Source: a bacterium SCSIO 12643 (GTDB taxonomy: Bacteria; Bacteroidota; Bacteroidia; Flavobacteriales_G; Salibacteraceae). Taken from it: a stretch of DNA of 64,000 nt. The DNA lies in contig CP073750.1 in NCBI GenBank assembly GCA_024398135.1, forward strand, positions 3,100,001-3,164,000, given 5' to 3'. Under the pieces are notes generated by a model, which ran no database searches, was not told the origin of the DNA, and saw only the letters and a list, made by a program, of their open reading frames with translations. Positions 1-64,000 of the stretch are shown one piece after another. A program made the translations under genes and the position numbers. Every line of letters begins with the position of its first letter. Positions within the stretch are counted from its first letter, which is position 1.

Positions 1-1503
1 GAATTCAGATTTTACTTTTAATCCTTCTTCTGCGAGTTTGTGGGCTTCAATTAAATCCTTGGTCTTTTTTAAGTTTTCGTCAATTTGGTTGGAAAGTTCG
101 TTGGATTGTTTTCTTCTAAAGCTGGCCTGTCTGGCTAAGGTAATGGCTACGGCTAAGGTGATGATAAAAAGACTGAATGTAATGATGAAATAGAATTTAC
201 TTTTCTCTTTTTCTTTCTCTTTTAGTTCAGCAATTTCAATCAGGTTTTCAATGGTTTCAGAATCATTGTAGGAATTGTATTTCACCCGTAGTTCTCGTAA
301 ACGATCCGTATTAACAGTTTTAGAAATGGAGTCATCCATAATATTGCTAATTCGCAAATGGTGATATGCCAATTCGTAATCTTCATTTAAATAAGATATC
401 AATGAGAGCAGATTGTATGCCTTAGCCAATGTTTCTCCTTTTGGATTGTCTGAGGAACTCACCGCTTTATTCAGGTATTTTTCAGCCTTTTTGATGTCTT
501 TGGTTTCATAGGCAATCTTTCCCAGGTCGTAGTAAATCTCAGTAATAATTGCAGAATTGTCTTTGAACTGATCAACAATGGATTCCAAATTGGTTTCAGC
601 CTCACCCCATTTTTCCAGGTTCATAAGATGCTCTGCGTAAAGCTTGGTGGTTAAAGCCAACTGTACCTGATCATTCAATTTGGTTGAAATTGCGATAGAA
701 GATTGAAAAGCATCATCTGCACGATCATAATCCTTCATGGTAATGAAAGTATTGGCCAGGTGATTCCAAATCTCCGCTAGTTTTTTCTGCTCGTTATATT
801 CAATGGCAATATCCTTTGCACGATTTAAATAATCCTCAGCTTTATCCAAACTACCCAAATGCGTATAGTTAATTCCAATATTGATTAGCGTTGAAATTTG
901 TTCTGGTTTGGGTGCAAATGCGATTTTAAGATCCAATGCACGTTTGAGATAATTTAATGCATTCTCATATTCTTGTGCCTGACTGCTTAGAATACTCAAA
1001 TTATTTAACGCCTTAGCCATAGAAACGCTATCAGAAATATCTTTAGCTAATTCCAGAGATTCATTAAAATAATTAATTGCTAATTCCCCTTTTTTAGTCG
1101 AGAGATAAACTGCTCCTAAAGACCTTTTAATATTGACCAGTGCTAATGTATCTTGCTGTTCAATCGCTAAGTTTTTAGCTTGATTCAGGCAAATCAAAGC
1201 TGAATCATATTGGGTATCATGGAAATAGATTAATCCCAGTTGATGACAAGATGTTTTCTTTAACGTAGGATCATTTTTGTCTATAGAGTAATCTACAAAA
1301 GCCTGTGCGATTAGTTTCGCTTTTTCGTGTGCCTTATTGGTATTCGCCTGAATTGCCTTTACAAATTCTTTTTCTGCTTCTTCCGTGGAAAAGTCTGAAT
1401 TAAAAAAAGATAGGGTATCGTAAGACTTTTGCCCAATCAATATGGTAGAGAAGGCGATGAGAATAAATAACGAGACGAATGTGGCAAGATGTAGACGTTT
1501 CAC
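1..1503 (-). CDS. TPR sensor histidine kinase, N-terminal part (cut by window edge)
   Basis: The reading frame stays open from a GTG at 1503 down to base 1, giving 501 residues with no stop; an in-frame TAA lies just upstream and no ATG is available. Residues 1-24 form a signal peptide. About residues 35-400 are a run of TPR-like helices with the usual Ala/Gly/Tyr pattern, such as LGLIYFHDTQYDSALICL. A single membrane helix lies at about 436-455. A charged coiled coil follows and ends in LAEEGLKVKSEF. In TPR-type histidine kinases of Bacteroidota that last segment normally runs straight into the H-box, so the kinase core should lie just outside the window. Periplasmic TPR sensing and a cytoplasmic kinase are inferred from the family; a receiver or DNA-binding output domain cannot be judged. 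Confidence 0.82.
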   Translation of the reverse strand, partial: MKRLHLATFVSLFILIAFSTILIGQKSYDTLSFFNSDFSTEEAEKEFVKAIQANTNKAHEKAKLIAQAFVDYSIDKNDPTLKKTSCHQLGLIYFHDTQYDSALICLNQAKNLAIEQQDTLALVNIKRSLGAVYLSTKKGELAINYFNESLELAKDISDSVSMAKALNNLSILSSQAQEYENALNYLKRALDLKIAFAPKPEQISTLINIGINYTHLGSLDKAEDYLNRAKDIAIEYNEQKKLAEIWNHLANTFITMKDYDRADDAFQSSIAISTKLNDQVQLALTTKLYAEHLMNLEKWGEAETNLESIVDQFKDNSAIITEIYYDLGKIAYETKDIKKAEKYLNKAVSSSDNPKGETLAKAYNLLSLISYLNEDYELAYHHLRISNIMDDSISKTVNTDRLRELRVKYNSYNDSETIENLIEIAELKEKEKEKSKFYFIITFSLFIITLAVAITLARQASFRRKQSNELSNQIDENLKKTKDLIEAHKLAEEGLKVKSEF

Positions 1504-1577
1504 ACGCCCAAAATAAAATTAAAAGGAGTATTTGAAATCAAATTTTTTCTTTTTTTTTGTCATCCAAAATTTAGCGA

Positions 1578-2129
1578 TTGAAAGACACACAAATAGCACA
1601 TCTTGAATCTCAAAGAATTAGTTTAGTGAATAAACTGAATAATTTGGACCCTGTAAAACTTGAGTTTAGCGAAGGAGCGCAACGATGGTCTATTTTAAAC
1701 GTGGTGGAACATTTGGTGTTAAGTGAAGAGTCATCGGTAAATTATGCGCTCAAAAAAATCCAGGAGATTGAAAGTTTAAAGGGAGTTTCGTTTAAATCCA
1801 GAGTATATAGTCTGATATTAAGTACAGTTTTAAAATTTAATCTAAAGTTTAAAGCTCCGGAGGTAGCTAAACCAGGGGTAAACCCTGTAACCTTGGATGA
1901 ATTAAATGCACGTTGGGAAGCGACTCGGGTTCAATTGTATAATTTGAGTGCTGAATCACCAGATGTTTTAAACAAAGGAATTCTAAAACATCCATTTGTG
2001 GGGAAGATGAATTTTAACCAGATGTTACAATTTTTTGAAGCCCATTTTGAGCATCATATTGTTCAAATCAATAGACTGGTAGAAATGCAGATAATGCAGA
2101 AAGCTTTAGTTGTTGAGGTAGCTAAATAA
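1578..2129 (+). CDS. DinB-like four-helix protein (DinB_2 type)
   Basis: 183 residues from a TTG start; no ATG is available near the N-terminus. The segment RWSILNVVEHLVLSE (H45) and the C-terminal FFEAHFEHHIVQINRL (H156, H159, H160) match the metal-binding histidine pattern of the DinB/YfiT superfamily. Members are divalent-metal-binding four-helix proteins, many of them thiol-dependent transferases; the substrate here cannot be told. No signal peptide, so probably cytoplasmic. It runs divergently from the sensor kinase and converges on the next gene with a two-base gap and no terminator between. Family call firm, function open. Confidence 0.8.
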   Translation: MKDTQIAHLESQRISLVNKLNNLDPVKLEFSEGAQRWSILNVVEHLVLSEESSVNYALKKIQEIESLKGVSFKSRVYSLILSTVLKFNLKFKAPEVAKPGVNPVTLDELNARWEATRVQLYNLSAESPDVLNKGILKHPFVGKMNFNQMLQFFEAHFEHHIVQINRLVEMQIMQKALVVEVAK

Positions 2130-2131
2130 CC

Positions 2132-2578
2132 TTATTCCCATTTCGTTGGATCCTGAACCATTTCCATTTTCTTTATTAGCATAGATGCATTGGTGTTTTC
2201 ATAGTGGTAAAACAGAGTACATGAGTTTGCCGTAAACTGTATAGGTTCAGAATTTTTAGAGATGGTCATTTTTTGATTCGGATAGAAATAACTTTCAATC
2301 CACAGCGTATCATGTGTCTTTTTGATCTCCGTTACCGGTTGAGAAAATCCCTCATAAATAATAGAATCGGTAGTTAACGGTTTTTGCGTAACCAATTGAA
2401 GCCCGATTCGCATTCCTCTCGATTTGTTGGCCCCACCCACAAGAGGTGTTTGCACTGCAGAAATGATTTCAAAAGGATGAGAGTCGGTTTGATTGATATC
2501 CTTATTGAAACTACAGGAGGAGATCATGAAATAGATACTGATAAAGTACAGAGGTAAATGCGCTTTTTTCATATTCAT
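2132..2578 (-). CDS. hypothetical lipoprotein
   Basis: About 148 residues. The chosen ATG (2578, or the ATG two codons later at 2572) gives a short basic N-terminus, a hydrophobic stretch and the lipobox FMISSC. A longer frame opens at 2626 but would put 16 extra residues before the signal peptide. The mature part is small, mostly beta-strand-like, and contains several Thr/Ser-rich segments but no motif I recognise. Lipid anchoring through the Cys of the lipobox is inferred; whether inner or outer membrane is unknown. It converges on the DinB-like gene and diverges from the large T9SS cargo gene. Confidence 0.7.
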   Translation of the reverse strand: MNMKKAHLPLYFISIYFMISSCSFNKDINQTDSHPFEIISAVQTPLVGGANKSRGMRIGLQLVTQKPLTTDSIIYEGFSQPVTEIKKTHDTLWIESYFYPNQKMTISKNSEPIQFTANSCTLFYHYENTNASMLIKKMEMVQDPTKWE

Positions 2579-2698
2579 AGTTAGGTAACGGTACAAAAAT
2601 AGAGCTGATTTAAATCCAATCCTCACATTTTGTGATATCCAATATTGAAATACTAGTTTTGTTACAAATTTATTTCCTTACCTAACAAAATAACTACT

Positions 2699-5600
2699 AT
2701 GAGAAAAAAATTACGGGTTTCTATTTTCTTAATCGCGTTAGCTACAGTTTTTTCAGGGTATCTGTTTACTGATATGTTTGATTTTGTGAAAAAATCTGCT
2801 CTTTCGGAAAGAGAACAATACGAAGAGAGGTTGCGTAACCATAAATATAAAATGCGTTATACAACGGAAGAATTATCTGAAATACCTAAAGCAGATCGAC
2901 CAGACTTAGCTTATTTACAAGACTATTTAGAGACGATGAATCCTGCATTGGGAAGGCCTGAACCTGAAAAGTTGATTCCGATTTGGGAAATGACCAAGAA
3001 CATGCAACAGTCGACTGCTAGAACTCCCGGAGCCTCAGGTTCGCCATGGGTAGAAAGAGGGCCAAATAACGTTGGAGGAAGAACAAGAGCTTTAGCCTGG
3101 GACCCGACTTCAACCAATAAAGTATGGGGTGGAGGTGTTACCGGAGGATTATGGTATAATAACAATATCACAAGTTCCACATCCAGTTGGCAAGCTGTAA
3201 ATGATTTTTGGGATAATATTACAGTAACTGCCATAGCGTTTGATCCGAATAATAGTAACATCATTTATGTAGGTACCGGAGAAAGTTATACCGGAGCAAG
3301 TAGAGGTGCCGGAATCTGGAAATCGACTAACGGGGGAACTACATTCTCACAAATATCATCGACTAGTTCTTTCTATTATATCAATGATTTAGTCGTGAGA
3401 AACGAAAGCAACACTTCAGTGGTGTATGCTGCTGTGGCTGGACGTTATTATCAGGGACAATGGCATGGAACAGCAAATGAAGGATTACAAAGATCAGTGA
3501 ATGGAGGAACTTCCTGGACACAAGTTTTACCAAATGTAAGTGGTGCTCCGGAAAAACCAACGGATTTGGATATTGCTTCTGACAATGAACTTTGGGTTGG
3601 TGTAGATGCCAATTCATATGGTGATGGAGGAGGTAAGGTGTATGCATCAACTTCCGGAACAAGTTTTACGCTAAAACATACTCATTCAAATCCGGGTAGA
3701 GTGAGTTTGGCTTGTGCACCTTCGAATTCCAATTATGTGTATGTGGCGTTTGAATATAATCAACAATTGGATGCGTTTAAAAGAACAACCAATGATGGAA
3801 GTAGTTGGGCCCTTAGATCAGAACCAAATGATGCAGACAATGGAATTCCTGCGACTGATTTTACCAGAGGTCAGGCGTGGTACAATCTGGTATTGGATGT
3901 AGATCCAAATAACATGAACACTGTAATGATAGGTGGAATTGACTTATTTAAAACCACGAATGGTGGGACTTCCTGGCAGCAAATTTCACATTGGTACGGA
4001 GGTTTTGGATATACAGATGTGCATGCGGATCAACACGCGATTGTATATAAACCAGGATCTTCTTCCATTGCGATCTTTGGTAATGATGGTGGAATCTACT
4101 ATTCAAGTAATGTAAACGCATCTTCACCAAGTATCCCGCATCGGGTTAAAGATTATAATGTGACACAATATTATGCATGTGCGATTCATCCAACTGCCAA
4201 TAGCAACTATTTCTTAGCGGGTTCACAGGATAATGGAACACAACAATACGCTTCAGCAGGGATGAATTCTACCACTGAGGCGACAGGTGGTGATGGGGCT
4301 TATTGCCATATTGATCAAACGAATGGAGATTATCAGACTACGAGTTATGTGTATAATGATTTTTACCATTCTTCTGACGGTGGAGCAAATTTCTCTAATA
4401 TTAGTACAGATCAGAATACAGGTAAATTTATCAATCCAAGTGATCTGGACGATAACCAAAACATCTTGTATACATTTAGAACACCAACTTCCTTATATCG
4501 GGTAACTGGATTTCAAAGTTCCAATCCAGTGGTTTCGAGCATGACGATATCTAGTTTGTTATCTGATGCGACAAATCTAAAAGTGTCTCCGTATACAACC
4601 ACATCAACAACATTATTTATCGGTACAGAAGCTGGACGTTTATTCAAGATTACAAATGCGAATTCCAATCCGGTTTCATCTGATATTACCGGAAGTTCAT
4701 TTCCAACCGGGTCGATTTCTTGTATTGAGTTTGGACAAACTGAAAATCAAATTATTGTGACTTTCTCAAATTATGGGGTGACATCTGTTTGGTATACTGC
4801 AAATGGTGGTACTACCTGGACAGCTAAAGAAGGTAACTTGCCGGATATGCCGGTAAGATGGGCGTTATTTAACCCTTCAAATATTGCGGAGGTGATTTTG
4901 GCTACCGAAGTAGGTGTATGGTCTACATCTAACTTTAATTCTTCATCACCAACCTGGACGGCTTCTAACTCAGGATTGGCAAATGTGCGTGTAGATATGT
5001 TACAAATGAGATCTTCAGATAAAGAAGTAATTGCGGCTACACATGGACGAGGATTGTTCTCTTCAAATGGTTTTGCGGGAACTACAAATCCGAGTTACTG
5101 TGCGGCAACATCTACGACCATTCCATGTGATGAATACATTAGTAATGTAACCATAGGTACGATTAACAATACTACAACTTGTGGGAATTATAGTGATTAC
5201 ACTTCTCAATCCACCACCGTATCTGCGGGCTCTTCTGTAGCGATGACCATTTCTACTTTAAATGCTGGTGGAAATGCAGGATACAATGATGATCAGGTAG
5301 CGGTCTGGGTAGATTGGAATAATGATCAGGACTTTACAGATCCTGGAGAACAAGAGTATATCGTAACGTATAGTTCTTCGGTGACATTTCCATTGAGTTT
5401 TAATATTACAGTTCCGTCTAATGCAACTTCAGGTTCAGTAAGAATGCGTGTGAGAATGGTATATGAACCAGATGATGGACAAATTACGCCATGTGGAAGT
5501 TCACAATGGGGTGAAGTAGAAGATTATACTTTGGTTGTACAAGGTGGAACACCTGCTTATTGTACAGCGACTTCAACAACTACTCCTTGTGATGAGTATA

Positions 5601-6778
5601 TCAGCAATGTCACAATTGGAAATATTAATAATACCACTACATGTGGAAATTATAGTGATTTTACATCTCAAACAGCAACGGTTTCTGCTGGAGCTTCAGT
5701 ACCTATGAGTATAACGACTTTGAACAATGGTGGAAATGCAGGATATAATGATGATCAGGTAGCTGTTTGGGTGGATTGGAATAATGACCTGGATTTTAAT
5801 GATCCGGGAGAGCAGGAATACATTGTGACCTACAGTGCTTCGGTGACGTTCCCATTGAGTTTTAATATCACTGTTCCTTCAAATGTATCTCCGGGTAGTG
5901 TAAGAATGCGCGTGAGAATGGTGTATGAGCCGGACGATGGCCAGATTACTCCTTGTGGAAGTTCGCAATGGGGAGAGGTGGAAGATTATACTTTAAATGT
6001 GGTTGCAGCATCAAGTATTAATTGGACCAGTCAACCGAATAACACAGTTATTGAATGTGATGAATCGGCCAATCCTTCAAATACAGGAACACCAACAGCA
6101 ACAAGTACATGTTTGGTAGGAGTGCTTAATATAGCTTCAACTGATAGTATTATTGGAGGTTCATGTGCCAATTCAAGTTGGATATATAGAAAATGGACAG
6201 CATCTGATGCTTGTGGAAATGTGGAAACCTATATTCAGGTCATTACGATTGAAGATCAAACTGATCCAACCATTACGTGTCCAGCGGACCAAAATGTAGT
6301 GTCATCAAATGGTGTAAATGCTGAATTACCGGATTATAGAAATATGGCAACAGTAAGTGATAATTGTTCTTTACCGAATAATATTACCATTACCCAAAGT
6401 CCGGTTCAGGGAAGTACAGTTGTGATTGGTACCACCGTAGTGACTTTAACTGCTACTGATGAATGTGGAAATACTGCAGATTGTTCATTTAATGCAGATA
6501 TTCAAATTGCGAGTAGTGTGGAGAATCTGACGGTAGATGAAATGGAGATTTACCCAAATCCAAGTTCTGGAGTATTCTATATAAATCTGGGGCTTCTTCA
6601 ACAACATACTACTGGATTAAAAGTATTAGATATGTTAGGCAAGGAAGTATATCGTAATGATAATTATGATGGAAAAATGATCCAGAATATTGATCTGAAT
6701 GGAGTAGAGTCCGGAGTTTATTATCTGGAAGTTAAAACAGAAACCAGATCATTTGTTAAGCGAATTCTCAAGTTCTAA
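2699..6778 (+). CDS. T9SS type A cargo: beta-propeller, two GEVED domains, HYR-like domain
   Basis: 1359 residues starting at ATG 2699 with an N-terminal membrane/signal segment (residues 5-25). Residues about 110-790 carry sialidase/VPS10-like propeller blades with repeated NGGTSW and IYVGTGE motifs. Residues about 797-947 and 952-1100 are two GEVED domains, each ending in WGEVEDYTL; they are so alike that a recent tandem duplication is likely. A HYR-like domain covers about 1187-1270. The last ~80 residues (EIYPNPSSGVFYINLG to the final VKRILKF) are a type A sorting domain, so the protein should be exported by the T9SS and attached to the cell surface or released. The order propeller-GEVED-HYR-CTD is common in secreted Bacteroidota proteins; ligand or substrate unknown. 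No protease catalytic motif was seen. Confidence 0.88.
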   Translation: MRKKLRVSIFLIALATVFSGYLFTDMFDFVKKSALSEREQYEERLRNHKYKMRYTTEELSEIPKADRPDLAYLQDYLETMNPALGRPEPEKLIPIWEMTKNMQQSTARTPGASGSPWVERGPNNVGGRTRALAWDPTSTNKVWGGGVTGGLWYNNNITSSTSSWQAVNDFWDNITVTAIAFDPNNSNIIYVGTGESYTGASRGAGIWKSTNGGTTFSQISSTSSFYYINDLVVRNESNTSVVYAAVAGRYYQGQWHGTANEGLQRSVNGGTSWTQVLPNVSGAPEKPTDLDIASDNELWVGVDANSYGDGGGKVYASTSGTSFTLKHTHSNPGRVSLACAPSNSNYVYVAFEYNQQLDAFKRTTNDGSSWALRSEPNDADNGIPATDFTRGQAWYNLVLDVDPNNMNTVMIGGIDLFKTTNGGTSWQQISHWYGGFGYTDVHADQHAIVYKPGSSSIAIFGNDGGIYYSSNVNASSPSIPHRVKDYNVTQYYACAIHPTANSNYFLAGSQDNGTQQYASAGMNSTTEATGGDGAYCHIDQTNGDYQTTSYVYNDFYHSSDGGANFSNISTDQNTGKFINPSDLDDNQNILYTFRTPTSLYRVTGFQSSNPVVSSMTISSLLSDATNLKVSPYTTTSTTLFIGTEAGRLFKITNANSNPVSSDITGSSFPTGSISCIEFGQTENQIIVTFSNYGVTSVWYTANGGTTWTAKEGNLPDMPVRWALFNPSNIAEVILATEVGVWSTSNFNSSSPTWTASNSGLANVRVDMLQMRSSDKEVIAATHGRGLFSSNGFAGTTNPSYCAATSTTIPCDEYISNVTIGTINNTTTCGNYSDYTSQSTTVSAGSSVAMTISTLNAGGNAGYNDDQVAVWVDWNNDQDFTDPGEQEYIVTYSSSVTFPLSFNITVPSNATSGSVRMRVRMVYEPDDGQITPCGSSQWGEVEDYTLVVQGGTPAYCTATSTTTPCDEYISNVTIGNINNTTTCGNYSDFTSQTATVSAGASVPMSITTLNNGGNAGYNDDQVAVWVDWNNDLDFNDPGEQEYIVTYSASVTFPLSFNITVPSNVSPGSVRMRVRMVYEPDDGQITPCGSSQWGEVEDYTLNVVAASSINWTSQPNNTVIECDESANPSNTGTPTATSTCLVGVLNIASTDSIIGGSCANSSWIYRKWTASDACGNVETYIQVITIEDQTDPTITCPADQNVVSSNGVNAELPDYRNMATVSDNCSLPNNITITQSPVQGSTVVIGTTVVTLTATDECGNTADCSFNADIQIASSVENLTVDEMEIYPNPSSGVFYINLGLLQQHTTGLKVLDMLGKEVYRNDNYDGKMIQNIDLNGVESGVYYLEVKTETRSFVKRILKF

Positions 6779-6796
6779 GACGAACGGATATGAAAT

Positions 6797-6826
6797 AAAA
6801 AAGGCCGCAATTTGCGGCCTTTTTTA
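6797..6826. terminator. bidirectional Rho-independent terminator
   Basis: GGCCGC and GCGGCC pair in a stem that extends through flanking A/T bases, with A-runs on the left and T-runs on the right. It lies between the end of the T9SS cargo gene and the end of mazG, which converge, and so can serve both strands. Confidence 0.85.
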
Positions 6827-7597
6827 TTATAATTTTTTAGCTTCTTCCCAGTAGATATCCATTTCAGCTAGCGTCATTTGATCTAAAGGTTTCCCTGCTT
6901 CTTTGCTCTTTTGCTCCAAATAGTTAAAGCGTTTAATGAACTTTTTATTGGTTCTTTCCAATGCATCTTCCGGATTCACGTTGATATGACGCGCATAATT
7001 GATTAACGAAAACAATACATCTCCGAATTCATCCTCAATTTTTTCAGTAGAGGCACCTGCGCTTACTTCAGCTTCCAGTTCATTCAGTTCTTCTTTGACT
7101 TTATCCCAAACCTGGTGGTCATGTTCCCAGTCAAATCCAACACCGCGTACTTTGTCCTGAATTCTATTGGCTTTAACCATAGCCGGTAAAGATTTAGGAA
7201 CTCCTTGAAGAACCGTTTTACGTCCTTTTTCTTTGAGTTTAATTTGCTCCCAGTTACGTTTTACTTCTTCTTCGTCTTCCACTTTGGTATCCCCATAAAT
7301 ATGTGGATGACGTCTCACCAGTTTATCGCAAATTCCGTTTAAAACATCCGTGATGTCAAATTCATGGGTTTCAGAAGCAATTTTACTGTAAAAGACCATG
7401 TGCAACATAAGATCTCCGATTTCGCCTTTAAGTTCGTTAAAATCTTTTTCCAGAATGGCATCTGATAATTCATAAGTTTCCTCAATAGTGAGATATCTCA
7501 AGCTCTCTAAAGTTTGCTTTTTATCCCATGGACACTGACTTCTTAAGTCATCCATAATATTGAGAAGGCGCTCAAATGCCTGTAATCTTTGATCCAT
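6827..7597 (-). CDS. mazG: nucleoside triphosphate pyrophosphohydrolase MazG
   Basis: 256 residues, the usual length for two-domain MazG. It hydrolyses NTPs and dNTPs to the monophosphate and pyrophosphate, cleaning aberrant nucleotides from the pool. The N-terminal domain shows CPWDKKQTLESLRYLTIEE followed by ETYELSDAI (the metal-binding EExxE pattern) and GEIGDLMLHMVFYS. The C-terminal domain repeats the pattern as EDEFGDVLFSLINYAR and ends with the family tail. Start ATG at 7597, preceded by a -7-like element at 7612-7619, so the leader is very short. Cytoplasmic. Confidence 0.95.
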   Translation of the reverse strand: MDQRLQAFERLLNIMDDLRSQCPWDKKQTLESLRYLTIEETYELSDAILEKDFNELKGEIGDLMLHMVFYSKIASETHEFDITDVLNGICDKLVRRHPHIYGDTKVEDEEEVKRNWEQIKLKEKGRKTVLQGVPKSLPAMVKANRIQDKVRGVGFDWEHDHQVWDKVKEELNELEAEVSAGASTEKIEDEFGDVLFSLINYARHINVNPEDALERTNKKFIKRFNYLEQKSKEAGKPLDQMTLAEMDIYWEEAKKL

Positions 7598-7611
7598 GTT
7601 TTAAATTTTTT

Positions 7612-7619
7612 CAAAAGTA
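7612..7619 (-). promoter_or_regulatory. Bacteroidota -7 element before mazG
   Basis: On the minus strand this reads TACTTTTG, matching TAnnTTTG, 15 bases upstream of the mazG ATG. No clear -33 TTTG was found at the usual 19-21 base distance, so this is a partial match. Confidence 0.4.
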
Positions 7620-7719
7620 AGATAATGCCTTCGGAGTAGGGATTTCTGACACGAATTTTAGTCTTCATATACGGATGTTAATTTGTAACAAAACTTACAT
7701 TTCCATGTGAGGAAAGGGT

Positions 7720-7727
7720 TATCTTTG
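7720..7727 (+). promoter_or_regulatory. Bacteroidota -7 element, near-leaderless
   Basis: TATCTTTG matches TAnnTTTG exactly and lies only four bases before the ATG at 7732. With initiation about 6-8 bases downstream, the transcript would start at or beside the start codon. No good -33 element was seen. Confidence 0.55.
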
Positions 7728-7731
7728 CGTC

Positions 7732-7917
7732 ATGGTTTTAAAAGTAATTTTATTGTCGATTGCGCTAATGGCGCTGGCATTTGCAGGTTTGGGGATTAAA
7801 ATTTTAGCCAAAAAAGATGGCGAATTTGCAGGTACATGTGCGAGCAAAAATCCACACCTTAAAAAACAAGGTGTAGATTGTGGTTGCGGTGGAGCCGGAA
7901 GCTGCGAAAATGGATAA
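7732..7917 (+). CDS. small Cys-rich membrane protein, candidate NqrM-like Nqr maturation factor
   Basis: 61 residues: one N-terminal membrane helix (about residues 3-25), then a short tail with four cysteines (C36, C50, C52, C58) in the setting GEFAGTCASKNPHL and CGCGG. The layout of one helix followed by a four-Cys tail is that of NqrM (DUF539), which is needed to insert iron into the NqrD/NqrE site of Na+-NQR in Vibrio. Bacteroidota carry similar short proteins, often near nqr or apbE. Here a full nqr operon lies 36 kb away in the same window. The family link is inferred from layout and recalled sequence style, not from a search. It overlaps the next gene by 8 bases, so the two are probably co-transcribed. 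Confidence 0.7.
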   Translation: MVLKVILLSIALMALAFAGLGIKILAKKDGEFAGTCASKNPHLKKQGVDCGCGGAGSCENG

Positions 7918-8731
7918 TTATATTGTTCCGGGTCAATCCGGATTACCTATATCTGTTGATATAGATTTCCCTGAAGATTCGGGGAAGGCTCCTGTTATTA
8001 TCTTTTTACACGGTTTTAAAGGGTTTAAAGATTGGGGACAGTGGCCATTAATGGCAAAGTCATTAGCCGATAAAGGTTATGTAGTAGTTCGAATGAATTT
8101 TTCGCATAATGGAACTACTCCGGATACACCTTTTGATTTTGCAGATCTTGAAGCCTTTGGGCGAAATACCTTTTCAAAAGAATTACAAGATGTCCAGGAT
8201 GTGATCCAGTGGTTATATGATGCTTCTGAGTTACATACTAAAATGGATTTGGATGCGCTGAATATAGTGGCGCATAGTCGAGGCGGAGCTATTGCCATGA
8301 TCACTGCAGCAGAAGATTCCAGAATTCAAAAGATTGTCACGTTATCCGGTGTGGGTACTTTGGTAAGATTCTCCAAAGAAGAACAGGAGTATTGGAAACA
8401 AAATGGAGTGATTTACATGTTAAATGGCAGAACACAGCAAAACATGCCGCTCTATTATTCTCTGGCTGAAGATTATCTCGCAAATGAAGATCGTTTTGAC
8501 TTGCACCAGGTAGTTAGAAAAATAGAACAACCCTTTATGATTATCCATGCAGAAATGGATGAAACAGTTCCTTTGGAAGAAGGCAAAAAATTAGCGTCAG
8601 AAGGAATAAATACAAGATTGGAAGTTCTAACGCGTGCCAATCATTCATTTGGCGGAATGCACCCTTTTGATGGAAATGTATTACCTGAAGACACTGAAAA
8701 GAGTGTCAACCTGATACAGGATTTTTTATAA
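7910..8731 (+). CDS. alpha/beta hydrolase (dienelactone hydrolase-like)
   Basis: 273 residues from ATG 7910, which overlaps the preceding stop codon; a longer frame back to 7880 would lie within the small Cys-rich gene and is rejected. Features of the fold are IIFLHGFKGFKDWGQW (HG of the oxyanion hole), the nucleophile elbow VAHSRGGA with Ser, an Asp in HAEMDETVPLEEG, and the His in RANHSFGGMHPF. No signal peptide. It most resembles the small serine hydrolases that act on short acyl esters or peptides; substrate unknown. It is followed after ~80 bases by the MOSC gene. Confidence 0.85.
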   Translation: MDNYIVPGQSGLPISVDIDFPEDSGKAPVIIFLHGFKGFKDWGQWPLMAKSLADKGYVVVRMNFSHNGTTPDTPFDFADLEAFGRNTFSKELQDVQDVIQWLYDASELHTKMDLDALNIVAHSRGGAIAMITAAEDSRIQKIVTLSGVGTLVRFSKEEQEYWKQNGVIYMLNGRTQQNMPLYYSLAEDYLANEDRFDLHQVVRKIEQPFMIIHAEMDETVPLEEGKKLASEGINTRLEVLTRANHSFGGMHPFDGNVLPEDTEKSVNLIQDFL

Positions 8732-8811
8732 TAGGATAAAGATTTCTACTTCATTTAGTATCATCAGACCAAACTATTTGGCGTACTTTGCTCATCAAAT
8801 CTATAGGCTTT

Positions 8812-9438
8812 ATGAAAGTTCTGTCAACCAATCGATCTGATAAAAGAATTATTACAATTAATAATGCAGAAGTAGAAACCGGGATGTTTAAAGTGCCGGT
8901 TCCGGAAGGAATTACAATAACCGAAAATGGCGTGCTGTCTGATACCGTGTGTGATTTAAGATATCATGGCGGTAGAGATAAAGCATGTTACATCTTTGGG
9001 AGGAACAACTATCCCTATTTCCAGAAATTATACCCGGATGCAAAATGGGAAACCGGATTTTTTGGAGAGAATATTGAGTTGGATGTTTTAAATGAATCTC
9101 AATTGTTTATTGGTGATAAGTACCAAATTGGAGAAGCTGTTATTCAAATTGCACAGCCAAGAACTCCGTGTTCTAAATTGGGTTACCGATTTGGAAATAT
9201 GGCGAGTTTAAAAGACTTTATCAACTCGCCACATCCGGGAGCATATGTACGTGTTTTAAAAGATGGATTGGTGCGTGAGGGAGATGAAATGACATTGATT
9301 GAAAAAGCAAGTCAGAGATTATCTCTAACCGACTTATATCAAATCAAGCATAATAAATCAAAACATGCCGAAAGAATTCAGGAAGTATTGGACCACCCGG
9401 ATGTAACGGATAATGTAAAATCAGGTTTGTCAAAATGA
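8812..9438 (+). CDS. MOSC domain-containing protein
   Basis: 208 residues from ATG 8812; the frame opens earlier at a TTG (8788), but the ATG gives the normal YiiM-type start MKVLSTNR. The MOSC core shows DLRYHGGRDKACYIF, then GFFGENIELD, QIAQPRTPCSKLGYRFG with the conserved Cys, and PGAYVRVLKDG. MOSC proteins bind molybdenum cofactor sulfur chemistry and act in reduction or detoxification of N-hydroxylated compounds; the exact reaction here is not known. The stop overlaps the start of the HD gene (ATGA), so the two are translationally coupled. A molybdate transporter is encoded at 53.7-56 kb. Confidence 0.9.
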   Translation: MKVLSTNRSDKRIITINNAEVETGMFKVPVPEGITITENGVLSDTVCDLRYHGGRDKACYIFGRNNYPYFQKLYPDAKWETGFFGENIELDVLNESQLFIGDKYQIGEAVIQIAQPRTPCSKLGYRFGNMASLKDFINSPHPGAYVRVLKDGLVREGDEMTLIEKASQRLSLTDLYQIKHNKSKHAERIQEVLDHPDVTDNVKSGLSK

Positions 9439-10088
9439 GTAATGAGATTGTAGAGAAAGCGGCACAGTATGTTAGAAGTGTGTTAGAGGGAGAGGGCTCC
9501 GGGCATGATTGGTGGCACATCAAAAGGGTGTATGATTTATCTAATAAAATAGCAATGCATTATCCCGAAGTAAATCTGGAAATTGTCCAACTTGGGGCAT
9601 TATTACATGATATTGGAGACCATAAATTTTATAATGGTGACCATACTATGGGACCTAAACTGGTAACGGAATGGTTGGATCAGAATGGTGCAGATCAGGC
9701 GAAGATAGAGCATGTGGTACGCATTGTTAAAGAAATATCCTACAAGGGCGCGGGTGTTGCTACCCCGATGAGTTCGTTAGAAGGAGAGATCGTTCAGGAT
9801 GCAGATCGCCTGGATGCTATTGGTGCCATCGGAATTGCGCGAACTTTTGCATACGGAGGGAACAAAAACCGAGAGATGCACAATCCGGAAGTCCAATCGG
9901 AAATGCATGATGATTTTGAATCCTATAAAAAAACAACTGGTCCAACGATAAACCATTTTTACGAAAAGTTGCTGCTACTTAAAGATCGCATGAATACGGA
10001 ATGGGGGAAGAAAATGGCCGCACATCGTCATGCATACATGGAAACTTTTCTGGAAGAGTTTTATGCGGAATGGGATGGAGAGCGTTAA
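9435..10088 (+). CDS. HD domain phosphohydrolase (YedJ-like)
   Basis: 217 residues, start ATG overlapping the MOSC stop. HD-type metal ligands are visible as H24 and H28 (GHDWWHIKRVYDL), H58-D59 (ALLHDIGDHKF) and a later Asp in QDADRLDAIGAIGIARTF. The GGNKNREMHNP segment is typical of the YedJ branch of metal-dependent phosphohydrolases. No signal peptide; cytoplasmic. Substrate probably a nucleotide or other phosphoester, but not defined. It converges on the OmpA-like gene with a 3-base gap and no terminator. Confidence 0.9.
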   Translation: MSNEIVEKAAQYVRSVLEGEGSGHDWWHIKRVYDLSNKIAMHYPEVNLEIVQLGALLHDIGDHKFYNGDHTMGPKLVTEWLDQNGADQAKIEHVVRIVKEISYKGAGVATPMSSLEGEIVQDADRLDAIGAIGIARTFAYGGNKNREMHNPEVQSEMHDDFESYKKTTGPTINHFYEKLLLLKDRMNTEWGKKMAAHRHAYMETFLEEFYAEWDGER

Positions 10089-10091
10089 AAT

Positions 10092-12431
10092 TTATGGAGG
10101 AGTAATGGACTCCATAATTCCTCGAATAAATAGTTTTTTCTCCGGTATTTTGGCATTGGTTTGAATAACGATTCCATGGAATTGTAAGCCTTTACGACCT
10201 GATGTATTGAATTTGATAATGATTTCTTCACTATCTCCGGGAGCAATTGGGGTAGTAGGATAATCTACCTGAATACAATCACAGTCTGTTGCTATGGAAT
10301 TAATAGTTAATGGTCGTTCTCCGGTATTGGTAAATTTAAATCGGTGTTCAACGATTTTATTTTGTGGTAGCGTTTGGAAATTGTGCGTGGTTTTTTCAAA
10401 TATCACAATAGCATTAGAATCTCCAGGAAGTGTTTGTTCTACCCATATAATCTCAACTTTACGCGCTTCTGAAGCTCCGGAACTATACACGGATTGTCTT
10501 TGACTGTTATAATCATCACTTACTTTCCCCAGCGAAAAGAACTCCCCGAATGGAATTTGTCTAAACTTAAGAAGCCCGCTATCGATAGAAGGTTTTAAAG
10601 CGCCTTCATTGCAGGTGTATAAGAAGTTTTCAATAGAACTGATTCTACGTAAAGCAAGATTGTCATTATAATCAGCATCACCAAGCGGACTGGTAAAACC
10701 TTTAATACCCAGTTGTAGTTTATATCCTTTCTCCAGATACTTTTCCAGAGAATCGGCTAACATTTGGAGTTTGGTAAAACCCACTTCTACATTTTGAACA
10801 AAGAAGGAGTCAATGGCAGTTGATTTGGGGGCTTTTTTCAAAAACATAGGTTTCCTTTTCAGATACGCATTGAAAGTTTCTTCATATGTTTTTTCGGTAG
10901 TGATCTGTCTGGAATTCGAATTCGGTTTATCATTATCGAAATACAGCGCCAATGGCAAGAATTGAACGGAAGCTAATTTAACCACTAAGTCTTCTTCAAT
11001 AGGAATTTCTTCTACCGGAATACTATCAACTTTGTTGGTATCAGGAGGACCGAAGAGGTAAATGTCATTGCAACAAGTTTCTCCTTTAAGCGCGTAACCG
11101 TCTTTTCGGTTGGACACAAAACTGCCGCTCTTTAGTGTGTCAGAATACGTGAAGTACATATCATTTGCTGCAGAATTTAACGGCTTTCCAATGTTGGATG
11201 GTTCTTCAAATCTACCAGGCATTCCTGTGGACTTGAAAACGTCAAATCCCCCATAACCAGGATGGTAGAGACTACTGAAATACAATTGATAATTTGCCGT
11301 ATCATAAAATGGAGTGATTTCATCATCCTTAGTGTTGACATATCTTCCCGCATTTTTAGGACGGCCGTATTTGGTTCCATTGTTTTTAATTTCCACCGAC
11401 CAGATATCCATTTTCCCTCTGGTTCTCGGTCTATTAGATGAGAAGAATAAATAGGTTTTGCCGTTTTTTAATGTAGTTACATAAGGATGCGTACTCGTTG
11501 CATTTTCAGCGTTGATATTCGGTCCTAATTTTACGGCATTTTCCCAGTGATCTTCATACCAGTTGGAAACATATATGGCACATCCATTTTCATCACATCG
11601 GGTAAAATACATTTGGCTACTATCCGGAGTAATGACCGGATTGGCATTATCGGTTAAACTATCATTGATGAGGTCGCTAAGTGGTTGAATACTCCATAGA
11701 CTGTCGATTAAAATTCCTTCGTAAATCAGAAAACGATATTGATCGGCACTATGTTCCAGACTCTTCGTTTCATTGGAGTCAAATCGTAAAGCAGAAAACA
11801 GGATATGTGTGTCATTTAGAATACGTGGACTAAACTCTGCATCAAAACTATTAATACCGTACGGAGCATGTTGAATTTCCCAAGGTTCAATTTGATCCTT
11901 ATTGGTAATTGCCATTTCACAGGCTTTGATCTCAACTTTTGCTCTACGATATAAAGCGCTTCTTTTATCTTCACAAACCTCTCTGTAAAAGCTAAAATAG
12001 TTGGCCGCCTCTTCATATTCTTCTTGTCGTTTAAGCATATCGCCCAAATAGAAGATGGCATCCGCATATTCAATTTTTTCATCCAATTCCATTAAGGATT
12101 TATATCCTTCAGCAGCTTTGGAGTATTGATTGCTTAAACGATTGGCTTCTGCATAAAACCATAATATATCCAGATCAATAGAATCACTTTGAGATGCGAG
12201 GTCAAAATAATAGGCTGCTCCGTAATAATCTTTTTCTTTAAAAGATTTATGCCCATATCTGGACCAATCCTGCGCAATGGATGAATTCCATATTCCAATA
12301 AAGAAGAGTATTCCAATACATTTTAAAAATGACCGATAATGCAGTGATATTTTGTTTGAAGACTTAATACGAAAAATTTTAAATGTAATCAGGACAAGTT
12401 TTAAAATGTTTTCTTGGAGGCAATGGCTCAC
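10092..12431 (-). CDS. TPR-PD40-OmpA-like-DUF1573 envelope protein (PorE-like)
   Basis: 779 residues in the frame from a GTG at 12431, which lies inside the preceding PorP/SprF gene; the hydrophobic signal (FLKCIGILFFIGIWNSSIAQ) only begins near residue 37, so a non-standard start further in is possible. After the signal come TPR helices (~56-170), a PD40 beta-propeller (~195-460; MYFTRCDENG, YLFFSSNRPRTRG, LYFSSLYHPGYGGFD), and a degenerate OmpA C-terminal-like domain (~487-635; GFTSPLGDADYNDNLALRR, where the usual Asp after GHT is replaced by Ser). A C-terminal DUF1573/ASH-like domain (~667-776; TATDCDCIQVDYP-like) follows. The TPR-PD40-OmpA order resembles T9SS protein PorE, an outer-membrane/peptidoglycan linker. 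The terminal DUF1573 is unusual. Third gene of a minus-strand unit after the type B cargo and SprF genes. Confidence 0.82.
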   Translation of the reverse strand: MSHCLQENILKLVLITFKIFRIKSSNKISLHYRSFLKCIGILFFIGIWNSSIAQDWSRYGHKSFKEKDYYGAAYYFDLASQSDSIDLDILWFYAEANRLSNQYSKAAEGYKSLMELDEKIEYADAIFYLGDMLKRQEEYEEAANYFSFYREVCEDKRSALYRRAKVEIKACEMAITNKDQIEPWEIQHAPYGINSFDAEFSPRILNDTHILFSALRFDSNETKSLEHSADQYRFLIYEGILIDSLWSIQPLSDLINDSLTDNANPVITPDSSQMYFTRCDENGCAIYVSNWYEDHWENAVKLGPNINAENATSTHPYVTTLKNGKTYLFFSSNRPRTRGKMDIWSVEIKNNGTKYGRPKNAGRYVNTKDDEITPFYDTANYQLYFSSLYHPGYGGFDVFKSTGMPGRFEEPSNIGKPLNSAANDMYFTYSDTLKSGSFVSNRKDGYALKGETCCNDIYLFGPPDTNKVDSIPVEEIPIEEDLVVKLASVQFLPLALYFDNDKPNSNSRQITTEKTYEETFNAYLKRKPMFLKKAPKSTAIDSFFVQNVEVGFTKLQMLADSLEKYLEKGYKLQLGIKGFTSPLGDADYNDNLALRRISSIENFLYTCNEGALKPSIDSGLLKFRQIPFGEFFSLGKVSDDYNSQRQSVYSSGASEARKVEIIWVEQTLPGDSNAIVIFEKTTHNFQTLPQNKIVEHRFKFTNTGERPLTINSIATDCDCIQVDYPTTPIAPGDSEEIIIKFNTSGRKGLQFHGIVIQTNAKIPEKKLFIRGIMESITPP

Positions 12432-13386
12432 TGAAAATATAGATCAAACTAATTTCAAATCCACCACGATATCTGGAAGCAGCACTCAAAGAAGAGTAGT
12501 TGAAGTCATAAGAAACTCCAATATTCATATTGTTGATATCCATTCCAACTACAGCAAATCCGGCATCATTGATTCTGGACCAAACTCCAAAACAAAATGC
12601 TCTGTAATTGTTGGTACGTGCATCTAAAATATACTTGGCATTTAATCCGGGTGTAATTTGTTGATGCGGGCCCTGAAACATGGTCAGGAATCCTGGAATT
12701 AAATCCATTTTATCAGAAATCTTAAACTGATAGCTTCCATGAATTGAGATTCTAAGGTCTAAGGTAGCGTCATCGGAATTATAGAAATTAATGTTTGGAC
12801 GATTGAGATGATGTGTAGCGAGTCCTAATTGTACTTTTTTCCGTTTTGCAAATTTTGTTTCCCAAAGGATTCCTGCATTTAAATCCAGATAGGATGAACC
12901 GGTTTCAAAAGTCTCCAGTGAACCGCCTCCACCATATTGGTTATCAAAAACAAGTTTATTCGGATCGATTTGCCTTTTAGCCCAGCCAATTTGAGAACCC
13001 ACGGTAAGATGATGCATTCCGGTATTTCCAATTGGAATAGAATATGATCCTGACAAATTGAAATTTACCGTTCCTAAATTACCGTCTCCTGCTTTATCGT
13101 AGAACAAATCCAGACCAACGCCCAACCCTTTTTGTTTCATGAAATTGTGAGCATCTCCGGATAAAGAAAAGGTAGTATATGGTACCGTCACGGAACTCCA
13201 CTGAGATCTATAAATTCCGGCAATTCGATAGCCTCCTTTAAATTGCCCGGTAAGTGCTGGATTTAGTCTGGCCGGAGCTTGATAGAATTGAGAAAAATGA
13301 ATGTCTTGTGCAGTTAAATCAATAGAAAATCCGGTAATAATAAATACCACAAAACCCCAAATGATATGTTTGTACGCACCATTCAT
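12379..13386 (-). CDS. PorP/SprF family T9SS outer-membrane protein
   Basis: 335 residues with a signal peptide and the family hallmark DIHFSQFYQAPARLNPA right after it. Amphipathic strands fill the rest, as expected for a ~14-strand barrel. In gliding flavobacteria SprF, encoded beside SprB, is required for secretion of that type B cargo; PorP is the Porphyromonas homologue. Here the gene follows the 1517-residue type B cargo gene with no gap at all (stop at 13387, ATG at 13386), so it is probably its dedicated partner. Its 3' end overlaps the start of the OmpA-like gene. Confidence 0.92.
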   Translation of the reverse strand: MNGAYKHIIWGFVVFIITGFSIDLTAQDIHFSQFYQAPARLNPALTGQFKGGYRIAGIYRSQWSSVTVPYTTFSLSGDAHNFMKQKGLGVGLDLFYDKAGDGNLGTVNFNLSGSYSIPIGNTGMHHLTVGSQIGWAKRQIDPNKLVFDNQYGGGGSLETFETGSSYLDLNAGILWETKFAKRKKVQLGLATHHLNRPNINFYNSDDATLDLRISIHGSYQFKISDKMDLIPGFLTMFQGPHQQITPGLNAKYILDARTNNYRAFCFGVWSRINDAGFAVVGMDINNMNIGVSYDFNYSSLSAASRYRGGFEISLIYIFSEPLPPRKHFKTCPDYI

Positions 13387-16300
13387 TTATCTGATTACTG
13401 TAATATTTCCTTTCTTTTTGAATGAGCGTCCATCAATACAGATGGCATCCAATTGATAAACAAAAACGGCTTGATCCACTTTCTTACCATCAAATTGGCC
13501 ATCCCATCCTTTATTGAGATCATTTGTTTCAAAGACCATTTCACCCCAACGATTATAAATTTTTAATTCAAGACTTTCCAAGACTTTTCCTCGAATTAAG
13601 AATTCATCGTTTTCATTATCGTCATTAGGAGAAAATGCATTAGGGATAAAAATGTCCGGCTCACCACAGTTGATTTCATATGTGGTTACTGTAACACTGT
13701 TTTTATAAGAGCAGTTGGTGTTCTGCGGATCCGAAACCTGAACAGTATATGTAGTGGTTTGCGGAGGCATTACAGAGGTAACCGGTTGATTCGGTTGGTC
13801 AACTCCACTTGTTGGAGACCATGAATAGAGATATCCCGTTGGCGGAACTGCACGTAGAATGGTGTTAAATCCGAGGATCACCGAGTCGTCATCAGAAGTA
13901 GCAATCACATTTTGATCGTTCAATTTCGACACAGAAACTAAAACGGTATCTGTAAAAGAACACCCACTATCGTTTACAGCAGTAAGATAATAATATGTAT
14001 CCACTAATGGAGCAACAGTAATAGTGCTGGTGTCAGTAGGTCCAATTATTTCCGAAGCCGGAGACCAAAAGAAGTCTAATGGATTGTAAGGAAAATTGTT
14101 ATTGGCCTGTAGTTGAATAGTATCTAATTGACAAATAAAACTATCAGGATTCACGCTAATGGTTTGGTCACTAACAACAACCAAAGTACTGTCAATTTCT
14201 ATACATCCGGCTCCTGAGGTGACTTTAAAGTAATAGTATTTATAGGTGTCCGTCTGGGTAGTTTGCATTGTACTATCGGTTAAGCTGGAATTTAAGGTGT
14301 CTGAAACTTCGGATTGAGAGGACCAGATAAATTGAACTCCGGTGCCGTTAGAGTTTCCTTTCAAATTAACCGTAGGTTGATCACTACAAATAATATGAAC
14401 GGAATCACTTTGCGCGTAAATCGGTTCAACCGTAACAATATCAGTAATAGAATCGGTACATACGCTCTGTACGACCAGTAGATATGTTGTGCTTTGGGTG
14501 ATGTTGGCTGTTGGATTGTGAATGGTTGGATCATTTAATCCTGTTGTTGGAATCCACGTATATGTAGCACCTGAAGGATATGCCGGAACTCCAATTTCAG
14601 TATCTTGTCCTAAACATGCCAGGTGATTTATGGTATAATTACTATCTCCTTTAACCTCTAAAACCAATGAGAAGGTATCTGATTGCGGACAAATGCTGGA
14701 ATCGAAAGCAATCAAGGTGACGGTGTAAAAACCTTTATTTGCGTAGTTTGTGGTGGGATTACTTAGAGTAGATGAATTACCATTTCCTAAATCCCATAAA
14801 TATGTTGTGGTCGCTAAGCTATCTGTAGTATTGTTAAAAGTAGTATTAAATGGTGCGCATCCCGGGCCCGGATTGTCAAATGAAGCTACAATAGGATCTT
14901 GTAAATCTTTAATGACCATTTGAAACTCATCTGATGCAGTACATCCCAGAGGAGAGGTGATCTGAAGATAGAATATATTTAATGAATCCGGTGGTGTTAC
15001 CAGAATAGAAGTATCATTTGGATTGGAGTTAATGGTATCGGAGAAATCAGAAAAATTAGACCAGTGATAAGATTGAGCCGGGCTATTGGTTAATGAACCG
15101 AGCCAAAAAGGAGCATCAATAGAGCAGACCGCAGAATCTCCCAAAATTTCTACCTGGATAGAATCAAAAAGAACGGTTTGATTAATGGTGTCCATACAAA
15201 CTCCATTATCCAGAATAAGTGTATAAGATGTGGTTTGAGTCGGGGTACAAATTGGATTGGAAACACTGGTATCACTTAAAAATATAGTTGGTGACCAGGT
15301 AATCGTAATATTTGGATCGTTGTTTTGCGGAATCCCAATTTGTACGCCATCGCCATTACAAGATACTGCATCGGGAAGAGTAGTATTGTTATTGTCCAGA
15401 ACTGTGATTTCACGAGTCAATGTATCTCCCAGATTACACGTGGCCGCATCTGTAACGATCAATTTAACGGTGTAAGTCCCAGATGAAGTATAGGTATGTG
15501 TCGGTTCAAATTGTGTAGAAGTATTTCCATCACCAAAGTCCCATAGGAAGTTTGTTGCAGATTGTTGGACACTCAGATTATCAAATGTAACTGTAAACGG
15601 AGAACATCCGGTCGTAGGCATATCAAAATCTGCAATTACGATTGGGAGTAGAAAATCCATTTTGAATACCGCGAGATTACATCCACTGGTTGAAGAAGCC
15701 CCATTTGTATTGGAATGTGCTCCTGGATTTGGGTGTGTAGGGAAGTCACTGGACCCACCACATCCGGCACATACGGCTTGATATACTTTACCTTTTCGGT
15801 CAAATCTACTCGTTCCTCCATCTACATGTTCATTGGCAGAACCCCCAAAATATGTAGCGTATAATAGCGAATTGGCATCATCACTCATTACCATGACATA
15901 AAAATCCTGGCCATCGGTAGTCCCCTGAATCGGCCCGCCAGCTGTATCCAAACCAGTTGTAGATAAATTACCTCCTAAGATCGGAGCGCCCCAACCACTT
16001 AAATAAATTGCACTACACACATCCACCAGAAAAGCAGTTGGTGAAATATCCGGAGTACCATCTCCGGTTCCGAATCTCGTGCTCCAAATGATAGAGTCTA
16101 ATTCGGGAGTAAATTTGGAAATGAATTGGCCACCTAATGGATCATTATAATTGGCATTTTGAATTAAGGCTCCACTAGGTCCGGATGTCTGACCAAAAAT
16201 GTGTGCATTTCCAAATAAATCAAGCTCTATAAAGTAGCTTTGATCATAAGCGTTAGTTCCAAAGAAAGTACTTTCAATAATACTAGTTCCGTCACTTGTG

Positions 16301-17940
16301 ATATGTGTTATAAAAGCATCGGTATTTTGATTATAACTCGTATCGTAAGCATTAACAGTTGTTGGGAAATTTGAAGATCTTACTCCACCTGAAATATAGA
16401 TATTATTACTATCATCTATAGCTATAGAATAAGCTGCATCATCTGCGATACCGCCTAAATAATTTGTCCATTCCAAAGCGGTCAAATTATGGTTCATTTT
16501 ATAAATAATACCGTCTAGATGGTTGGTACCGGGTAAGTGTTTTGTTGTTTGAAAACCAACACTTCCAATGGGGTTATCATCACTTCTGGTGCAAGTAACA
16601 ATATAGACTTTACCATCTTTATCTAAATCAATTTCACCTCGAACTTCATCTGCATAATTGAATTTTGTGACCCCATTATTTAATCCATCTGTGTGAGTTC
16701 CTCCAAGAAAAGTGGAAGTCTCCAGGTTGTTCCCTGAACTATCAAATTTGACGACTACAATGTCAGATCCATTTTCATAAAAAACACCTAATCCTGATAC
16801 CATGTTTACAGGTAACAAAGGATTATGCACATTAAATGAAGTGTCAAATGCATTTGCGGTTGTTGGAAAATCTGTAGAACCAGTGGTTCCCATCATATAC
16901 AATTCATGAAAATCGGTCACTACCAAACTATGTGGAAGTTCATCTGATGTACCTCCTAAATAAGTAGAGTAAATCAGGAAGGTACCTGTAGTATCCCACT
17001 TGGTAATCGCAATATCAGTACCTGGAACTTGCGGATTACCGGCTCCAGTACCTCCCGCCCATGTTGTTTGATAGGCGCCCGGAGTTGTTGGATAGCCAGG
17101 ATTAAAAGAAGAACTCCCAGAATATAGAAAACCAAATTTGTCGTAGGTTGCTGTATATCCAAAGTTGTTAGATGATGCCCCGGAGTATGATGAAAACACC
17201 AGAACGGGGTCAATGATCAGAGAATAATTGGAATCATATCCATCTGGGAAAACATATGATAGAGTGTTTCCTGATAATTGATATTTACAGTTGATCTTTT
17301 TCTTTTTACCATCTATAATTTGCCACGCTTCGGGTTTTTCCTCCCAGTTTTCGTGTAAAGAAGTGATCACGTATAACTTACCATTTTTAATATAAAGTTG
17401 GTCAACACCTTCGTATTCTAATTCGATTTGTGAAGCATCGGCTCCAGGTGCAATATGTAAATCATATTTTAAACCATCTTGGAGATGATTGTACATGACC
17501 AAATCAATGTTCGGATATAGATTCTGGTATGAGATTCTTTCATACGCAGGAACCTTTTTAGCCCATTTACTTTTGTCATTACCAATGTAGAAGTTGTAAT
17601 GATTGGGAAGTTTTTCATCGCTTACCAGAGTGGGGGTAGAATTAGCATTCAGAAAATGCACCTTATACGCATGAAGCTTTAATTGTAGATCGGAGGTATC
17701 TCCTTTATAAGCACCATGATGAAGTTGCTCTAACATTTCTCCATCATAAAAGTTATAAGTAAAGGAGTTGTTTTCCAAAAAGAGTAAACCATTTGGAATT
17801 TCGGTTCGATAAAGAACGTTAGAATGAAACTGACCTTGATTAGGAACGAATTGATATTGAGTTGTATGAACCTCTTTTTTTCTGGAAAAACCGGAAAAAG
17901 CAATTAAGAATACACTCAAAAAAACTAAAACTTTCCTCAT
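13387..17940 (-). CDS. giant surface protein with SBBP and PKD repeats and gliding-associated type B C-terminal domain
   Basis: 1517 residues with an N-terminal signal peptide (1-20). Residues ~25-240 match the N-terminal domain (DUF7948 type) that precedes SBBP beta-propeller repeats; these repeats follow at ~250-740 (IYISGGVRSSNFPTT, LYMMGTTGSTDFPTT). PKD domains are at ~765-850 (FLWDFGDGNTSTQFEPTHTY) and ~1020-1100 (YLWDLGNGNSSTLSNP), separated by Ig-like modules. The last ~90 residues (IFIPNAFSPNDDNENDEFL to GNITVIR) are the gliding motility-associated (type B) sorting domain. It should be secreted by the T9SS with help of the adjacent SprF-like protein and act at the surface, probably in adhesion. 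Ligand unknown. Confidence 0.9.
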   Translation of the reverse strand: MRKVLVFLSVFLIAFSGFSRKKEVHTTQYQFVPNQGQFHSNVLYRTEIPNGLLFLENNSFTYNFYDGEMLEQLHHGAYKGDTSDLQLKLHAYKVHFLNANSTPTLVSDEKLPNHYNFYIGNDKSKWAKKVPAYERISYQNLYPNIDLVMYNHLQDGLKYDLHIAPGADASQIELEYEGVDQLYIKNGKLYVITSLHENWEEKPEAWQIIDGKKKKINCKYQLSGNTLSYVFPDGYDSNYSLIIDPVLVFSSYSGASSNNFGYTATYDKFGFLYSGSSSFNPGYPTTPGAYQTTWAGGTGAGNPQVPGTDIAITKWDTTGTFLIYSTYLGGTSDELPHSLVVTDFHELYMMGTTGSTDFPTTANAFDTSFNVHNPLLPVNMVSGLGVFYENGSDIVVVKFDSSGNNLETSTFLGGTHTDGLNNGVTKFNYADEVRGEIDLDKDGKVYIVTCTRSDDNPIGSVGFQTTKHLPGTNHLDGIIYKMNHNLTALEWTNYLGGIADDAAYSIAIDDSNNIYISGGVRSSNFPTTVNAYDTSYNQNTDAFITHITSDGTSIIESTFFGTNAYDQSYFIELDLFGNAHIFGQTSGPSGALIQNANYNDPLGGQFISKFTPELDSIIWSTRFGTGDGTPDISPTAFLVDVCSAIYLSGWGAPILGGNLSTTGLDTAGGPIQGTTDGQDFYVMVMSDDANSLLYATYFGGSANEHVDGGTSRFDRKGKVYQAVCAGCGGSSDFPTHPNPGAHSNTNGASSTSGCNLAVFKMDFLLPIVIADFDMPTTGCSPFTVTFDNLSVQQSATNFLWDFGDGNTSTQFEPTHTYTSSGTYTVKLIVTDAATCNLGDTLTREITVLDNNNTTLPDAVSCNGDGVQIGIPQNNDPNITITWSPTIFLSDTSVSNPICTPTQTTSYTLILDNGVCMDTINQTVLFDSIQVEILGDSAVCSIDAPFWLGSLTNSPAQSYHWSNFSDFSDTINSNPNDTSILVTPPDSLNIFYLQITSPLGCTASDEFQMVIKDLQDPIVASFDNPGPGCAPFNTTFNNTTDSLATTTYLWDLGNGNSSTLSNPTTNYANKGFYTVTLIAFDSSICPQSDTFSLVLEVKGDSNYTINHLACLGQDTEIGVPAYPSGATYTWIPTTGLNDPTIHNPTANITQSTTYLLVVQSVCTDSITDIVTVEPIYAQSDSVHIICSDQPTVNLKGNSNGTGVQFIWSSQSEVSDTLNSSLTDSTMQTTQTDTYKYYYFKVTSGAGCIEIDSTLVVVSDQTISVNPDSFICQLDTIQLQANNNFPYNPLDFFWSPASEIIGPTDTSTITVAPLVDTYYYLTAVNDSGCSFTDTVLVSVSKLNDQNVIATSDDDSVILGFNTILRAVPPTGYLYSWSPTSGVDQPNQPVTSVMPPQTTTYTVQVSDPQNTNCSYKNSVTVTTYEINCGEPDIFIPNAFSPNDDNENDEFLIRGKVLESLELKIYNRWGEMVFETNDLNKGWDGQFDGKKVDQAVFVYQLDAICIDGRSFKKKGNITVIR

Positions 17941-18044
17941 AAGTGAGCAAGATATAATGGCACTTGCAATTTAGAAAATATATTTTTCAACTAATACACT
18001 AAATATCACTGATGACGCATGAATTGGATGATAGGTTGTTTAGA

Positions 18045-18075
18045 AATCCGTATTATTCAAAGAAAAATACGGATT
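18045..18075 (-). terminator. likely terminator after the 18114-21611 gene
   Basis: A perfect 10-bp inverted repeat, AATCCGTATT and AATACGGATT, encloses 11 bases. On the minus strand it lies shortly after the stop at 18114 and is followed by a short TTTCT run, so it is a moderate terminator. It would separate the two large cargo genes into different transcripts. Confidence 0.55.
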
Positions 18076-18113
18076 CTTGCAATGCGTAAAACCTATACTT
18101 TAATGATTGATGT

Positions 18114-21100
18114 TTACCTCATCAAAGTAAGTGAGCCTTTATATTCTTCACCGTTAATGGTATAGATGTAGAAATATACACCATCCGGGAATTGTTGTCC
18201 GGTAGAGGAGCGTCCATCCCATGTATGAATTCCTCCGGAAGATTGGTAAACAATTTGTCCATCACGATTGAATATCGTCATTTCAATACAACTACTCAAA
18301 TCACCATTATAATTGATTTCAAAGTAATCGTTTTCACCATCCTCGTTTGGTGTAAATACATTTGGAACTGTAATGTCTACCAATTCAGTGAATTTTGGTC
18401 CAGTAATATTGACTTCAGAAGTATCGACACAACCATCAGAAGAAGTGGTAATTAAAGTTACTGTGGCACTTTTGTTATAATCAAATACCAATGTCGGATT
18501 TTCATCAGTACTTGACAATTGGTTATCAATGTACCATTCATAAGAGGAAGCTCCGGAACTCGTATTGGTTAGCTTGACCCCCACACCCGTACAGGTAGGG
18601 ATGATGTCATAAGCAAAGTTTGAATTTGTAAGCCCTAATAAATTGATGATAAAATCAACGGTGTCTCTACAACCGGTAGCATCTGTTACAGTAACTGTAA
18701 AATTATTTTGATTTCCTGTAGTAATGGTAGGAGAGCCGGAAGTAGAATCCGATAAAGCACTACCATTAGTCCATTGATATGTGTAAGGTGCAGTGCCGTT
18801 AACCGTATTGGTGTTAAGTGTAAGCGTAATGTTGTTACACACAGTAGTATCCATGCCACCTGCTAAACGGAATACTTGTACTTCAACAGTATCGTATGCG
18901 ACACAGCCCAAACTATCTGTGACCTGAACAATATAAGTTCGATCGACATCAGAAGTAACTAATGGATTGGCTAAGCCATTAAAATTCAATCCAGTGCTCG
19001 GTGTCCATAAATAGGTCGAATTTGGAGGTCCTGTTGGGCTACCTCCAATCGGAGTAGGTAAGAATTTACAAGCATCCACCACACCTCCGGCAGAGGCTAT
19101 AGGAAGGCTTTGAATGTCAACAAATATAGAATCTATAGCTTCACAATTGTTTACATCGGTAAGAGTCACTGTGTAGTACGTTGGAACCGATGGAAATGCT
19201 AAAGGATCCGCAATAGTTGTATCTGACAATGTTGTTCCGTTATTCCAACGGAAAGTTCCTGTTCCTGTTGCATTAATTTGAACAGAATCACCTTCACATA
19301 CATATGTATCAGGGGAAACCGATAGTGATGGAGCAGGTAAAATAGAAACCACAACAGTGTCTACCCCGGTACAGGTATCATTACTTGTTTGAACAATGTA
19401 TGTCGTTGTACTTGTAGGTAAAACAGACGGATTGCTCAAAGTATTGTCATTCATATTGGTACTCGGAGACCATAAGTATGTTGTGCCAAATGGACCTGTT
19501 GGATTTCCTCCAAGTGTGAAAGAATCTCCTAAACAAACTTGTGCGTCTGGTCCGGCATCGGTTGGCACCGTTGCGTTTACAGTGATATCTGTTGTATCAT
19601 TTCCTTCACAACCATTTACATCAAAATAATTAAGTGTATATGTGATATTAGAAGGAGGGTATACTTGCGGGTTTCCAATATTAGTTGCTGAAATAAATTG
19701 ATTAGGTCCCCATGTGAATGTGGCACCAGTTGCATTCATTTGCAAGGTATCACCAGGACAAACGAAATAATCGCTTAAAATTCCTGATGGGATTAGATTA
19801 TTTACACTTACTACTACAGTATCCGTTCCCACGCAACCTAGGGCATTTGTTAAGCTCACAACGTAAGTCGTTGTTGACGTAGGTGTTGCCATTGGATTAG
19901 GATCATTTGGATTACTTAATCCTGTTGCCGGACTCCAAATAATAGAATTGTTTGGATCTTGAGATGTTGGTGAACCTCCAATGGTAACAGCGATACCATT
20001 ACAAGTGGTTTGGTCAAGACCTGCGTCTCCAATAACGTTGGATAGCACAACATTTTTTGTAATAGGCCCTACTACACATCCAAGTTGGTTCGTTGCAGTG
20101 ACTGAAATCGAACCGGTAGTCATCCCTGGATTCCATTGGACATTGACAGTCGGACTACCATTTCCCGAAGAAATAGACCCTCCGGTTACTGACCAGCTAT
20201 AACTCACACCGCTAAGCGTATCTGTTGTAAATAATGTGGTATTGTTATCAATACAAACTACAGAATCACCATAAATCTCCTGAGGGCCTTCAAAAGGACG
20301 AACATAAATATGTACCAATTGAGGTAGCGGTAATGGCGGACAATTACTGTCAGTTACCACCACATCTACCACATATGGCGCAGTACGTCCTTGCGCACAA
20401 GATGTATTCCAGCAAATAGTTCCGGTAACACTACCAATTCCCGTTACGGGAGAGGTAACTGTTGCGGGAGGATTGGTGATTGCACCATTGAAAATATCAC
20501 TGGTAGCCACGAATTCTAAAGGATCATTATCCAAATCATCATAATCCAAATTGAAACAGATCGTATCTCCTGCATCTACTTCGTATGTTAGTGGGTTAAT
20601 AGCATCCGGGTCCAAATTTGAAGTATTTTGATTTGGCATATTATTATTCGGACAATCGTCAGAAATCAATTGCATATTTCTTCGGGTAACCCCAACAATT
20701 TGGCCATTTCGATATTCCGTAATTTCCACTGAAGCCACAAATATCCCTGTGAAGTTAGTAATAAATCTGGTTAAACCGGTTGCTGGATCAATGGCAGAGA
20801 AACTACCTGTTCCCAATAAATTAGGAAGGTTATATCCAGTAGCGTAATTGACAAATGGTGGTGGAAAGTTGTATGGATTTAGGAGCGGATCATTATATGG
20901 AACAGATGGGGGAGGAGCAGCACCTCCTGCTCCGGTTAACCCTCTAAAAGGCGTAACCAGCGTGTATGCAATAGAATCACCGTCCGGATCAATCGCAGAA
21001 TTTGAAATGTACGCAGTATCGGTTCTACAGATATACGATAAAAGAGTATCTGTAAATTGCGCAGAGGAGTTCGTAATTAATGAGCCGTTTTGCGCAGGAA

Positions 21101-21611
21101 TCCATGTGGTATATGCAAAAGATTGCGCACCTGAATTATTTAAATTTAAAATACCACCCGGTCTACAGCAACGATCATATAAAACCCAATAACCTGTATT
21201 TGATGCGGGCAATGACACAATAGCTTCATATCTGACCAAATACACACAAACATTTGAAAGTAAGTTGAAAGGATCGCAGATTGCGGGTAAGTTTGGATCC
21301 ACAGCATTCGAATCTACCAATTGCAGATTGACATCATCCGTATATGGTAAAGATGTTGTAGGATTTAGAACTCCTTCATATATCCCAACATTAATCGAAG
21401 GTTCAGGAAAGCTACCTCCACCACCTCCAGGTTGTACCCAGTTCACTGAGTTACAATCCATATAGGCGTCTAACGTAATTCTATATCTGGTAAAACCAGG
21501 ATTTAGAGGATCTGGTCCAATAAATTCATATCCCATGTTTCCACCGATAAGGTGCGTTGCATGAGCTCCAAAACTTAAAATAACAAATAATAGGGTTGCT
21601 ATAAGTTTCAT
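18114..21611 (-). CDS. giant surface protein with tandem Ig-like modules and gliding-associated type B C-terminal domain
   Basis: 1165 residues from the ATG at 21611, which opens directly into a signal peptide (MKLIATLLFVILSFGAHA); the frame extends to 21650 but would add 13 polar residues before it. After the N-terminal THLIGGNMGYEF segment, typical of this family, come cadherin/Ig-like modules, then about six related ~80-residue modules marked by DAG.D..VC/TLGG and YLWSPST, joined by TTTYIVQ. The final ~85 residues (VPNVFTPNEDGENDYFEI to KGSLTLMR) are a type B sorting domain. Expected to be T9SS-exported and surface-bound. No SprF gene of its own is adjacent; it may share the one at 12379-13386. 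Confidence 0.88.
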   Translation of the reverse strand: MKLIATLLFVILSFGAHATHLIGGNMGYEFIGPDPLNPGFTRYRITLDAYMDCNSVNWVQPGGGGGSFPEPSINVGIYEGVLNPTTSLPYTDDVNLQLVDSNAVDPNLPAICDPFNLLSNVCVYLVRYEAIVSLPASNTGYWVLYDRCCRPGGILNLNNSGAQSFAYTTWIPAQNGSLITNSSAQFTDTLLSYICRTDTAYISNSAIDPDGDSIAYTLVTPFRGLTGAGGAAPPPSVPYNDPLLNPYNFPPPFVNYATGYNLPNLLGTGSFSAIDPATGLTRFITNFTGIFVASVEITEYRNGQIVGVTRRNMQLISDDCPNNNMPNQNTSNLDPDAINPLTYEVDAGDTICFNLDYDDLDNDPLEFVATSDIFNGAITNPPATVTSPVTGIGSVTGTICWNTSCAQGRTAPYVVDVVVTDSNCPPLPLPQLVHIYVRPFEGPQEIYGDSVVCIDNNTTLFTTDTLSGVSYSWSVTGGSISSGNGSPTVNVQWNPGMTTGSISVTATNQLGCVVGPITKNVVLSNVIGDAGLDQTTCNGIAVTIGGSPTSQDPNNSIIWSPATGLSNPNDPNPMATPTSTTTYVVSLTNALGCVGTDTVVVSVNNLIPSGILSDYFVCPGDTLQMNATGATFTWGPNQFISATNIGNPQVYPPSNITYTLNYFDVNGCEGNDTTDITVNATVPTDAGPDAQVCLGDSFTLGGNPTGPFGTTYLWSPSTNMNDNTLSNPSVLPTSTTTYIVQTSNDTCTGVDTVVVSILPAPSLSVSPDTYVCEGDSVQINATGTGTFRWNNGTTLSDTTIADPLAFPSVPTYYTVTLTDVNNCEAIDSIFVDIQSLPIASAGGVVDACKFLPTPIGGSPTGPPNSTYLWTPSTGLNFNGLANPLVTSDVDRTYIVQVTDSLGCVAYDTVEVQVFRLAGGMDTTVCNNITLTLNTNTVNGTAPYTYQWTNGSALSDSTSGSPTITTGNQNNFTVTVTDATGCRDTVDFIINLLGLTNSNFAYDIIPTCTGVGVKLTNTSSGASSYEWYIDNQLSSTDENPTLVFDYNKSATVTLITTSSDGCVDTSEVNITGPKFTELVDITVPNVFTPNEDGENDYFEINYNGDLSSCIEMTIFNRDGQIVYQSSGGIHTWDGRSSTGQQFPDGVYFYIYTINGEEYKGSLTLMR

Positions 21612-21697
21612 TTGCGAACTTGATTTAGAAAGCAGTGTAAAATTCTTCAAAGTCAGTTTGTTAATGATTTTTAATGTGTGTTTAAGTGAGGAGAACC

Positions 21698-21705
21698 CAA
21701 AGATA
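21698..21705 (-). promoter_or_regulatory. -7 element before the 18114-21611 cargo gene
   Basis: Reads TATCTTTG on the minus strand, an exact TAnnTTTG match, about 87 bases upstream of the ATG. A convincing -33 was not found. Confidence 0.45.
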
Positions 21706-21850
21706 TAAATTGTTTAGAATATCTCTAATTACCCGCTTATTATCTAGACGCAAGTTACTTCAAAAGAGTTTGTTAAACAAGATTGTTTTTTTAGGGTTTG
21801 GAGTGAAAAGAGTCCCCTTTAAATTAAGGGAACCCGAATATTTAAATGAT

Positions 21851-23047
21851 TTATTTAATCGCTTTTCTGCGTGCTTTTTCTTCCAGTAAATCTGTAAGTT
21901 CTTTACCCATTTGACCTGCAATTGAAGTGTTTTCCTCCGCTCTTCTGGTCAAATAAGGAATAGCTGCTTTAACAGGACCATATGGTAAATACTTGGAGAC
22001 ATTGTATCCCGCATTAGCTAAATTAAAACTAATGGTATCACTCATCCCTTTTAATTGAGAAAAGTATATTCTACGGTCGTTATTAGCTAGTTTATGTTTT
22101 TTCATAAGCTCAACCAACTTCATAGAACTTAAAGCATTATGGGTGCCATTACAGATTTCACAATGCGCAATATTGTCTATCATCATTTCAATGGCCAAAT
22201 CAAAATCTCTATCCGTAGACTCTTTGTCAGGTTGGATGAACGTTTTATAGCCCATGTCTTTGGCACGTTGATTCTCTTTTTCCAGATATGCTCCTCTTAC
22301 GAACTTAATACCTAAGAACCAGCCTTCTTTTTTAGACTCAGCGATTAGTTTCTTAAGATGATCAATTTTATCCCAACGATACATCTGTAAGGTATGGAAA
22401 ACGATAGCTTTCTTCTTATTGTACACACGCATTCTGGATTCTACCAGGCGATCAATAGCTGGCTGAATCCAGGTTTCTTCCGCATCCACATAAATCGGAA
22501 CACCTGTTTCATGCGCTACTTTACAGATTTGCTCGAATCGGTCAACTGCACGTTTGTATTCTTGTTTTTCCGCATCCGAGAGCGGAGTTTCAGCGGTCAT
22601 TTTTTCCAATAATTCAAATCTGAATACACCAGTCATTTTCATACATGCTACTGGTATTCCATCAGTGGTTTCAGCTTTTCGAATTACATTAATAATTTGA
22701 TTTTTTGTGCTTTCAAAAGTTTCCTCATCTTGCGCCCCTTCAACCGCATAATCTAAAATAGATCCTACGTTGTATTTATAAAGTTCTTCAACCTTGTCTA
22801 AACTTTCCGTTAGATTCGTGCCCCCACAGAATTGGCGGAAAACTGTAGCTTTAACAATTCCCGTAATGGGTAAATGTGTAGCTAAAGCAAACTGAGACAA
22901 AGCAGTACCCACTTTTACCAAAGTAGGGTTTTGCATAAGTTGAAACATTTTAATGGAAAAATCCAAATCTTTATCGGAGAGGTGAGAAAAAGCCGTTTTA
23001 GTATCGTTAAAAGACACCTTCAAATTCTCGTTGTTTTGATTTGTCAT
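21851..23047 (-). CDS. proline dehydrogenase
   Basis: 398 residues, a monofunctional FAD-dependent ProDH that oxidises proline to pyrroline-5-carboxylate. The TIM-barrel signature is clear: GIKFVRGAYLEKE (FAD and substrate pocket), CNGTHNALS, and the C-terminal YGPVKAAIPYLTRRAEEN, whose Arg pair binds the proline carboxylate. No DNA-binding or P5C dehydrogenase domain is fused, so it is the short form. It stands alone with its own -7 element at 23068-23075. Peripheral membrane or cytoplasmic location is expected. Confidence 0.95.
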   Translation of the reverse strand: MTNQNNENLKVSFNDTKTAFSHLSDKDLDFSIKMFQLMQNPTLVKVGTALSQFALATHLPITGIVKATVFRQFCGGTNLTESLDKVEELYKYNVGSILDYAVEGAQDEETFESTKNQIINVIRKAETTDGIPVACMKMTGVFRFELLEKMTAETPLSDAEKQEYKRAVDRFEQICKVAHETGVPIYVDAEETWIQPAIDRLVESRMRVYNKKKAIVFHTLQMYRWDKIDHLKKLIAESKKEGWFLGIKFVRGAYLEKENQRAKDMGYKTFIQPDKESTDRDFDLAIEMMIDNIAHCEICNGTHNALSSMKLVELMKKHKLANNDRRIYFSQLKGMSDTISFNLANAGYNVSKYLPYGPVKAAIPYLTRRAEENTSIAGQMGKELTDLLEEKARRKAIK

Positions 23048-23067
23048 TACTTCATAAAATTAGACCT

Positions 23068-23075
23068 CAAAACTA
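23068..23075 (-). promoter_or_regulatory. -7 element before proline dehydrogenase
   Basis: Minus strand TAGTTTTG matches TAnnTTTG, 20 bases before the ATG at 23047. The -33 region is not obvious. Confidence 0.45.
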
Positions 23076-23183
23076 TAAAAAAAAACAGCTCTAAGATCCC
23101 TATTATTTACTGATCTTACCTCATAAAAATATATGAGAAATAATGGTTTTGTTTAGGGTTAGAATGAGCTGATTAAGATTGAT

Positions 23184-23531
23184 TTATTCGTTTGAACCCA
23201 AAGATTCAAAGTCTACATCCATGTAATCGGACTCCATTTGGTTTCCGGACTCAATACCATTTCCATTTTGAAGTTGTTCAATCATTTCAATGGCTTGATT
23301 AAATGCATTACCGAATTTTTCAAAATCTTCTTTATACAAGAAAATCTTATGTTTCTCATAACGGAAATTTCCCTGATCATCGTATTTCTTTTTACTTTCA
23401 GTAATGGTTAAGTAATGATCATTTCCCCTTGTCTCTCTCACATCAAAAAAGTAGGTTCGCTTTCCTGCTCTTACCGCATTTGAATAAATCTCATCGTTCC
23501 CCTTATTTGAAGCTTTTTTATAACCGTCCAT
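23184..23531 (-). CDS. DUF3276 PUR-domain nucleic-acid-binding protein
   Basis: 115 residues from ATG 23531. RAGKRTYFFDVRETRGNDHYL and ITESKKKY, followed by KHKIFLYKEDFEKF, are the strand-rich PUR-alpha-like fold found in DUF3276 proteins (kin to Borrelia BpuR), which bind DNA and RNA. The C-terminal tail is acidic. A longer frame starts at 23558, but a good promoter (-7 at 23556-23563, -33 at 23583-23586) overlaps that codon, so the transcript would begin downstream of it; this decides for 23531. Role probably regulatory in the cytoplasm; target unknown. Confidence 0.9.
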   Translation of the reverse strand: MDGYKKASNKGNDEIYSNAVRAGKRTYFFDVRETRGNDHYLTITESKKKYDDQGNFRYEKHKIFLYKEDFEKFGNAFNQAIEMIEQLQNGNGIESGNQMESDYMDVDFESLGSNE

Positions 23532-23555
23532 CCTTTTTTGTTTTCGTAATAGGGT

Positions 23556-23586
23556 CAAAGCTATTCAAAATTTCAACTTTAACAAA
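23556..23586 (-). promoter_or_regulatory. full Bacteroidota promoter of the DUF3276 gene
   Basis: On the minus strand TTTG (23586-23583) is followed by 19 bases and then TAGCTTTG (23563-23556), the consensus TTTG-N19-TAnnTTTG. Initiation near 23549 gives a leader of about 18 bases. Confidence 0.7.
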
Positions 23587-23685
23587 CATTAAAATGTAAT
23601 GTATTTTAACAAGAACACTAAAATAATGGTGTTTAGGGAATTATAATTTGGGAAAAACAGTATTTTGAAAAACGTTGAAAGCCCT

Positions 23686-25482
23686 TTAGACACTGGCCTC
23701 AGAATTTTCTAAAAGTTGCTGATCATGGAGTAATCGGTATAATCCGTTTTGATTCAGGATTTCTTCATGCGTTCCTTTTTCTACAATTTCTCCCTGATCC
23801 AATACAATAATTTGATCGCAATGTTTAATAGAAGAGATTCTATGCGAAATAATAATTGTGGTTCGATTTTGCATAAAGGTGTTAAGGTGTTCCAAAATTT
23901 GATCTTCAGTTTTGGTGTCTACCGCGGATAGACTATCGTCCAGTATCAAAATTTGTGGATCAGTGATTAATGCCCGAGCAATTGAAATTCGTTGTTTTTG
24001 GCCACCGGATAATGTGACCCCTCGTTCTCCGATTTTGGTTTCAAATCCATCTTTCAATTTGATGATATTGTCATAAATCGCTGCCTTTTTTGCGGCATCT
24101 TCAACCGTATTTGAATCAATGTCCTGAACTTGAGAACCAAATGCGATATTGTTTGAAATTGTATCGGAAAAGAGGAAAACATCCTGATGTACAAAGCCAA
24201 TTCGTTTACGTAAATCATGTAGATTAACTTCTTGAATAGATTGACCATCAACGCGTATTACTCCGGAATCGGCATCATATAATCTTGCGATAAGTTGCGC
24301 AATGGTACTTTTTCCTGCTCCGGTTCTTCCGGTAATGGCTAATGATTGTCCCTGTTTAACTTTAAAACTTACATTTTTTAAAGCTTCTGTACCTGAATCC
24401 GGATAAGTGAAATTCACATTTTTAAATTCAATGTCTCCGTTAATTTCTGTAGGAGTTTGTGTGGGCGAAACAATTTGAGGTTGAATGCTTAAAAACTCAT
24501 TAATTCTTTTTTGTGATGCGGCAGCTCTTTGGACCATAGAAGTAACCCATCCCACAACAGCTACCGGCCAGGTAAGCATGTTGACATATATGACAAATTC
24601 CGCAATATTTCCGGAAGTGATTTCCCCGGCAATGGTGAGCTGACCACCAATATAAATAGTCATAATCGTACTTAGACCAATGAGAAGAACCATCAACGGC
24701 ATAAACATCGCATTGACTTTAACCAATTCCAGATTTACTTTTTTATAATCTTCGGTTTCCTGATTGAACTGCTCAAATCTTTGCGCACCAATATTGTAAG
24801 CTTTAAAAACACGGATCCCGGAAAAGGCTTCCTGAACGAAAGTGGAAATATTAGATAATTGTCTTTGAACCTTTTCACTTTTAATATTGATGATGTGACT
24901 CACGTAATAAATAGATATAGAAAGAAAAGGGAGTGGTAGAAGTACGTATAAAGTCAGTTTTACATTTACCGATAACATCGCCCAAACCACCAGAATAAAA
25001 ACCACGATCATATTTGTGGAATACATAATCGCAGGGCCAATGTACATTCTTACCCGACTTACGTCTTCACTAATTCGATTCATCAAATCACCGGTACTAT
25101 TTTTCTTATAAAATGATAGATCAAGTTTTTGATAGTGGTTGAAAATGTCATTTTTAAGATCGTATTCAATCAATCTGGACATAACAATGATGGTCTGGCG
25201 ATTAAGAAATGTGAAAAAACCTTTGATCAAAGCCATAGCAAAAACGATCAAACCAAATACGATAATGGCTTGAGTCATAAATCCATAATAATCTTCCTGA
25301 ATTTGCAGTCCATTAAATAAACGATATCGGGTTACCGTATCTCCCACAACATCAAATGCGATACGGATAATTTGAGCAGGTAAAATGGCAAATAGATTCG
25401 ATGCGGTTATAAAAATTAAGCCTAGAAACAACCGTAATTTATATTTTAAAAAGTACTTATTTAAATAAAATAACGGCCGCAT
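23686..25482 (-). CDS. ABC exporter, fused permease and ATPase (MsbA/multidrug type)
   Basis: 598 residues, the usual length of a half-size exporter that works as a homodimer. Residues ~1-310 hold six membrane helices. The ATPase domain shows Walker A GRTGAGKST, the signature TLSGGQKQRISIARAL, Walker B ILILDDSLSAVD and the H-loop ISHRISS. Substrate could be lipid, lipopolysaccharide precursor or drug; nothing in the context tells. It runs divergently from the nusB operon. Confidence 0.93.
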   Translation of the reverse strand: MRPLFYLNKYFLKYKLRLFLGLIFITASNLFAILPAQIIRIAFDVVGDTVTRYRLFNGLQIQEDYYGFMTQAIIVFGLIVFAMALIKGFFTFLNRQTIIVMSRLIEYDLKNDIFNHYQKLDLSFYKKNSTGDLMNRISEDVSRVRMYIGPAIMYSTNMIVVFILVVWAMLSVNVKLTLYVLLPLPFLSISIYYVSHIINIKSEKVQRQLSNISTFVQEAFSGIRVFKAYNIGAQRFEQFNQETEDYKKVNLELVKVNAMFMPLMVLLIGLSTIMTIYIGGQLTIAGEITSGNIAEFVIYVNMLTWPVAVVGWVTSMVQRAAASQKRINEFLSIQPQIVSPTQTPTEINGDIEFKNVNFTYPDSGTEALKNVSFKVKQGQSLAITGRTGAGKSTIAQLIARLYDADSGVIRVDGQSIQEVNLHDLRKRIGFVHQDVFLFSDTISNNIAFGSQVQDIDSNTVEDAAKKAAIYDNIIKLKDGFETKIGERGVTLSGGQKQRISIARALITDPQILILDDSLSAVDTKTEDQILEHLNTFMQNRTTIIISHRISSIKHCDQIIVLDQGEIVEKGTHEEILNQNGLYRLLHDQQLLENSEASV

Positions 25483-25496
25483 TAATTCGAAATAAT

Positions 25497-25529
25497 TGGT
25501 TTATAAAATTGATAAAAACACTAATTTTG
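25497..25529 (+). promoter_or_regulatory. promoter of the nusB operon
   Basis: TTG (25497-25499) and TAATTTTG (25522-25529) fit a Bacteroidota promoter with a 22-base spacer. The resulting leader to the ATG at 25623 would be about 85-90 bases and contains a T-rich stretch. Confidence 0.5.
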
Positions 25530-25622
25530 CAGCTTCAAAAAACAAATCTTGAAGACGGTTCAAAAGTAGGGCTTTTTTAGGCTGTGATGTGAGAAAATAA
25601 TTCAAGAATAAAAAGATCTTTG

Positions 25623-26576
25623 ATGGAAGGGTTATTTAACAGAAGGTACCTTAGGGTGAAAGTAATGCAAGCGGTTTATGCTTACGATTCGGCAAACCAT
25701 AATTTAGAGCTTGGCGAAAAATCACTGGTTAAGAGTTTGGATGATGTATACACGTTGTACATCAATATGTTGAGTTTGTTGTTGGAAGTTGTGGATATGA
25801 GCCGCAAAAGCATTGAACTGAAGAAGGAAAAAAGGTTAGTAACCGAAGAAGATTTAAACCCTAATTTAAGATTTGCACAAAACGGAGCCGCACTTACCAT
25901 AGAAAATAATCGTAAGTATAAGTTGTATGCAGAGAAGCTCGATTGGAGTGTAGAATCTGATAACATCAAAAAAATATGGAAAGAGGTTGAGGCAGATAAA
26001 AAGTATAAAGCTTTTATGTCTAATCCACGTCATAATTTTCAGCACGATATTGAAATTATGATCTATATTTTCAAAAACTACATTGCAGTAAATGAAGTGT
26101 TTCTGGATTTGTTTGAAGAGCGTAACATTTACTGGTATGATGATGTGCAGATGGTAAGCATTAATGTGGTAAAAACATTAAGTGGCTTGAGACCGGAAAT
26201 GGATGAGTTTGATTCTATTTTGATGCAATTGTTTAAAAATCAAAAAGAAGACTTGAAATTTGTAAAAGAGTTGTATCACAAAACTGTGTTGCAAAGTGAT
26301 GCTTCCATGAAGTTGATTGAAAAGTATACAAAGAACTGGGATGTAGACCGGATTGCAAGACTGGATACTGTTTTGATGAAAATATCTATTACAGAATTTA
26401 CAAGTTTTCCAAATATTCCGGTGAAGGTGACAATGAACGAATATCTTGAAATATCAAAGAATTACAGTACTGAAAAAAGTCGTGTATTTATCAATGGTGT
26501 TTTGGATAAAGTCTTGGTAGATTTGAAGAATGAAAATAAATTGAATAAATCCGGTATGGGTTTAATTAATCGATAA
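25623..26576 (+). CDS. nusB: transcription antitermination factor NusB (long form)
   Basis: 317 residues from the ATG at 25623; a TTG one codon earlier is less likely. NRRYLRVKVMQAVYAYD is the N-terminal NusB helix. The C-terminal part (NWDVDRIARLDTVLMKISI, then NEYLEISKNYSTEKSRVFINGVLD) matches the end of standard NusB. The middle is much longer than in Proteobacteria (~140 residues), as is usual in Bacteroidota. NusB with NusE binds boxA RNA to keep rRNA transcription from stopping. First gene of an operon nusB-DUF1573-yajC-ybbR-coaE with gaps of 12 bases or less or overlaps. Confidence 0.93.
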   Translation: MEGLFNRRYLRVKVMQAVYAYDSANHNLELGEKSLVKSLDDVYTLYINMLSLLLEVVDMSRKSIELKKEKRLVTEEDLNPNLRFAQNGAALTIENNRKYKLYAEKLDWSVESDNIKKIWKEVEADKKYKAFMSNPRHNFQHDIEIMIYIFKNYIAVNEVFLDLFEERNIYWYDDVQMVSINVVKTLSGLRPEMDEFDSILMQLFKNQKEDLKFVKELYHKTVLQSDASMKLIEKYTKNWDVDRIARLDTVLMKISITEFTSFPNIPVKVTMNEYLEISKNYSTEKSRVFINGVLDKVLVDLKNENKLNKSGMGLINR

Positions 26577-26588
26577 GTAATAAAGTTT

Positions 26589-27050
26589 ATGATAAAATCA
26601 GTTTTAAAATGTGGGATGTTGGCTTTAGTAGTTGGAGTAACATCTTGTGGAGATAGTCAAAAAGCAGATGCTTTATCTCCTGATTTAGTAAGTAATCCGG
26701 CAACAGCTTCATCTGAAAAAGGGGAGCAAAAACAAGCTAAAATGGTTTTCTCTGATGCAGAGCAGAGTTTTGGTTCAATCGTGCAGGGAGAAAGTGTAAC
26801 TAAAATCTATCATTTTAAAAATGAAGGTGAAGTGGATTTAATCATTTCATCTGCAAATGGTTCATGTGGATGTACCATTCCAAAATGGCCTAAGACACCA
26901 ATTAAACCAGGTCAGTCTGGCGAGATTGAAGTGGTGTTTAATAGTCAGGGTAAAAAAGGAAAACAAACCAAAAAAGTATATATAACCGCAAATACACATC
27001 CGGCAAATAATGTGATTGTATTAAAAGGAGATGTAGTTGCACCAGAATAA
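26589..27050 (+). CDS. DUF1573 lipoprotein
   Basis: 153 residues: signal peptide with lipobox GVTSC, then a low-complexity linker and a single ASH-like DUF1573 domain (FGSIVQGESVTKIYHFKNEG, SCGCTIPKWPKTPIKPGQSG). Such domains are beta-sandwiches found widely in the Bacteroidota envelope; function unknown. The gene sits between nusB and yajC, an arrangement I know as common in this phylum. A second DUF1573 domain occurs at the end of the OmpA-like protein at 10092-12431. Confidence 0.9.
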   Translation: MIKSVLKCGMLALVVGVTSCGDSQKADALSPDLVSNPATASSEKGEQKQAKMVFSDAEQSFGSIVQGESVTKIYHFKNEGEVDLIISSANGSCGCTIPKWPKTPIKPGQSGEIEVVFNSQGKKGKQTKKVYITANTHPANNVIVLKGDVVAPE

Positions 27051-27059
27051 ACAAATCAA

Positions 27060-27368
27060 ATGGATATTAACGGAATATTGACACAATTTGGACCACTGAT
27101 TTTAATTGGAGTGGTTTTTTATTTTTTCATCATCAGACCTCAGTTAAAGAGAGCGAAAGATGCAAAGAAGTTTAGAGAGGCGATGAGAAAAGGCGACAAA
27201 GTCGTAACCATTGGTGGAATACATGGAAAGATTTTAGAGATTAGAGAAACAACAATCGTTCTGGAGGCAGAAAGTAAAACCAGATTTGTGGTGGAGCGTT
27301 CAGCAATTTCTCCAGAATTTACATCAGGATCAGGCGAAAGCGATTTGGCCTTGTCCGCGCGTAAATAA
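27060..27368 (+). CDS. yajC: preprotein translocase subunit YajC
   Basis: 102 residues with one N-terminal membrane helix (FGPLILIGVVFYFFIIRPQ) and then the YajC core KFREAMRKGDKVVTIGGIHGKI. YajC associates with SecDF-YidC at the inner membrane. Stop overlaps the start of the YbbR-like gene by one base. Confidence 0.95.
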   Translation: MDINGILTQFGPLILIGVVFYFFIIRPQLKRAKDAKKFREAMRKGDKVVTIGGIHGKILEIRETTIVLEAESKTRFVVERSAISPEFTSGSGESDLALSARK

Positions 27369-28369
27369 TGCAAAGCTCCGACCCGGCAGATACAAAGAGT
27401 TTGTTTATCCGGTATAAGCCGGGTCGGAGGTTTTATGTTTTTGTAATTAGCTTGTTCTTAGCATCCGGGTTTTGGTTGCTGAATGCGTTAAACAAAACAT
27501 ATAATGAAGAAATTGAAATTACCCTAAAGTACATTAACCTTCCTGAAGACCGGGCTTTTTCTCCGGTTCCTTATCGCAATATTAAAATCGAATTATCGGG
27601 TGATGGTTATGGTCTCATTCAGTTTAGAGACGTGGCCGAAGAAGATACGGTAGTGATTGACATCGCGAAACTGCATTTCGAATCTTACGGAAGAAAAGAA
27701 CGTGCGAGTATTCCAACTTCGGTGATTGTGAATGATTTGAAAAGTGGATTGAGTAACAATATGAATGTCACGCGAATTAATCGAGATACCATTGAAATTG
27801 TCACGGAACGTGGAACATCAAAAGAATTAAAAATTAAACCCGATTATAGTGTGACACTGGCCAAAGGAATGGTGCTTAAGAAACCCATTTATGCGGTACC
27901 TGAATGGGTGAATACCAATGGACCAATCTCAGTGTTGGATGAATTGGAAGAATTAAAAACCGATCATGTATATTTAGATGACTTATCTGAATATCAGGAA
28001 GTGGAAGTAGAGCTAAGTTATAATGCTAAGCTATTACAACCTGAGGTCTCCACAGTGAGGTTGATTGCCGAAGTTGAAGCCTTGACCGAAGGTGAGATTG
28101 AAATACCAATTCATGTAGAGAATATCCCTGAAGGTAAGCGAGTTCGATTGCTACCGCAGATCATTACTTTAAAATACAGTACGGGATTATCTCATTATGA
28201 TTTTATTACTCCTGAGTTATTTGATGTGGTGGTGAATTACGAAAATGTTTTAAAGAATCCATCAAAGTTGCCGGTTACCATTAGAACCTATCCGAGCTAT
28301 GTGAATGTTATTCAATATGTACCTGAGCGCGTGGATTATTTAATCATGGATTTGGAGGATAAAAAATGA
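27368..28369 (+). CDS. YbbR-like domain protein
   Basis: 333 residues, one N-terminal membrane helix (FYVFVISLFLASGFWLLNAL) and extracytoplasmic YbbR-like beta domains. In Firmicutes CdaR (YbbR) regulates a diadenylate cyclase, but no cyclase is next to it here, and in Bacteroidota the gene usually lies between yajC and coaE. Function unproven. It overlaps yajC by one base and coaE by four bases (ATGA). Confidence 0.88.
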   Translation: MQSSDPADTKSLFIRYKPGRRFYVFVISLFLASGFWLLNALNKTYNEEIEITLKYINLPEDRAFSPVPYRNIKIELSGDGYGLIQFRDVAEEDTVVIDIAKLHFESYGRKERASIPTSVIVNDLKSGLSNNMNVTRINRDTIEIVTERGTSKELKIKPDYSVTLAKGMVLKKPIYAVPEWVNTNGPISVLDELEELKTDHVYLDDLSEYQEVEVELSYNAKLLQPEVSTVRLIAEVEALTEGEIEIPIHVENIPEGKRVRLLPQIITLKYSTGLSHYDFITPELFDVVVNYENVLKNPSKLPVTIRTYPSYVNVIQYVPERVDYLIMDLEDKK

Positions 28370-28944
28370 AGGTTGTAGGCTTGACAGGTGGAATTGGTAG
28401 TGGAAAAACAACCGTAGGTAATATCTTTAAAAGATTGAAGATACCTGTATACGATTCGGATTCCAGAGCCAAGGCGTTATATACAGAGAGTCCGGAATTA
28501 AGAAAACAAGTAGAGAAGGAGTTCGGAACTGATATATATTCCGAAGATCAAATCGATCGAGCAAAACTGGCTGCAATTGTTTTTCAAGATAAAAGCAAAC
28601 TGGAGGTTTTAAATGGATTGGTACATCCTGTATTGAATCTGGATTTTGAGCAATGGGCAAATTCGCAAGAAGCGCCTTATGTGATTCGAGAAGCAGCCAT
28701 ATTGTTAGAGTCGGGTGGTTACAAAGCATGTGACGCTATTATTGTGGTGACGGCTGATGAATCTATTCGAATAGCGAGAGTACAGACGCGAGATGAGGCT
28801 ACTGCGGAACAAGTGAAAGCCAGAATTCAAAACCAGTGGTCGGATCAAAAAAGGTTAGAATATGCCGATTATGAGATCAGGAATAATGGACAGGAGCCAT
28901 TGATTGATCAGGTGATGCAAATCCATGAGGAATTGAAATCCTGA
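28366..28944 (+). CDS. coaE: dephospho-CoA kinase
   Basis: 192 residues. Last step of coenzyme A synthesis, ATP plus dephospho-CoA to CoA. P-loop VGLTGGIGSGKTTVGN, then VYDSDSRAKALY, LNGLVHPVL and VREAAILLESG mark CoaE. Normal length. Last gene of the nusB operon; no strong terminator follows, only an A/T-rich 8-bp hairpin about 20 bases downstream. Confidence 0.96.
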   Translation: MKVVGLTGGIGSGKTTVGNIFKRLKIPVYDSDSRAKALYTESPELRKQVEKEFGTDIYSEDQIDRAKLAAIVFQDKSKLEVLNGLVHPVLNLDFEQWANSQEAPYVIREAAILLESGGYKACDAIIVVTADESIRIARVQTRDEATAEQVKARIQNQWSDQKRLEYADYEIRNNGQEPLIDQVMQIHEELKS

Positions 28945-29064
28945 AAGTAAGCTCATGATTTAAAGCTTTTTCTAACTTTAAATTAACCCGATTAATTTTA
29001 GGCATTGTTAACCTTTATGTTTTCTTTGTCTGAGAAGAACATTAAATTTTAATTTCTACAAAAT

Positions 29065-30447
29065 ATGAAGGTTTTCTCTAAGGTTCTTGCTGTACTGATA
29101 ATCGTACTTCTAGCAGGTTTTATCTATTTTATTTCAAATTTTGGTCCTATCATTTCCGGTTTCGGAGCTAAAGGTGTTTGTTCGTGTGTATTTGTTGGGA
29201 ATCGAACTGCGGAGAGTGCGATAGCGAATGAGTTGGGTGCATTTCCATTGTCGCTTGGACACTTTGAAGTGAATATGGAAGATTCCTCCGCTACGGGAAC
29301 TGTTTTTGGGTTGGCCAGATCAAAAGCAATTTATCGTAAAGGTTTGGGATGTACTTTGATTCGTGAGAGAAGTGAAGAAGAAATCAGAACCGAATTGCCC
29401 GGAGTTGATTTAAAGAAACCGGAATTAAGTGATACTTTGGACTGGCCTTTGGGAACCAGATTACCGGATTCTATTAGTAGTCATGTGGATTTGAATGCAC
29501 TTAAAAAAGTGATTGCGCAATCTTTTGAAAATACAAATCCAGAAGTTCCTGCAAAAACCAGAGGGGTATTGGTGGTGTATGATGGGCAATTGGTTTTAGA
29601 AGAATATGCAGATGAGTTTGATAAAAACTCAGCGCAATTGGGATGGTCTATGACTAAAAGTGTCACCAACGGTTTGTACGGGATTATGGTTAAGAAGGGT
29701 ATGTTGGATATTTATCAACCTGCTCCGGTTTCTGAGTGGCAAAATGCGGATGACCCCAGAAGTGAAATCACTACAGATGAGTTATTGCGAATGAGCTCAG
29801 GGTTGTATTGGGAAGAAGTTTATTCGAATGTAAGCACGGCTACAAATATGTTGTATAAATATGCCAGAATGGGAGACTTTGCCGTATCGCAAGATCTACA
29901 ATATGAAATTGGATCGAAATGGTATTATTCTAGTGGAACAACCAATATCTTGTCTAAAATCTTAAGAGAGCAGGTTGGAGAAGAAAAATATTATCAGTTT
30001 GCACAAAATGAATTGTTTAGCAAGTTAGGAGTTACTACTGCAGTTATTGAACCCGATGCGGGAGGTACTCATGTAGGATCATCTTACATGTGGGCATCCG
30101 CGAGAGATTGGGCGCGTTTAGGATTGTTATATTTAAACAACGGAAACTGGTATGGAGAACAAATCTTACCGGAAAATTGGGTGAATTATACGGTACAACC
30201 AACTGCACATACGGATAAAGGACAGTATGGTGCGCAATGGTGGTTAAATGCGGGAGAAGAAGGGAATGAGCAAAATCGATTATTACCGGATGTTTCCACC
30301 GATATGTATATGATGGATGGCTATGAGGGGCAACGTGTTTTTGTAGTTCCGTCTAAAAAGCTGGTTGTGGTTAGATTAGGACAAAATAAAAGAGGTGGTT
30401 TTGATCATAACTGGTTTTTGAGTAGTGTGATGAACTGTATTAAATAG
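29065..30447 (+). CDS. serine hydrolase, class C beta-lactamase family
   Basis: 460 residues with an N-terminal membrane/signal segment (3-27). The active-site SxxK is in GWSMTKSVTN (about S195), and YYSSGTTN provides the second motif; an HVGSSYMWASARDWARLG segment and an HxG-like region near the C-terminus complete the fold. The family includes esterases, D-aminopeptidases and beta-lactamases; which one cannot be told, and antibiotic resistance should not be assumed. The next gene begins right after its stop, so the two are probably co-transcribed. Confidence 0.88.
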   Translation: MKVFSKVLAVLIIVLLAGFIYFISNFGPIISGFGAKGVCSCVFVGNRTAESAIANELGAFPLSLGHFEVNMEDSSATGTVFGLARSKAIYRKGLGCTLIRERSEEEIRTELPGVDLKKPELSDTLDWPLGTRLPDSISSHVDLNALKKVIAQSFENTNPEVPAKTRGVLVVYDGQLVLEEYADEFDKNSAQLGWSMTKSVTNGLYGIMVKKGMLDIYQPAPVSEWQNADDPRSEITTDELLRMSSGLYWEEVYSNVSTATNMLYKYARMGDFAVSQDLQYEIGSKWYYSSGTTNILSKILREQVGEEKYYQFAQNELFSKLGVTTAVIEPDAGGTHVGSSYMWASARDWARLGLLYLNNGNWYGEQILPENWVNYTVQPTAHTDKGQYGAQWWLNAGEEGNEQNRLLPDVSTDMYMMDGYEGQRVFVVPSKKLVVVRLGQNKRGGFDHNWFLSSVMNCIK

Positions 30448-31215
30448 ATGCAAATGAAGGTTACTTTTCTGGGAACAGGGACCTCGCAGGGCGTTCCCAT
30501 GATCGCATGTGATTGTGAAGTATGTACTTCAACAAACTCAAAAGACAAACGATTAAGATCTTCCATTTTAGTAGAAGTCAACGACCAAACAATCATTGTG
30601 GATACTGGCCCGGATTTTAGATATCAAATGTTGCGTGCACAGGTCAAAAAACTGGATGCTGTGGTTTTTACGCATGAACATAAAGATCATGTAGCCGGTT
30701 TGGATGATGTGAGAGGATTTAACTACATCATGAAAAAATCCATGCAGATCTACGCAACTGAAAATGTGCAAACTGCATTAAAAAGAGATTTTCATTATGC
30801 GTTTGGAGCAAATAAATATCCCGGGGTACCACAATTAGAATTGAATACGATTACCAGTGAACCGTTTCATATTGAAGACCTGGAAATGATTCCTATTCAA
30901 TTAAAACATTACAAAATGGATGTTTTTGGATACAGAATAGGAAAATTTGCCTACATCACGGATGCCAATTATATTGCTGAAAGTGAAATGAAAAAGCTAG
31001 AGGGTCTGGAGGTTTTGGTCATTAATGCACTCCAAAAAACAAATCATATTTCTCATTTTACATTGGAAGAAGCATTAGATGTCATCGGCCGGTTAAAACC
31101 TAAAAAAGCATATTTAACGCACATTAGTCATCGGATGGGAAAACATGAAGATGTGAGTAAAGAATTACCGGAGAACGTTGAATTGGCTTATGATGGGTTA
31201 GTAGTGGAAGTATAG
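30448..31215 (+). CDS. MBL-fold metallohydrolase (PhnP-like)
   Basis: 255 residues; start either the ATG directly after the upstream stop or the ATG two codons later (30454). MKVTFLGTGTSQGVPMIACD with a CxxC pair (CDCEVC), THEHKDH (HxHxDH metal site), YITDAN and LTHISHRMG are typical of the PhnP/lipoate-associated branch of the metallo-beta-lactamase fold, which cleaves cyclic phosphodiesters. The Cys-rich site near the N-terminus normally binds structural zinc. Substrate here not established. Cytoplasmic. Confidence 0.9.
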   Translation: MQMKVTFLGTGTSQGVPMIACDCEVCTSTNSKDKRLRSSILVEVNDQTIIVDTGPDFRYQMLRAQVKKLDAVVFTHEHKDHVAGLDDVRGFNYIMKKSMQIYATENVQTALKRDFHYAFGANKYPGVPQLELNTITSEPFHIEDLEMIPIQLKHYKMDVFGYRIGKFAYITDANYIAESEMKKLEGLEVLVINALQKTNHISHFTLEEALDVIGRLKPKKAYLTHISHRMGKHEDVSKELPENVELAYDGLVVEV

Positions 31216-31223
31216 TACATTTG
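31216..31223 (+). promoter_or_regulatory. -7 element before the DcaP-like porin
   Basis: TACATTTG matches TAnnTTTG, 25 bases before the ATG at 31248 and just after the MBL gene stop. No clear -33 at the expected distance. Confidence 0.45.
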
Positions 31224-31247
31224 TATACAATCTTTTAATAATTCGAC

Positions 31248-32435
31248 ATGTGTAGAAGAATACTCTTTGTTTTAACGTTTGTATTGATAGGATTTTCTGT
31301 ACAAGCTCAATTATTAAAATTGAGTTCTCCGGATTCGTTAAATGGCAAACCCAAAAAAGAGTTTTATACTACAGCCTGGATAAAGTATAGTGGATTTTAT
31401 GATCTAAGAGGAATTCCCAATGTATCGTCTATGCATTTGCCATCCATTCCTACCGAACGTCAAAATGTACCGGATGATCCACAATATCATGCAGATTTAA
31501 ATCAAACCAGAATCATATTTGCATCTGCTTTTCAGACCAAATCTTTGGGGGAGATCAAGTCGTATATCGAAACAGATTTTTATGGCAATGGAGGCGGAGG
31601 TTTGCGCATGCGTCATGCTTATGTACGATTTTTAAATTTTAGAATTGGGCAAGCATGGTCCGGATTTACAGATGAGGAGGCATGGCCGAATATCACGGAT
31701 TTTGATGGCCCTTCAACGGGTGTTTGGGTAAGAACAGCACAGATTACCTATTTCATTCGACCGAATAAGGATTCGGATATTTCTATTGGTATTGAGACAC
31801 CAGTACCGGATTACAATCGTTATTTAGAGTTTGATACTTTGGTATCGCCTACCAATCAAACCATACCTGATTTTGTATCACACTATGAAATCAGGTGGCC
31901 TAAGGGGCACTTTCAATTGGGTGGTGTGGCAAGAGCGATTGAGTATAAAAATGCGCAGTCGAAAACCATTTATAAACTGGGAGGTGGTTTTAGTGGTTCG
32001 GGAAGTCAGGTTCTTTTTGGAAGAGATAAATTCATTTACCAAATTGCAGCGGGTTATGGAATTTCCAGATATTTAGTATCGTTTGGTGGAGGTGGATGGG
32101 ATGCCGTACCAAATTCTCAAGGTGAATTGGAATTAGTCCCTATTTATGGCGGTTATGTTGGATATCAACTTTTCTGGGGAAAGAAAACCTATGACCAAAG
32201 AGATCATAATCATTTTAGCTCCACATTTGTTTACGGATATGTGCAACTCAATAACCCGTTGAATCAACCGAAAGCAACATTGCTTACCGGATCATATGCA
32301 AGTGCCAATGTATATTGGAATGTGGTTGGACCACTCAATATCGGTTTAGAAGGAATTTATGGTTTTCGTACGGATGAATTGGAAAGCTCGGGTGATAACT
32401 TAAGAATCCAGTTAGTTGTTGAATACAATTTCTAA
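31248..32435 (+). CDS. DcaP-like outer-membrane porin
   Basis: 395 residues with signal peptide (1-20, ending VQAQ). The mature protein is a string of amphipathic strands ending in an aromatic C-terminal residue (LRIQLVVEYNF), the mark of a beta-barrel. FRIGQAWSGFTDEEAWPN and DFDGPSTGVWVRTAQI are typical of DcaP-like trimeric porins, which pass small anionic solutes. Substrate unknown. The stop overlaps the convergent thioredoxin-like gene by four bases. Confidence 0.88.
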   Translation: MCRRILFVLTFVLIGFSVQAQLLKLSSPDSLNGKPKKEFYTTAWIKYSGFYDLRGIPNVSSMHLPSIPTERQNVPDDPQYHADLNQTRIIFASAFQTKSLGEIKSYIETDFYGNGGGGLRMRHAYVRFLNFRIGQAWSGFTDEEAWPNITDFDGPSTGVWVRTAQITYFIRPNKDSDISIGIETPVPDYNRYLEFDTLVSPTNQTIPDFVSHYEIRWPKGHFQLGGVARAIEYKNAQSKTIYKLGGGFSGSGSQVLFGRDKFIYQIAAGYGISRYLVSFGGGGWDAVPNSQGELELVPIYGGYVGYQLFWGKKTYDQRDHNHFSSTFVYGYVQLNNPLNQPKATLLTGSYASANVYWNVVGPLNIGLEGIYGFRTDELESSGDNLRIQLVVEYNF

Positions 32436-33562
32436 GAGTTTGAATTTAATATCTCGTTAAGCTTTTCATCCAGTTCTTCTACAGTTAACCCTCTGGCAAT
32501 AATTTGTCCATTGGGATCAATGAGTACAGTATGTGGAATGGCACTTACTCCATATAAGTTAGACGCAGCATTGTCCCAAAGTTTTAGATCAGAGACATGG
32601 TCCCATTCCAGACTATCTTCTTGAATAGCTTGGAGCCAATTTTCTTTTTTAGAATCTAACGAAACACCCAAAACGTTATAGCCGTTATCATGATATTTAT
32701 GATAGATAGCCACCATTTTTTCACTATCTGCACGACAGGGTCCACACCAGGAAGCCCAGAAATCAATTAATAGATAGGAGCCAAAATGTGAAGACAAGGA
32801 TTCCGGAATGCCTTCGGTATTGTTCATAGTGAAATCGGGAGCAGGTTTACCTACAGCACTATTTTCCAGTTTTAGAAGCTTTCCTTCAATCATGCTATAT
32901 AAGGCTGTTTTCTCGATTTCCGGAGAGATATTATCAAAAAGAATGCGAAGTTCTTCTGTAGTTACATCATACATTAATTTGTTTGCAATATAAAACTCTG
33001 CGACATAGCTTTTTGGATGTGATTTAACCCAATCTAATAACCATTTGTCTTTGATTCCCGAAAAAGCAAAATACTGTTGCTCCAATTGTTTCATTAAAAC
33101 AGAATCGCCTTGTTCCTCTGCCATATTGTATTGTTGGTAGATAGAATTCATTTGATTGTCAAAAATGAGCATGCTATCCTGAATGCTTAAATACTCATTA
33201 TGTACAGCCGATCCTGAGATTTTTTCCTGACCCGGTTTTTCAAAATTTCCGGTGATTTGAATTGGACTATTTTCTGCAAAGAAGTTGACAATGTAATTTC
33301 TCTTTCGGTCTCCAAATGAGAAAAAATCTGCACCGTCTACATGTCCAGTGAAATGGAATTTTCCGCTATCTCCGCTTACAGAATCGATGAGCACCCAATT
33401 AAAGTCTTTGAAGACATACAAAAACGCAGAATCCATGCTGGTTTTGCCAATCTCTATCTGGATCTCATAACCCGGAACTGAAGGTTCTTTTGGGGCTTCT
33501 GAACTGGAATTGCATGAAGAGAAATATCCGATCATCAGAATGGAAATAACAAACTTGAACAT
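32432..33562 (-). CDS. TlpA-like thioredoxin lipoprotein with DUF4369-type N-terminal domain
   Basis: 376 residues from ATG 33562 (an ATG four codons earlier, 33574, is possible). Signal with lipobox YFSSC. The N-terminal half (IQIEIGKTSMDSAFLYVF and following) matches the beta-rich DUF4369 domain. The C-terminal half is a thioredoxin fold: LIDFWASWCGPCRADSEKM with the CGPC active site, and IPHTVLIDPNGQI with the cis-Pro. It probably acts in the periplasm as a thiol-disulfide oxidoreductase in cytochrome maturation or stress; partner unknown. Confidence 0.9.
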   Translation of the reverse strand: MFKFVISILMIGYFSSCNSSSEAPKEPSVPGYEIQIEIGKTSMDSAFLYVFKDFNWVLIDSVSGDSGKFHFTGHVDGADFFSFGDRKRNYIVNFFAENSPIQITGNFEKPGQEKISGSAVHNEYLSIQDSMLIFDNQMNSIYQQYNMAEEQGDSVLMKQLEQQYFAFSGIKDKWLLDWVKSHPKSYVAEFYIANKLMYDVTTEELRILFDNISPEIEKTALYSMIEGKLLKLENSAVGKPAPDFTMNNTEGIPESLSSHFGSYLLIDFWASWCGPCRADSEKMVAIYHKYHDNGYNVLGVSLDSKKENWLQAIQEDSLEWDHVSDLKLWDNAASNLYGVSAIPHTVLIDPNGQIIARGLTVEELDEKLNEILNSNS

Positions 33563-33629
33563 AGAATGAACCATAGTAGAAAATAAAGATTGATAAAATG
33601 AAGGGTAAATAAAAAGGATTTGAGTGACT

Positions 33630-33761
33630 TTACCAATTAAAGTAGTGAGATAATCCTAACCATACAGCGATCCAGGCCAAACCTTTAAGCAAAAAGAAAG
33701 CGAACCCCACCCAGCCAATACGCTTGAGCCACAGCATGATTTTTTGATTGATTTTTTTCAA
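33630..33761 (-). CDS. tiny single-helix membrane protein (43 residues)
   Basis: Frame from a TTG at 33761 (or an ATG at 33737 giving 35 residues) to a TAA at 33630. It encodes a basic N-terminus followed by a hydrophobic helix, KRIGWVGFAFFLLKGLAWI, rich in Trp and Gly. Very short proteins with this Lys-Arg-Ile-Gly-Trp and Phe-Leu-Leu-Lys-Gly pattern recur in Bacteroidota, as I recall them. It lies alone between two minus-strand genes in an otherwise empty 330-base gap. Function unknown. Confidence 0.55.
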   Translation of the reverse strand: MKKINQKIMLWLKRIGWVGFAFFLLKGLAWIAVWLGLSHYFNW

Positions 33762-33813
33762 ATTTAGATTTCTTTAAAGAGGGCAAAATTAAGGGTTCTG
33801 GTGAATTGGGATA

Positions 33814-33874
33814 GAATAAAAAAAGCTTAATATGTAATGAATTGTCATTTTAATCCATCACATATTAAGCTTTT
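33814..33874 (-). terminator. terminator after the TolB-like lipoprotein gene
   Basis: A 15-bp perfect inverted repeat (33821-33835 and 33860-33874, core AGCTTAATATGT) with a 24-base loop. On the minus strand it follows the stop at 33894 by 20 bases and is followed by seven T residues. Confidence 0.8.
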
Positions 33875-33893
33875 ACTTTTTGTTGACAGTGGT

Positions 33894-35042
33894 TTATTCC
33901 ACCCAGTCTGCTACAAATAAATTCGTTTCGTGTGTTCCACCATTGTTACGGTTAGAAGACCAAACCAGGTGTTTACCGTTGTTTGAAAATACAGGAAATG
34001 CATCAAATACACCATCGTAAGTGATTTTAGTTAAACCAGTACCATCGGTATTGATCATGAACAAGTTGAAAGGAAAACCTTTTTCGTTTTCATGGTTAGA
34101 AGAGAACAATACTTTTTTACCACCAGGGTGGAAGAAAGGTGCCCAGTTTGCTCCGCCTAATTTTGTAAGTTGTCTTAAGTTACTGCCATCTACGTTACAG
34201 ATATAAAGCTCCATTTCAGTTGGCATTACTTGTCCTTGTGCCAATAACTCTTTATACACTTTGATCTCTTCTTCTGTTTTAGGACGAGAAGAACGGAAGA
34301 TTAATTGGGTTCCATCCGGAGAAAAGAAAGCACCACCATCATATCCTAATTCATGTGTAACTTGCTTCACATCGCTACCATCAATATTCATAGTGAAAAG
34401 TTCTAAATCTCCAGTTCTTAAAGATGTAAATACGATTTTATCACCTTTTGGGGAAACTGTAGCTTCAGCATCATATCCTTCCCAATCCGTAAGTTGTTTA
34501 ACGATGTTTCCTTCTAAATCCGCAACAAAAATGTCGAAGTCAGGATAAATTGGCCAGATGTATTTTCCATCTGCTCTTTTTTCAGGAACTGGAGGACAAG
34601 CTGAATCTCCTAAATGTGTAGAAGCATATACAATAGTACTGTCACCTGGTAAGAAATAAGAACATGTGGTTCTACCCAAACCTGTACTTACTAATTGTGG
34701 TTTGTTATTTACCATATCATCTTTTTGCCAATCTGCCACAAATATCTGGTCGCATTCCGCGCCCCATTTGTCATACTTCGCCTGGAAAACCAATTTTGAA
34801 TCGTCAAAACTCCAGTATGCTTCAGCAATATCACCACCTTGAGTCAATTGACGCACATTCGTTAAATGTGTTTCTTCTTTATAGTGAACTTCACTCTTCT
34901 TAGTAGCTCCGGTATGTCCATCCGCATCACCGTGTTCGTGATGTTCTCCATCTTTATGCGCATGTTTGTTTTGATCTTGAGATGCGCCACAAGATGCTAG
35001 AATAAATGTAGGTACAAGTAGCGAAAGAAATAACTTTTTCAT
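33894..35042 (-). CDS. TolB-like beta-propeller lipoprotein with His-rich N-terminus
   Basis: 382 residues from ATG 35042, which begins the signal peptide MKKLFLSLLVPTFILASC; the frame runs to 35120 but the extra residues precede the signal. Right after the lipid-anchor Cys comes a His/Asp/Glu-rich stretch (HAHKDGEHHEHGDADGH) that could bind metal ions. The rest is a PD40/TolB-type propeller with repeats such as VSPKGDKIVFTSLRTGDLEL and FSPDGTQLIFRSSRP. Envelope protein of unknown partner. A TATTTTCG element at 35071-35064 may be the -7. Confidence 0.85.
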   Translation of the reverse strand: MKKLFLSLLVPTFILASCGASQDQNKHAHKDGEHHEHGDADGHTGATKKSEVHYKEETHLTNVRQLTQGGDIAEAYWSFDDSKLVFQAKYDKWGAECDQIFVADWQKDDMVNNKPQLVSTGLGRTTCSYFLPGDSTIVYASTHLGDSACPPVPEKRADGKYIWPIYPDFDIFVADLEGNIVKQLTDWEGYDAEATVSPKGDKIVFTSLRTGDLELFTMNIDGSDVKQVTHELGYDGGAFFSPDGTQLIFRSSRPKTEEEIKVYKELLAQGQVMPTEMELYICNVDGSNLRQLTKLGGANWAPFFHPGGKKVLFSSNHENEKGFPFNLFMINTDGTGLTKITYDGVFDAFPVFSNNGKHLVWSSNRNNGGTHETNLFVADWVE

Positions 35043-35211
35043 GTTTGGTATATTTTGAGGTCGCGAAAATAATATTTCATAACATCCCAGAATATGGCAT
35101 TTATCATGTTTACTTTTCATGACATTTCTCTGACAATAGACATGATTTTGCTCAATCAGTGTAGATAGGGGATGTTTAATTTCGCATCTTTAAAACAATA
35201 ATCCGAATCAA

Positions 35212-36441
35212 ATGAAGAATTACATACTGTTAGCAATCTTCGGATTCAGCGTAATCACAAGCTTTGCGCAAGATCCGAAATCTGATATGATCGAAGTAGT
35301 GAATTATCTGGCTAGCGATAAACTAGAAGGAAGAGAAACCGGAACTAAAGCAGAACGTAAAGCGGCAAAGTATCTGGTAAAACAGTTTAAAACGATTGGG
35401 TTGGCACCAAAAGGTGAAGATGGGTTCTATCAGGATTTTACTTATACTCCAAAACCTAATCCACATATGGCTCCATCTGAGCAAAACAAAAATTATGATC
35501 CCGTAACCGGTAGAAATGTAATTGGATATATTGATAATGGCGCAGAATACACTGTGGTTTTAGGAGCTCATTACGATCATTTAGGTATGGGTGGTGAAGG
35601 TTCCAGATATAAAGGTGAACCAGCTGTACATAATGGTGCGGATGACAATGCCAGTGGAGTAGCGATGATTCTGGAGTTAGCGAAGTACTTAAAAGAAAAC
35701 AATAAGAACCACAATTATTTGATTTTAGCTTTTTCGGGAGAAGAGAAAGGACTTTGGGGTTCAAATTATTTCATGAAAAATCCGACTATCGATACCAATA
35801 AGATTTCTTACATGATCAATTTTGACATGGTAGGAAGGCTTTCTGCTTCGTATAAATTGGCAGTGTATGGAACGGGAACTTCACCGAGTTTTGATCCGGT
35901 ATTGGATCAGGCAAATGATCCTGTGAAATTTCATTTAATGAAAAAGGAATCAGGTGTTGGACCATCAGATCATACTTCGTTTTATTTAAAAGGGTATCCG
36001 GTATTACATTTCTTTACCGGACAACATGAGGATTACCATAAACCAAGTGATGATGCAGATAAAATCAATTATGATGGAATGGTATTGATCTTGAATTATG
36101 TGGAGGAAGTAATTGGTAAGTTAGATGGAGAAGGGAAGTTGGAATACCGTAAAACTAAGGATGAAGACTCTCGTAAAGCACCAAAGTATTCTGTGACACT
36201 AGGTGTTGTTCCTGATTATTTATATGATGGCAAAGGAATGCGTATTGATGGAACCAGCCCGGGAAAACCTGCGGAGAAAGCCGGAATGAAAGCTGGTGAT
36301 GTGGTGATCAAAATGGGCGATATTGATGTGCCTGATATGATGGGGTATATGAAAGCATTGAGTCAGTTTAAAAAAGGGCAAGAAACAGATGTTGTCGTTT
36401 TAAGAGAAGGGAAAGAGGTGACATTACATGTAACTTTTTAA
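35212..36441 (+). CDS. M28 family zinc aminopeptidase with C-terminal PDZ domain
   Basis: 409 residues with signal peptide (1-19). The co-catalytic zinc ligands of M28 are all visible: His in LGAHYDHLG, Asp in HNGADDNASG, Glu pair in SGEEKGLWGS, Asp in INFDMVGR and His in VGPSDHTSFYLKGYP. Residues ~320-409 form a PDZ domain (GMRIDGTSPGKPAEKAGMKA). Probably a secreted or periplasmic peptidase releasing N-terminal residues. A strong terminator follows. Confidence 0.93.
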   Translation: MKNYILLAIFGFSVITSFAQDPKSDMIEVVNYLASDKLEGRETGTKAERKAAKYLVKQFKTIGLAPKGEDGFYQDFTYTPKPNPHMAPSEQNKNYDPVTGRNVIGYIDNGAEYTVVLGAHYDHLGMGGEGSRYKGEPAVHNGADDNASGVAMILELAKYLKENNKNHNYLILAFSGEEKGLWGSNYFMKNPTIDTNKISYMINFDMVGRLSASYKLAVYGTGTSPSFDPVLDQANDPVKFHLMKKESGVGPSDHTSFYLKGYPVLHFFTGQHEDYHKPSDDADKINYDGMVLILNYVEEVIGKLDGEGKLEYRKTKDEDSRKAPKYSVTLGVVPDYLYDGKGMRIDGTSPGKPAEKAGMKAGDVVIKMGDIDVPDMMGYMKALSQFKKGQETDVVVLREGKEVTLHVTF

Positions 36442-36458
36442 TCATAATATAATTTAAA

Positions 36459-36497
36459 AGAAAAGCCCCGTCAGAAACTTCTGACGGGGCTTTTTTA
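36459..36497. terminator. strong bidirectional Rho-independent terminator
   Basis: AAAAGCCCCGTCAGAA and TTCTGACGGGGCTTTT form a long perfect stem with a 3-base loop, flanked by A-run and T-run. It lies between the convergent M28 gene and the outer-membrane protein gene. Confidence 0.92.
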
Positions 36498-36503
36498 TGC
36501 GGA

Positions 36504-37121
36504 TTATTTAGATCTCCTTTGGGGAACTCTATACTTCAAGCCCAGTGTAAATATACCGTCACTTAAGGTGAAGTTGTTCTGGTTTACAGACTTTTCAGGA
36601 TTAAGAAGAGGTGATGAATCATAGTTTATTTGATATCTAAGACTAAAATAGTGATGGTCAGAAACCCGTAGACTTATTCCTAAGTTTAGGTAGCTTCCTA
36701 AAACAAATCGATTGATCTGATTTTTAAATTCAAAGGTTTTAGGTAAACCATTGTAATGAAACAATACGGCCCCATATAAACCACCACCAAATATGAATTG
36801 ATGGTTTTTACCAAAATTTAGATCAAAACCTATTGGTATTTTAAAATAGTTTAATGCGGTATCATTCTGTTTTCTATTTGCATACCATAACCCGGTACGT
36901 AAAGAGATGAATGCCTTCCAGGGAGAATAATCATATGAAACTCCTGCACTTAGATGTTGAGGCTGATTTCTTAAGAAAGGATTGATAACTGTTTTGGAGC
37001 CAGGTGAAAAATTAGATATGCCATATCCAATGTTTAAACCCCAATCATTTTTTTGACCGGAAGCCAGTATTGGATAGAATAAAACGGAATTGAATAAAAG
37101 AAAAAAGAGGTAAGGGCGCAT
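36504..37121 (-). CDS. outer-membrane beta-barrel protein, hypothetical
   Basis: 205 residues with signal peptide (MRPYLFFLLFNSVLFYPILASG). The mature part is made of alternating hydrophobic strands with Tyr and Phe (LGSYLNLGISLRVSDHHYFSLRYQ), as in small PorT-like or OmpW-like barrels. No specific family was recognised. It follows the bestrophin gene on the same strand after ~90 bases with a terminator-like hairpin between. Confidence 0.75.
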   Translation of the reverse strand: MRPYLFFLLFNSVLFYPILASGQKNDWGLNIGYGISNFSPGSKTVINPFLRNQPQHLSAGVSYDYSPWKAFISLRTGLWYANRKQNDTALNYFKIPIGFDLNFGKNHQFIFGGGLYGAVLFHYNGLPKTFEFKNQINRFVLGSYLNLGISLRVSDHHYFSLRYQINYDSSPLLNPEKSVNQNNFTLSDGIFTLGLKYRVPQRRSK

Positions 37122-37140
37122 TCGAAATATTTAAAGTTGT

Positions 37141-37180
37141 AAAAGCGAATTCCGAAGTATAACGTTTCAGAATTCGTTTT
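37141..37180 (-). terminator. possible terminator after the bestrophin gene
   Basis: AAAAGCGAATTC and GAATTCGTTTT pair (one bulged G) around a 17-base loop, followed on the minus strand by a TTTT run. Moderate support. Confidence 0.5.
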
Positions 37181-37208
37181 ATTGGAACTTTTTCGAATGC
37201 GTTAAAAC

Positions 37209-38243
37209 CTACATCAATACCCCTGCTTTAGATTTAATAGCTGGAGGTAAATCTTTTTCATTGAGCATTTCTCTTAAATCAATTTCTATTGTACGGCATA
37301 AGGACAACATAGGAATATCATTGGCCATACCTTGAAATGGATTTTCAGAATAGTCACCGATAATTTCCATCATCACATATACCAGTCCAATTAAAGCTGT
37401 TAGAGGAATTGAAATCCATAAACCCCATGTGCTGATATTCATTAATTCCGGAATTACACTAAACGGAAGTAACATGATGAAAATTCCGATAAAGTAACGA
37501 CTCATATTGGCGTATTGCCTTGGAAGCGGGAATTTTTTGATTCTTTCATTTTTACCTTGCAGGGTGTAAAATGTTCTGAGTACACGTTCCATTTCCATAT
37601 GACGGAAGTCGTCAATCACATTATTGGCTCTTAATTCAGTCAGGTCTCTTGACTGTTCGTTTACGATTTGGGTCGCAGTGTTTTTAGCCTGCGTGAGTCT
37701 TTCGTATTCATTATTGGATAAATAGTGTTTAAGCTCTGTTCTGGAAATATCATCTTCGATAAGACCGACACCAAAACTATCCTGATATCTTTTGGCAATT
37801 CTCCCTGTTGGACCGCCCTGGCTGATATGTTCCCATTCCGTAGGAACTAACAATTGATTTCTATGTGCATATAACCATGCAATATGTCTGTAGATGAGTC
37901 TCTTTTTGATGGCATAAATCTCTTGTGGAGTGCTTTTTTCATTTTGAAATAAATCGGTAATAAAACCATCCACAAACATTCCCCAGGAACGGCTTTCATT
38001 TACAATTCCGCCCCAAATTTTACGGGCTTCCCACATTCTATCATAGGCCTGATTGTTTTTGAAACCTACATAAAAGGCAACAGCAGTACCCACTACGGAA
38101 ACCGGTAACCACGGAATTTTTACCACCAGAATACCATTATGATATAATGCAGCTGCAGCTCCCATTAAAGCGGTAAGCCAAATCATATGGTGCGCAGTCC
38201 AACCAATGAGATTCTTGAATTTTATTCCTTTAGTTACAATCAT
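37209..38243 (-). CDS. bestrophin family anion channel
   Basis: 344 residues. The family motif FKNNQAYDRMWEARKIWGGI and the later FSVIPELMNISTWGLWISIP membrane part, together with DIPMLSLCRTIEIDLREML, mark the bestrophin/UPF0187 family, which forms pentameric ion channels in the inner membrane. Four membrane segments are expected. Ion selectivity cannot be read from sequence. A -7-like element lies at 38308-38315. Confidence 0.92.
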   Translation of the reverse strand: MIVTKGIKFKNLIGWTAHHMIWLTALMGAAAALYHNGILVVKIPWLPVSVVGTAVAFYVGFKNNQAYDRMWEARKIWGGIVNESRSWGMFVDGFITDLFQNEKSTPQEIYAIKKRLIYRHIAWLYAHRNQLLVPTEWEHISQGGPTGRIAKRYQDSFGVGLIEDDISRTELKHYLSNNEYERLTQAKNTATQIVNEQSRDLTELRANNVIDDFRHMEMERVLRTFYTLQGKNERIKKFPLPRQYANMSRYFIGIFIMLLPFSVIPELMNISTWGLWISIPLTALIGLVYVMMEIIGDYSENPFQGMANDIPMLSLCRTIEIDLREMLNEKDLPPAIKSKAGVLM

Positions 38244-38307
38244 TTAATAGATGTTTTATGTTGTTTTAAAAATGTTTGAAGGTAGGTGTTTCGTAAAATC
38301 AAAGAGG

Positions 38308-38315
38308 CAAAAATA
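38308..38315 (-). promoter_or_regulatory. -7 element before the bestrophin gene
   Basis: Minus strand TATTTTTG fits TAnnTTTG, 65 bases upstream of the ATG. The nearest TTG (38342-38340) is 24 bases away, a little far. Confidence 0.4.
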
Positions 38316-38368
38316 GTGAAAGCAAATACTATGATCGTTCAATATGATTCCAGACCTGGAAAGAGAAT

Positions 38369-38412
38369 CAAAAAATAATCCGGGACAGTGCATATTTGAC
38401 TATCCCGGATTA
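38369..38412 (-). terminator. terminator after the AraC-SDR gene group
   Basis: TAATCCGGGA and TCCCGGATTA form a perfect 10-bp stem (38376-38385 with 38403-38412); on the minus strand it is followed by TTTTT and lies ~20 bases after the stop at 38433. Confidence 0.85.
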
Positions 38413-38432
38413 CATATGAAAAAATGATTTTT

Positions 38433-39254
38433 TTAGATGCTTAATTGTTGTTTCATCATTCCGAAAAACTCATGATCAGACATTGCTTTTCTGGCATCCA
38501 ATAATTGTTCTGCATCCGCTCCGGCTCTATATCTCAATATGTTGGTTTTATCGGTTGCGGCAGAGTAAATCACATCTGCGACTAATTCAGGAGTGCTCAT
38601 CGCTTCAGGTTGCATCATGTTTTGGAAAGTATTCATGACCGTACCTACGAATTCATTGTACTCGGTTAAAGATTCTTTGTGTTGGAAGTCTAATGAGCGT
38701 CCGCCAAAATCTGTAGCCACGCCTCCCGGTTCGACCAGTTTAACCTGAATACCTAATGGAGCCAATTCGTAATGTAAGGATTCACTTAATCCTTCTACGG
38801 CAAATTTAGTAGCGTGATACAATGACATCAATGGAAAGGTCATTTTACCTCCAATAGAAGAGATATTGATAAACATTCCCGATTTGTTTGATCTAAAATG
38901 TGGAAGTACGGCTCTGGTAACATCAAAGAGTCCCATCACATTTACATCAAACTGTCTTTTTACTGTTTCTTTCGAAGCAGACTCAAATGTGCCCATAAGT
39001 CCATATCCCGCATTGTTTAACACGACATCGATTTGGCCGAATTTGTCAATACCTTCCTGAATAGCTTTGGCAATGGTATCTTCTTTTTGAACATCCAGTT
39101 GCGTTACCAAAACGTTCTCCATTTGATTGAGTTCATTCTCTTTTTCAGGTGTACGCATGGTAGCGATGACATTCCATCCTTCAGTTTGGAATTTTTTTGC
39201 GGTAGCCCGGCCAATGCCTGAGCTGGCTCCTGTGATTAAAATTGTTTTATTCAT
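38433..39254 (-). CDS. classical short-chain dehydrogenase/reductase
   Basis: 273 residues. TILITGASSGIGRATAKKF (NAD(P) glycine motif), NNAG in DVVLNNAGYGLMG, the catalytic Ser in NISSIGGKM and YHATK (YxxxK) are complete. The Ala after Gly and the lack of an acidic residue at the end of strand 2 (ATMRTPEKE) suggest NADPH preference. Substrate unknown. The gene starts 6 bases after the stop of the other SDR gene, so the two form an operon under the AraC-type gene. Confidence 0.93.
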   Translation of the reverse strand: MNKTILITGASSGIGRATAKKFQTEGWNVIATMRTPEKENELNQMENVLVTQLDVQKEDTIAKAIQEGIDKFGQIDVVLNNAGYGLMGTFESASKETVKRQFDVNVMGLFDVTRAVLPHFRSNKSGMFINISSIGGKMTFPLMSLYHATKFAVEGLSESLHYELAPLGIQVKLVEPGGVATDFGGRSLDFQHKESLTEYNEFVGTVMNTFQNMMQPEAMSTPELVADVIYSAATDKTNILRYRAGADAEQLLDARKAMSDHEFFGMMKQQLSI

Positions 39255-39260
39255 GATATT

Positions 39261-40328
39261 TTATTTAGCTGTTAAAATGCCCGCATCAATGAGTACCTGG
39301 AAAGCGTCTTCCATGGTTTCTTTCATTGGACGGAAATGAATTTGAAGTTCTTTTTGGATTTTAGAATTGTCGGCATTCCATGGAATGTTGACATTGTTAC
39401 GAATGAACTTTCTTGTAAATAATTTATTGGTCATCGGTCCAATCAACATCAGTAACCATTTAGGTAGAGCTTTTTTAGGTAATGGAAATTTGTCGCCATA
39501 CTTTGGAAGCAAAACTTTGCTCATTTCTAAAAAACTCGTATTGTGTGCTGAAGTGATATAGCGTCCCTTTGCCGTAGGAGTGAAGCCTGCCTTGAAATGC
39601 GCATCTGCTACATCTCTGACATCTACCAGCCCAACACCAATATTTGGCACCCCGGCTTTCATTTCACCATTTCCAAACATTTTCAAAACATTAGCGCTCT
39701 CTGAAGTATTATGATGAGGATTTAAAGCAGGCCCCATCACAAAACTCATATTAACGGTGATTAAGTCCCACTGATTCTGACTTTTTTGAATTTCCCAGGC
39801 TTTTTTCTCGGCCATGGTTTTTGAATATGGATAAGGCTGATAATCCAATGAAGCTGTGTTATTCCATACTTTTTCGGTTATCCTTCCACCCGGAGCATTT
39901 ACCGTATCAATAGCATCGGTATAAATAGCAACACAACTGCTGGTCACCACGACACGTTTAACGGATGGTGTTTTGCTTGCAGATTCGAGTACATTAGTTG
40001 TCCCTTTCACAGCGGGATCAACAAGTTCTTTTTGTGGATCTTTAACGTCTGTAATAAATGGCGATGCAGTGTGATAAACGAGTTCACAACCTTCCATGGC
40101 TTTAGCATAAGAGCCTGGAGTTAGTAAATCTCCCTGGAAAAACTTGATGTTTCCTTTGAGTTCCGCAGCAGCCTTTTTAAGGTGTCCAATTTTCTTTTCA
40201 TTATTCGGGTTTCTTACTGCAGCATGTACCGTGATTCCTTCCTGAAGTAGTTTATATACCAGCCAACTTGCTACATATCCGTTGGCACCTGTTACCATTA
40301 CTGGTTTTGATTTATCTATTTGAGTCAT
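39261..40328 (-). CDS. extended SDR, dihydroflavonol reductase/aldehyde reductase-like
   Basis: 355 residues. N-terminal VMVTGANGYVASWLVYKLL (GxxGxxxxW-type NADP motif), LVYHTASPF, the catalytic YxxxK in YPYSKTMAEKKAWE and VMGPALNP place it in the extended SDR group that reduces aldehydes and dihydroflavonol-like ketones. Real substrate unknown. The 94-base gap to the AraC gene holds an 18-bp sequence (40404-40421) repeated before the AraC gene itself. Confidence 0.9.
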   Translation of the reverse strand: MTQIDKSKPVMVTGANGYVASWLVYKLLQEGITVHAAVRNPNNEKKIGHLKKAAAELKGNIKFFQGDLLTPGSYAKAMEGCELVYHTASPFITDVKDPQKELVDPAVKGTTNVLESASKTPSVKRVVVTSSCVAIYTDAIDTVNAPGGRITEKVWNNTASLDYQPYPYSKTMAEKKAWEIQKSQNQWDLITVNMSFVMGPALNPHHNTSESANVLKMFGNGEMKAGVPNIGVGLVDVRDVADAHFKAGFTPTAKGRYITSAHNTSFLEMSKVLLPKYGDKFPLPKKALPKWLLMLIGPMTNKLFTRKFIRNNVNIPWNADNSKIQKELQIHFRPMKETMEDAFQVLIDAGILTAK

Positions 40329-40403
40329 AACAATTATGAATTATAATTACTGTACAAATATCCTTTGATATCCAGTAGCTTACTAACACATAATTGGGAA
40401 TGA

Positions 40404-40421
40404 CTTACACAAAATGCAGAT
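40404..40421. promoter_or_regulatory. putative AraC-type operator, copy 1
   Basis: CTTACACAAAATGCAGAT lies 76 bases upstream of the SDR start, touching the stop codon of the AraC-type gene. It matches copy 2 (41386-41403) at 17 of 18 positions in the same orientation. The position fits an activator site. Confidence 0.6.
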
Positions 40422-40422
40422 G

Positions 40423-41331
40423 CTAATTCAAATTGCGGAATTCTACAGGGGTCTGTCCGGTTTTGTTTTTAAATAATCTGGTAAAATAGTGCGGATAGTT
40501 GAATCCCAGATCATAAGCAATTTCACTCACTGATTGATCCGATTTTAACAACAAATTTTTAGCAGTTTCAATCACGTAATTATTGATATGATCTTTAGGA
40601 CTTCTTCCGGTTTCCTTTTTTAAGAGATCACTAAAATAATGTTGTGAAAGATGAGACTTCTCAGAAAAGTACTGAATACTCGGAATCCCGTGTTCCAGAT
40701 GTTGATTGTCTTTAAAATATCTTTTTAAAGAACGTTCAAACTCAGTTACAATATCTTTACTCTGATTGGTACGTGTATTAAATTGACGTTCGTAATAACG
40801 TAACGAATAGTTGAGCAAGAGTTCCAGATTAGAAATGATTACACGTTGACTATGATTGTCAATTCTTTGTTCGTATTCGTTTTTGATGGTTAGTACACAA
40901 TTGCTAATGGTTTGCTCTTCTTCTTCCGATAAGTGTAAGGCTTCATACACATCATAGTTGAAGAATGAATAATCATCCATCATGTCATGTAAATGTGTGT
41001 TGCGGATGAGGTCGGGGTGAAAGAATAACATCCATCCGGTAATTTCACCTTTTTCGATTTGTCGGGTAGGCGTGTATACCTGACCGGGTGCGGAAAAGAT
41101 TAAAACACCTTCTTCAAAGTCAAAAGAATTACGTCCATATTCAATACCACAACTTTTATCCTTTAAGGAGATCATATAGTAGTCATTGACAAACTTGGTG
41201 TTGAGCTCAGTGTCCGGAATAAACATTTCGGAGGCGTCAACCCATGAGATGAGTGGATGCTTAGGTTTGTCAATACCTAGTAGGTTGTGCATCTCACTAA
41301 TCGACTTGATTTTAAATAGTTCCTTAGACAT
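40423..41331 (-). CDS. AraC family transcriptional regulator
   Basis: 302 residues. N-terminal ligand/cupin-like part (~20-170) and a C-terminal double helix-turn-helix: YFSEKSHLSQHYFSDLLKKE then VSEIAYDLGFNYPHYFTRLF and KTGQTPVEFR, the AraC signature. It is transcribed in the same direction as the two SDR genes after it and shares an 18-bp upstream sequence with them, so it likely controls both itself and them. Inducer unknown. Confidence 0.94.
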   Translation of the reverse strand: MSKELFKIKSISEMHNLLGIDKPKHPLISWVDASEMFIPDTELNTKFVNDYYMISLKDKSCGIEYGRNSFDFEEGVLIFSAPGQVYTPTRQIEKGEITGWMLFFHPDLIRNTHLHDMMDDYSFFNYDVYEALHLSEEEEQTISNCVLTIKNEYEQRIDNHSQRVIISNLELLLNYSLRYYERQFNTRTNQSKDIVTEFERSLKRYFKDNQHLEHGIPSIQYFSEKSHLSQHYFSDLLKKETGRSPKDHINNYVIETAKNLLLKSDQSVSEIAYDLGFNYPHYFTRLFKNKTGQTPVEFRNLN

Positions 41332-41385
41332 CTTTCAAAAATAATGTATTACCATGCAAAGATGTAGGAATTACATAGGAGTATC

Positions 41386-41403
41386 CTTACACAAAATGCG
41401 GAT
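41386..41403. promoter_or_regulatory. putative AraC-type operator, copy 2
   Basis: CTTACACAAAATGCGGAT, 55 bases upstream of the AraC-type start. On the minus strand a CATCTTTG (near TAnnTTTG) lies about 21 bases further toward the gene, so the site would sit just upstream of or over the -33 region. Confidence 0.6.
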
Positions 41404-41442
41404 TAAATAACACAAAACGAGTGCTCTGGATGTTGTTTACTC

Positions 41443-42816
41443 TTAAAGTGGGAATTTGGCAATCCACATGGTGTATTCTCTTTTATGGATACTTTTAGAT
41501 TGGAATTGTGTTTTGCCACCTAAAATATGTCCCAGTAAGAATATGTTTTGATCATGAATGCATGCTGCATCACCATAATCGGTCATAAGTCCTCCGCCTG
41601 AGTGAAGTGAAATAAGCTGCCCTTTGAGATTGTATTTGGCAATGTGAAAATCAGTAGCACCTTTAGATTGGATTGAAATATTATTGGTATCGGTAGAAGG
41701 AAATGTCAGACGTGTGGTTTTGCCCACAATAAAAAAATCACGGTCGTTTATCAGAATATTACTGGTTGAAGTAGATACACCATTATTGGTTTGTAATAAC
41801 CATTTGACTTTACCTCTGGTGTTCAGCTGGGAAATAAAGAGGTTGGAGTGGATACTACCTGAAATTAAGATCTTATTTTTTTGTAAAGCGACTGCTTGTC
41901 CTACCCCGGGATAAAACTGAGATTTTGGAAGGTTGAGTCTGCTGTTGATCCATTTCAATTTTCCATTCGGATCGAATTTTGAAACAAAGAAAGTTTGAGC
42001 ATGACTTTTAGAAATAAGCACCTGATCATCAATTTTAATCCTTTCAAAAAAACCGCCAGTGGTATAGATATTTCCTTTTTTATCCGTAGTCAATGCGATC
42101 ACATGTGATCGTCCATTGTTTTCTCCATTCTTTTGCCAAATAGGTTGGAAATCAGAGTCTAATTTTAAAATGAAATACTTCCTTTTGGATTCATTTTCTA
42201 CAGTGTAAAAGCTATTTCCAACAATTATAAGTTGGTCGTTATGATCAATTTTGAAATCCTGAGGCGCTTCTCTTTCATTGTTTGAAATAAAACGGGTGGC
42301 TAAGATATTTCCCAAAGAGTCGTGCTTACAAATGAATAGACCATGAGAAGCGGGATCAGCAGGTTTATCCACGTATATTGTTTCCTGACGGGATGAGATG
42401 AAATTTAACACAGGACTAAAGGATTCTCCTACGGTATAAATATTCCCCTCTGAGTCTATTTCAACGCCTCTCGATCGACATTTACCCATACCATAACTGA
42501 TCCACAGCAATTTGCCGGAACTGTCATGTTTCATTAAAAAATAGGTGTTGGCAATCCCATCGTATCGTCCTCCGGTACTCCAAATGTGAATACTATCAGC
42601 CAATACGATGCCCATATTAAATGATCCGGTAGTGTAGATATTCCCGGAATTATCGGTAACTATATCCTCAGGAATAAAACCTCCGGATTGGAAATCGATT
42701 ACCCATAAGGGGTCTATTCTGGTAGATTGATCTGCAATAGATTGTGCACTTAAGGAAGAGTGGACTCCCAAGCTTACAAAAACCAGGAAAAAAGTGAGTG
42801 AAATATATGTACGCAT
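41443..42816 (-). CDS. secreted SBBP-like beta-propeller protein
   Basis: 457 residues from ATG 42816 that opens a signal peptide (MRTYISLTFFLVFVSLGVHS); the frame reaches 42867, but that would place 17 residues before the signal and overlap the upstream gene. Propeller repeats read DNSGNIYTTGSF, DSEGNIYTVGES, DKKGNIYTTGGF. It ends without a recognisable T9SS sorting domain. It starts 4 bases after the stop of the DUF5103 gene, so it is probably co-transcribed with the T9SS plug protein; no role is known. Confidence 0.82.
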   Translation of the reverse strand: MRTYISLTFFLVFVSLGVHSSLSAQSIADQSTRIDPLWVIDFQSGGFIPEDIVTDNSGNIYTTGSFNMGIVLADSIHIWSTGGRYDGIANTYFLMKHDSSGKLLWISYGMGKCRSRGVEIDSEGNIYTVGESFSPVLNFISSRQETIYVDKPADPASHGLFICKHDSLGNILATRFISNNEREAPQDFKIDHNDQLIIVGNSFYTVENESKRKYFILKLDSDFQPIWQKNGENNGRSHVIALTTDKKGNIYTTGGFFERIKIDDQVLISKSHAQTFFVSKFDPNGKLKWINSRLNLPKSQFYPGVGQAVALQKNKILISGSIHSNLFISQLNTRGKVKWLLQTNNGVSTSTSNILINDRDFFIVGKTTRLTFPSTDTNNISIQSKGATDFHIAKYNLKGQLISLHSGGGLMTDYGDAACIHDQNIFLLGHILGGKTQFQSKSIHKREYTMWIAKFPL

Positions 42817-42820
42817 AAAC

Positions 42821-44137
42821 CTATTTATCCAAATTGTATACCGGATAGATCGTGGTGTTGTACCCAATCAAACGGTCATATACCTGACCAGGTTCTTTGT
42901 AGTATACGAAAAAGCTATACTCATTGTCTGTTTGTGAGTGACTTCCCTCAATAATGGCTACATCAGGTTTGTCACTATTATGGCTTTTGTACATGTACAA
43001 ATAGTTGTAGTAACCTTGCTTGATAAAAGTTGAAATTTCATATGCTTTTTTCTCCGCATTCCATTTCATTTTATAACGATCATCAAGGGCCCAGCCTGTA
43101 AATTCGCCATAGAGATAGATGTCTGCTTTATACAATTTAGCCGGGTAGAGCAGTGCCAGATTTACTTTCATGTACTCGCTTTCCAGGTCACTATCAAAAC
43201 GGATGTCGTCATTTTTGATGTAAAAATGTCCGTTGATATCCGGAGTGGTTAAATACACCTTAGAACTTCTAGGTTTATCCGGGAAAATAAATGCATTTAG
43301 CGTATCATTTATCGTTGCAATATGTGAGGTGGTGATTGAATTGTAATTGATATTTCGAATATCAATGGTACGGAATTCATTACCTGCAGGGAAAATATTT
43401 TCTTCATCATAATCGTAAATCAACGAACGACCATTAATGAATTTCGGTTTTAAGTCCGTGATGGCATTGTCCCAGTTTTGATTTTGAGTCACAACCACTT
43501 TTAACGATGAAAATGGTTGAACCAATTCAATTTGTCCCTGGTTGATGGTGAAATCAACTTCGTGACTATTTTGTCTGTAGCGTCCTTGTGTGGGACGGTG
43601 TACATTCGGGATGATTGTAGCATAATGTTCTACCACAAAAAACCTTCGGGTCAGTACGATTTGTTCATCGTTATCCTGGTCATAAACGACCAACAGGTAA
43701 TTTCCTGATTTTGTGAATCTAATGTCTTCATTCGGGAAGGTTAAATCATACTTCACAAAAGGCTGATACATCGTACTGGAAAAACCATAGGTCATGATGG
43801 TATTATCTTCAATGCCATCCAGATATTCAATTTTCAGTAAATCAGAAGGTTCCCAATTCGCATCACAATGAATAAACGTATACCCCAGGTTCCTTAAATT
43901 ATCGTTTAAATCATCAAAGGTCAAATGCAAAATATCCGCACGTTCATTGAGATCAATCACCGGAAAAGTCTCGTTCCATCCCTTACGGAACAACTGTACG
44001 GTTTTAATCTTTGAATCATAAACCTTGTTTTTATACTGCAAATAATTCGGATCATAGAACTCATCGTCTTGGGAAAAAGCGATGGAAGATTGAAGTAAAA
44101 GCAAGATTATCAGACTTTTTAGCTGGAAAATTTTCAT
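42821..44137 (-). CDS. T9SS plug protein (DUF5103)
   Basis: 438 residues with signal peptide (1-22). Its length and segments such as YLQYKNKVYDSKIKTVQLF, LGYTFIHCDANW and GYYNYLYMYKS are those of DUF5103 proteins. In Flavobacterium the DUF5103 protein binds the SprA translocon and closes its periplasmic end, hence 'plug'. It lies in the periplasm or at the inner face of the outer membrane. SprA itself is not in this window. First of a two-gene unit. Confidence 0.9.
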   Translation of the reverse strand: MKIFQLKSLIILLLLQSSIAFSQDDEFYDPNYLQYKNKVYDSKIKTVQLFRKGWNETFPVIDLNERADILHLTFDDLNDNLRNLGYTFIHCDANWEPSDLLKIEYLDGIEDNTIMTYGFSSTMYQPFVKYDLTFPNEDIRFTKSGNYLLVVYDQDNDEQIVLTRRFFVVEHYATIIPNVHRPTQGRYRQNSHEVDFTINQGQIELVQPFSSLKVVVTQNQNWDNAITDLKPKFINGRSLIYDYDEENIFPAGNEFRTIDIRNINYNSITTSHIATINDTLNAFIFPDKPRSSKVYLTTPDINGHFYIKNDDIRFDSDLESEYMKVNLALLYPAKLYKADIYLYGEFTGWALDDRYKMKWNAEKKAYEISTFIKQGYYNYLYMYKSHNSDKPDVAIIEGSHSQTDNEYSFFVYYKEPGQVYDRLIGYNTTIYPVYNLDK

Positions 44138-44200
44138 TAGAGATTCGTGTGATGTGAGCGGCTTATAAAGACCTTTTATAAATTATTAACAAAAACGGGA

Positions 44201-44236
44201 TTTTTGATGGTTCAAATAAACAATTATTTACATTTG
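44201..44236 (+). promoter_or_regulatory. promoter of the nqr operon
   Basis: TTTTTG (44201-44206) and TACATTTG (44229-44236) make a Bacteroidota promoter with a 22-base spacer. The leader to the nqrA ATG would be about 120 bases and contains a small CCAGA/TCTGG hairpin. Confidence 0.55.
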
Positions 44237-44364
44237 CGCGGTCATAAAATAGTCAAATTTATTCTGTGAATATATTTACAAATATGATCTTTTTAAACGG
44301 TTCTTCCAGACATGAGGCTTCTGGGAGTACTTTCGTGTATTACAAATCTCAAACCAATTAGTTT

Positions 44365-45705
44365 ATGTCAAAGCATGTAAACATTAAAAGGGGGCTTGAT
44401 ATCAAGCTAGATGGAGTAGCTGAAAAAGTAACTTCTGAATCCTCGTCAAATGTTTTTGCTTTAAAGCCAACTGATTTTCAAGGGGTAACTCCAAAACTTG
44501 TATTAAAAGAAGGTGCTAAGGTGGAAGCTGGTTCACCTATCTTTTTTGATAAGGACAAACCAGAGGTTCAGTTCTGTTCGCCTGTAAGTGGAGAAATAAA
44601 GGAAATTAGACGTGGTGAAAAGCGAAGAATTCTAGAAATTTTGATTTCTAGTGATAATGCTTCTTCTTACAAGAAGTTTAGTCCAAAATCTGGTTCTCGT
44701 GAAGAGGTAATCGCATCACTTTGTGAAAGTGGTATGTGGCCATTTATTAAACAACGTCCATTCGATATCATGGCGAATCCTAAGGATAAACCAAAATCGA
44801 TTTTTGTGACTGGTTTTAATACAGAGCCATTGACTGCAGATTTTGATTATGCTTTGTATGGACAAGATGCAGATTTCCAAAAAGGTCTGGACATATTAGC
44901 GAAGTTAACTGACGGTGGTGTTCATTTGAATATCCACAAAGAAAGAACGGCTTCTAATATGTTTAAGAGTGCAAAGGGAGTAACTACAAATACTTTCTCT
45001 GGACCACACCCTTCTGGAAACGTTGGTGTTCAAATCAACAATATTGATCCTATTAATAAAGGAGAAACTGTTTGGACATTAAATGCATTAGGTGTTACCA
45101 CCATTGGAAAGTTTTTTAATACAGGAAAATTTGATCTTTCCAGACTAGTGGCTTTAGCTGGTGGAAAGGTGACAAAACCTAAATACGTAAAAACGATTGC
45201 CGGTGCACAGGTATCAAGTATTACCAATGGTAATATTGATAACGATAACGCACGTGTGATCAGTGGAGGAGTACTTACAGGAACACAAGTAGGAGAAGAA
45301 GGTTTCTTAGGCTTTTATGATTCTACGGTGACTGTAATTAAAGAAGGTAACTATTATGAAATGTTTGGATGGTTAACACCAGGAACAAATAAGTTCTCTA
45401 TGTCCAGAACATTCTTAAGTTTCTTAATGCCGGGTAAATCGTATGATTTGGATACGAATTTACATGGTGAGCACCGTTCATTTGTGATGACCAATCAGTA
45501 TGAGCAGGTATTCCCAATGGATATCTATCCGGTACAATTAATCAAATCATGTTTAGCTTATGATCTTGAAAAAATGGAAGCACTTGGTATTTACGAAGTA
45601 GCTCCGGAAGATTTTGCTTTATGTGAATTTGTATGTACTTCTAAAACTGAGGTTCAAGATATTATTAGAACGACCTTGGATAAGGCAATAATTGATTTAG
45701 GTTAA
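44365..45705 (+). CDS. nqrA: Na+-NQR subunit A
   Basis: 446 residues, the normal size. Peripheral cytoplasmic subunit of the sodium-pumping NADH:quinone oxidoreductase, close to the quinone site. The N-terminal HVNIKRGLDIKLDG and the internal FVTGFNTEPLTADFDY, KERTASNMF and PHPSGNVG segments are typical of NqrA. First gene of a six-gene operon with gaps of 8-18 bases. Confidence 0.97.
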   Translation: MSKHVNIKRGLDIKLDGVAEKVTSESSSNVFALKPTDFQGVTPKLVLKEGAKVEAGSPIFFDKDKPEVQFCSPVSGEIKEIRRGEKRRILEILISSDNASSYKKFSPKSGSREEVIASLCESGMWPFIKQRPFDIMANPKDKPKSIFVTGFNTEPLTADFDYALYGQDADFQKGLDILAKLTDGGVHLNIHKERTASNMFKSAKGVTTNTFSGPHPSGNVGVQINNIDPINKGETVWTLNALGVTTIGKFFNTGKFDLSRLVALAGGKVTKPKYVKTIAGAQVSSITNGNIDNDNARVISGGVLTGTQVGEEGFLGFYDSTVTVIKEGNYYEMFGWLTPGTNKFSMSRTFLSFLMPGKSYDLDTNLHGEHRSFVMTNQYEQVFPMDIYPVQLIKSCLAYDLEKMEALGIYEVAPEDFALCEFVCTSKTEVQDIIRTTLDKAIIDLG

Positions 45706-45723
45706 TAAAAAATTGAAAGAACA

Positions 45724-46941
45724 ATGAGCGATTTCATGTCAAAATTCAGGCCGTTGTTTCATAAAGGCGGAAAGTACGAGAAGTACAATCCAATTTTTGA
45801 ATCATTCGATACATTATTTTTTGTTCCGGCTGCAACTACCTCAAAAGGATCTCATATTCGTGATGGGATCGATTTGAAGCGTACCATGATTACAGTGGTA
45901 CTTGCGATGGTTCCTGCTTTAATCTTTGGAATCTGGAATACCGGTCACCAACACTTTTTGGCTTTAGGTCAATTTACTGAAGTAGGTGAAGGTTTAGTAG
46001 ATAAATTATTATTCGGTGCTTTAAAAGTACTTCCTATTGTTATTGTATCCTATGGAGTAGGGCTTACCGTTGAGTTCATTTTTGGAATGAAAAACGGTCA
46101 CTCACTTCAAGAAGGATTCCTGGTATCGGGGATGTTAATTCCTTTGATTGTGCCAGTTGGAACTCCTTTATGGATGATCGCAATCGCTACTATTTTTGCG
46201 GTAGTAATTGGTAAAGAGGTTTTCGGTGGAACAGGGATGAATATTGTCAACGTAGCTTTAACAGCACGTGCATTCTTATTCTTCGCATATCCTACTAAAA
46301 TGTCAGGTGACAAAGTATGGGTAGACACCGATGGAGAGCAAGTCGTAGATTCATTTACAGGAGCAACTGCGTTAGGAGATTTAGCAAGTACAGTTCCTTT
46401 AGATAAAGCGAGTGACGCAGCTCAAAAAACAATGAGCATGTTTGACGATGGAGCAGTTTACAGTTTATCAAATTCTATCATTGGAACTATTCCGGGTAGT
46501 ATTGGTGAAACATCTGTAATTGCGATCGGTTTAGGTGCATTATTACTATTAATTACCGGAATTGCGAGCTGGAGAATTATGTTGTCTTCAGTTGTGGGCG
46601 GTTACTTAATGGCTATGCTTTTCAATTTATGGGGCGCGAATGCATTTATGGATTTACCTGCGATTCACCAATTAATGATCGGTGGATTTATGTTCGGTAT
46701 GGTATTCATGGCTACCGATCCTGTTACTGCTGCACAAACTGCAAAAGGACAATGGATTTATGGATTCCTGGTTGGATTCATCGCTATTCTGGTGAGAGTC
46801 TTTAACCCTGCATATCCTGAAGGAGTGATGATGGCGATTTTATTCATGAACGTAATGGCTCCATTGGTAGATCACTACGTGATTGAGGCGAATATTTCGA
46901 AACGTTTAAAAAGAAATAAATTGGCGACTAGCCAATCTTAA
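45724..46941 (+). CDS. nqrB: Na+-NQR subunit B
   Basis: 405 residues with about ten membrane helices. It carries a covalent FMN; the flavinylation motif DSFTGATAL is present with T215 as the likely acceptor (Thr of the S/TGAT motif). VFMATDPVTAAQTAKGQW and similar segments match NqrB of other bacteria. Main membrane subunit along the sodium path. ApbE encoded downstream would attach the flavin. Confidence 0.97.
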   Translation: MSDFMSKFRPLFHKGGKYEKYNPIFESFDTLFFVPAATTSKGSHIRDGIDLKRTMITVVLAMVPALIFGIWNTGHQHFLALGQFTEVGEGLVDKLLFGALKVLPIVIVSYGVGLTVEFIFGMKNGHSLQEGFLVSGMLIPLIVPVGTPLWMIAIATIFAVVIGKEVFGGTGMNIVNVALTARAFLFFAYPTKMSGDKVWVDTDGEQVVDSFTGATALGDLASTVPLDKASDAAQKTMSMFDDGAVYSLSNSIIGTIPGSIGETSVIAIGLGALLLLITGIASWRIMLSSVVGGYLMAMLFNLWGANAFMDLPAIHQLMIGGFMFGMVFMATDPVTAAQTAKGQWIYGFLVGFIAILVRVFNPAYPEGVMMAILFMNVMAPLVDHYVIEANISKRLKRNKLATSQS

Positions 46942-46952
46942 AGAGATTTATT

Positions 46953-47756
46953 ATGGCGTTAGATAAAAATAGTAACGGATTCACCTTTGGCTTTGCAGCT
47001 ATTATGGTGATTGTGGTAGGAACTATTCTTGCAACGTTAGCAGTAGTTTTAAAAGAACCACAGCAAGCGAACTTAAAGCAAGAAAAAATGAAAGCCATTT
47101 TAATGGCTACCGGAGTAATGACTGCTGATGATGACATGGCAGATGCTCCTGCTTTATTTGATAAAGTAATTACAAAACGTTTAGTCGTAAGTAGTACTGA
47201 CGGATCGATTAAATCTGAGGAATCAGGTGCGATTGATGGTACAAATAAAATGGATGCTTTTAATATAGCATTGCAAAAGGTATATGCTGCTAAAGTAAAG
47301 CCGATTAAAGCGAAGTATAAAAAGGATCCTGAAACCATGATTAAAAAAATCAAGGAGTTGGATTTGGATTGGCCACTTTATATTGCCAACGTAGAGGGTG
47401 AGACAATGTACATTATTCCTATGGAAGGTACCGGACTTTGGGGACCAATTTGGGGATATGTAACATTGGCTGGTGACATGAATACCATTAAAGGGGTATC
47501 ATTAGCACACAAAGGAGAAACTCCGGGATTGGGTGCTGAGATCGCTACACCAAAATTCCAGAACCAATATTTAGGTAAAACCATTTATGATGGAGATAAC
47601 TATGTTTCTATTGCCGTATTGAAAGGCGGTGGTGGAAAAGGAAATCCACATGCGGTTGACGGTATTACAGGAGGTACAATTACTTCTGTAGCAGTAGGCG
47701 AAATGTTCTACAGATCGTTGGATTTATATGTACCATATTTTAATACAGTTAAATAA
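46953..47756 (+). CDS. nqrC: Na+-NQR subunit C
   Basis: 267 residues: one N-terminal membrane helix and a periplasmic FMN-binding domain. The motif DGITGGTITS places T242 as the FMN acceptor; the usual Ala of GAT is Gly here, a known variation. GLWGPIWGYVTL and THKGETPGLGAEI-like segments match NqrC. The second covalent FMN sits here. Confidence 0.96.
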   Translation: MALDKNSNGFTFGFAAIMVIVVGTILATLAVVLKEPQQANLKQEKMKAILMATGVMTADDDMADAPALFDKVITKRLVVSSTDGSIKSEESGAIDGTNKMDAFNIALQKVYAAKVKPIKAKYKKDPETMIKKIKELDLDWPLYIANVEGETMYIIPMEGTGLWGPIWGYVTLAGDMNTIKGVSLAHKGETPGLGAEIATPKFQNQYLGKTIYDGDNYVSIAVLKGGGGKGNPHAVDGITGGTITSVAVGEMFYRSLDLYVPYFNTVK

Positions 47757-47764
47757 ATATTGAT

Positions 47765-48430
47765 ATGAGTGAGACTGCAAAAAAAGAAGGATTGTTCTCT
47801 AAGAAGAACATGAAGTTGATCACAAATCCATTAAACGATGAGAATCCGATCACGATTCAGGTATTGGGGATTTGTTCAGCATTAGCGATTACCGTACAGG
47901 TAAAACAAGCGATCGTAATGTCATTATCAGTATTATTTGTATTGATATTCTCTAACTTGATTATTTCTTTAATTAGAAATATCATTCCAGGTCGTATTAG
48001 AATTATTGTTCAATTAGTTGTTGTTGCGGCATTGGTAATTATTGTGGATCAGGTATTGAAAGCATATGTATTTGAAATTTCAAAAGCACTTTCTGTATTC
48101 GTAGGTTTGATTATTACCAACTGTATCATCATGGGACGTTTGGAAGCATTTGCTTTAGGTAACAAACCTTGGCCATCTATTTTAGATGCGGTAGGTAATG
48201 CTTTAGGATACGGTATGATTTTGATTATTATTTCTGTTTTCCGTGAGTTATTAGGTTCAGGTTCTTTAATGGGAATCCAATTATTCGGTGATGCTACTGA
48301 AGGAACAGGTTTATATGGAATGGGATACATGAATAACAACATGTTCATTTTGCCTCCAATGGCATTGATCATTACCGGAATTATTATCTGGGTTCAGCGT
48401 TCTCGTAATCCTAAATTAATTGAAAATTAA
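47765..48430 (+). CDS. nqrD: Na+-NQR subunit D
   Basis: 221 residues with six membrane helices. NPITIQVLGICSALAIT and TNCIIMGRLEAFA contain the conserved Cys residues that, with those of NqrE, hold an iron center within the membrane. Homologous to RnfE. Fourth gene of the operon. Confidence 0.96.
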   Translation: MSETAKKEGLFSKKNMKLITNPLNDENPITIQVLGICSALAITVQVKQAIVMSLSVLFVLIFSNLIISLIRNIIPGRIRIIVQLVVVAALVIIVDQVLKAYVFEISKALSVFVGLIITNCIIMGRLEAFALGNKPWPSILDAVGNALGYGMILIIISVFRELLGSGSLMGIQLFGDATEGTGLYGMGYMNNNMFILPPMALIITGIIIWVQRSRNPKLIEN

Positions 48431-48443
48431 ATAGAAAGAAGTC

Positions 48444-49061
48444 ATGCAAGAATTGTTTAGCATATTTGTAAAGGGCATTTTCATGGAGAACATGATTTTT
48501 GCCTATTTCTTGGGCATGTGTTCATACCTGGCTGTATCTAAAACAGTAAAAACAGGTGTGGGACTTGGTGCTGCGGTTATTTTCGTATTGGGGATTACTG
48601 TTCCGGTAAACTACCTTTTAGAAAATTATGTATTGAAAGAAGGCGCTTTGGAATGGTTAGATCCGGAGTTTGCGAGTTTAGATTTAAGTTTCCTTGGTTT
48701 TATTTTATTCATTGCAGTAATTGCATCTATGGTGCAGTTGGTTGAAATGATCGTTGAGAAATTTGCTCCTGCACTTTACGGTGCGTTGGGTATCTTCTTA
48801 CCATTGATTGCAGTAAACTGTGCGATCCTTGGGGGATCATTATTCATGCAGGAAAGAGCGTATTCTACAATTGGTCAGGCTACAGCTTTCGGTATCGGTT
48901 CAGGTATCGGTTGGTTTTTAGCTATTGTTGCCATTGCAGCAATCCGTGAGAAAATTACATACTCTGACGTTCCGGCTCCATTACGTGGATTGGGAATTAC
49001 CTTCATCATTACTGGATTGATGGGGATCGCGTTTATGAGTTTTATGGGAATCGAATTATAA
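48444..49061 (+). CDS. nqrE: Na+-NQR subunit E
   Basis: 205 residues, six membrane helices. [11 protein letters not shown] and [17 protein letters not shown] carry the two Cys of the NqrD/E iron site. Homologous to RnfA. Forms an inverted pair with NqrD in the membrane. Confidence 0.96.
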
Positions 49062-49079
49062 TATTGAAAAACGATAATT

Positions 49080-50378
49080 ATGGGATTAACTACAGTAATT
49101 AGTGTAACCTTAGCAGTTTTCTTGCTGTTATTGTTTCTCTTAGTAACAGTGTTACTTTTCGCAAAAGCGAAGTTGTTGCCTTCTGGGGCGATGAAGATTG
49201 ATGTCAATGGAGAAAAAGAATTAGAAGTTGCTGCCGGAGGTACTCTTTTAGGAACTTTAGGTGACAATGGAATTTTCTTACCATCAGCATGTGGTGGTGG
49301 TGGTACCTGTGTACAATGTAGATGTCAGGTATTAGAAGGTGGCGGTGAAATGTTGCCTACTGAAAAACCACACTTCTCAAGAAAAGAAGCTGCAGAAGGA
49401 TGGCGTTTAGGATGTCAGGTAAAAGTGAAAAACGATATGAAAGTTCAGGTACCTGAAGAGGTATTTGGAATTAAGAAATGGGAAGCAGAAGTAGTTTCTA
49501 ACTACAGTGTGGCTTCATTCATTAAAGAGTTTATCGTTGAGATTCCTGAAGATATGGATTACAAAGCAGGTGGATATATTCAAATTGAGATTCCACCATG
49601 TACCATTAACTATAAGGACATTGACATTACAGCACATCCACAAGAGCATCCAGGTGAGCCACAAAAATTCCAAAAAGAATGGGATAACTTTAACTTGTGG
49701 CCATTAACAATGGTGAATGATGAGTCTGTTGAACGTGCATATTCAATGGCTTCTTACCCAGCTGAGGGAAGAAGAATTATGTTGAATGTACGTATTGCTA
49801 CGCCACCATGGGATAGAGCGAAAAACGGTTGGATGGATGTAAATCCAGGTGTGGCTTCATCTTATATCTTCTCAAGAAAACCAGGAGATAAAGTGGTAGT
49901 TTCAGGACCTTATGGAGAATTCTTTATTAAAGAAACAGAAGCTGAGATGTTATACATTGGTGGTGGTGCAGGTATGGCGCCAATGCGTTCGCACTTATAC
50001 CACTTATTCAGAACATTGAAGACCGGACGTAAAGTTTCTTACTGGTATGGTGGACGTTCTAAACGTGAGCTATTCTATACAGAGCACTTTACTGCATTAG
50101 AAAAAGATTTCCCGAATTTCAAATTCCATTTGGTATTGTCTGAACCATTAGAAGAAGACAACTGGAAAGTGAAAAAGGATATCCATGATGAAGGAGATGG
50201 ATTCGTAGGATTCGTTCACCAGGCGGTGATCGATAACTACCTAACGAAGCACGATGCTCCGGAAGATATTGAATTCTATTTCTGTGGACCACCAATGATG
50301 AATAACGCAGTCGTAAAAATGTGTGATGATTGGGGAATACCTGAAGAAAATGTATCGTTCGATGATTTCGGAGGATAA
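49080..50378 (+). CDS. nqrF: Na+-NQR subunit F (NADH-oxidising flavoprotein)
   Basis: 432 residues. One N-terminal membrane helix, then a [2Fe-2S] ferredoxin domain with C71, C77, C80 and C112, followed by an FAD domain ([14 protein letters not shown]) and a NAD-binding domain ([16 protein letters not shown]). NADH entry point of the complex. Its stop overlaps the likely start of apbE, and a terminator-like hairpin follows within 25 bases. Confidence 0.97.
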
Positions 50379-51471
50379 GACATATAAAACACAAAAAAGA
50401 AAGCTCCACCATTGGAGCTTTTCTTTTTTTATGGCTGTAGGAGTGGCATTGCTTCTGGGGTCATGTGAAGAAGAACCTCAAAAAGGTTTTGTCAATCATA
50501 ACCTGCGTTATGAAATCAAGGGAGAAGCGCAAGGAACGACTTATAGTATGCTGTACTATTCTGACAGTGTCCAGATTTCTAAAGAAGCAGTAGATTCCAT
50601 TTTGGATGAGATCGATTTAGCGGCCTCTATTTGGGTGGACAGCTCACTGATTTCAAACATGAATCGCTCCCAGGATACTTTGATTCAAATCAATGATGTT
50701 ACGGGTTTCTTTACCGATAATTTTCAATTGAGTAAAGAGGTCTATAACAATACCGATGGCGCATATAATCCCACGGTAGGTAAGTTGGTCAATGCCTGGG
50801 GATTTGGATTTAAAAACAAAGAAAAAATGGATTCTACTAAGGTAGATTCGCTATTGCAATCTGTTGGGTTTGATGACAACCAGATGTGGATGTCACAAGA
50901 AAACAATCAATGGTGGATGCATAAAACCAATCCGCAAACCCATTTGGATTTTAATGGCATCGCACAAGGATATTCTGTAGATGTACTGGCTCATTATTTT
51001 TCTGAAAAAGGAATTTCAGATTATATGATTGAAGTGGGTGGAGAACTCATTGCACATGGTTCTAAGCCCGATGAAAAACTGTGGAATGTGGGGATTGATT
51101 TGCCATCAGATCAAAACATGACGCGTAATCTGGCGGCTACTTTAAAACTAGATAATGTGGCGGTAGCGACTTCAGGGAATTATAGAAAATTCTATGAGGT
51201 AGATGGCGTACGTTATGCACATACCTTAAATCCTAAAACAGGATTTCCGGTACAACATTCTTTATTGAGTGCTACGGTGGTGATGGATAATTGTGCTTTG
51301 GCTGATGCTTATGCCACTGCATTTATGGTGATGGGATATGAAGCCGCGAAAGAACTGGTAGAATCACGTCCTGAATTGGGGATTAATGCCTATTTCATTT
51401 ACAGTACTGCTGATGGCCAAATGCAGACATATTTTTCTTCCGGGTTAGAAAATATGATCAAAGAGTTGTAA
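50362..51471 (+). CDS. apbE: FAD:protein FMN transferase ApbE
   Basis: 369 residues if started at ATG 50362, which gives a basic segment before the hydrophobic signal and lipobox LLLGSC; ATG 50431 would leave only 11 residues before the Cys. [51 protein letters not shown] and [13 protein letters not shown] are ApbE motifs. It transfers FMN from FAD to Thr in NqrB and NqrC at the outer face of the membrane. Overlaps nqrF by 17 bases. A terminator-like stem lies inside its first 25 codons, which makes the start uncertain. Confidence 0.93.
50400..50430 (+). terminator. terminator or attenuator between nqrF and apbE
   Basis: AAAGCTCCA and TGGAGCTTT pair in a perfect 9-bp stem with a 4-base loop, followed by a run of nine T in ten bases. 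It looks like an intrinsic terminator but overlaps the predicted 5' end of apbE, so it may set the nqr-to-apbE expression ratio. Confidence 0.65.
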
Positions 51472-51480
51472 CTATGTACA

Positions 51481-52098
51481 ATGGTTGCCGAGCTTAAAAA
51501 TATTGAAATCGCGTATGACGATAAAATCGTGATACGCGATTTAAGTTTTGAGATTGAACCCGGACAAAAAGTAGCGATCACCGGAGCATCGGGTACCGGG
51601 AAATCTACCATCTTAAATGTATTGGCGGGTTTTACACCATATACCGGGGGAACGGTAAATGTTTTGGGTAAAACCTTAAATGCAGAATATATCCAATGGA
51701 TCAGGCAGCAATTGGCCTGGGTACCGCAAGAAACCGCATTACATTTTGATACCGTAAGAGAAATCATTGATGCACCATTTGAATTTGCTTCCAATCAGGA
51801 ATTAAAACCCAATGCTACTCAAATTCAGGAATTGTTTGATGTGTTAAATCTTCCCATCGATATTTTAGAAAAAACTCCTGCAACCATTTCCGGAGGGCAA
51901 AGACAGCGGGTGTTATTGGCCAGTAGTCTGTTTTTGCAAAAGCCGATTTTAATCACCGATGAACCCACATCGGCATTAGATGAAAGTAATCGGAAACAAA
52001 TCACCGATTACGTTTTAGGTCAAAAGGATTTAACCGTGATTGCCTCTACGCATGATGCGTATTGGATGGAACAATCAGATAAAGTCATTGCGCTATAA
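51481..52098 (+). CDS. ABC transporter ATPase, FetA/YbbL-like
   Basis: 205 residues. Walker A ITGASGTGKST, signature TISGGQRQRVLLASSL, Walker B ILITDEPTSALDES. Small size and direct coupling to a FetB-type permease (1-base overlap) suggest the FetAB class, proposed to export iron under oxidative stress in E. coli. Starts 9 bases after apbE, so probably in the same transcript. Confidence 0.88.
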   Translation: MVAELKNIEIAYDDKIVIRDLSFEIEPGQKVAITGASGTGKSTILNVLAGFTPYTGGTVNVLGKTLNAEYIQWIRQQLAWVPQETALHFDTVREIIDAPFEFASNQELKPNATQIQELFDVLNLPIDILEKTPATISGGQRQRVLLASSLFLQKPILITDEPTSALDESNRKQITDYVLGQKDLTVIASTHDAYWMEQSDKVIAL

Positions 52099-52883
52099 TG
52101 GATGGAGCTACCGACATAGGATACTGGGATCTGTTGACTGGCTATGGGCTCTTGATTGTACCACTCTATATTTTATGGTATTATAAAACCGGACTGGTTA
52201 AAGACGGAATAATCTCCATTGGTCGGATGACCGTTCAATTGCTTTTGGTGGGGGTGTATCTGGAATTCATTTTCGAGTTAAACAGTGCATTGGTAAATGT
52301 ATTATGGGTGATTGCGATGATCGTCATTGCCGCCTATACCGCAGCCAAAAGAAGCGGGTTGAAATTGAAAGTGATGTTCCTGCCCATTTTTATCGCTGGA
52401 TTAATCAGTTTAACCGTTACAGATGCGTATTTCCTGGGGTATGTGATTAAACTAGAAAAGATTTTTGATGCGCGTTATTTTATTCCCATCACCGGAATGC
52501 TCATTGGAAATAGCCTGAAAACGATCATCATTGCGCTGAGCTATTACTTTAGTCAATTAGATAAAGAACGCGATGTCTACAAATGGTATTTGGCCAATGG
52601 GGCGACCCGGAAAGAAGCTTTATTCAGATTTAAAAAGGAAACTTTAAAAATCGCGTTTAATCCAGTAATTGCGGCTACTGCGATTGTGGGATTGATTTCT
52701 TTACCTGGAATGATGACCGGACAAATTTTAGGCGGAAGTAGTCCCAACGTAGCCATCAAGTATCAAATTATGTTGATGATTACGGTATTTAGTTCTTCTA
52801 TATTTAGTGTGATGATTACCATTTTGATTTCCGATCGATTCGTATTCGATGGAATGGATAATTTAAAGAAGATATTTAGCTAG
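52098..52883 (+). CDS. ABC transporter permease, FetB/UPF0014 family
   Basis: 261 residues with about seven membrane helices. FIPITGMLIGNSLKTIIIAL, GATRKEALFRF and SLPGMMTGQILGGSSP are hallmarks of the UPF0014/FetB family (kin to plant ALS3). Partner of the preceding ATPase. Substrate iron or another metal by family analogy only. Confidence 0.9.
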   Translation: MDGATDIGYWDLLTGYGLLIVPLYILWYYKTGLVKDGIISIGRMTVQLLLVGVYLEFIFELNSALVNVLWVIAMIVIAAYTAAKRSGLKLKVMFLPIFIAGLISLTVTDAYFLGYVIKLEKIFDARYFIPITGMLIGNSLKTIIIALSYYFSQLDKERDVYKWYLANGATRKEALFRFKKETLKIAFNPVIAATAIVGLISLPGMMTGQILGGSSPNVAIKYQIMLMITVFSSSIFSVMITILISDRFVFDGMDNLKKIFS

Positions 52884-52899
52884 AATACGGAGAGCTTTA

Positions 52900-52919
52900 C
52901 CCTTCGACTCCGCTCAGGG
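52900..52919. repeat. short intergenic palindrome-like element
   Basis: CCCTTCGACTCCGCTCAGGG, which with flanking A and T can fold by its ACCCT/AGGGT ends. I recall sequences of this kind as frequent intergenic elements in Bacteroidota genomes, but only one copy was seen in this window. Confidence 0.35.
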
Positions 52920-52955
52920 TGCTATTCTGTTAAGTTGAAAAAGGATATTCTTAGT

Positions 52956-53579
52956 TCACACTTTTTGCTCTTGATAAGAACGATACCACTCCACATAACC
53001 CCAAACAGCCATAAAAACATATACGCCATATAAAAAGGCATAAAAGTGAATGCCTTTGTAGATATAAATTCCGCACGCCAATACATCTACGGCAAACCAA
53101 TAATACCAGTTCTCTAGTTTTTTACGGGTAGTTAACCACATCCCGGTGACACTCAAAATAGAAGTAGTCGCATCCCAATAAGGTAAAGATGCTGGAGTCA
53201 TTCCTTCAATCATGTTGGGAAGGCTTTCCAGAAAGAATCCAAAAGCAAATACTCCGATTCCGGTAATGAATAAAACCAATAGGTTTTGCGTGATGCTATA
53301 GGTAGACACGGGTAATTCCGTTTTAGTAGTCTCCTTGCCTCGAACCCAATAATACCAGCCATAAATATTCAGAACCAGAAAGAAGATATGCAACAAGAAA
53401 TCCCCGTAAAGTTGGATATTCCAGAAAATCACAAAAGAGATCAGGACATAAATAATCCCGGTGGGCCACGTCCAGATATTTTGTTTGATCAGAAACCACA
53501 CCGCAAGTAATCCAAAGATCAGCCCGCTTAATTCGAGGTGATCAATATGAATGGCGTACTGAACAATTTCTTCCCACAT
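52956..53579 (-). CDS. pnuC: nicotinamide riboside transporter PnuC
   Basis: 207 residues, seven membrane helices. WFLIKQNIWTWPTGIIYVL, LHIFFLVLNIYGWYYWVRG and the Trp-rich end are typical of PnuC, which carries nicotinamide riboside into the cell for NAD synthesis by facilitated diffusion. No riboswitch was recognised in the short upstream gap. It stands between the convergent fetB and divergent modA genes. Confidence 0.93.
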   Translation of the reverse strand: MWEEIVQYAIHIDHLELSGLIFGLLAVWFLIKQNIWTWPTGIIYVLISFVIFWNIQLYGDFLLHIFFLVLNIYGWYYWVRGKETTKTELPVSTYSITQNLLVLFITGIGVFAFGFFLESLPNMIEGMTPASLPYWDATTSILSVTGMWLTTRKKLENWYYWFAVDVLACGIYIYKGIHFYAFLYGVYVFMAVWGYVEWYRSYQEQKV

Positions 53580-53671
53580 AGTTTAAAATTGATGCCAAAA
53601 ATAGGCGAAGGACCATGCATTTTGATGCGCAATAAGAAATAAATATCATAAGTGGGGGCGTGTGGTTTTGT

Positions 53672-53679
53672 TACTTTTG
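53672..53679 (+). promoter_or_regulatory. -7 element before modA
   Basis: TACTTTTG fits TAnnTTTG, 21 bases before the ATG at 53700. A -33 TTG at proper distance is not clear, and no molybdate regulator (ModE) palindrome was recognised. Confidence 0.4.
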
Positions 53680-53699
53680 GATTCTATAAGCAGGAGAGG

Positions 53700-54461
53700 A
53701 TGAATTATCGCTGGGTGGCATATTTGTATTTGGTTTTGATGGGCAGTGTTTTTCTGGGCTGTCAGGAAGATCGCAGTGATAAACTAACCATTGCCGCTGC
53801 GGCCAATACGCAATTTGCCATTTCCGAAATCATTGAAGATTTTAGCCAAAAAACCGGAGTAGAATGTGATCTGGTGTTGAGTTCATCGGGGAAGCTGAAT
53901 GCGCAAATCAAAGAAGGCGCTCCCTACGACATTTTTGTATCTGCCGATATGTATTACCCTCAGGATCTTTACGATGCCGGATTAGCCATTGCACCCCCGG
54001 TGAAATATGCCAAAGGTGCGTTGGTGTTATGGTCTGCAGATCAGGAATTACAACCCTCGGTTGAAGTTTTAAAAGCCGAAAGCGTTCAACATATTGCGTT
54101 GGCCAATCCGAAAACTGCACCATATGGCAAAGCATCTATGCAGTTTTTGAAATCTGTGGAAGTGTTGGAGGACATCCAATCTAAGTTGGTGTATGGCGAA
54201 GGGGTCAATCAAACCAATCAATATATCATCTCGGAATCCGTACAGTTTGGAATTACCTCAAAATCGGTGGTATTATCCGATAAAATGCGTGATCGGGGAC
54301 ATTGGATTGAGTTGGATCAGCAACAATATGATCCGATTGAGCAGGGGATGGTGATTTTAAAAAGTGGGAAGGAGAATTTATCCCATAAGTTTGGAGAATA
54401 CCTGCTATCCAAACAAGCGCAATCTATCCTGTCAAAATATGGTTACAAAGCGCCCATATAA
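53700..54461 (+). CDS. modA: molybdate ABC transporter substrate-binding protein
   Basis: 253 residues from ATG 53700, preceded by GGAGAGG; a longer frame begins at a GTG (53652) but the ATG gives the signal peptide with lipobox VFLGC. ModA features are LTIAAAANTQFAISEI, DLVLSSSGKLNAQIKEG and YDIFVSADMYYP, with Ser/Thr residues that bind the oxyanion. It captures molybdate or tungstate outside the inner membrane as a lipoprotein. First gene of modABC. Confidence 0.92.
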   Translation: MNYRWVAYLYLVLMGSVFLGCQEDRSDKLTIAAAANTQFAISEIIEDFSQKTGVECDLVLSSSGKLNAQIKEGAPYDIFVSADMYYPQDLYDAGLAIAPPVKYAKGALVLWSADQELQPSVEVLKAESVQHIALANPKTAPYGKASMQFLKSVEVLEDIQSKLVYGEGVNQTNQYIISESVQFGITSKSVVLSDKMRDRGHWIELDQQQYDPIEQGMVILKSGKENLSHKFGEYLLSKQAQSILSKYGYKAPI

Positions 54462-54505
54462 TCTGTAATTTATTTTACCTTGCAAAGTAAATAACCGGCA
54501 TTACT

Positions 54506-55177
54506 ATGGATTGGGCACCACTGATATTGACGTTTAAACTGGCGTTGGTGACGACTATCATTTTAGTCATCATTTCAGTTCCTTTGGCGTATAAATTGGC
54601 CTATTCCAAATCTACCGCAAAACCGTTTGTAGAAGCTTTAGTGAGTATGCCTTTGGTTTTGCCGCCAACGGTACTCGGATTTTATTTATTGCTGTTGCTC
54701 AGCCCGTCTAGTGGAATTGGTGCGTGGTTAAATGATACTTTAGGATTACAATTGATTTTCTCTTTTCCCGGACTCGTATTGGCTTCGGTGATTTATAGTT
54801 TGCCGTTTATGGTACATCCCATCCAATCCGGATTTACGCAAGTGCCCACTTCCATTGTAGAAGCAGCTTATGTATTGGGAAAGGATAAATGGGAAACGCT
54901 GATTCATGTGATTCTGCCCAATATGAAACCTTCGATCATTACCGGGGTGGTATTGTCATTTGCGCATACGATTGGTGAGTTTGGTGTGGTATTAATGATT
55001 GGTGGAAATATTCCGGGCGAGACCAAAGTGGCTTCCATAGCCATTTATGATGAAGTAGAAGCATTGAATTATGGGGTGGCCAATACGTATTCCATGATTT
55101 TGTTTGCGATCTCGTTTTCGATTCTGTTGTTTGTGTATTGGTTTAATGGTAAAAGATTTATGTCGTTTTGGAAATGA
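54506..55177 (+). CDS. modB: molybdate ABC transporter permease
   Basis: 223 residues, five or six membrane helices, with the coupling segment EAAYVLGKDKWETLIHVILP and ITGVVLSFAHTIGEFGVVLM typical of ModB. Stop overlaps the modC start (ATGA). Confidence 0.95.
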   Translation: MDWAPLILTFKLALVTTIILVIISVPLAYKLAYSKSTAKPFVEALVSMPLVLPPTVLGFYLLLLLSPSSGIGAWLNDTLGLQLIFSFPGLVLASVIYSLPFMVHPIQSGFTQVPTSIVEAAYVLGKDKWETLIHVILPNMKPSIITGVVLSFAHTIGEFGVVLMIGGNIPGETKVASIAIYDEVEALNYGVANTYSMILFAISFSILLFVYWFNGKRFMSFWK

Positions 55178-56022
55178 TTGCGATAGATGTACATAAAACC
55201 TTTACGGAGAATGGAGTCACACAGGAACTCCATTTTGAACTGGAAATCCGGAAAGGAGAATTGGTGACCATATTTGGTGATTCCGGGGTTGGGAAGACTT
55301 CTCTTTTAAGAATGATTTCCGGATTATTGGAGCCGGATTCGGGACACATACAGTTTTTTGACAAGGAGCAATATGATTCCGTTCAAAAGATCAACATCTC
55401 CCCACAAGAGCGATCTGTGGGATTGGTGTTTCAGGATTACGCATTGTTTCCGCATATGACCGTTTTGGAGAATATGCAGTTTGCAGCCACCTCCGATGTA
55501 GAAACCCGAGAGATTCAACCATTGTTGGAGATTATGGAGTTGGAAGCTTTCAAAGATCGCAAACCCGAAGCTTTATCCGGTGGACAACAGCAGCGTGTGG
55601 CTTTGGCCAGAGCCTTGGTACAAAAGCCACAAATCTTACTATTAGATGAACCCTTATCTGCGTTGAATCAGGAGATGCGTATCAAACTCCAGGATTATTT
55701 ATTGGAGGTACATTGTAAATATGATTTAACCACTATCCTGGTGAGCCACGATAAAGAGGAAGTAATCAAAATGTCTGACCGGGTTTTTGTACTGGAGGCG
55801 GGCGAAGTATCCCAATTTGGTTCTCCCATTGAAGTATTTGGTAAAGCCAATAGAAAAGAATGGAACTACCTCGAAGGCAGAGTGATTCGTGTAGAACCGG
55901 CCAAAGCCATTGACAATGTCCTGGTCCTGGTAGGAAACCAAATGGTGTATGCGACTTATTCCGAACAAAACCTGCAAGGCCTAAAAGAAGGGGATTTGGT
56001 GAAAGTAGAGGTGAAGGGGTAG
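55174..56022 (+). CDS. modC: molybdate ABC transporter ATPase
   Basis: 282 residues from ATG 55174 (a TTG two codons upstream is less likely). Walker A FGDSGVGKTSLLR, signature LSGGQQQRVALARAL, Walker B ILLLDEPLSAL and a C-terminal TOBE-like part (~235-282) that may sense molybdate. Completes the transporter. Together with the MOSC gene it implies molybdenum cofactor use. Confidence 0.93.
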   Translation: MIAIDVHKTFTENGVTQELHFELEIRKGELVTIFGDSGVGKTSLLRMISGLLEPDSGHIQFFDKEQYDSVQKINISPQERSVGLVFQDYALFPHMTVLENMQFAATSDVETREIQPLLEIMELEAFKDRKPEALSGGQQQRVALARALVQKPQILLLDEPLSALNQEMRIKLQDYLLEVHCKYDLTTILVSHDKEEVIKMSDRVFVLEAGEVSQFGSPIEVFGKANRKEWNYLEGRVIRVEPAKAIDNVLVLVGNQMVYATYSEQNLQGLKEGDLVKVEVKG

Positions 56023-56055
56023 GGTTATAGTCATATGAAGTAAATAATCGTAAAG

Positions 56056-56298
56056 TTGAAGTTATTTAAAATTATATTTGGAGTCTTAATCTCAATAGGA
56101 CTTGTTACACTTGGTTTTGTAATAACGAATTATTCTGAACATGGATTTTGGGTATCTATTTTCAGTATATCCATTCCATTAATTGCCTGGTACCTATCAA
56201 AAAATGGACAAAAACACATTGGACAAGGAATGTTACTATCCTCAGTGCTAATATTTTTACTTGCCATGATATTCATATTTTTAAGCATGTTACATTGA
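56056..56298 (+). CDS. small membrane protein, hypothetical
   Basis: 80 residues from a TTG start; two or three membrane helices (FKIIFGVLISIGLVTLGFVI and LLSSVLIFLLAMIFIFL) with a short basic loop (SKNGQKHIG) between. No family recognised. Its stop overlaps the start of the next gene (TGATG), so they are coupled. Confidence 0.55.
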   Translation: MKLFKIIFGVLISIGLVTLGFVITNYSEHGFWVSIFSISIPLIAWYLSKNGQKHIGQGMLLSSVLIFLLAMIFIFLSMLH

Positions 56299-56834
56299 TG
56301 AAAGAACAGAATATAGATATTGAATTCTTGATTTCCGCTTTTGCTTATCCATTTAGTTTAATGAACGAATCCTTTTATTTAAGAAAAAGAGATTTAAAAG
56401 TAATTGGAGTACATATTTTTGATTATGAGTTGGTTGATGAATCTAATTCAGAATATGATTCTGGTTTAACCCAGAGGGAAGAAAGAGATATCAAAGAAGC
56501 CATTATTGCAAAAGAAAAAAATTACGATAGCCATATTGATATTCCCCGTTTGACTATAGAAGAACGGTTTGAGATTATGACCGATTTCATTGAATCGACT
56601 TCTGAATTTAAAGAGGAATTGAGGAATAATAAGAAGACATTAATAGAATCAACAGAAAACTATGGAATAGAGTTTTATAAAAAAGGAATAAAGAAAGGAA
56701 TAGAAATGGAATATCTGACGAAGGGAATTGAGGATAAAGACTTCAATTCCAAATGGTCTGAATTTTATAGAAATAGAATTAAGACCATTGCTTTGGAGTG
56801 GTTAGAAAATAAGAAGAGCTCATTACATAGATAG
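56298..56834 (+). CDS. UPF0158 family protein
   Basis: 178 residues from ATG 56298, overlapping the previous stop; an upstream extension to 56148 would read through the small membrane gene in another frame and is rejected. YDSHIDIPRLTIEERFEIMTD and KWSEFYRNRIKTIALEWLE are the family's conserved features. Function of UPF0158 is unknown. Probably cytoplasmic. Lower G+C than the neighbouring mod genes. Confidence 0.8.
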   Translation: MKEQNIDIEFLISAFAYPFSLMNESFYLRKRDLKVIGVHIFDYELVDESNSEYDSGLTQREERDIKEAIIAKEKNYDSHIDIPRLTIEERFEIMTDFIESTSEFKEELRNNKKTLIESTENYGIEFYKKGIKKGIEMEYLTKGIEDKDFNSKWSEFYRNRIKTIALEWLENKKSSLHR

Positions 56835-56866
56835 TATGTTTAACCCCTTGATTAGTTTGTGTTTAT

Positions 56867-57808
56867 ATGAAAGGAATACTCACCATAGTTTTATCATTTT
56901 GCTTTTCTATTATATTCGGACAAAACTATCTGCGCTATTATCTGCAGGTAAACGAAGCCAAATTACTGGCGGTGGATTCCAACTATTTGCAATCAGCTTT
57001 ATTGTATCAAAAAACGTTTGAGGAATATGATTTCGAATTTGCCAGAGATTGTATTCATGCGGTGGAAGTAGCCGCAGTTTTAAAACAAGATTCATTAACC
57101 GCATATTTTTTGAAATGTGATTTAAAAAGAGGAGTTCCTATATCGTACTTTGATAGAGAACCAGAATTGGAAGAATTTAGATCAAGCACATATTATAGTG
57201 CGATCAATGATAGTGCTTTGAGATACCGACAAGAGTTTGAATCTGGGATCAACAAGGATCTTCGGAATGAGATCAATGCGATGTTTGCAGAAGATCAACG
57301 GATAAGAGAACGGTACTATAAATGGTGGAATTTTCCTTTTAAACCAATCATTGGAAACAAATGGGAGAAGTTGAATCAAGAGCAGGTAATTCGAATTATA
57401 GAAATAACCAAAGTTTATGGTTTTCCAGGAGAGAAACTTATAGGGATTGATTTTCCGGAATATCACGACAAGATAGATTCAACCCAGTTTTCTGCTGGAA
57501 TGCCAATCATCATATTTATTCATCATTATAGTCAGCCCAATCCTTCATATGATTCTATTTTGCTGGGGCAGGTATTTAAAGGAAATCTGTATAATGAACA
57601 TTTTGCTACGATATGTGATTTTGAAGCTGCGTTTGGAAAAGGTAAATATGAATGCTTTGGATATTATGGACTCCGACAAAAGCCTAAGAATTATACGTCA
57701 AACCAATTCATTGAAAAGAGAAATGAAATTGGAGCACTGTCTGATAATGATATCCAAAAACTGAATAGAAGTAAACTATTGACAAGGTTTTGGAATAGGT
57801 TGAAATAG
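56867..57808 (+). CDS. hypothetical secreted protein (possibly DUF6624-like)
   Basis: 313 residues with signal peptide (MKGILTIVLSFCFSIIFGQ). The middle is helical and charged. EQVIRIIEITKVYGFPGEKL and GMPIIIFIHHYSQPN vaguely recall DUF6624 proteins, but I am not sure. No catalytic motif seen. It starts 32 bases after the UPF0158 gene on the same strand. Confidence 0.6.
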   Translation: MKGILTIVLSFCFSIIFGQNYLRYYLQVNEAKLLAVDSNYLQSALLYQKTFEEYDFEFARDCIHAVEVAAVLKQDSLTAYFLKCDLKRGVPISYFDREPELEEFRSSTYYSAINDSALRYRQEFESGINKDLRNEINAMFAEDQRIRERYYKWWNFPFKPIIGNKWEKLNQEQVIRIIEITKVYGFPGEKLIGIDFPEYHDKIDSTQFSAGMPIIIFIHHYSQPNPSYDSILLGQVFKGNLYNEHFATICDFEAAFGKGKYECFGYYGLRQKPKNYTSNQFIEKRNEIGALSDNDIQKLNRSKLLTRFWNRLK

Positions 57809-58147
57809 AAGCAGCCGTATACTCTAAAACCCAAAGCCACTAGAGGTAAATCGTGAACCAAATTAAAAATTAAAGCCGCCTGAGAAAATAATAGGCTCGG
57901 GGAGTTTATGATTTTGATTCAAAGGTATATTTTACGATCACCCCATAACAGAAATAGCTTTACTTCATACTGATATATTTCAGGCAAGATTCTTAAAATC
58001 TTTTTAAGTACTATTTGGTTAGTAGTATTTTGCTTCATCGTTATGAAAAAATTACTTTTGAAAAGGAGTATGTAGTTAATCATTAATGTTGATTTTTCTA
58101 TAGTTTTAATTATTAACCTTATTATTAATTTAATAACCTAAGTGGGT
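57809..58147. other. 339-base gap with no confident gene
   Basis: AT-rich, with a very A/T-dense stretch just before dinD that may hold its promoter. A 39-residue minus-strand frame lies at 57919-58038, and two short minus-strand tails overlap its end; none is convincing. On the plus strand ATG 58043 encodes only ten residues (MKKLLLKRSM) before a stop. No RNA gene or terminator was recognised. Confidence 0.5.
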
Positions 58148-58981
58148 ATGATAAAAAATAGTTTATTCGAGAATATAAAACAATACAATGAAATTGGCCA
58201 GGAGTATTGGAGTGCCAGAGAGTTATATTCAGCATTAGACTACCTAAAATGGGATAAGTTTCTTAATGTTTTAAAGAGAGCAGAAACGGCTTGTGAGAAT
58301 TCAGGTCAAGAGCCGGAAGACCATTTTCTCCGAGTGGGGAAATTGGTTAAAATCGGATCAGGTGCGACAAGGGATATTGGTGATATTCAGCTTAGCCGTT
58401 ACGCCTGTTACTTAATCGTACAAAATGCAGACCCATCAAAAGAAGTGATTGCAGTTGGTCAAACGTATTTTACTGTTCAAACCAGGAAACAAGAATTATA
58501 TGAAAATGAATTTGAACAGTTAAAAACAGAAGATGATAAACGACTTTTTCTTAGAAAAGAAATGGCGGAGCACAACAAACAACTGGCGGATGCTGCTAAA
58601 AAAGCTGGAGTTATAAAACCTTGGGAATATGCCGTTTTTCAGAATCATGGTTACATGGGGTTATATAACGGATTAGGGGCAAAAGAAATTCATAAGAAAA
58701 AAGGATTAGAGAAAAATCAAAGTATCCTTGACCATATGGGTAGTACGGAGTTAGCGGCTAATCTTTTCCGGGCAACCCAAACGGAGGAAAAACTAAGAAG
58801 AGAAAACATTAAAGGGAAAGCAAAGGCGAACAAAACGCATTATGAGGTTGGTAAAAAAGTAAGACAAACTATCCAGGAGCTTGGGGGAGAAATGCCTGAA
58901 AATTTACCAACAGAAAAGAGCATTAAACAGATCAAAAAAGAACAAAAACCTATGAATATAGAAAGGAAAAAGAAAGAATAA
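58148..58981 (+). CDS. dinD: DNA damage-inducible protein D homologue (DinD)
   Basis: 277 residues from ATG 58148 (a GTG two codons upstream is possible). EYWSARELYSALDYLKWDKF is the BRO/DinD N-terminal domain; LRVGKLVKIGSGATRDIGDI, LSRYACYLIVQNADP and FQNHGYMGLYNGLGAKEI are close to E. coli DinD, an SOS-induced protein that can disturb RecA filaments. The C-terminus is Lys-rich. No LexA box was recognised upstream. It lies just before an orphan T9SS sorting domain, in a region that looks acquired. Confidence 0.9.
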   Translation: MIKNSLFENIKQYNEIGQEYWSARELYSALDYLKWDKFLNVLKRAETACENSGQEPEDHFLRVGKLVKIGSGATRDIGDIQLSRYACYLIVQNADPSKEVIAVGQTYFTVQTRKQELYENEFEQLKTEDDKRLFLRKEMAEHNKQLADAAKKAGVIKPWEYAVFQNHGYMGLYNGLGAKEIHKKKGLEKNQSILDHMGSTELAANLFRATQTEEKLRRENIKGKAKANKTHYEVGKKVRQTIQELGGEMPENLPTEKSIKQIKKEQKPMNIERKKKE

Positions 58982-58989
58982 ATTTCTGA

Positions 58990-59253
58990 ATAAAAAACCG
59001 TTACTTATCATACCCTGTACTAAGAAATTCATTTACCACATTGAAGTATGAATTAAGTCAAACCGGAAACGTAATGATCCAACTTTATGATGTCTCAGGC
59101 AGATGGATTCATACGATAAAGGATCAAAAGCAAACACAGGGCAATCATCAAATTGAAATTCGTTTAGCAGATCTACCTGAAGGAGTGTATTTCATCCAAC
59201 TGCAAACTCCACAAGGCCAGCAAACCCTAAAACTTATTCGAACGAATCCATAA
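58990..59253 (+). pseudogene. orphan T9SS type A sorting domain (gene remnant)
   Basis: Open frame from just after a stop at 58987 to a TAA at 59253 with no proper start before TTG 59041. It encodes YPVLRNSFTTLKYELSQTG, then VMIQLYDVSGR and LADLPEGVYFIQLQTPQGQ, a clear type A sorting domain, but no signal peptide or passenger. It is most simply the 3' end of a cargo gene whose front part is lost, perhaps replaced by the dinD segment. Confidence 0.75.
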
Positions 59254-59316
59254 CAAAATTGTCTACCGGCATACTTTTTAGACGGCCAATCTGTCGTTTT
59301 AGAAATGCATGACCAA

Positions 59317-59442
59317 AATCACATAAATATACCTCGCTTTATTTAAGTGGTTTATGTGTTTTGTACACGTATAAACCACATCATTAAAATACGTATTTAC
59401 CACATTTTTTTTGTGAAGTGGAAGAGGTACATTTATGTGATT
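59317..59442. repeat. 126-bp structured inverted-repeat element (MITE-like or RNA)
   Basis: The outer arms AATCACATAAATATACCTC (59317-59335) and GAGGTACATTTATGTGATT (59424-59442) are inverted and agree at 18 of 19 positions. Inside lie a hairpin with arms GTGGTTTAT and ATAAACCAC (59347-59379), a 12-bp palindrome AAATACGTATTT (59387-59398) and a CCAC/GTGG stem (59400-59421). It ends 94 bases before the next gene. No ORF inside. Confidence 0.65.
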
Positions 59443-59536
59443 AAAGGTGGTGCTATTTGATTGGAAACGTTTGTAGTCGTTTGTAATTAATTATGATCGG
59501 ATAGCATATTCTGTATAGTTATTAAAATTACTGTGT

Positions 59537-62191
59537 ATGCAAAATATTATCCTCACAAGCATAATCGTTTTCTTTTCGTCTACTGCTAGTTACGCACAAA
59601 AACTTATTTGGTCTTCAGAGTTTGGTGGAACCAATTCAAATGGCGCTATAGTTAGCTATGAACTTTCCAATGGGCAAATAGAAACTCCGATTTCATTAAA
59701 TGGAAGTCCAATGTATGGGATTAATATTCTATACGATTACGGTTCTAACGGGCTCGACAACACTGCTGGGATGATTGTAGGAAATGACAGCAACTACTAT
59801 GGTATAAATTGCTTTGGTACCGGAACCAGATTGGAAGGCTCTTTAAATAAAGAAAGTGGAGGCCGAGGTTTCTTTTACCGTTATGAAAAAGCTACAGGAA
59901 AAGTTAAAGTCTTGCACTCATTTGTTGGGAATCAAGAATGGGATTCTGATTTAATCATACCTAGTGATGGTTTTGGTAACGACTTATCCGTTCCTGTATA
60001 CAATGTTTTGGAAACATCCCCTGGCATTTTTTATGGCCTAGCGACTGGAGGAGGGACAAGTGGTAATGGAGGAGTTTGGAAATACGATATGAATACGCAA
60101 ACCTATTCCGTAATTGGAAGCTTTAACGACACAGCAAACGATGTAGGATTTAACCCTGTTACAGCATTAATACAAGGTGATGGAAACAACATTTATGGTC
60201 TGAACCAATCTAAACACGGCCTCAGTAACCAAGGGTTCCTTTTTAAAATAGATACCAGCACTGATCAGTTATCTTTTGTAGCAGCACTCAATGCAGCTGG
60301 ATGGGTAATGGCGCACCCCCATGGTCAAATGCTTTATAATTCGCCAACCAATACCATTTATGGCACAAAAGATCAGTTTGATGGCTCCTCTAACTGGGGA
60401 GGTGGCGTATGGAGCTATAACCTCACCACATCAACTCAAATCAACGAATGGACGATACTTTTCTCTCAAATTTCAACCTTAGGGAGTTTAGCTACGGGAA
60501 TCATACAAGCGAATGATGGGTTTATGTATGTTACTACACGTGATGGTGGTGCTCATGGCGCAGGAACTATTATCAAATACACACCATCTGGCGGCACCTA
60601 TGTAAAAGTATACGACTTTCCGGCTGGATTCAGTCTTGCATCCGGTTACGGAATGATTGCTGTTGGATCCAAAATATATGGAACTTGCTCTTGGAACTTA
60701 ACTGATGAGCAAATTTGGTCGTACGATACGTTTACTGGAATATATCAAGCTGTATTGCAAGGCAACGAAACTGATCCCTTACATCCAGGAACATTATTAG
60801 ATTATGGTATTGCCGCGGATGATGGAAAAATAATTGGAAGAACAAAGTACGCCTCTGCCCATGGAGCAGGTGCTATTTTCTCTCATGATGTTTCAACAGG
60901 TACGAACACAATTTTACATGACTGTGGTTCCAGAAATGGGCGCCATATTATTGGGGAAATGACACAAATTTCTGATTCTACATTCGTAGGTTACATTGCA
61001 AAAGGAGGCCCAATAAATAAATTTAATCCGGCTGATTCAACCATTCAATATGAGAGCGGAGCATTGGCCTTGTTTAACATCCTCTCTGGAGAGATTAAAT
61101 ACCTTGACAATCCTTTTGTCGTCTTCCCTGAAGACGAATTTGTTCAAAGACAAACTATGAATAGACCAATGCTCGGAAGCAATGGAAAACTTTATTACTC
61201 TGTGTACTCCTGGACTGGCTTTAATGCAGACAACAGAGTCTTGGAGCATGATTTGAACACTGCGGCCACAACAGCTTTTGCATTGCCCATAGCAACTGAA
61301 TTGGACATTACTCCAGGGCTGCTTGACCTGCCAGGTGGTAGATTGTTGGCTGCATATCAGAATACTCTTCATTTATACGACTATATCAATGGAAACATGA
61401 TTTCTACCGATACTTCTACGCATGACTGGAAGAAATATGGTCATATGAATCATAACTTGGTATTGGGGTCAAATGGTAAGATTTACGGAATGACCCAGCC
61501 CAGTACTTTGGGTTCCTCTCCTGGAGATAATGTAGGGGTCATCTATTCATTGGACACAACAACTTTCACATTTACAGTTGAACACCAATTTGACAGTTTG
61601 GTAAGAAATGTAAATGCCGGATTGGTAGAATACAACGGCAAACTTTATGGGTCCACCAATTTTTTAGGAACAAACAATCAGGGCTATCTATTTTCATTTG
61701 ATATGGCTTCTGGCACTTTTGCTACTGAACATAGCTTTAACAAAGCTACAGATGGAGGTGGATTTAATGCACGATGGACTTTATTCAACAACAAATTGTA
61801 TTCAACAGCAAGAACAGGTGGACAAAATGGATATGGAACTTTGGTCGAGTTTGATCCTTCAAGTTCTAGTTTCACAACCCTTAGTCATTTAACGATGGAT
61901 AATGGTCGTTCTTTCAGGGGTACCCCTTTCCTATGGGATGATACATTCCTTTCTATAGTGGAAAACGGAAAGTTAGAGCCACTAAAAATATATCCAAATC
62001 CTGCTAAAACTGTGCTTTATATTGAGGGTGATAAAATGGAAACGATTGAAATCTATGATGCAACGGGTAAATTGATATTATCTCCATTAAATAGCAACAC
62101 TATTGATATCCATTCTTTGCCAAAAGGTATTTACATCATTGTAGCTCAACAAGCTAAAAAATCTTTTTCGGCTAAATTTATTAAAGAATAG
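59537..62191 (+). CDS. T9SS type A cargo with GloVer-type tandem repeats
   Basis: 884 residues with signal peptide (about 1-20, ending SYAQ). Tandem repeats of the 'GloVer' kind recur through the protein, for example KLYGSTNFLGTNNQGYLFSF and GFMYVTTRDGGAHGAGTIIK, which predict a beta-propeller. The last ~75 residues (PLKIYPNPAKTVLYIEG to FSAKFIKE) are a type A sorting domain, so the protein is exported by the T9SS and kept at or shed from the surface. Ligand unknown. Confidence 0.88.
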   Translation: MQNIILTSIIVFFSSTASYAQKLIWSSEFGGTNSNGAIVSYELSNGQIETPISLNGSPMYGINILYDYGSNGLDNTAGMIVGNDSNYYGINCFGTGTRLEGSLNKESGGRGFFYRYEKATGKVKVLHSFVGNQEWDSDLIIPSDGFGNDLSVPVYNVLETSPGIFYGLATGGGTSGNGGVWKYDMNTQTYSVIGSFNDTANDVGFNPVTALIQGDGNNIYGLNQSKHGLSNQGFLFKIDTSTDQLSFVAALNAAGWVMAHPHGQMLYNSPTNTIYGTKDQFDGSSNWGGGVWSYNLTTSTQINEWTILFSQISTLGSLATGIIQANDGFMYVTTRDGGAHGAGTIIKYTPSGGTYVKVYDFPAGFSLASGYGMIAVGSKIYGTCSWNLTDEQIWSYDTFTGIYQAVLQGNETDPLHPGTLLDYGIAADDGKIIGRTKYASAHGAGAIFSHDVSTGTNTILHDCGSRNGRHIIGEMTQISDSTFVGYIAKGGPINKFNPADSTIQYESGALALFNILSGEIKYLDNPFVVFPEDEFVQRQTMNRPMLGSNGKLYYSVYSWTGFNADNRVLEHDLNTAATTAFALPIATELDITPGLLDLPGGRLLAAYQNTLHLYDYINGNMISTDTSTHDWKKYGHMNHNLVLGSNGKIYGMTQPSTLGSSPGDNVGVIYSLDTTTFTFTVEHQFDSLVRNVNAGLVEYNGKLYGSTNFLGTNNQGYLFSFDMASGTFATEHSFNKATDGGGFNARWTLFNNKLYSTARTGGQNGYGTLVEFDPSSSSFTTLSHLTMDNGRSFRGTPFLWDDTFLSIVENGKLEPLKIYPNPAKTVLYIEGDKMETIEIYDATGKLILSPLNSNTIDIHSLPKGIYIIVAQQAKKSFSAKFIKE

Positions 62192-62238
62192 CATTGTTTT
62201 CAATATTAATCAACAACAGAACCAAATTCGCTAAAAAA

Positions 62239-62271
62239 TAACGCACCACAACAAGATGTATAGTGCATAGC
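62239..62271. repeat. cassette-boundary-like sequence, copy 1
   Basis: This 33-base sequence, with core CACAACAA and a following TATA, resembles the sequence at 63334-63365; the alignment has 8 identical core bases and further scattered matches (about 60%). It overlaps the 5' part of the UUCG hairpin at 62259-62299. Confidence 0.4.
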
Positions 62272-62299
62272 ATCCTTCGGGATGCTACAGCACCATATA
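62259..62299. other. long hairpin with UUCG tetraloop
   Basis: TAGCATCC-TTCG-GGATGCTA is a perfect 8-bp stem on a stable UUCG loop, extended by GTGC/GCAC and TATA/TATA after small bulges. It is 40 bases before the start of the next gene and has no T-run, so it is not an ordinary terminator. Confidence 0.6.
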
Positions 62300-62339
62300 T
62301 GGAACGTTGATTACCATATGACCAACTGACACTAATTGA

Positions 62340-63332
62340 ATGATAGAAACTCAAATCTCAATTCGGATAAACAGAAAATCAGACTTAGACGTGATTAAGA
62401 ATAGCATTATTAAAAATAGAATTCAGTTTCCGATTTATTTTTTCGAGTATGAAGAAAACTATAGCGTTAACCTTACCAGCGACTATGAAGAATGGGAATT
62501 GGATACAGAAATACTAAAGTGCTTTCCAGAATATGAGTTTACTGAAAATCCTGAGAAAGGTAGGAAGGAAATAAGATTACAAATATCTCGATATCAATCT
62601 GAATTATGTACTGACGGTTGGGGACGTCCAATAGAAAATCCATTAAACGAAACTAAATACTTAATAAGAAAATCAAAGAATAACATGCCAAAATTCAATC
62701 CAAGGATAACAGTACTGTTTGAGGACAAAGAACAAAGCTACTTTGTTAATATCGTTAATGGAATCAATAAAAGTACTAATGAAAAAGGCTACTTACTTCT
62801 TAATGAATTTAGGACCAAAAATGAAAATGATGAAACTAAAGTTTTAAAAGATAGACTTTATAAAACACCTTTAGAAGCTTTTCATTCTGCTTATTACAGA
62901 ATGGGAAATTTAGTGAATGATGATTTTAAGGAATACATAAGAAACAAGAAAAAGGAAATTAGGAAAGAGCAAAGGATTCCAAGAAAAAAAGTCCGAGACT
63001 TTATAAATTCCTGCAATAAAAATGACTTGGATGGTATTTTTAAAGATCTTGACGAAAACATTCTTTTTAAGAAGAATAATAAATGGAAAACCGAATTTGA
63101 ATTTAACGGCATCACGGAACTTAAAAAATACATAAAGTCTAAGAACCAAGACCTTTGTAATATGGAATTCAAGATAAGGTCTTCTTGGAATATAAATTTA
63201 CCTTTTAATATAACTATTGGCGTTAAATATTTTCTTGACCCAAATAAAAAAGACAATATGACCCTTAAATACAGACAGTATATGTTTGAATTTAAAAATG
63301 AAAAAATAATAAGAATAACAGAAGAAAAATAA
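62340..63332 (+). CDS. hypothetical protein with possible NTF2-like C-terminal domain
   Basis: 330 residues from ATG 62340, notably A+T-rich and Lys/Asn/Ile-rich compared with the core genes. No signal peptide. The C-terminal third (RKKVRDFINSCNKNDLDGIF, then GITELKKYIKS) looks like a SnoaL/NTF2-type fold that would bind a small ligand, but this is a guess from pattern. The N-terminal part is not recognised. Related short sequences lie before it and right after its stop, as in a gene cassette. Confidence 0.6.
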   Translation: MIETQISIRINRKSDLDVIKNSIIKNRIQFPIYFFEYEENYSVNLTSDYEEWELDTEILKCFPEYEFTENPEKGRKEIRLQISRYQSELCTDGWGRPIENPLNETKYLIRKSKNNMPKFNPRITVLFEDKEQSYFVNIVNGINKSTNEKGYLLLNEFRTKNENDETKVLKDRLYKTPLEAFHSAYYRMGNLVNDDFKEYIRNKKKEIRKEQRIPRKKVRDFINSCNKNDLDGIFKDLDENILFKKNNKWKTEFEFNGITELKKYIKSKNQDLCNMEFKIRSSWNINLPFNITIGVKYFLDPNKKDNMTLKYRQYMFEFKNEKIIRITEEK

Positions 63333-63333
63333 A

Positions 63334-63365
63334 TAAGGTACACAACAATGGCTATAAGTAATTGC
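63334..63365. repeat. cassette-boundary-like sequence, copy 2
   Basis: Starts two bases after the stop of the hypothetical gene. The core ACAACAATGGCTATAAG followed by TAATTGC resembles copy 1. I recall similar sequences after accessory genes in other Bacteroidota, but cannot check it here. Confidence 0.45.
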
Positions 63366-63448
63366 TTGTTCCCTTAGCAGATTGACATATCATAGCTTTC
63401 CAATCCATAAAACAATTAGGAAATCTCTCTAATAGTAACAAACAAGGT

Positions 63449-63489
63449 AAAAGCAGACGATCGCAATTAACCGTCTGCTTTAATTTTTG
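63449..63489. terminator. bidirectional terminator
   Basis: AAAGCAGACG (63450-63459) and CGTCTGCTTT (63472-63481) form a 10-bp stem with a 12-base loop, followed on the plus strand by AATTTTT and on the minus strand by TTTTACC. It lies just past the stop of the 95-residue gene and can serve both strands. Confidence 0.75.
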
Positions 63490-63491
63490 AT

Positions 63492-63779
63492 TTAAACTTT
63501 TCCCATCCGCTCAAAGCCTTCCCACAAAATTTTTAAATTAAAAAGGGCATTTTTCTCTTGAGTATCCAGAGATAAATCGGTGTGATACAAGGCAAAATCA
63601 TGAACCATTTTTAATGATTTGATGAGTTCATCAATTCCATGAAATTTGACAAAGTCAATAAATTCCGCTTCTGAAGCGTTTAAGGGAATTGGGGTTTTTG
63701 ATTCGATGAAGACTGAACCATTGAGTGTTTTCCAGTGATTACCATTCGGGTAACCGTTTTGACCATTCTGTGTTGTCAT
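63492..63779 (-). CDS. hypothetical 95-residue protein
   Basis: Frame from ATG 63779. Polar N-terminus with Asn/Gly (TTQNGQNGYPNGNHWKTLN), then a helical part (EAEFIDFVKFHGIDELIKSL, LDTQEKNALFNLKILWEGFERM). No family recognised and no signal peptide. It overlaps the 59-residue ORF upstream by 41 bases in another frame. Terminated by the hairpin at 63449-63489. Confidence 0.6.
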   Translation of the reverse strand: MTTQNGQNGYPNGNHWKTLNGSVFIESKTPIPLNASEAEFIDFVKFHGIDELIKSLKMVHDFALYHTDLSLDTQEKNALFNLKILWEGFERMGKV

Positions 63780-63918
63780 GAGTAAAATGGATTAAATGAA
63801 TAAAAAGAGGGAGAGTCACTGACAACACATTCCAAGCAATGCTTAGATAGGTCTCGGGACTTTCACCCGTATGCTCTCCCAAGATTTTCTGTTTAAACCG
63901 ATTTTGAAATTTTCGCAT
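63739..63918 (-). CDS. 59-residue ORF with one membrane helix
   Basis: ATG 63918 to TAA 63739. Basic N-terminus (MRKFQNRFKQKILGEH), then a hydrophobic helix (SIAWNVLSVTLPLFIHLIHF) and a charged end. It begins ~33 bases after a -7-like element and overlaps the 95-residue gene. Not recognised; it may be a small membrane partner or a chance frame. Confidence 0.45.
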   Translation of the reverse strand: MRKFQNRFKQKILGEHTGESPETYLSIAWNVLSVTLPLFIHLIHFTHDNTEWSKRLPEW

Positions 63919-63950
63919 TGCGATTTATTTATTAAAATGTGTTGTCGCTA

Positions 63951-63958
63951 CAAAGGTA
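63951..63958 (-). promoter_or_regulatory. -7 element before the two small ORFs
   Basis: Minus strand TACCTTTG fits TAnnTTTG. Initiation would fall near 63944, giving a leader of about 26 bases before ATG 63918. The -33 is not clear. Confidence 0.45.
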
Positions 63959-64000
63959 TAACTAATAATGAGACGAAAGAAGGTTAACATTCACTCTAGA

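Follow-up and report, generated by a model that had tools for sequence, protein, structure and literature searches.

A nested palindrome in the putative leader of an integron-like gene-cassette array of bacterium SCSIO 12643

Integrons are a major natural platform for the capture of genes. In the Bacteroidetes proper, one complete integron, that of Salinibacter ruber, was named by IntegronFinder 2.0 (PMC9024848). Clusters of attC sites without an integrase have been termed CALINs (PMC8618304), and in the chromosomal integrons of Treponema the integrase gene points towards attI (PMC3607928). The insertion that is specific to IntI has been described as essential to integron function (PMC8138268), and this I2 insertion has been described as the step enabling single-strand recombination by a Xer-like enzyme (PMC7790495). 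In the literature on Bacteroidota, flavobacterial or Tenacibaculum integrons we found, under the terms tried, no description of the system reported here.

We analysed a window of 64 kb, namely positions 3100001-3164000 of the 4.12-Mb genome of bacterium SCSIO 12643, which is contained in a single contig. A preliminary description had reported a 126-bp element of nested inverted repeats in this window and had considered a miniature transposon, an RNA element or a recombination site, an interpretation that is partly supported and mostly fails. In the explanation that we favour, the element would be the middle of a leader (5′ control region) of ~250 bp, which would front an integron-like gene-cassette array far from the integrase (CALIN-type). 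We hold this leader and operator explanation, taken as a whole, with modest confidence. The features of the locus are, in window coordinates:

59255-59505, plus strand: array leader (5′ control region) with an approximate left edge; aligns with two other leaders
59317-59442, plus strand: reported 126-bp palindrome, its outer arms private to the locus and unconserved elsewhere
59345-59355, minus strand: inverted partial half-site copy ATAAACCACTT, source of the inner palindrome
59360-59411, plus strand: operator-like tandem motif with half-sites at 59367-59381 and 59391-59405 (genome-wide model, E 1.6e-13)
59469-59489, plus strand: 10-bp phased repeat GTTTGTAGTCGTTTGTAATTA, seven copies in the genome
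59537-62191, plus strand: first array gene, for an 884-aa GloVer-repeat protein that carries a T9SS type A sorting domain (the T9SS gene)
62241-62319, plus strand: attC-like site (E 4.7e-14; E 4.3e-8 with a model excluding this site)
62340-63332, plus strand: second cassette gene, its 330-aa product without a family (cassette end rule 5/7)
63336-63426, plus strand: left half of an attC-like site plus a trailer common to other array ends
63492-63779, minus strand: ORF of 95 aa in the next leader unit, no family, four copies in the genome

The array in the window comprises one full attC-like site and one half site, and the usual CALIN definitions want at least two attC. The attC-like site ends on its right side in GTTGATTACC and the next cassette ends in GGTACACAAC; these two ends match at five of their seven free bases. 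The cassette-start rule is absent from the start of the T9SS gene, and its own capture as a cassette is therefore not supported. The two other leaders, at 3647.9 and 3761.5 kb of the genome, align along the whole region and past both arms of the palindrome. The genes that follow them are unrelated to the T9SS gene, and we thus rejected paralogous T9SS genes behind common leaders as an explanation; by eye, the T9SS homologue of G002 also has neither the leader nor an attC-like site. An island targeted to tRNA genes was rejected as well, since only the 2105-kb array directly adjoins one. Immediately upstream, at 59041-59253, an orphan T9SS sorting-domain fragment abuts the leader, which gives the impression of a gene interrupted by rearrangement. 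At the other end of the array, the 95-aa ORF belongs to a family without known domains (window 63492-63779; genome 3647269, 3716817 and 3760922) whose members are divergent from array leaders; for an ORF that overlaps upstream of them the frame is not kept. The phased-repeat site of this next leader unit lies just past the window, at 3164022-3164042 of the genome.

The nested inverted repeats are real. The outer arms (59317-59335 and 59424-59442) are complementary at 18 of 19 positions with 88 nt between them, and inside the arms we found an 18-nt inverted repeat (59338-59355/59371-59388, 83%) together with further partial palindromes. The preliminary description had judged that chance would not easily produce such a density, and we agree: 19-nt inverted repeats of 18/19 with arms no more than 100 nt apart occur at two places in the window, and comparable 19-nt, 18/19 repeats were found in none of 40 simulated first-order Markov windows. 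The other short-gap repeat of this kind in the window is at 33821-33874. It speaks against the leader and operator explanation that the palindrome stands far above chance and that the outer arms receive no function in it; the missing cassette-start rule at the T9SS gene weighs in the same direction. The element also contains a direct repeat not mentioned in the preliminary description, 59367-59381 (ACGTATAAACCACAT) and 59391-59405 (ACGTATTTACCACAT), with copies of 15 nt that are 87% identical and 24 bp apart.

When the 126 bp were compared with the genome, the only full-length similarity was to the element itself, and the good partial matches centred on bases 28-97, which is the direct repeat and not the arms. 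The outer arms match only themselves genome-wide and are not kept in the aligned leaders at 3647.9 and 3761.5 kb. These genome matches and the leader comparison indicate that the palindrome is private to the locus and that the direct repeat is the common part. A miniature transposon (MITE) mobilized in trans would explain why a unit of 126 bp has almost perfect terminal arms and why its core recurs in the genome. However, several copies would be expected and no second one with the arms was found, the similarity of the leaders continues past both arms, and the places at which the core recurs are on the promoter side of genes, so that we regard a MITE as highly improbable. An RNA element, i.e. 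a leader RNA or attenuator with a long hairpin in the transcript controlling the T9SS gene, seems distinctly unlikely to us. As RNA, the strand at 59317-59442 does fold well (-40.1 kcal/mol, z = -5.7), and the hairpin lies 95 nt upstream of the T9SS gene, but in the leaders at 3647.9 and 3761.5 kb the homologous segments are no more stably folded than shuffled sequences (z -0.4 and 0.0). Neither a conserved structure nor a known family, as would identify a cis-regulatory RNA, was detected: the comparison of just three homologous sequences yielded 0 compensatory changes in pairs, and there was no Rfam match at gathering score. Neither a MITE nor a conserved RNA is supported, since the arms are unique, the homologues fold like shuffles and compensatory changes are absent among the three.

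The recurring core consists of two half-sites, GTATAAACCACA and ACGTATTTACC, usually 24 bp apart. With a motif model made from sequence only, out of nine copies, we identified 17 places in the genome at E < 1e-3, eight of them outside the building set. All 17 are intergenic and 16 have a same-strand gene downstream, in most cases with a start 77-300 bp away, while the remaining one is located 70 bp from the start of a divergent gene. Genes downstream of the motif include those for a NACHT protein, an N6/N4 methyltransferase, Vsr and an AAA_21 ATPase as well as the T9SS gene, and a weaker match (E 0.04) was found near a C5 methyltransferase gene. Five exact copies of the 19-mer ACGTATTTACCCTGATACC (86498, 3195182, 3476865, 3477631 and 4012563) precede different genes of the genome; in 40 relatives no copy was found within two mismatches, and near the integrons of relatives the motif model gave nothing strong. 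Both results weigh against the leader and operator explanation. According to the preliminary description, a single unconserved copy would count against the element, which is true of the 126-bp palindrome and untrue of its core.

An operator is expected to form a motif that recurs at the promoter side of genes, and placement and recurrence point to such a role here. The pattern suggests a lineage-specific control site that would be recognized by a regulator. Specifically, the working part of the leader would be the tandem half-sites of 12-15 bp, 24 bp apart and ending 126 bp before the first start codon, where a DNA-binding regulator may act on transcription from the leader and set the expression of the array, likewise at the ~16 other motif places. 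The palindromic look would stem from an inverted partial third half-site and from outer arms unique to the locus. Taken on its own the 126-bp element is fairly ordinary, a probable control region whose palindromic form is incidental; its genomic context, unlike the element itself, is out of the ordinary. Promoter hexamers were rejected as a reading of the leader site, since in a by-eye comparison the Bacteroidota -33/-7 boxes misfit some copies.

The phased repeat GTTTGTAGTCGTTTGTAATTA lies downstream of the hairpin and ahead of the T9SS gene, and its copies precede the first genes of arrays and the integrase gene. That other arrays begin with the same phased-repeat site supports the reading as a leader. 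In relatives (L103, L105, L111 and L115), GTTTGTAGTCGTTTGTAATTA is also found ahead of short ssb genes. Its position before ssb and integrase genes might reflect a common control of the DNA-stress or competence type, which is a guess on our part. The strongest rival to our explanation is that the end of the leader also takes in cassettes. The leader itself would then be an attI-like attachment region with GTTTGTAGTCGTTTGTAATTA serving as the repeats bound by the recombinase and a G↓TT ~36-38 bp downstream as the point of cassette entry. This is suggested by the units at 2105 and 2107 kb, where cassettes start at that spacing and complement the cassette ends at 7/7 and 6/7, and in all arrays examined GTTTGTAGTCGTTTGTAATTA stands before the first gene. 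However, the T9SS gene does not follow the rule, the attI-like end of the integron-like platform described below follows the integrase gene instead of lying in the integrase leader, and the copies upstream of ssb genes suggest regulation; we consider an attI-like leader unlikely. The leader site was rejected as the main attI, since the attI-like sequence is found after the integrase gene. The recombination site that the preliminary description had envisaged comes close: the hairpin belongs to the leader of an integron-like array, and an attC-like site follows 2.8 kb downstream. That site and the hairpin are, however, different objects.

Under the leader and operator explanation, the cassettes would be taken up by a XerA/IntI-like recombinase acting on the attC-like hairpins further downstream. 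At 1431000-1441000 the genome carries an integron-like platform, with a XerA-like integrase that lacks I2 and is encoded on the same strand as its cassettes. The integrase gene (1439702-1440850, minus strand, 382 aa) adjoins the array, as is typical of integrons, and the tyrosine recombinases of the genome comprise this enzyme, XerC, XerD and one fragment. An attI-like sequence ending in ACGTACG↓TT directly follows the integrase stop codon and is in turn followed by a same-strand attC array. An identical integrase is encoded on the MAG contig L130 of a close relative, labelled Flavobacteriaceae, in which the first cassette (702 bp) is missing exactly at G↓TT with flanks of 99.4 and 92.7% identity, that is, the site for cassette entry is present there in an empty state. 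In structure the attC-like sites are conserved, with 17 double-change cells and a covariation of 0.398 vs 0.148 in shuffled alignments. Starts and ends of cassettes are complementary at 63 of 77 positions over 11 cassettes, two of which (2107 c2 and 3761 c1) fit poorly and some of whose starts were picked by eye; the permuted mean was 33, and none of 20000 permutations was as high. The attC model, although built from the SCSIO 12643 genome alone, independently picked up sites at 658 kb and in relatives. In Maribacter, Zobellia and a Cytophagales MAG, these sites follow orthologous integrases on the same strand; further sites lie near a short Tenacibaculum match. One empty site and the sequence rules thus suggest that the platform is active in recombination. 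A second integron remnant at 656397-658834 contains a truncated integrase (C-terminal 107 aa, 90% identical), the same attI-like end as the platform and two attC-like sites. A divergent CxxC gene upstream of the integrase, zinc-finger-like by eye, is seemingly conserved beside it in relatives (L131-L137) and not here.

The integrase scored 238 bits against NF040815 (cut-off 220) and 206.5 bits against TIGR02249, which is under the cut-off of 265. With the integron-integrase model it reached 206 bits, and XerC and XerD 152 and 109 bits, respectively. Its best family and structure-sequence matches are XerA-like (NF040815; PDB 4a8e and 5hxy). The IntI-specific insertion (I2 helix or patch) was not detected in the integrase: residues 193-246 of VchIntIA (~50 residues) have no counterpart, and the predicted structure, whose mean pLDDT of 63 is too low for a fold search, shows no extra helix in its secondary structure between residues 286 and 302. 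Five orthologues of 62-67% identity likewise have no insertion at the I2 position and share with the integrase an N-terminal extension of ~110 aa; orthologues without I2 occur in Maribacter, Zobellia and Aquimarina. Such an enzyme either solves the problem in another way or works by a different mechanism. Possibly, the recombinase captures folded attC-type cassettes without I2 and uses its extra N-terminal domain instead.

We see about an even chance that Flavobacteria and their relatives carry true integrons with an I2-less recombinase, with scattered arrays, such as that in the window, whose leaders place captured genes under a genome-wide motif shared with defence genes. If a working integron without I2 exists, the origin of single-strand activity becomes directly testable, and searches that are tied to the insertion or to proteobacterial attC models could miss such systems. 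Furthermore, if cassette-array leaders and defence genes have a control motif in common, this would hint at how these bacteria express the genes that they capture.

Compared with known systems, the array in the window resembles CALINs in that its genes are split by attC-like sites and lie far from the integrase gene, and differs in that arrays here begin with a common leader and that the window array has one full attC-like site. The platform shares with the integrons of Treponema an integrase on the same strand as the cassettes and an attI-like site after the integrase; however, Treponema belongs to another phylum and the recombinase here is without the IntI insertion. With class 1 and Vibrio integrons (IntI1, VchIntIA) it has in common an attI-like site, orientation-specific cassettes and folded attC-like sites with opposed unpaired bases. 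It differs from these in a recombinase without the I2 helix and with a conserved N-terminal extension of ~110 aa, and the core GTTRRRY is matched in part (GTTGGGC, but also GTTGTGT). In contrast to XerA-like recombinases, finally, the platform enzyme sits at a cassette array, and XerC and XerD are encoded by separate genes.
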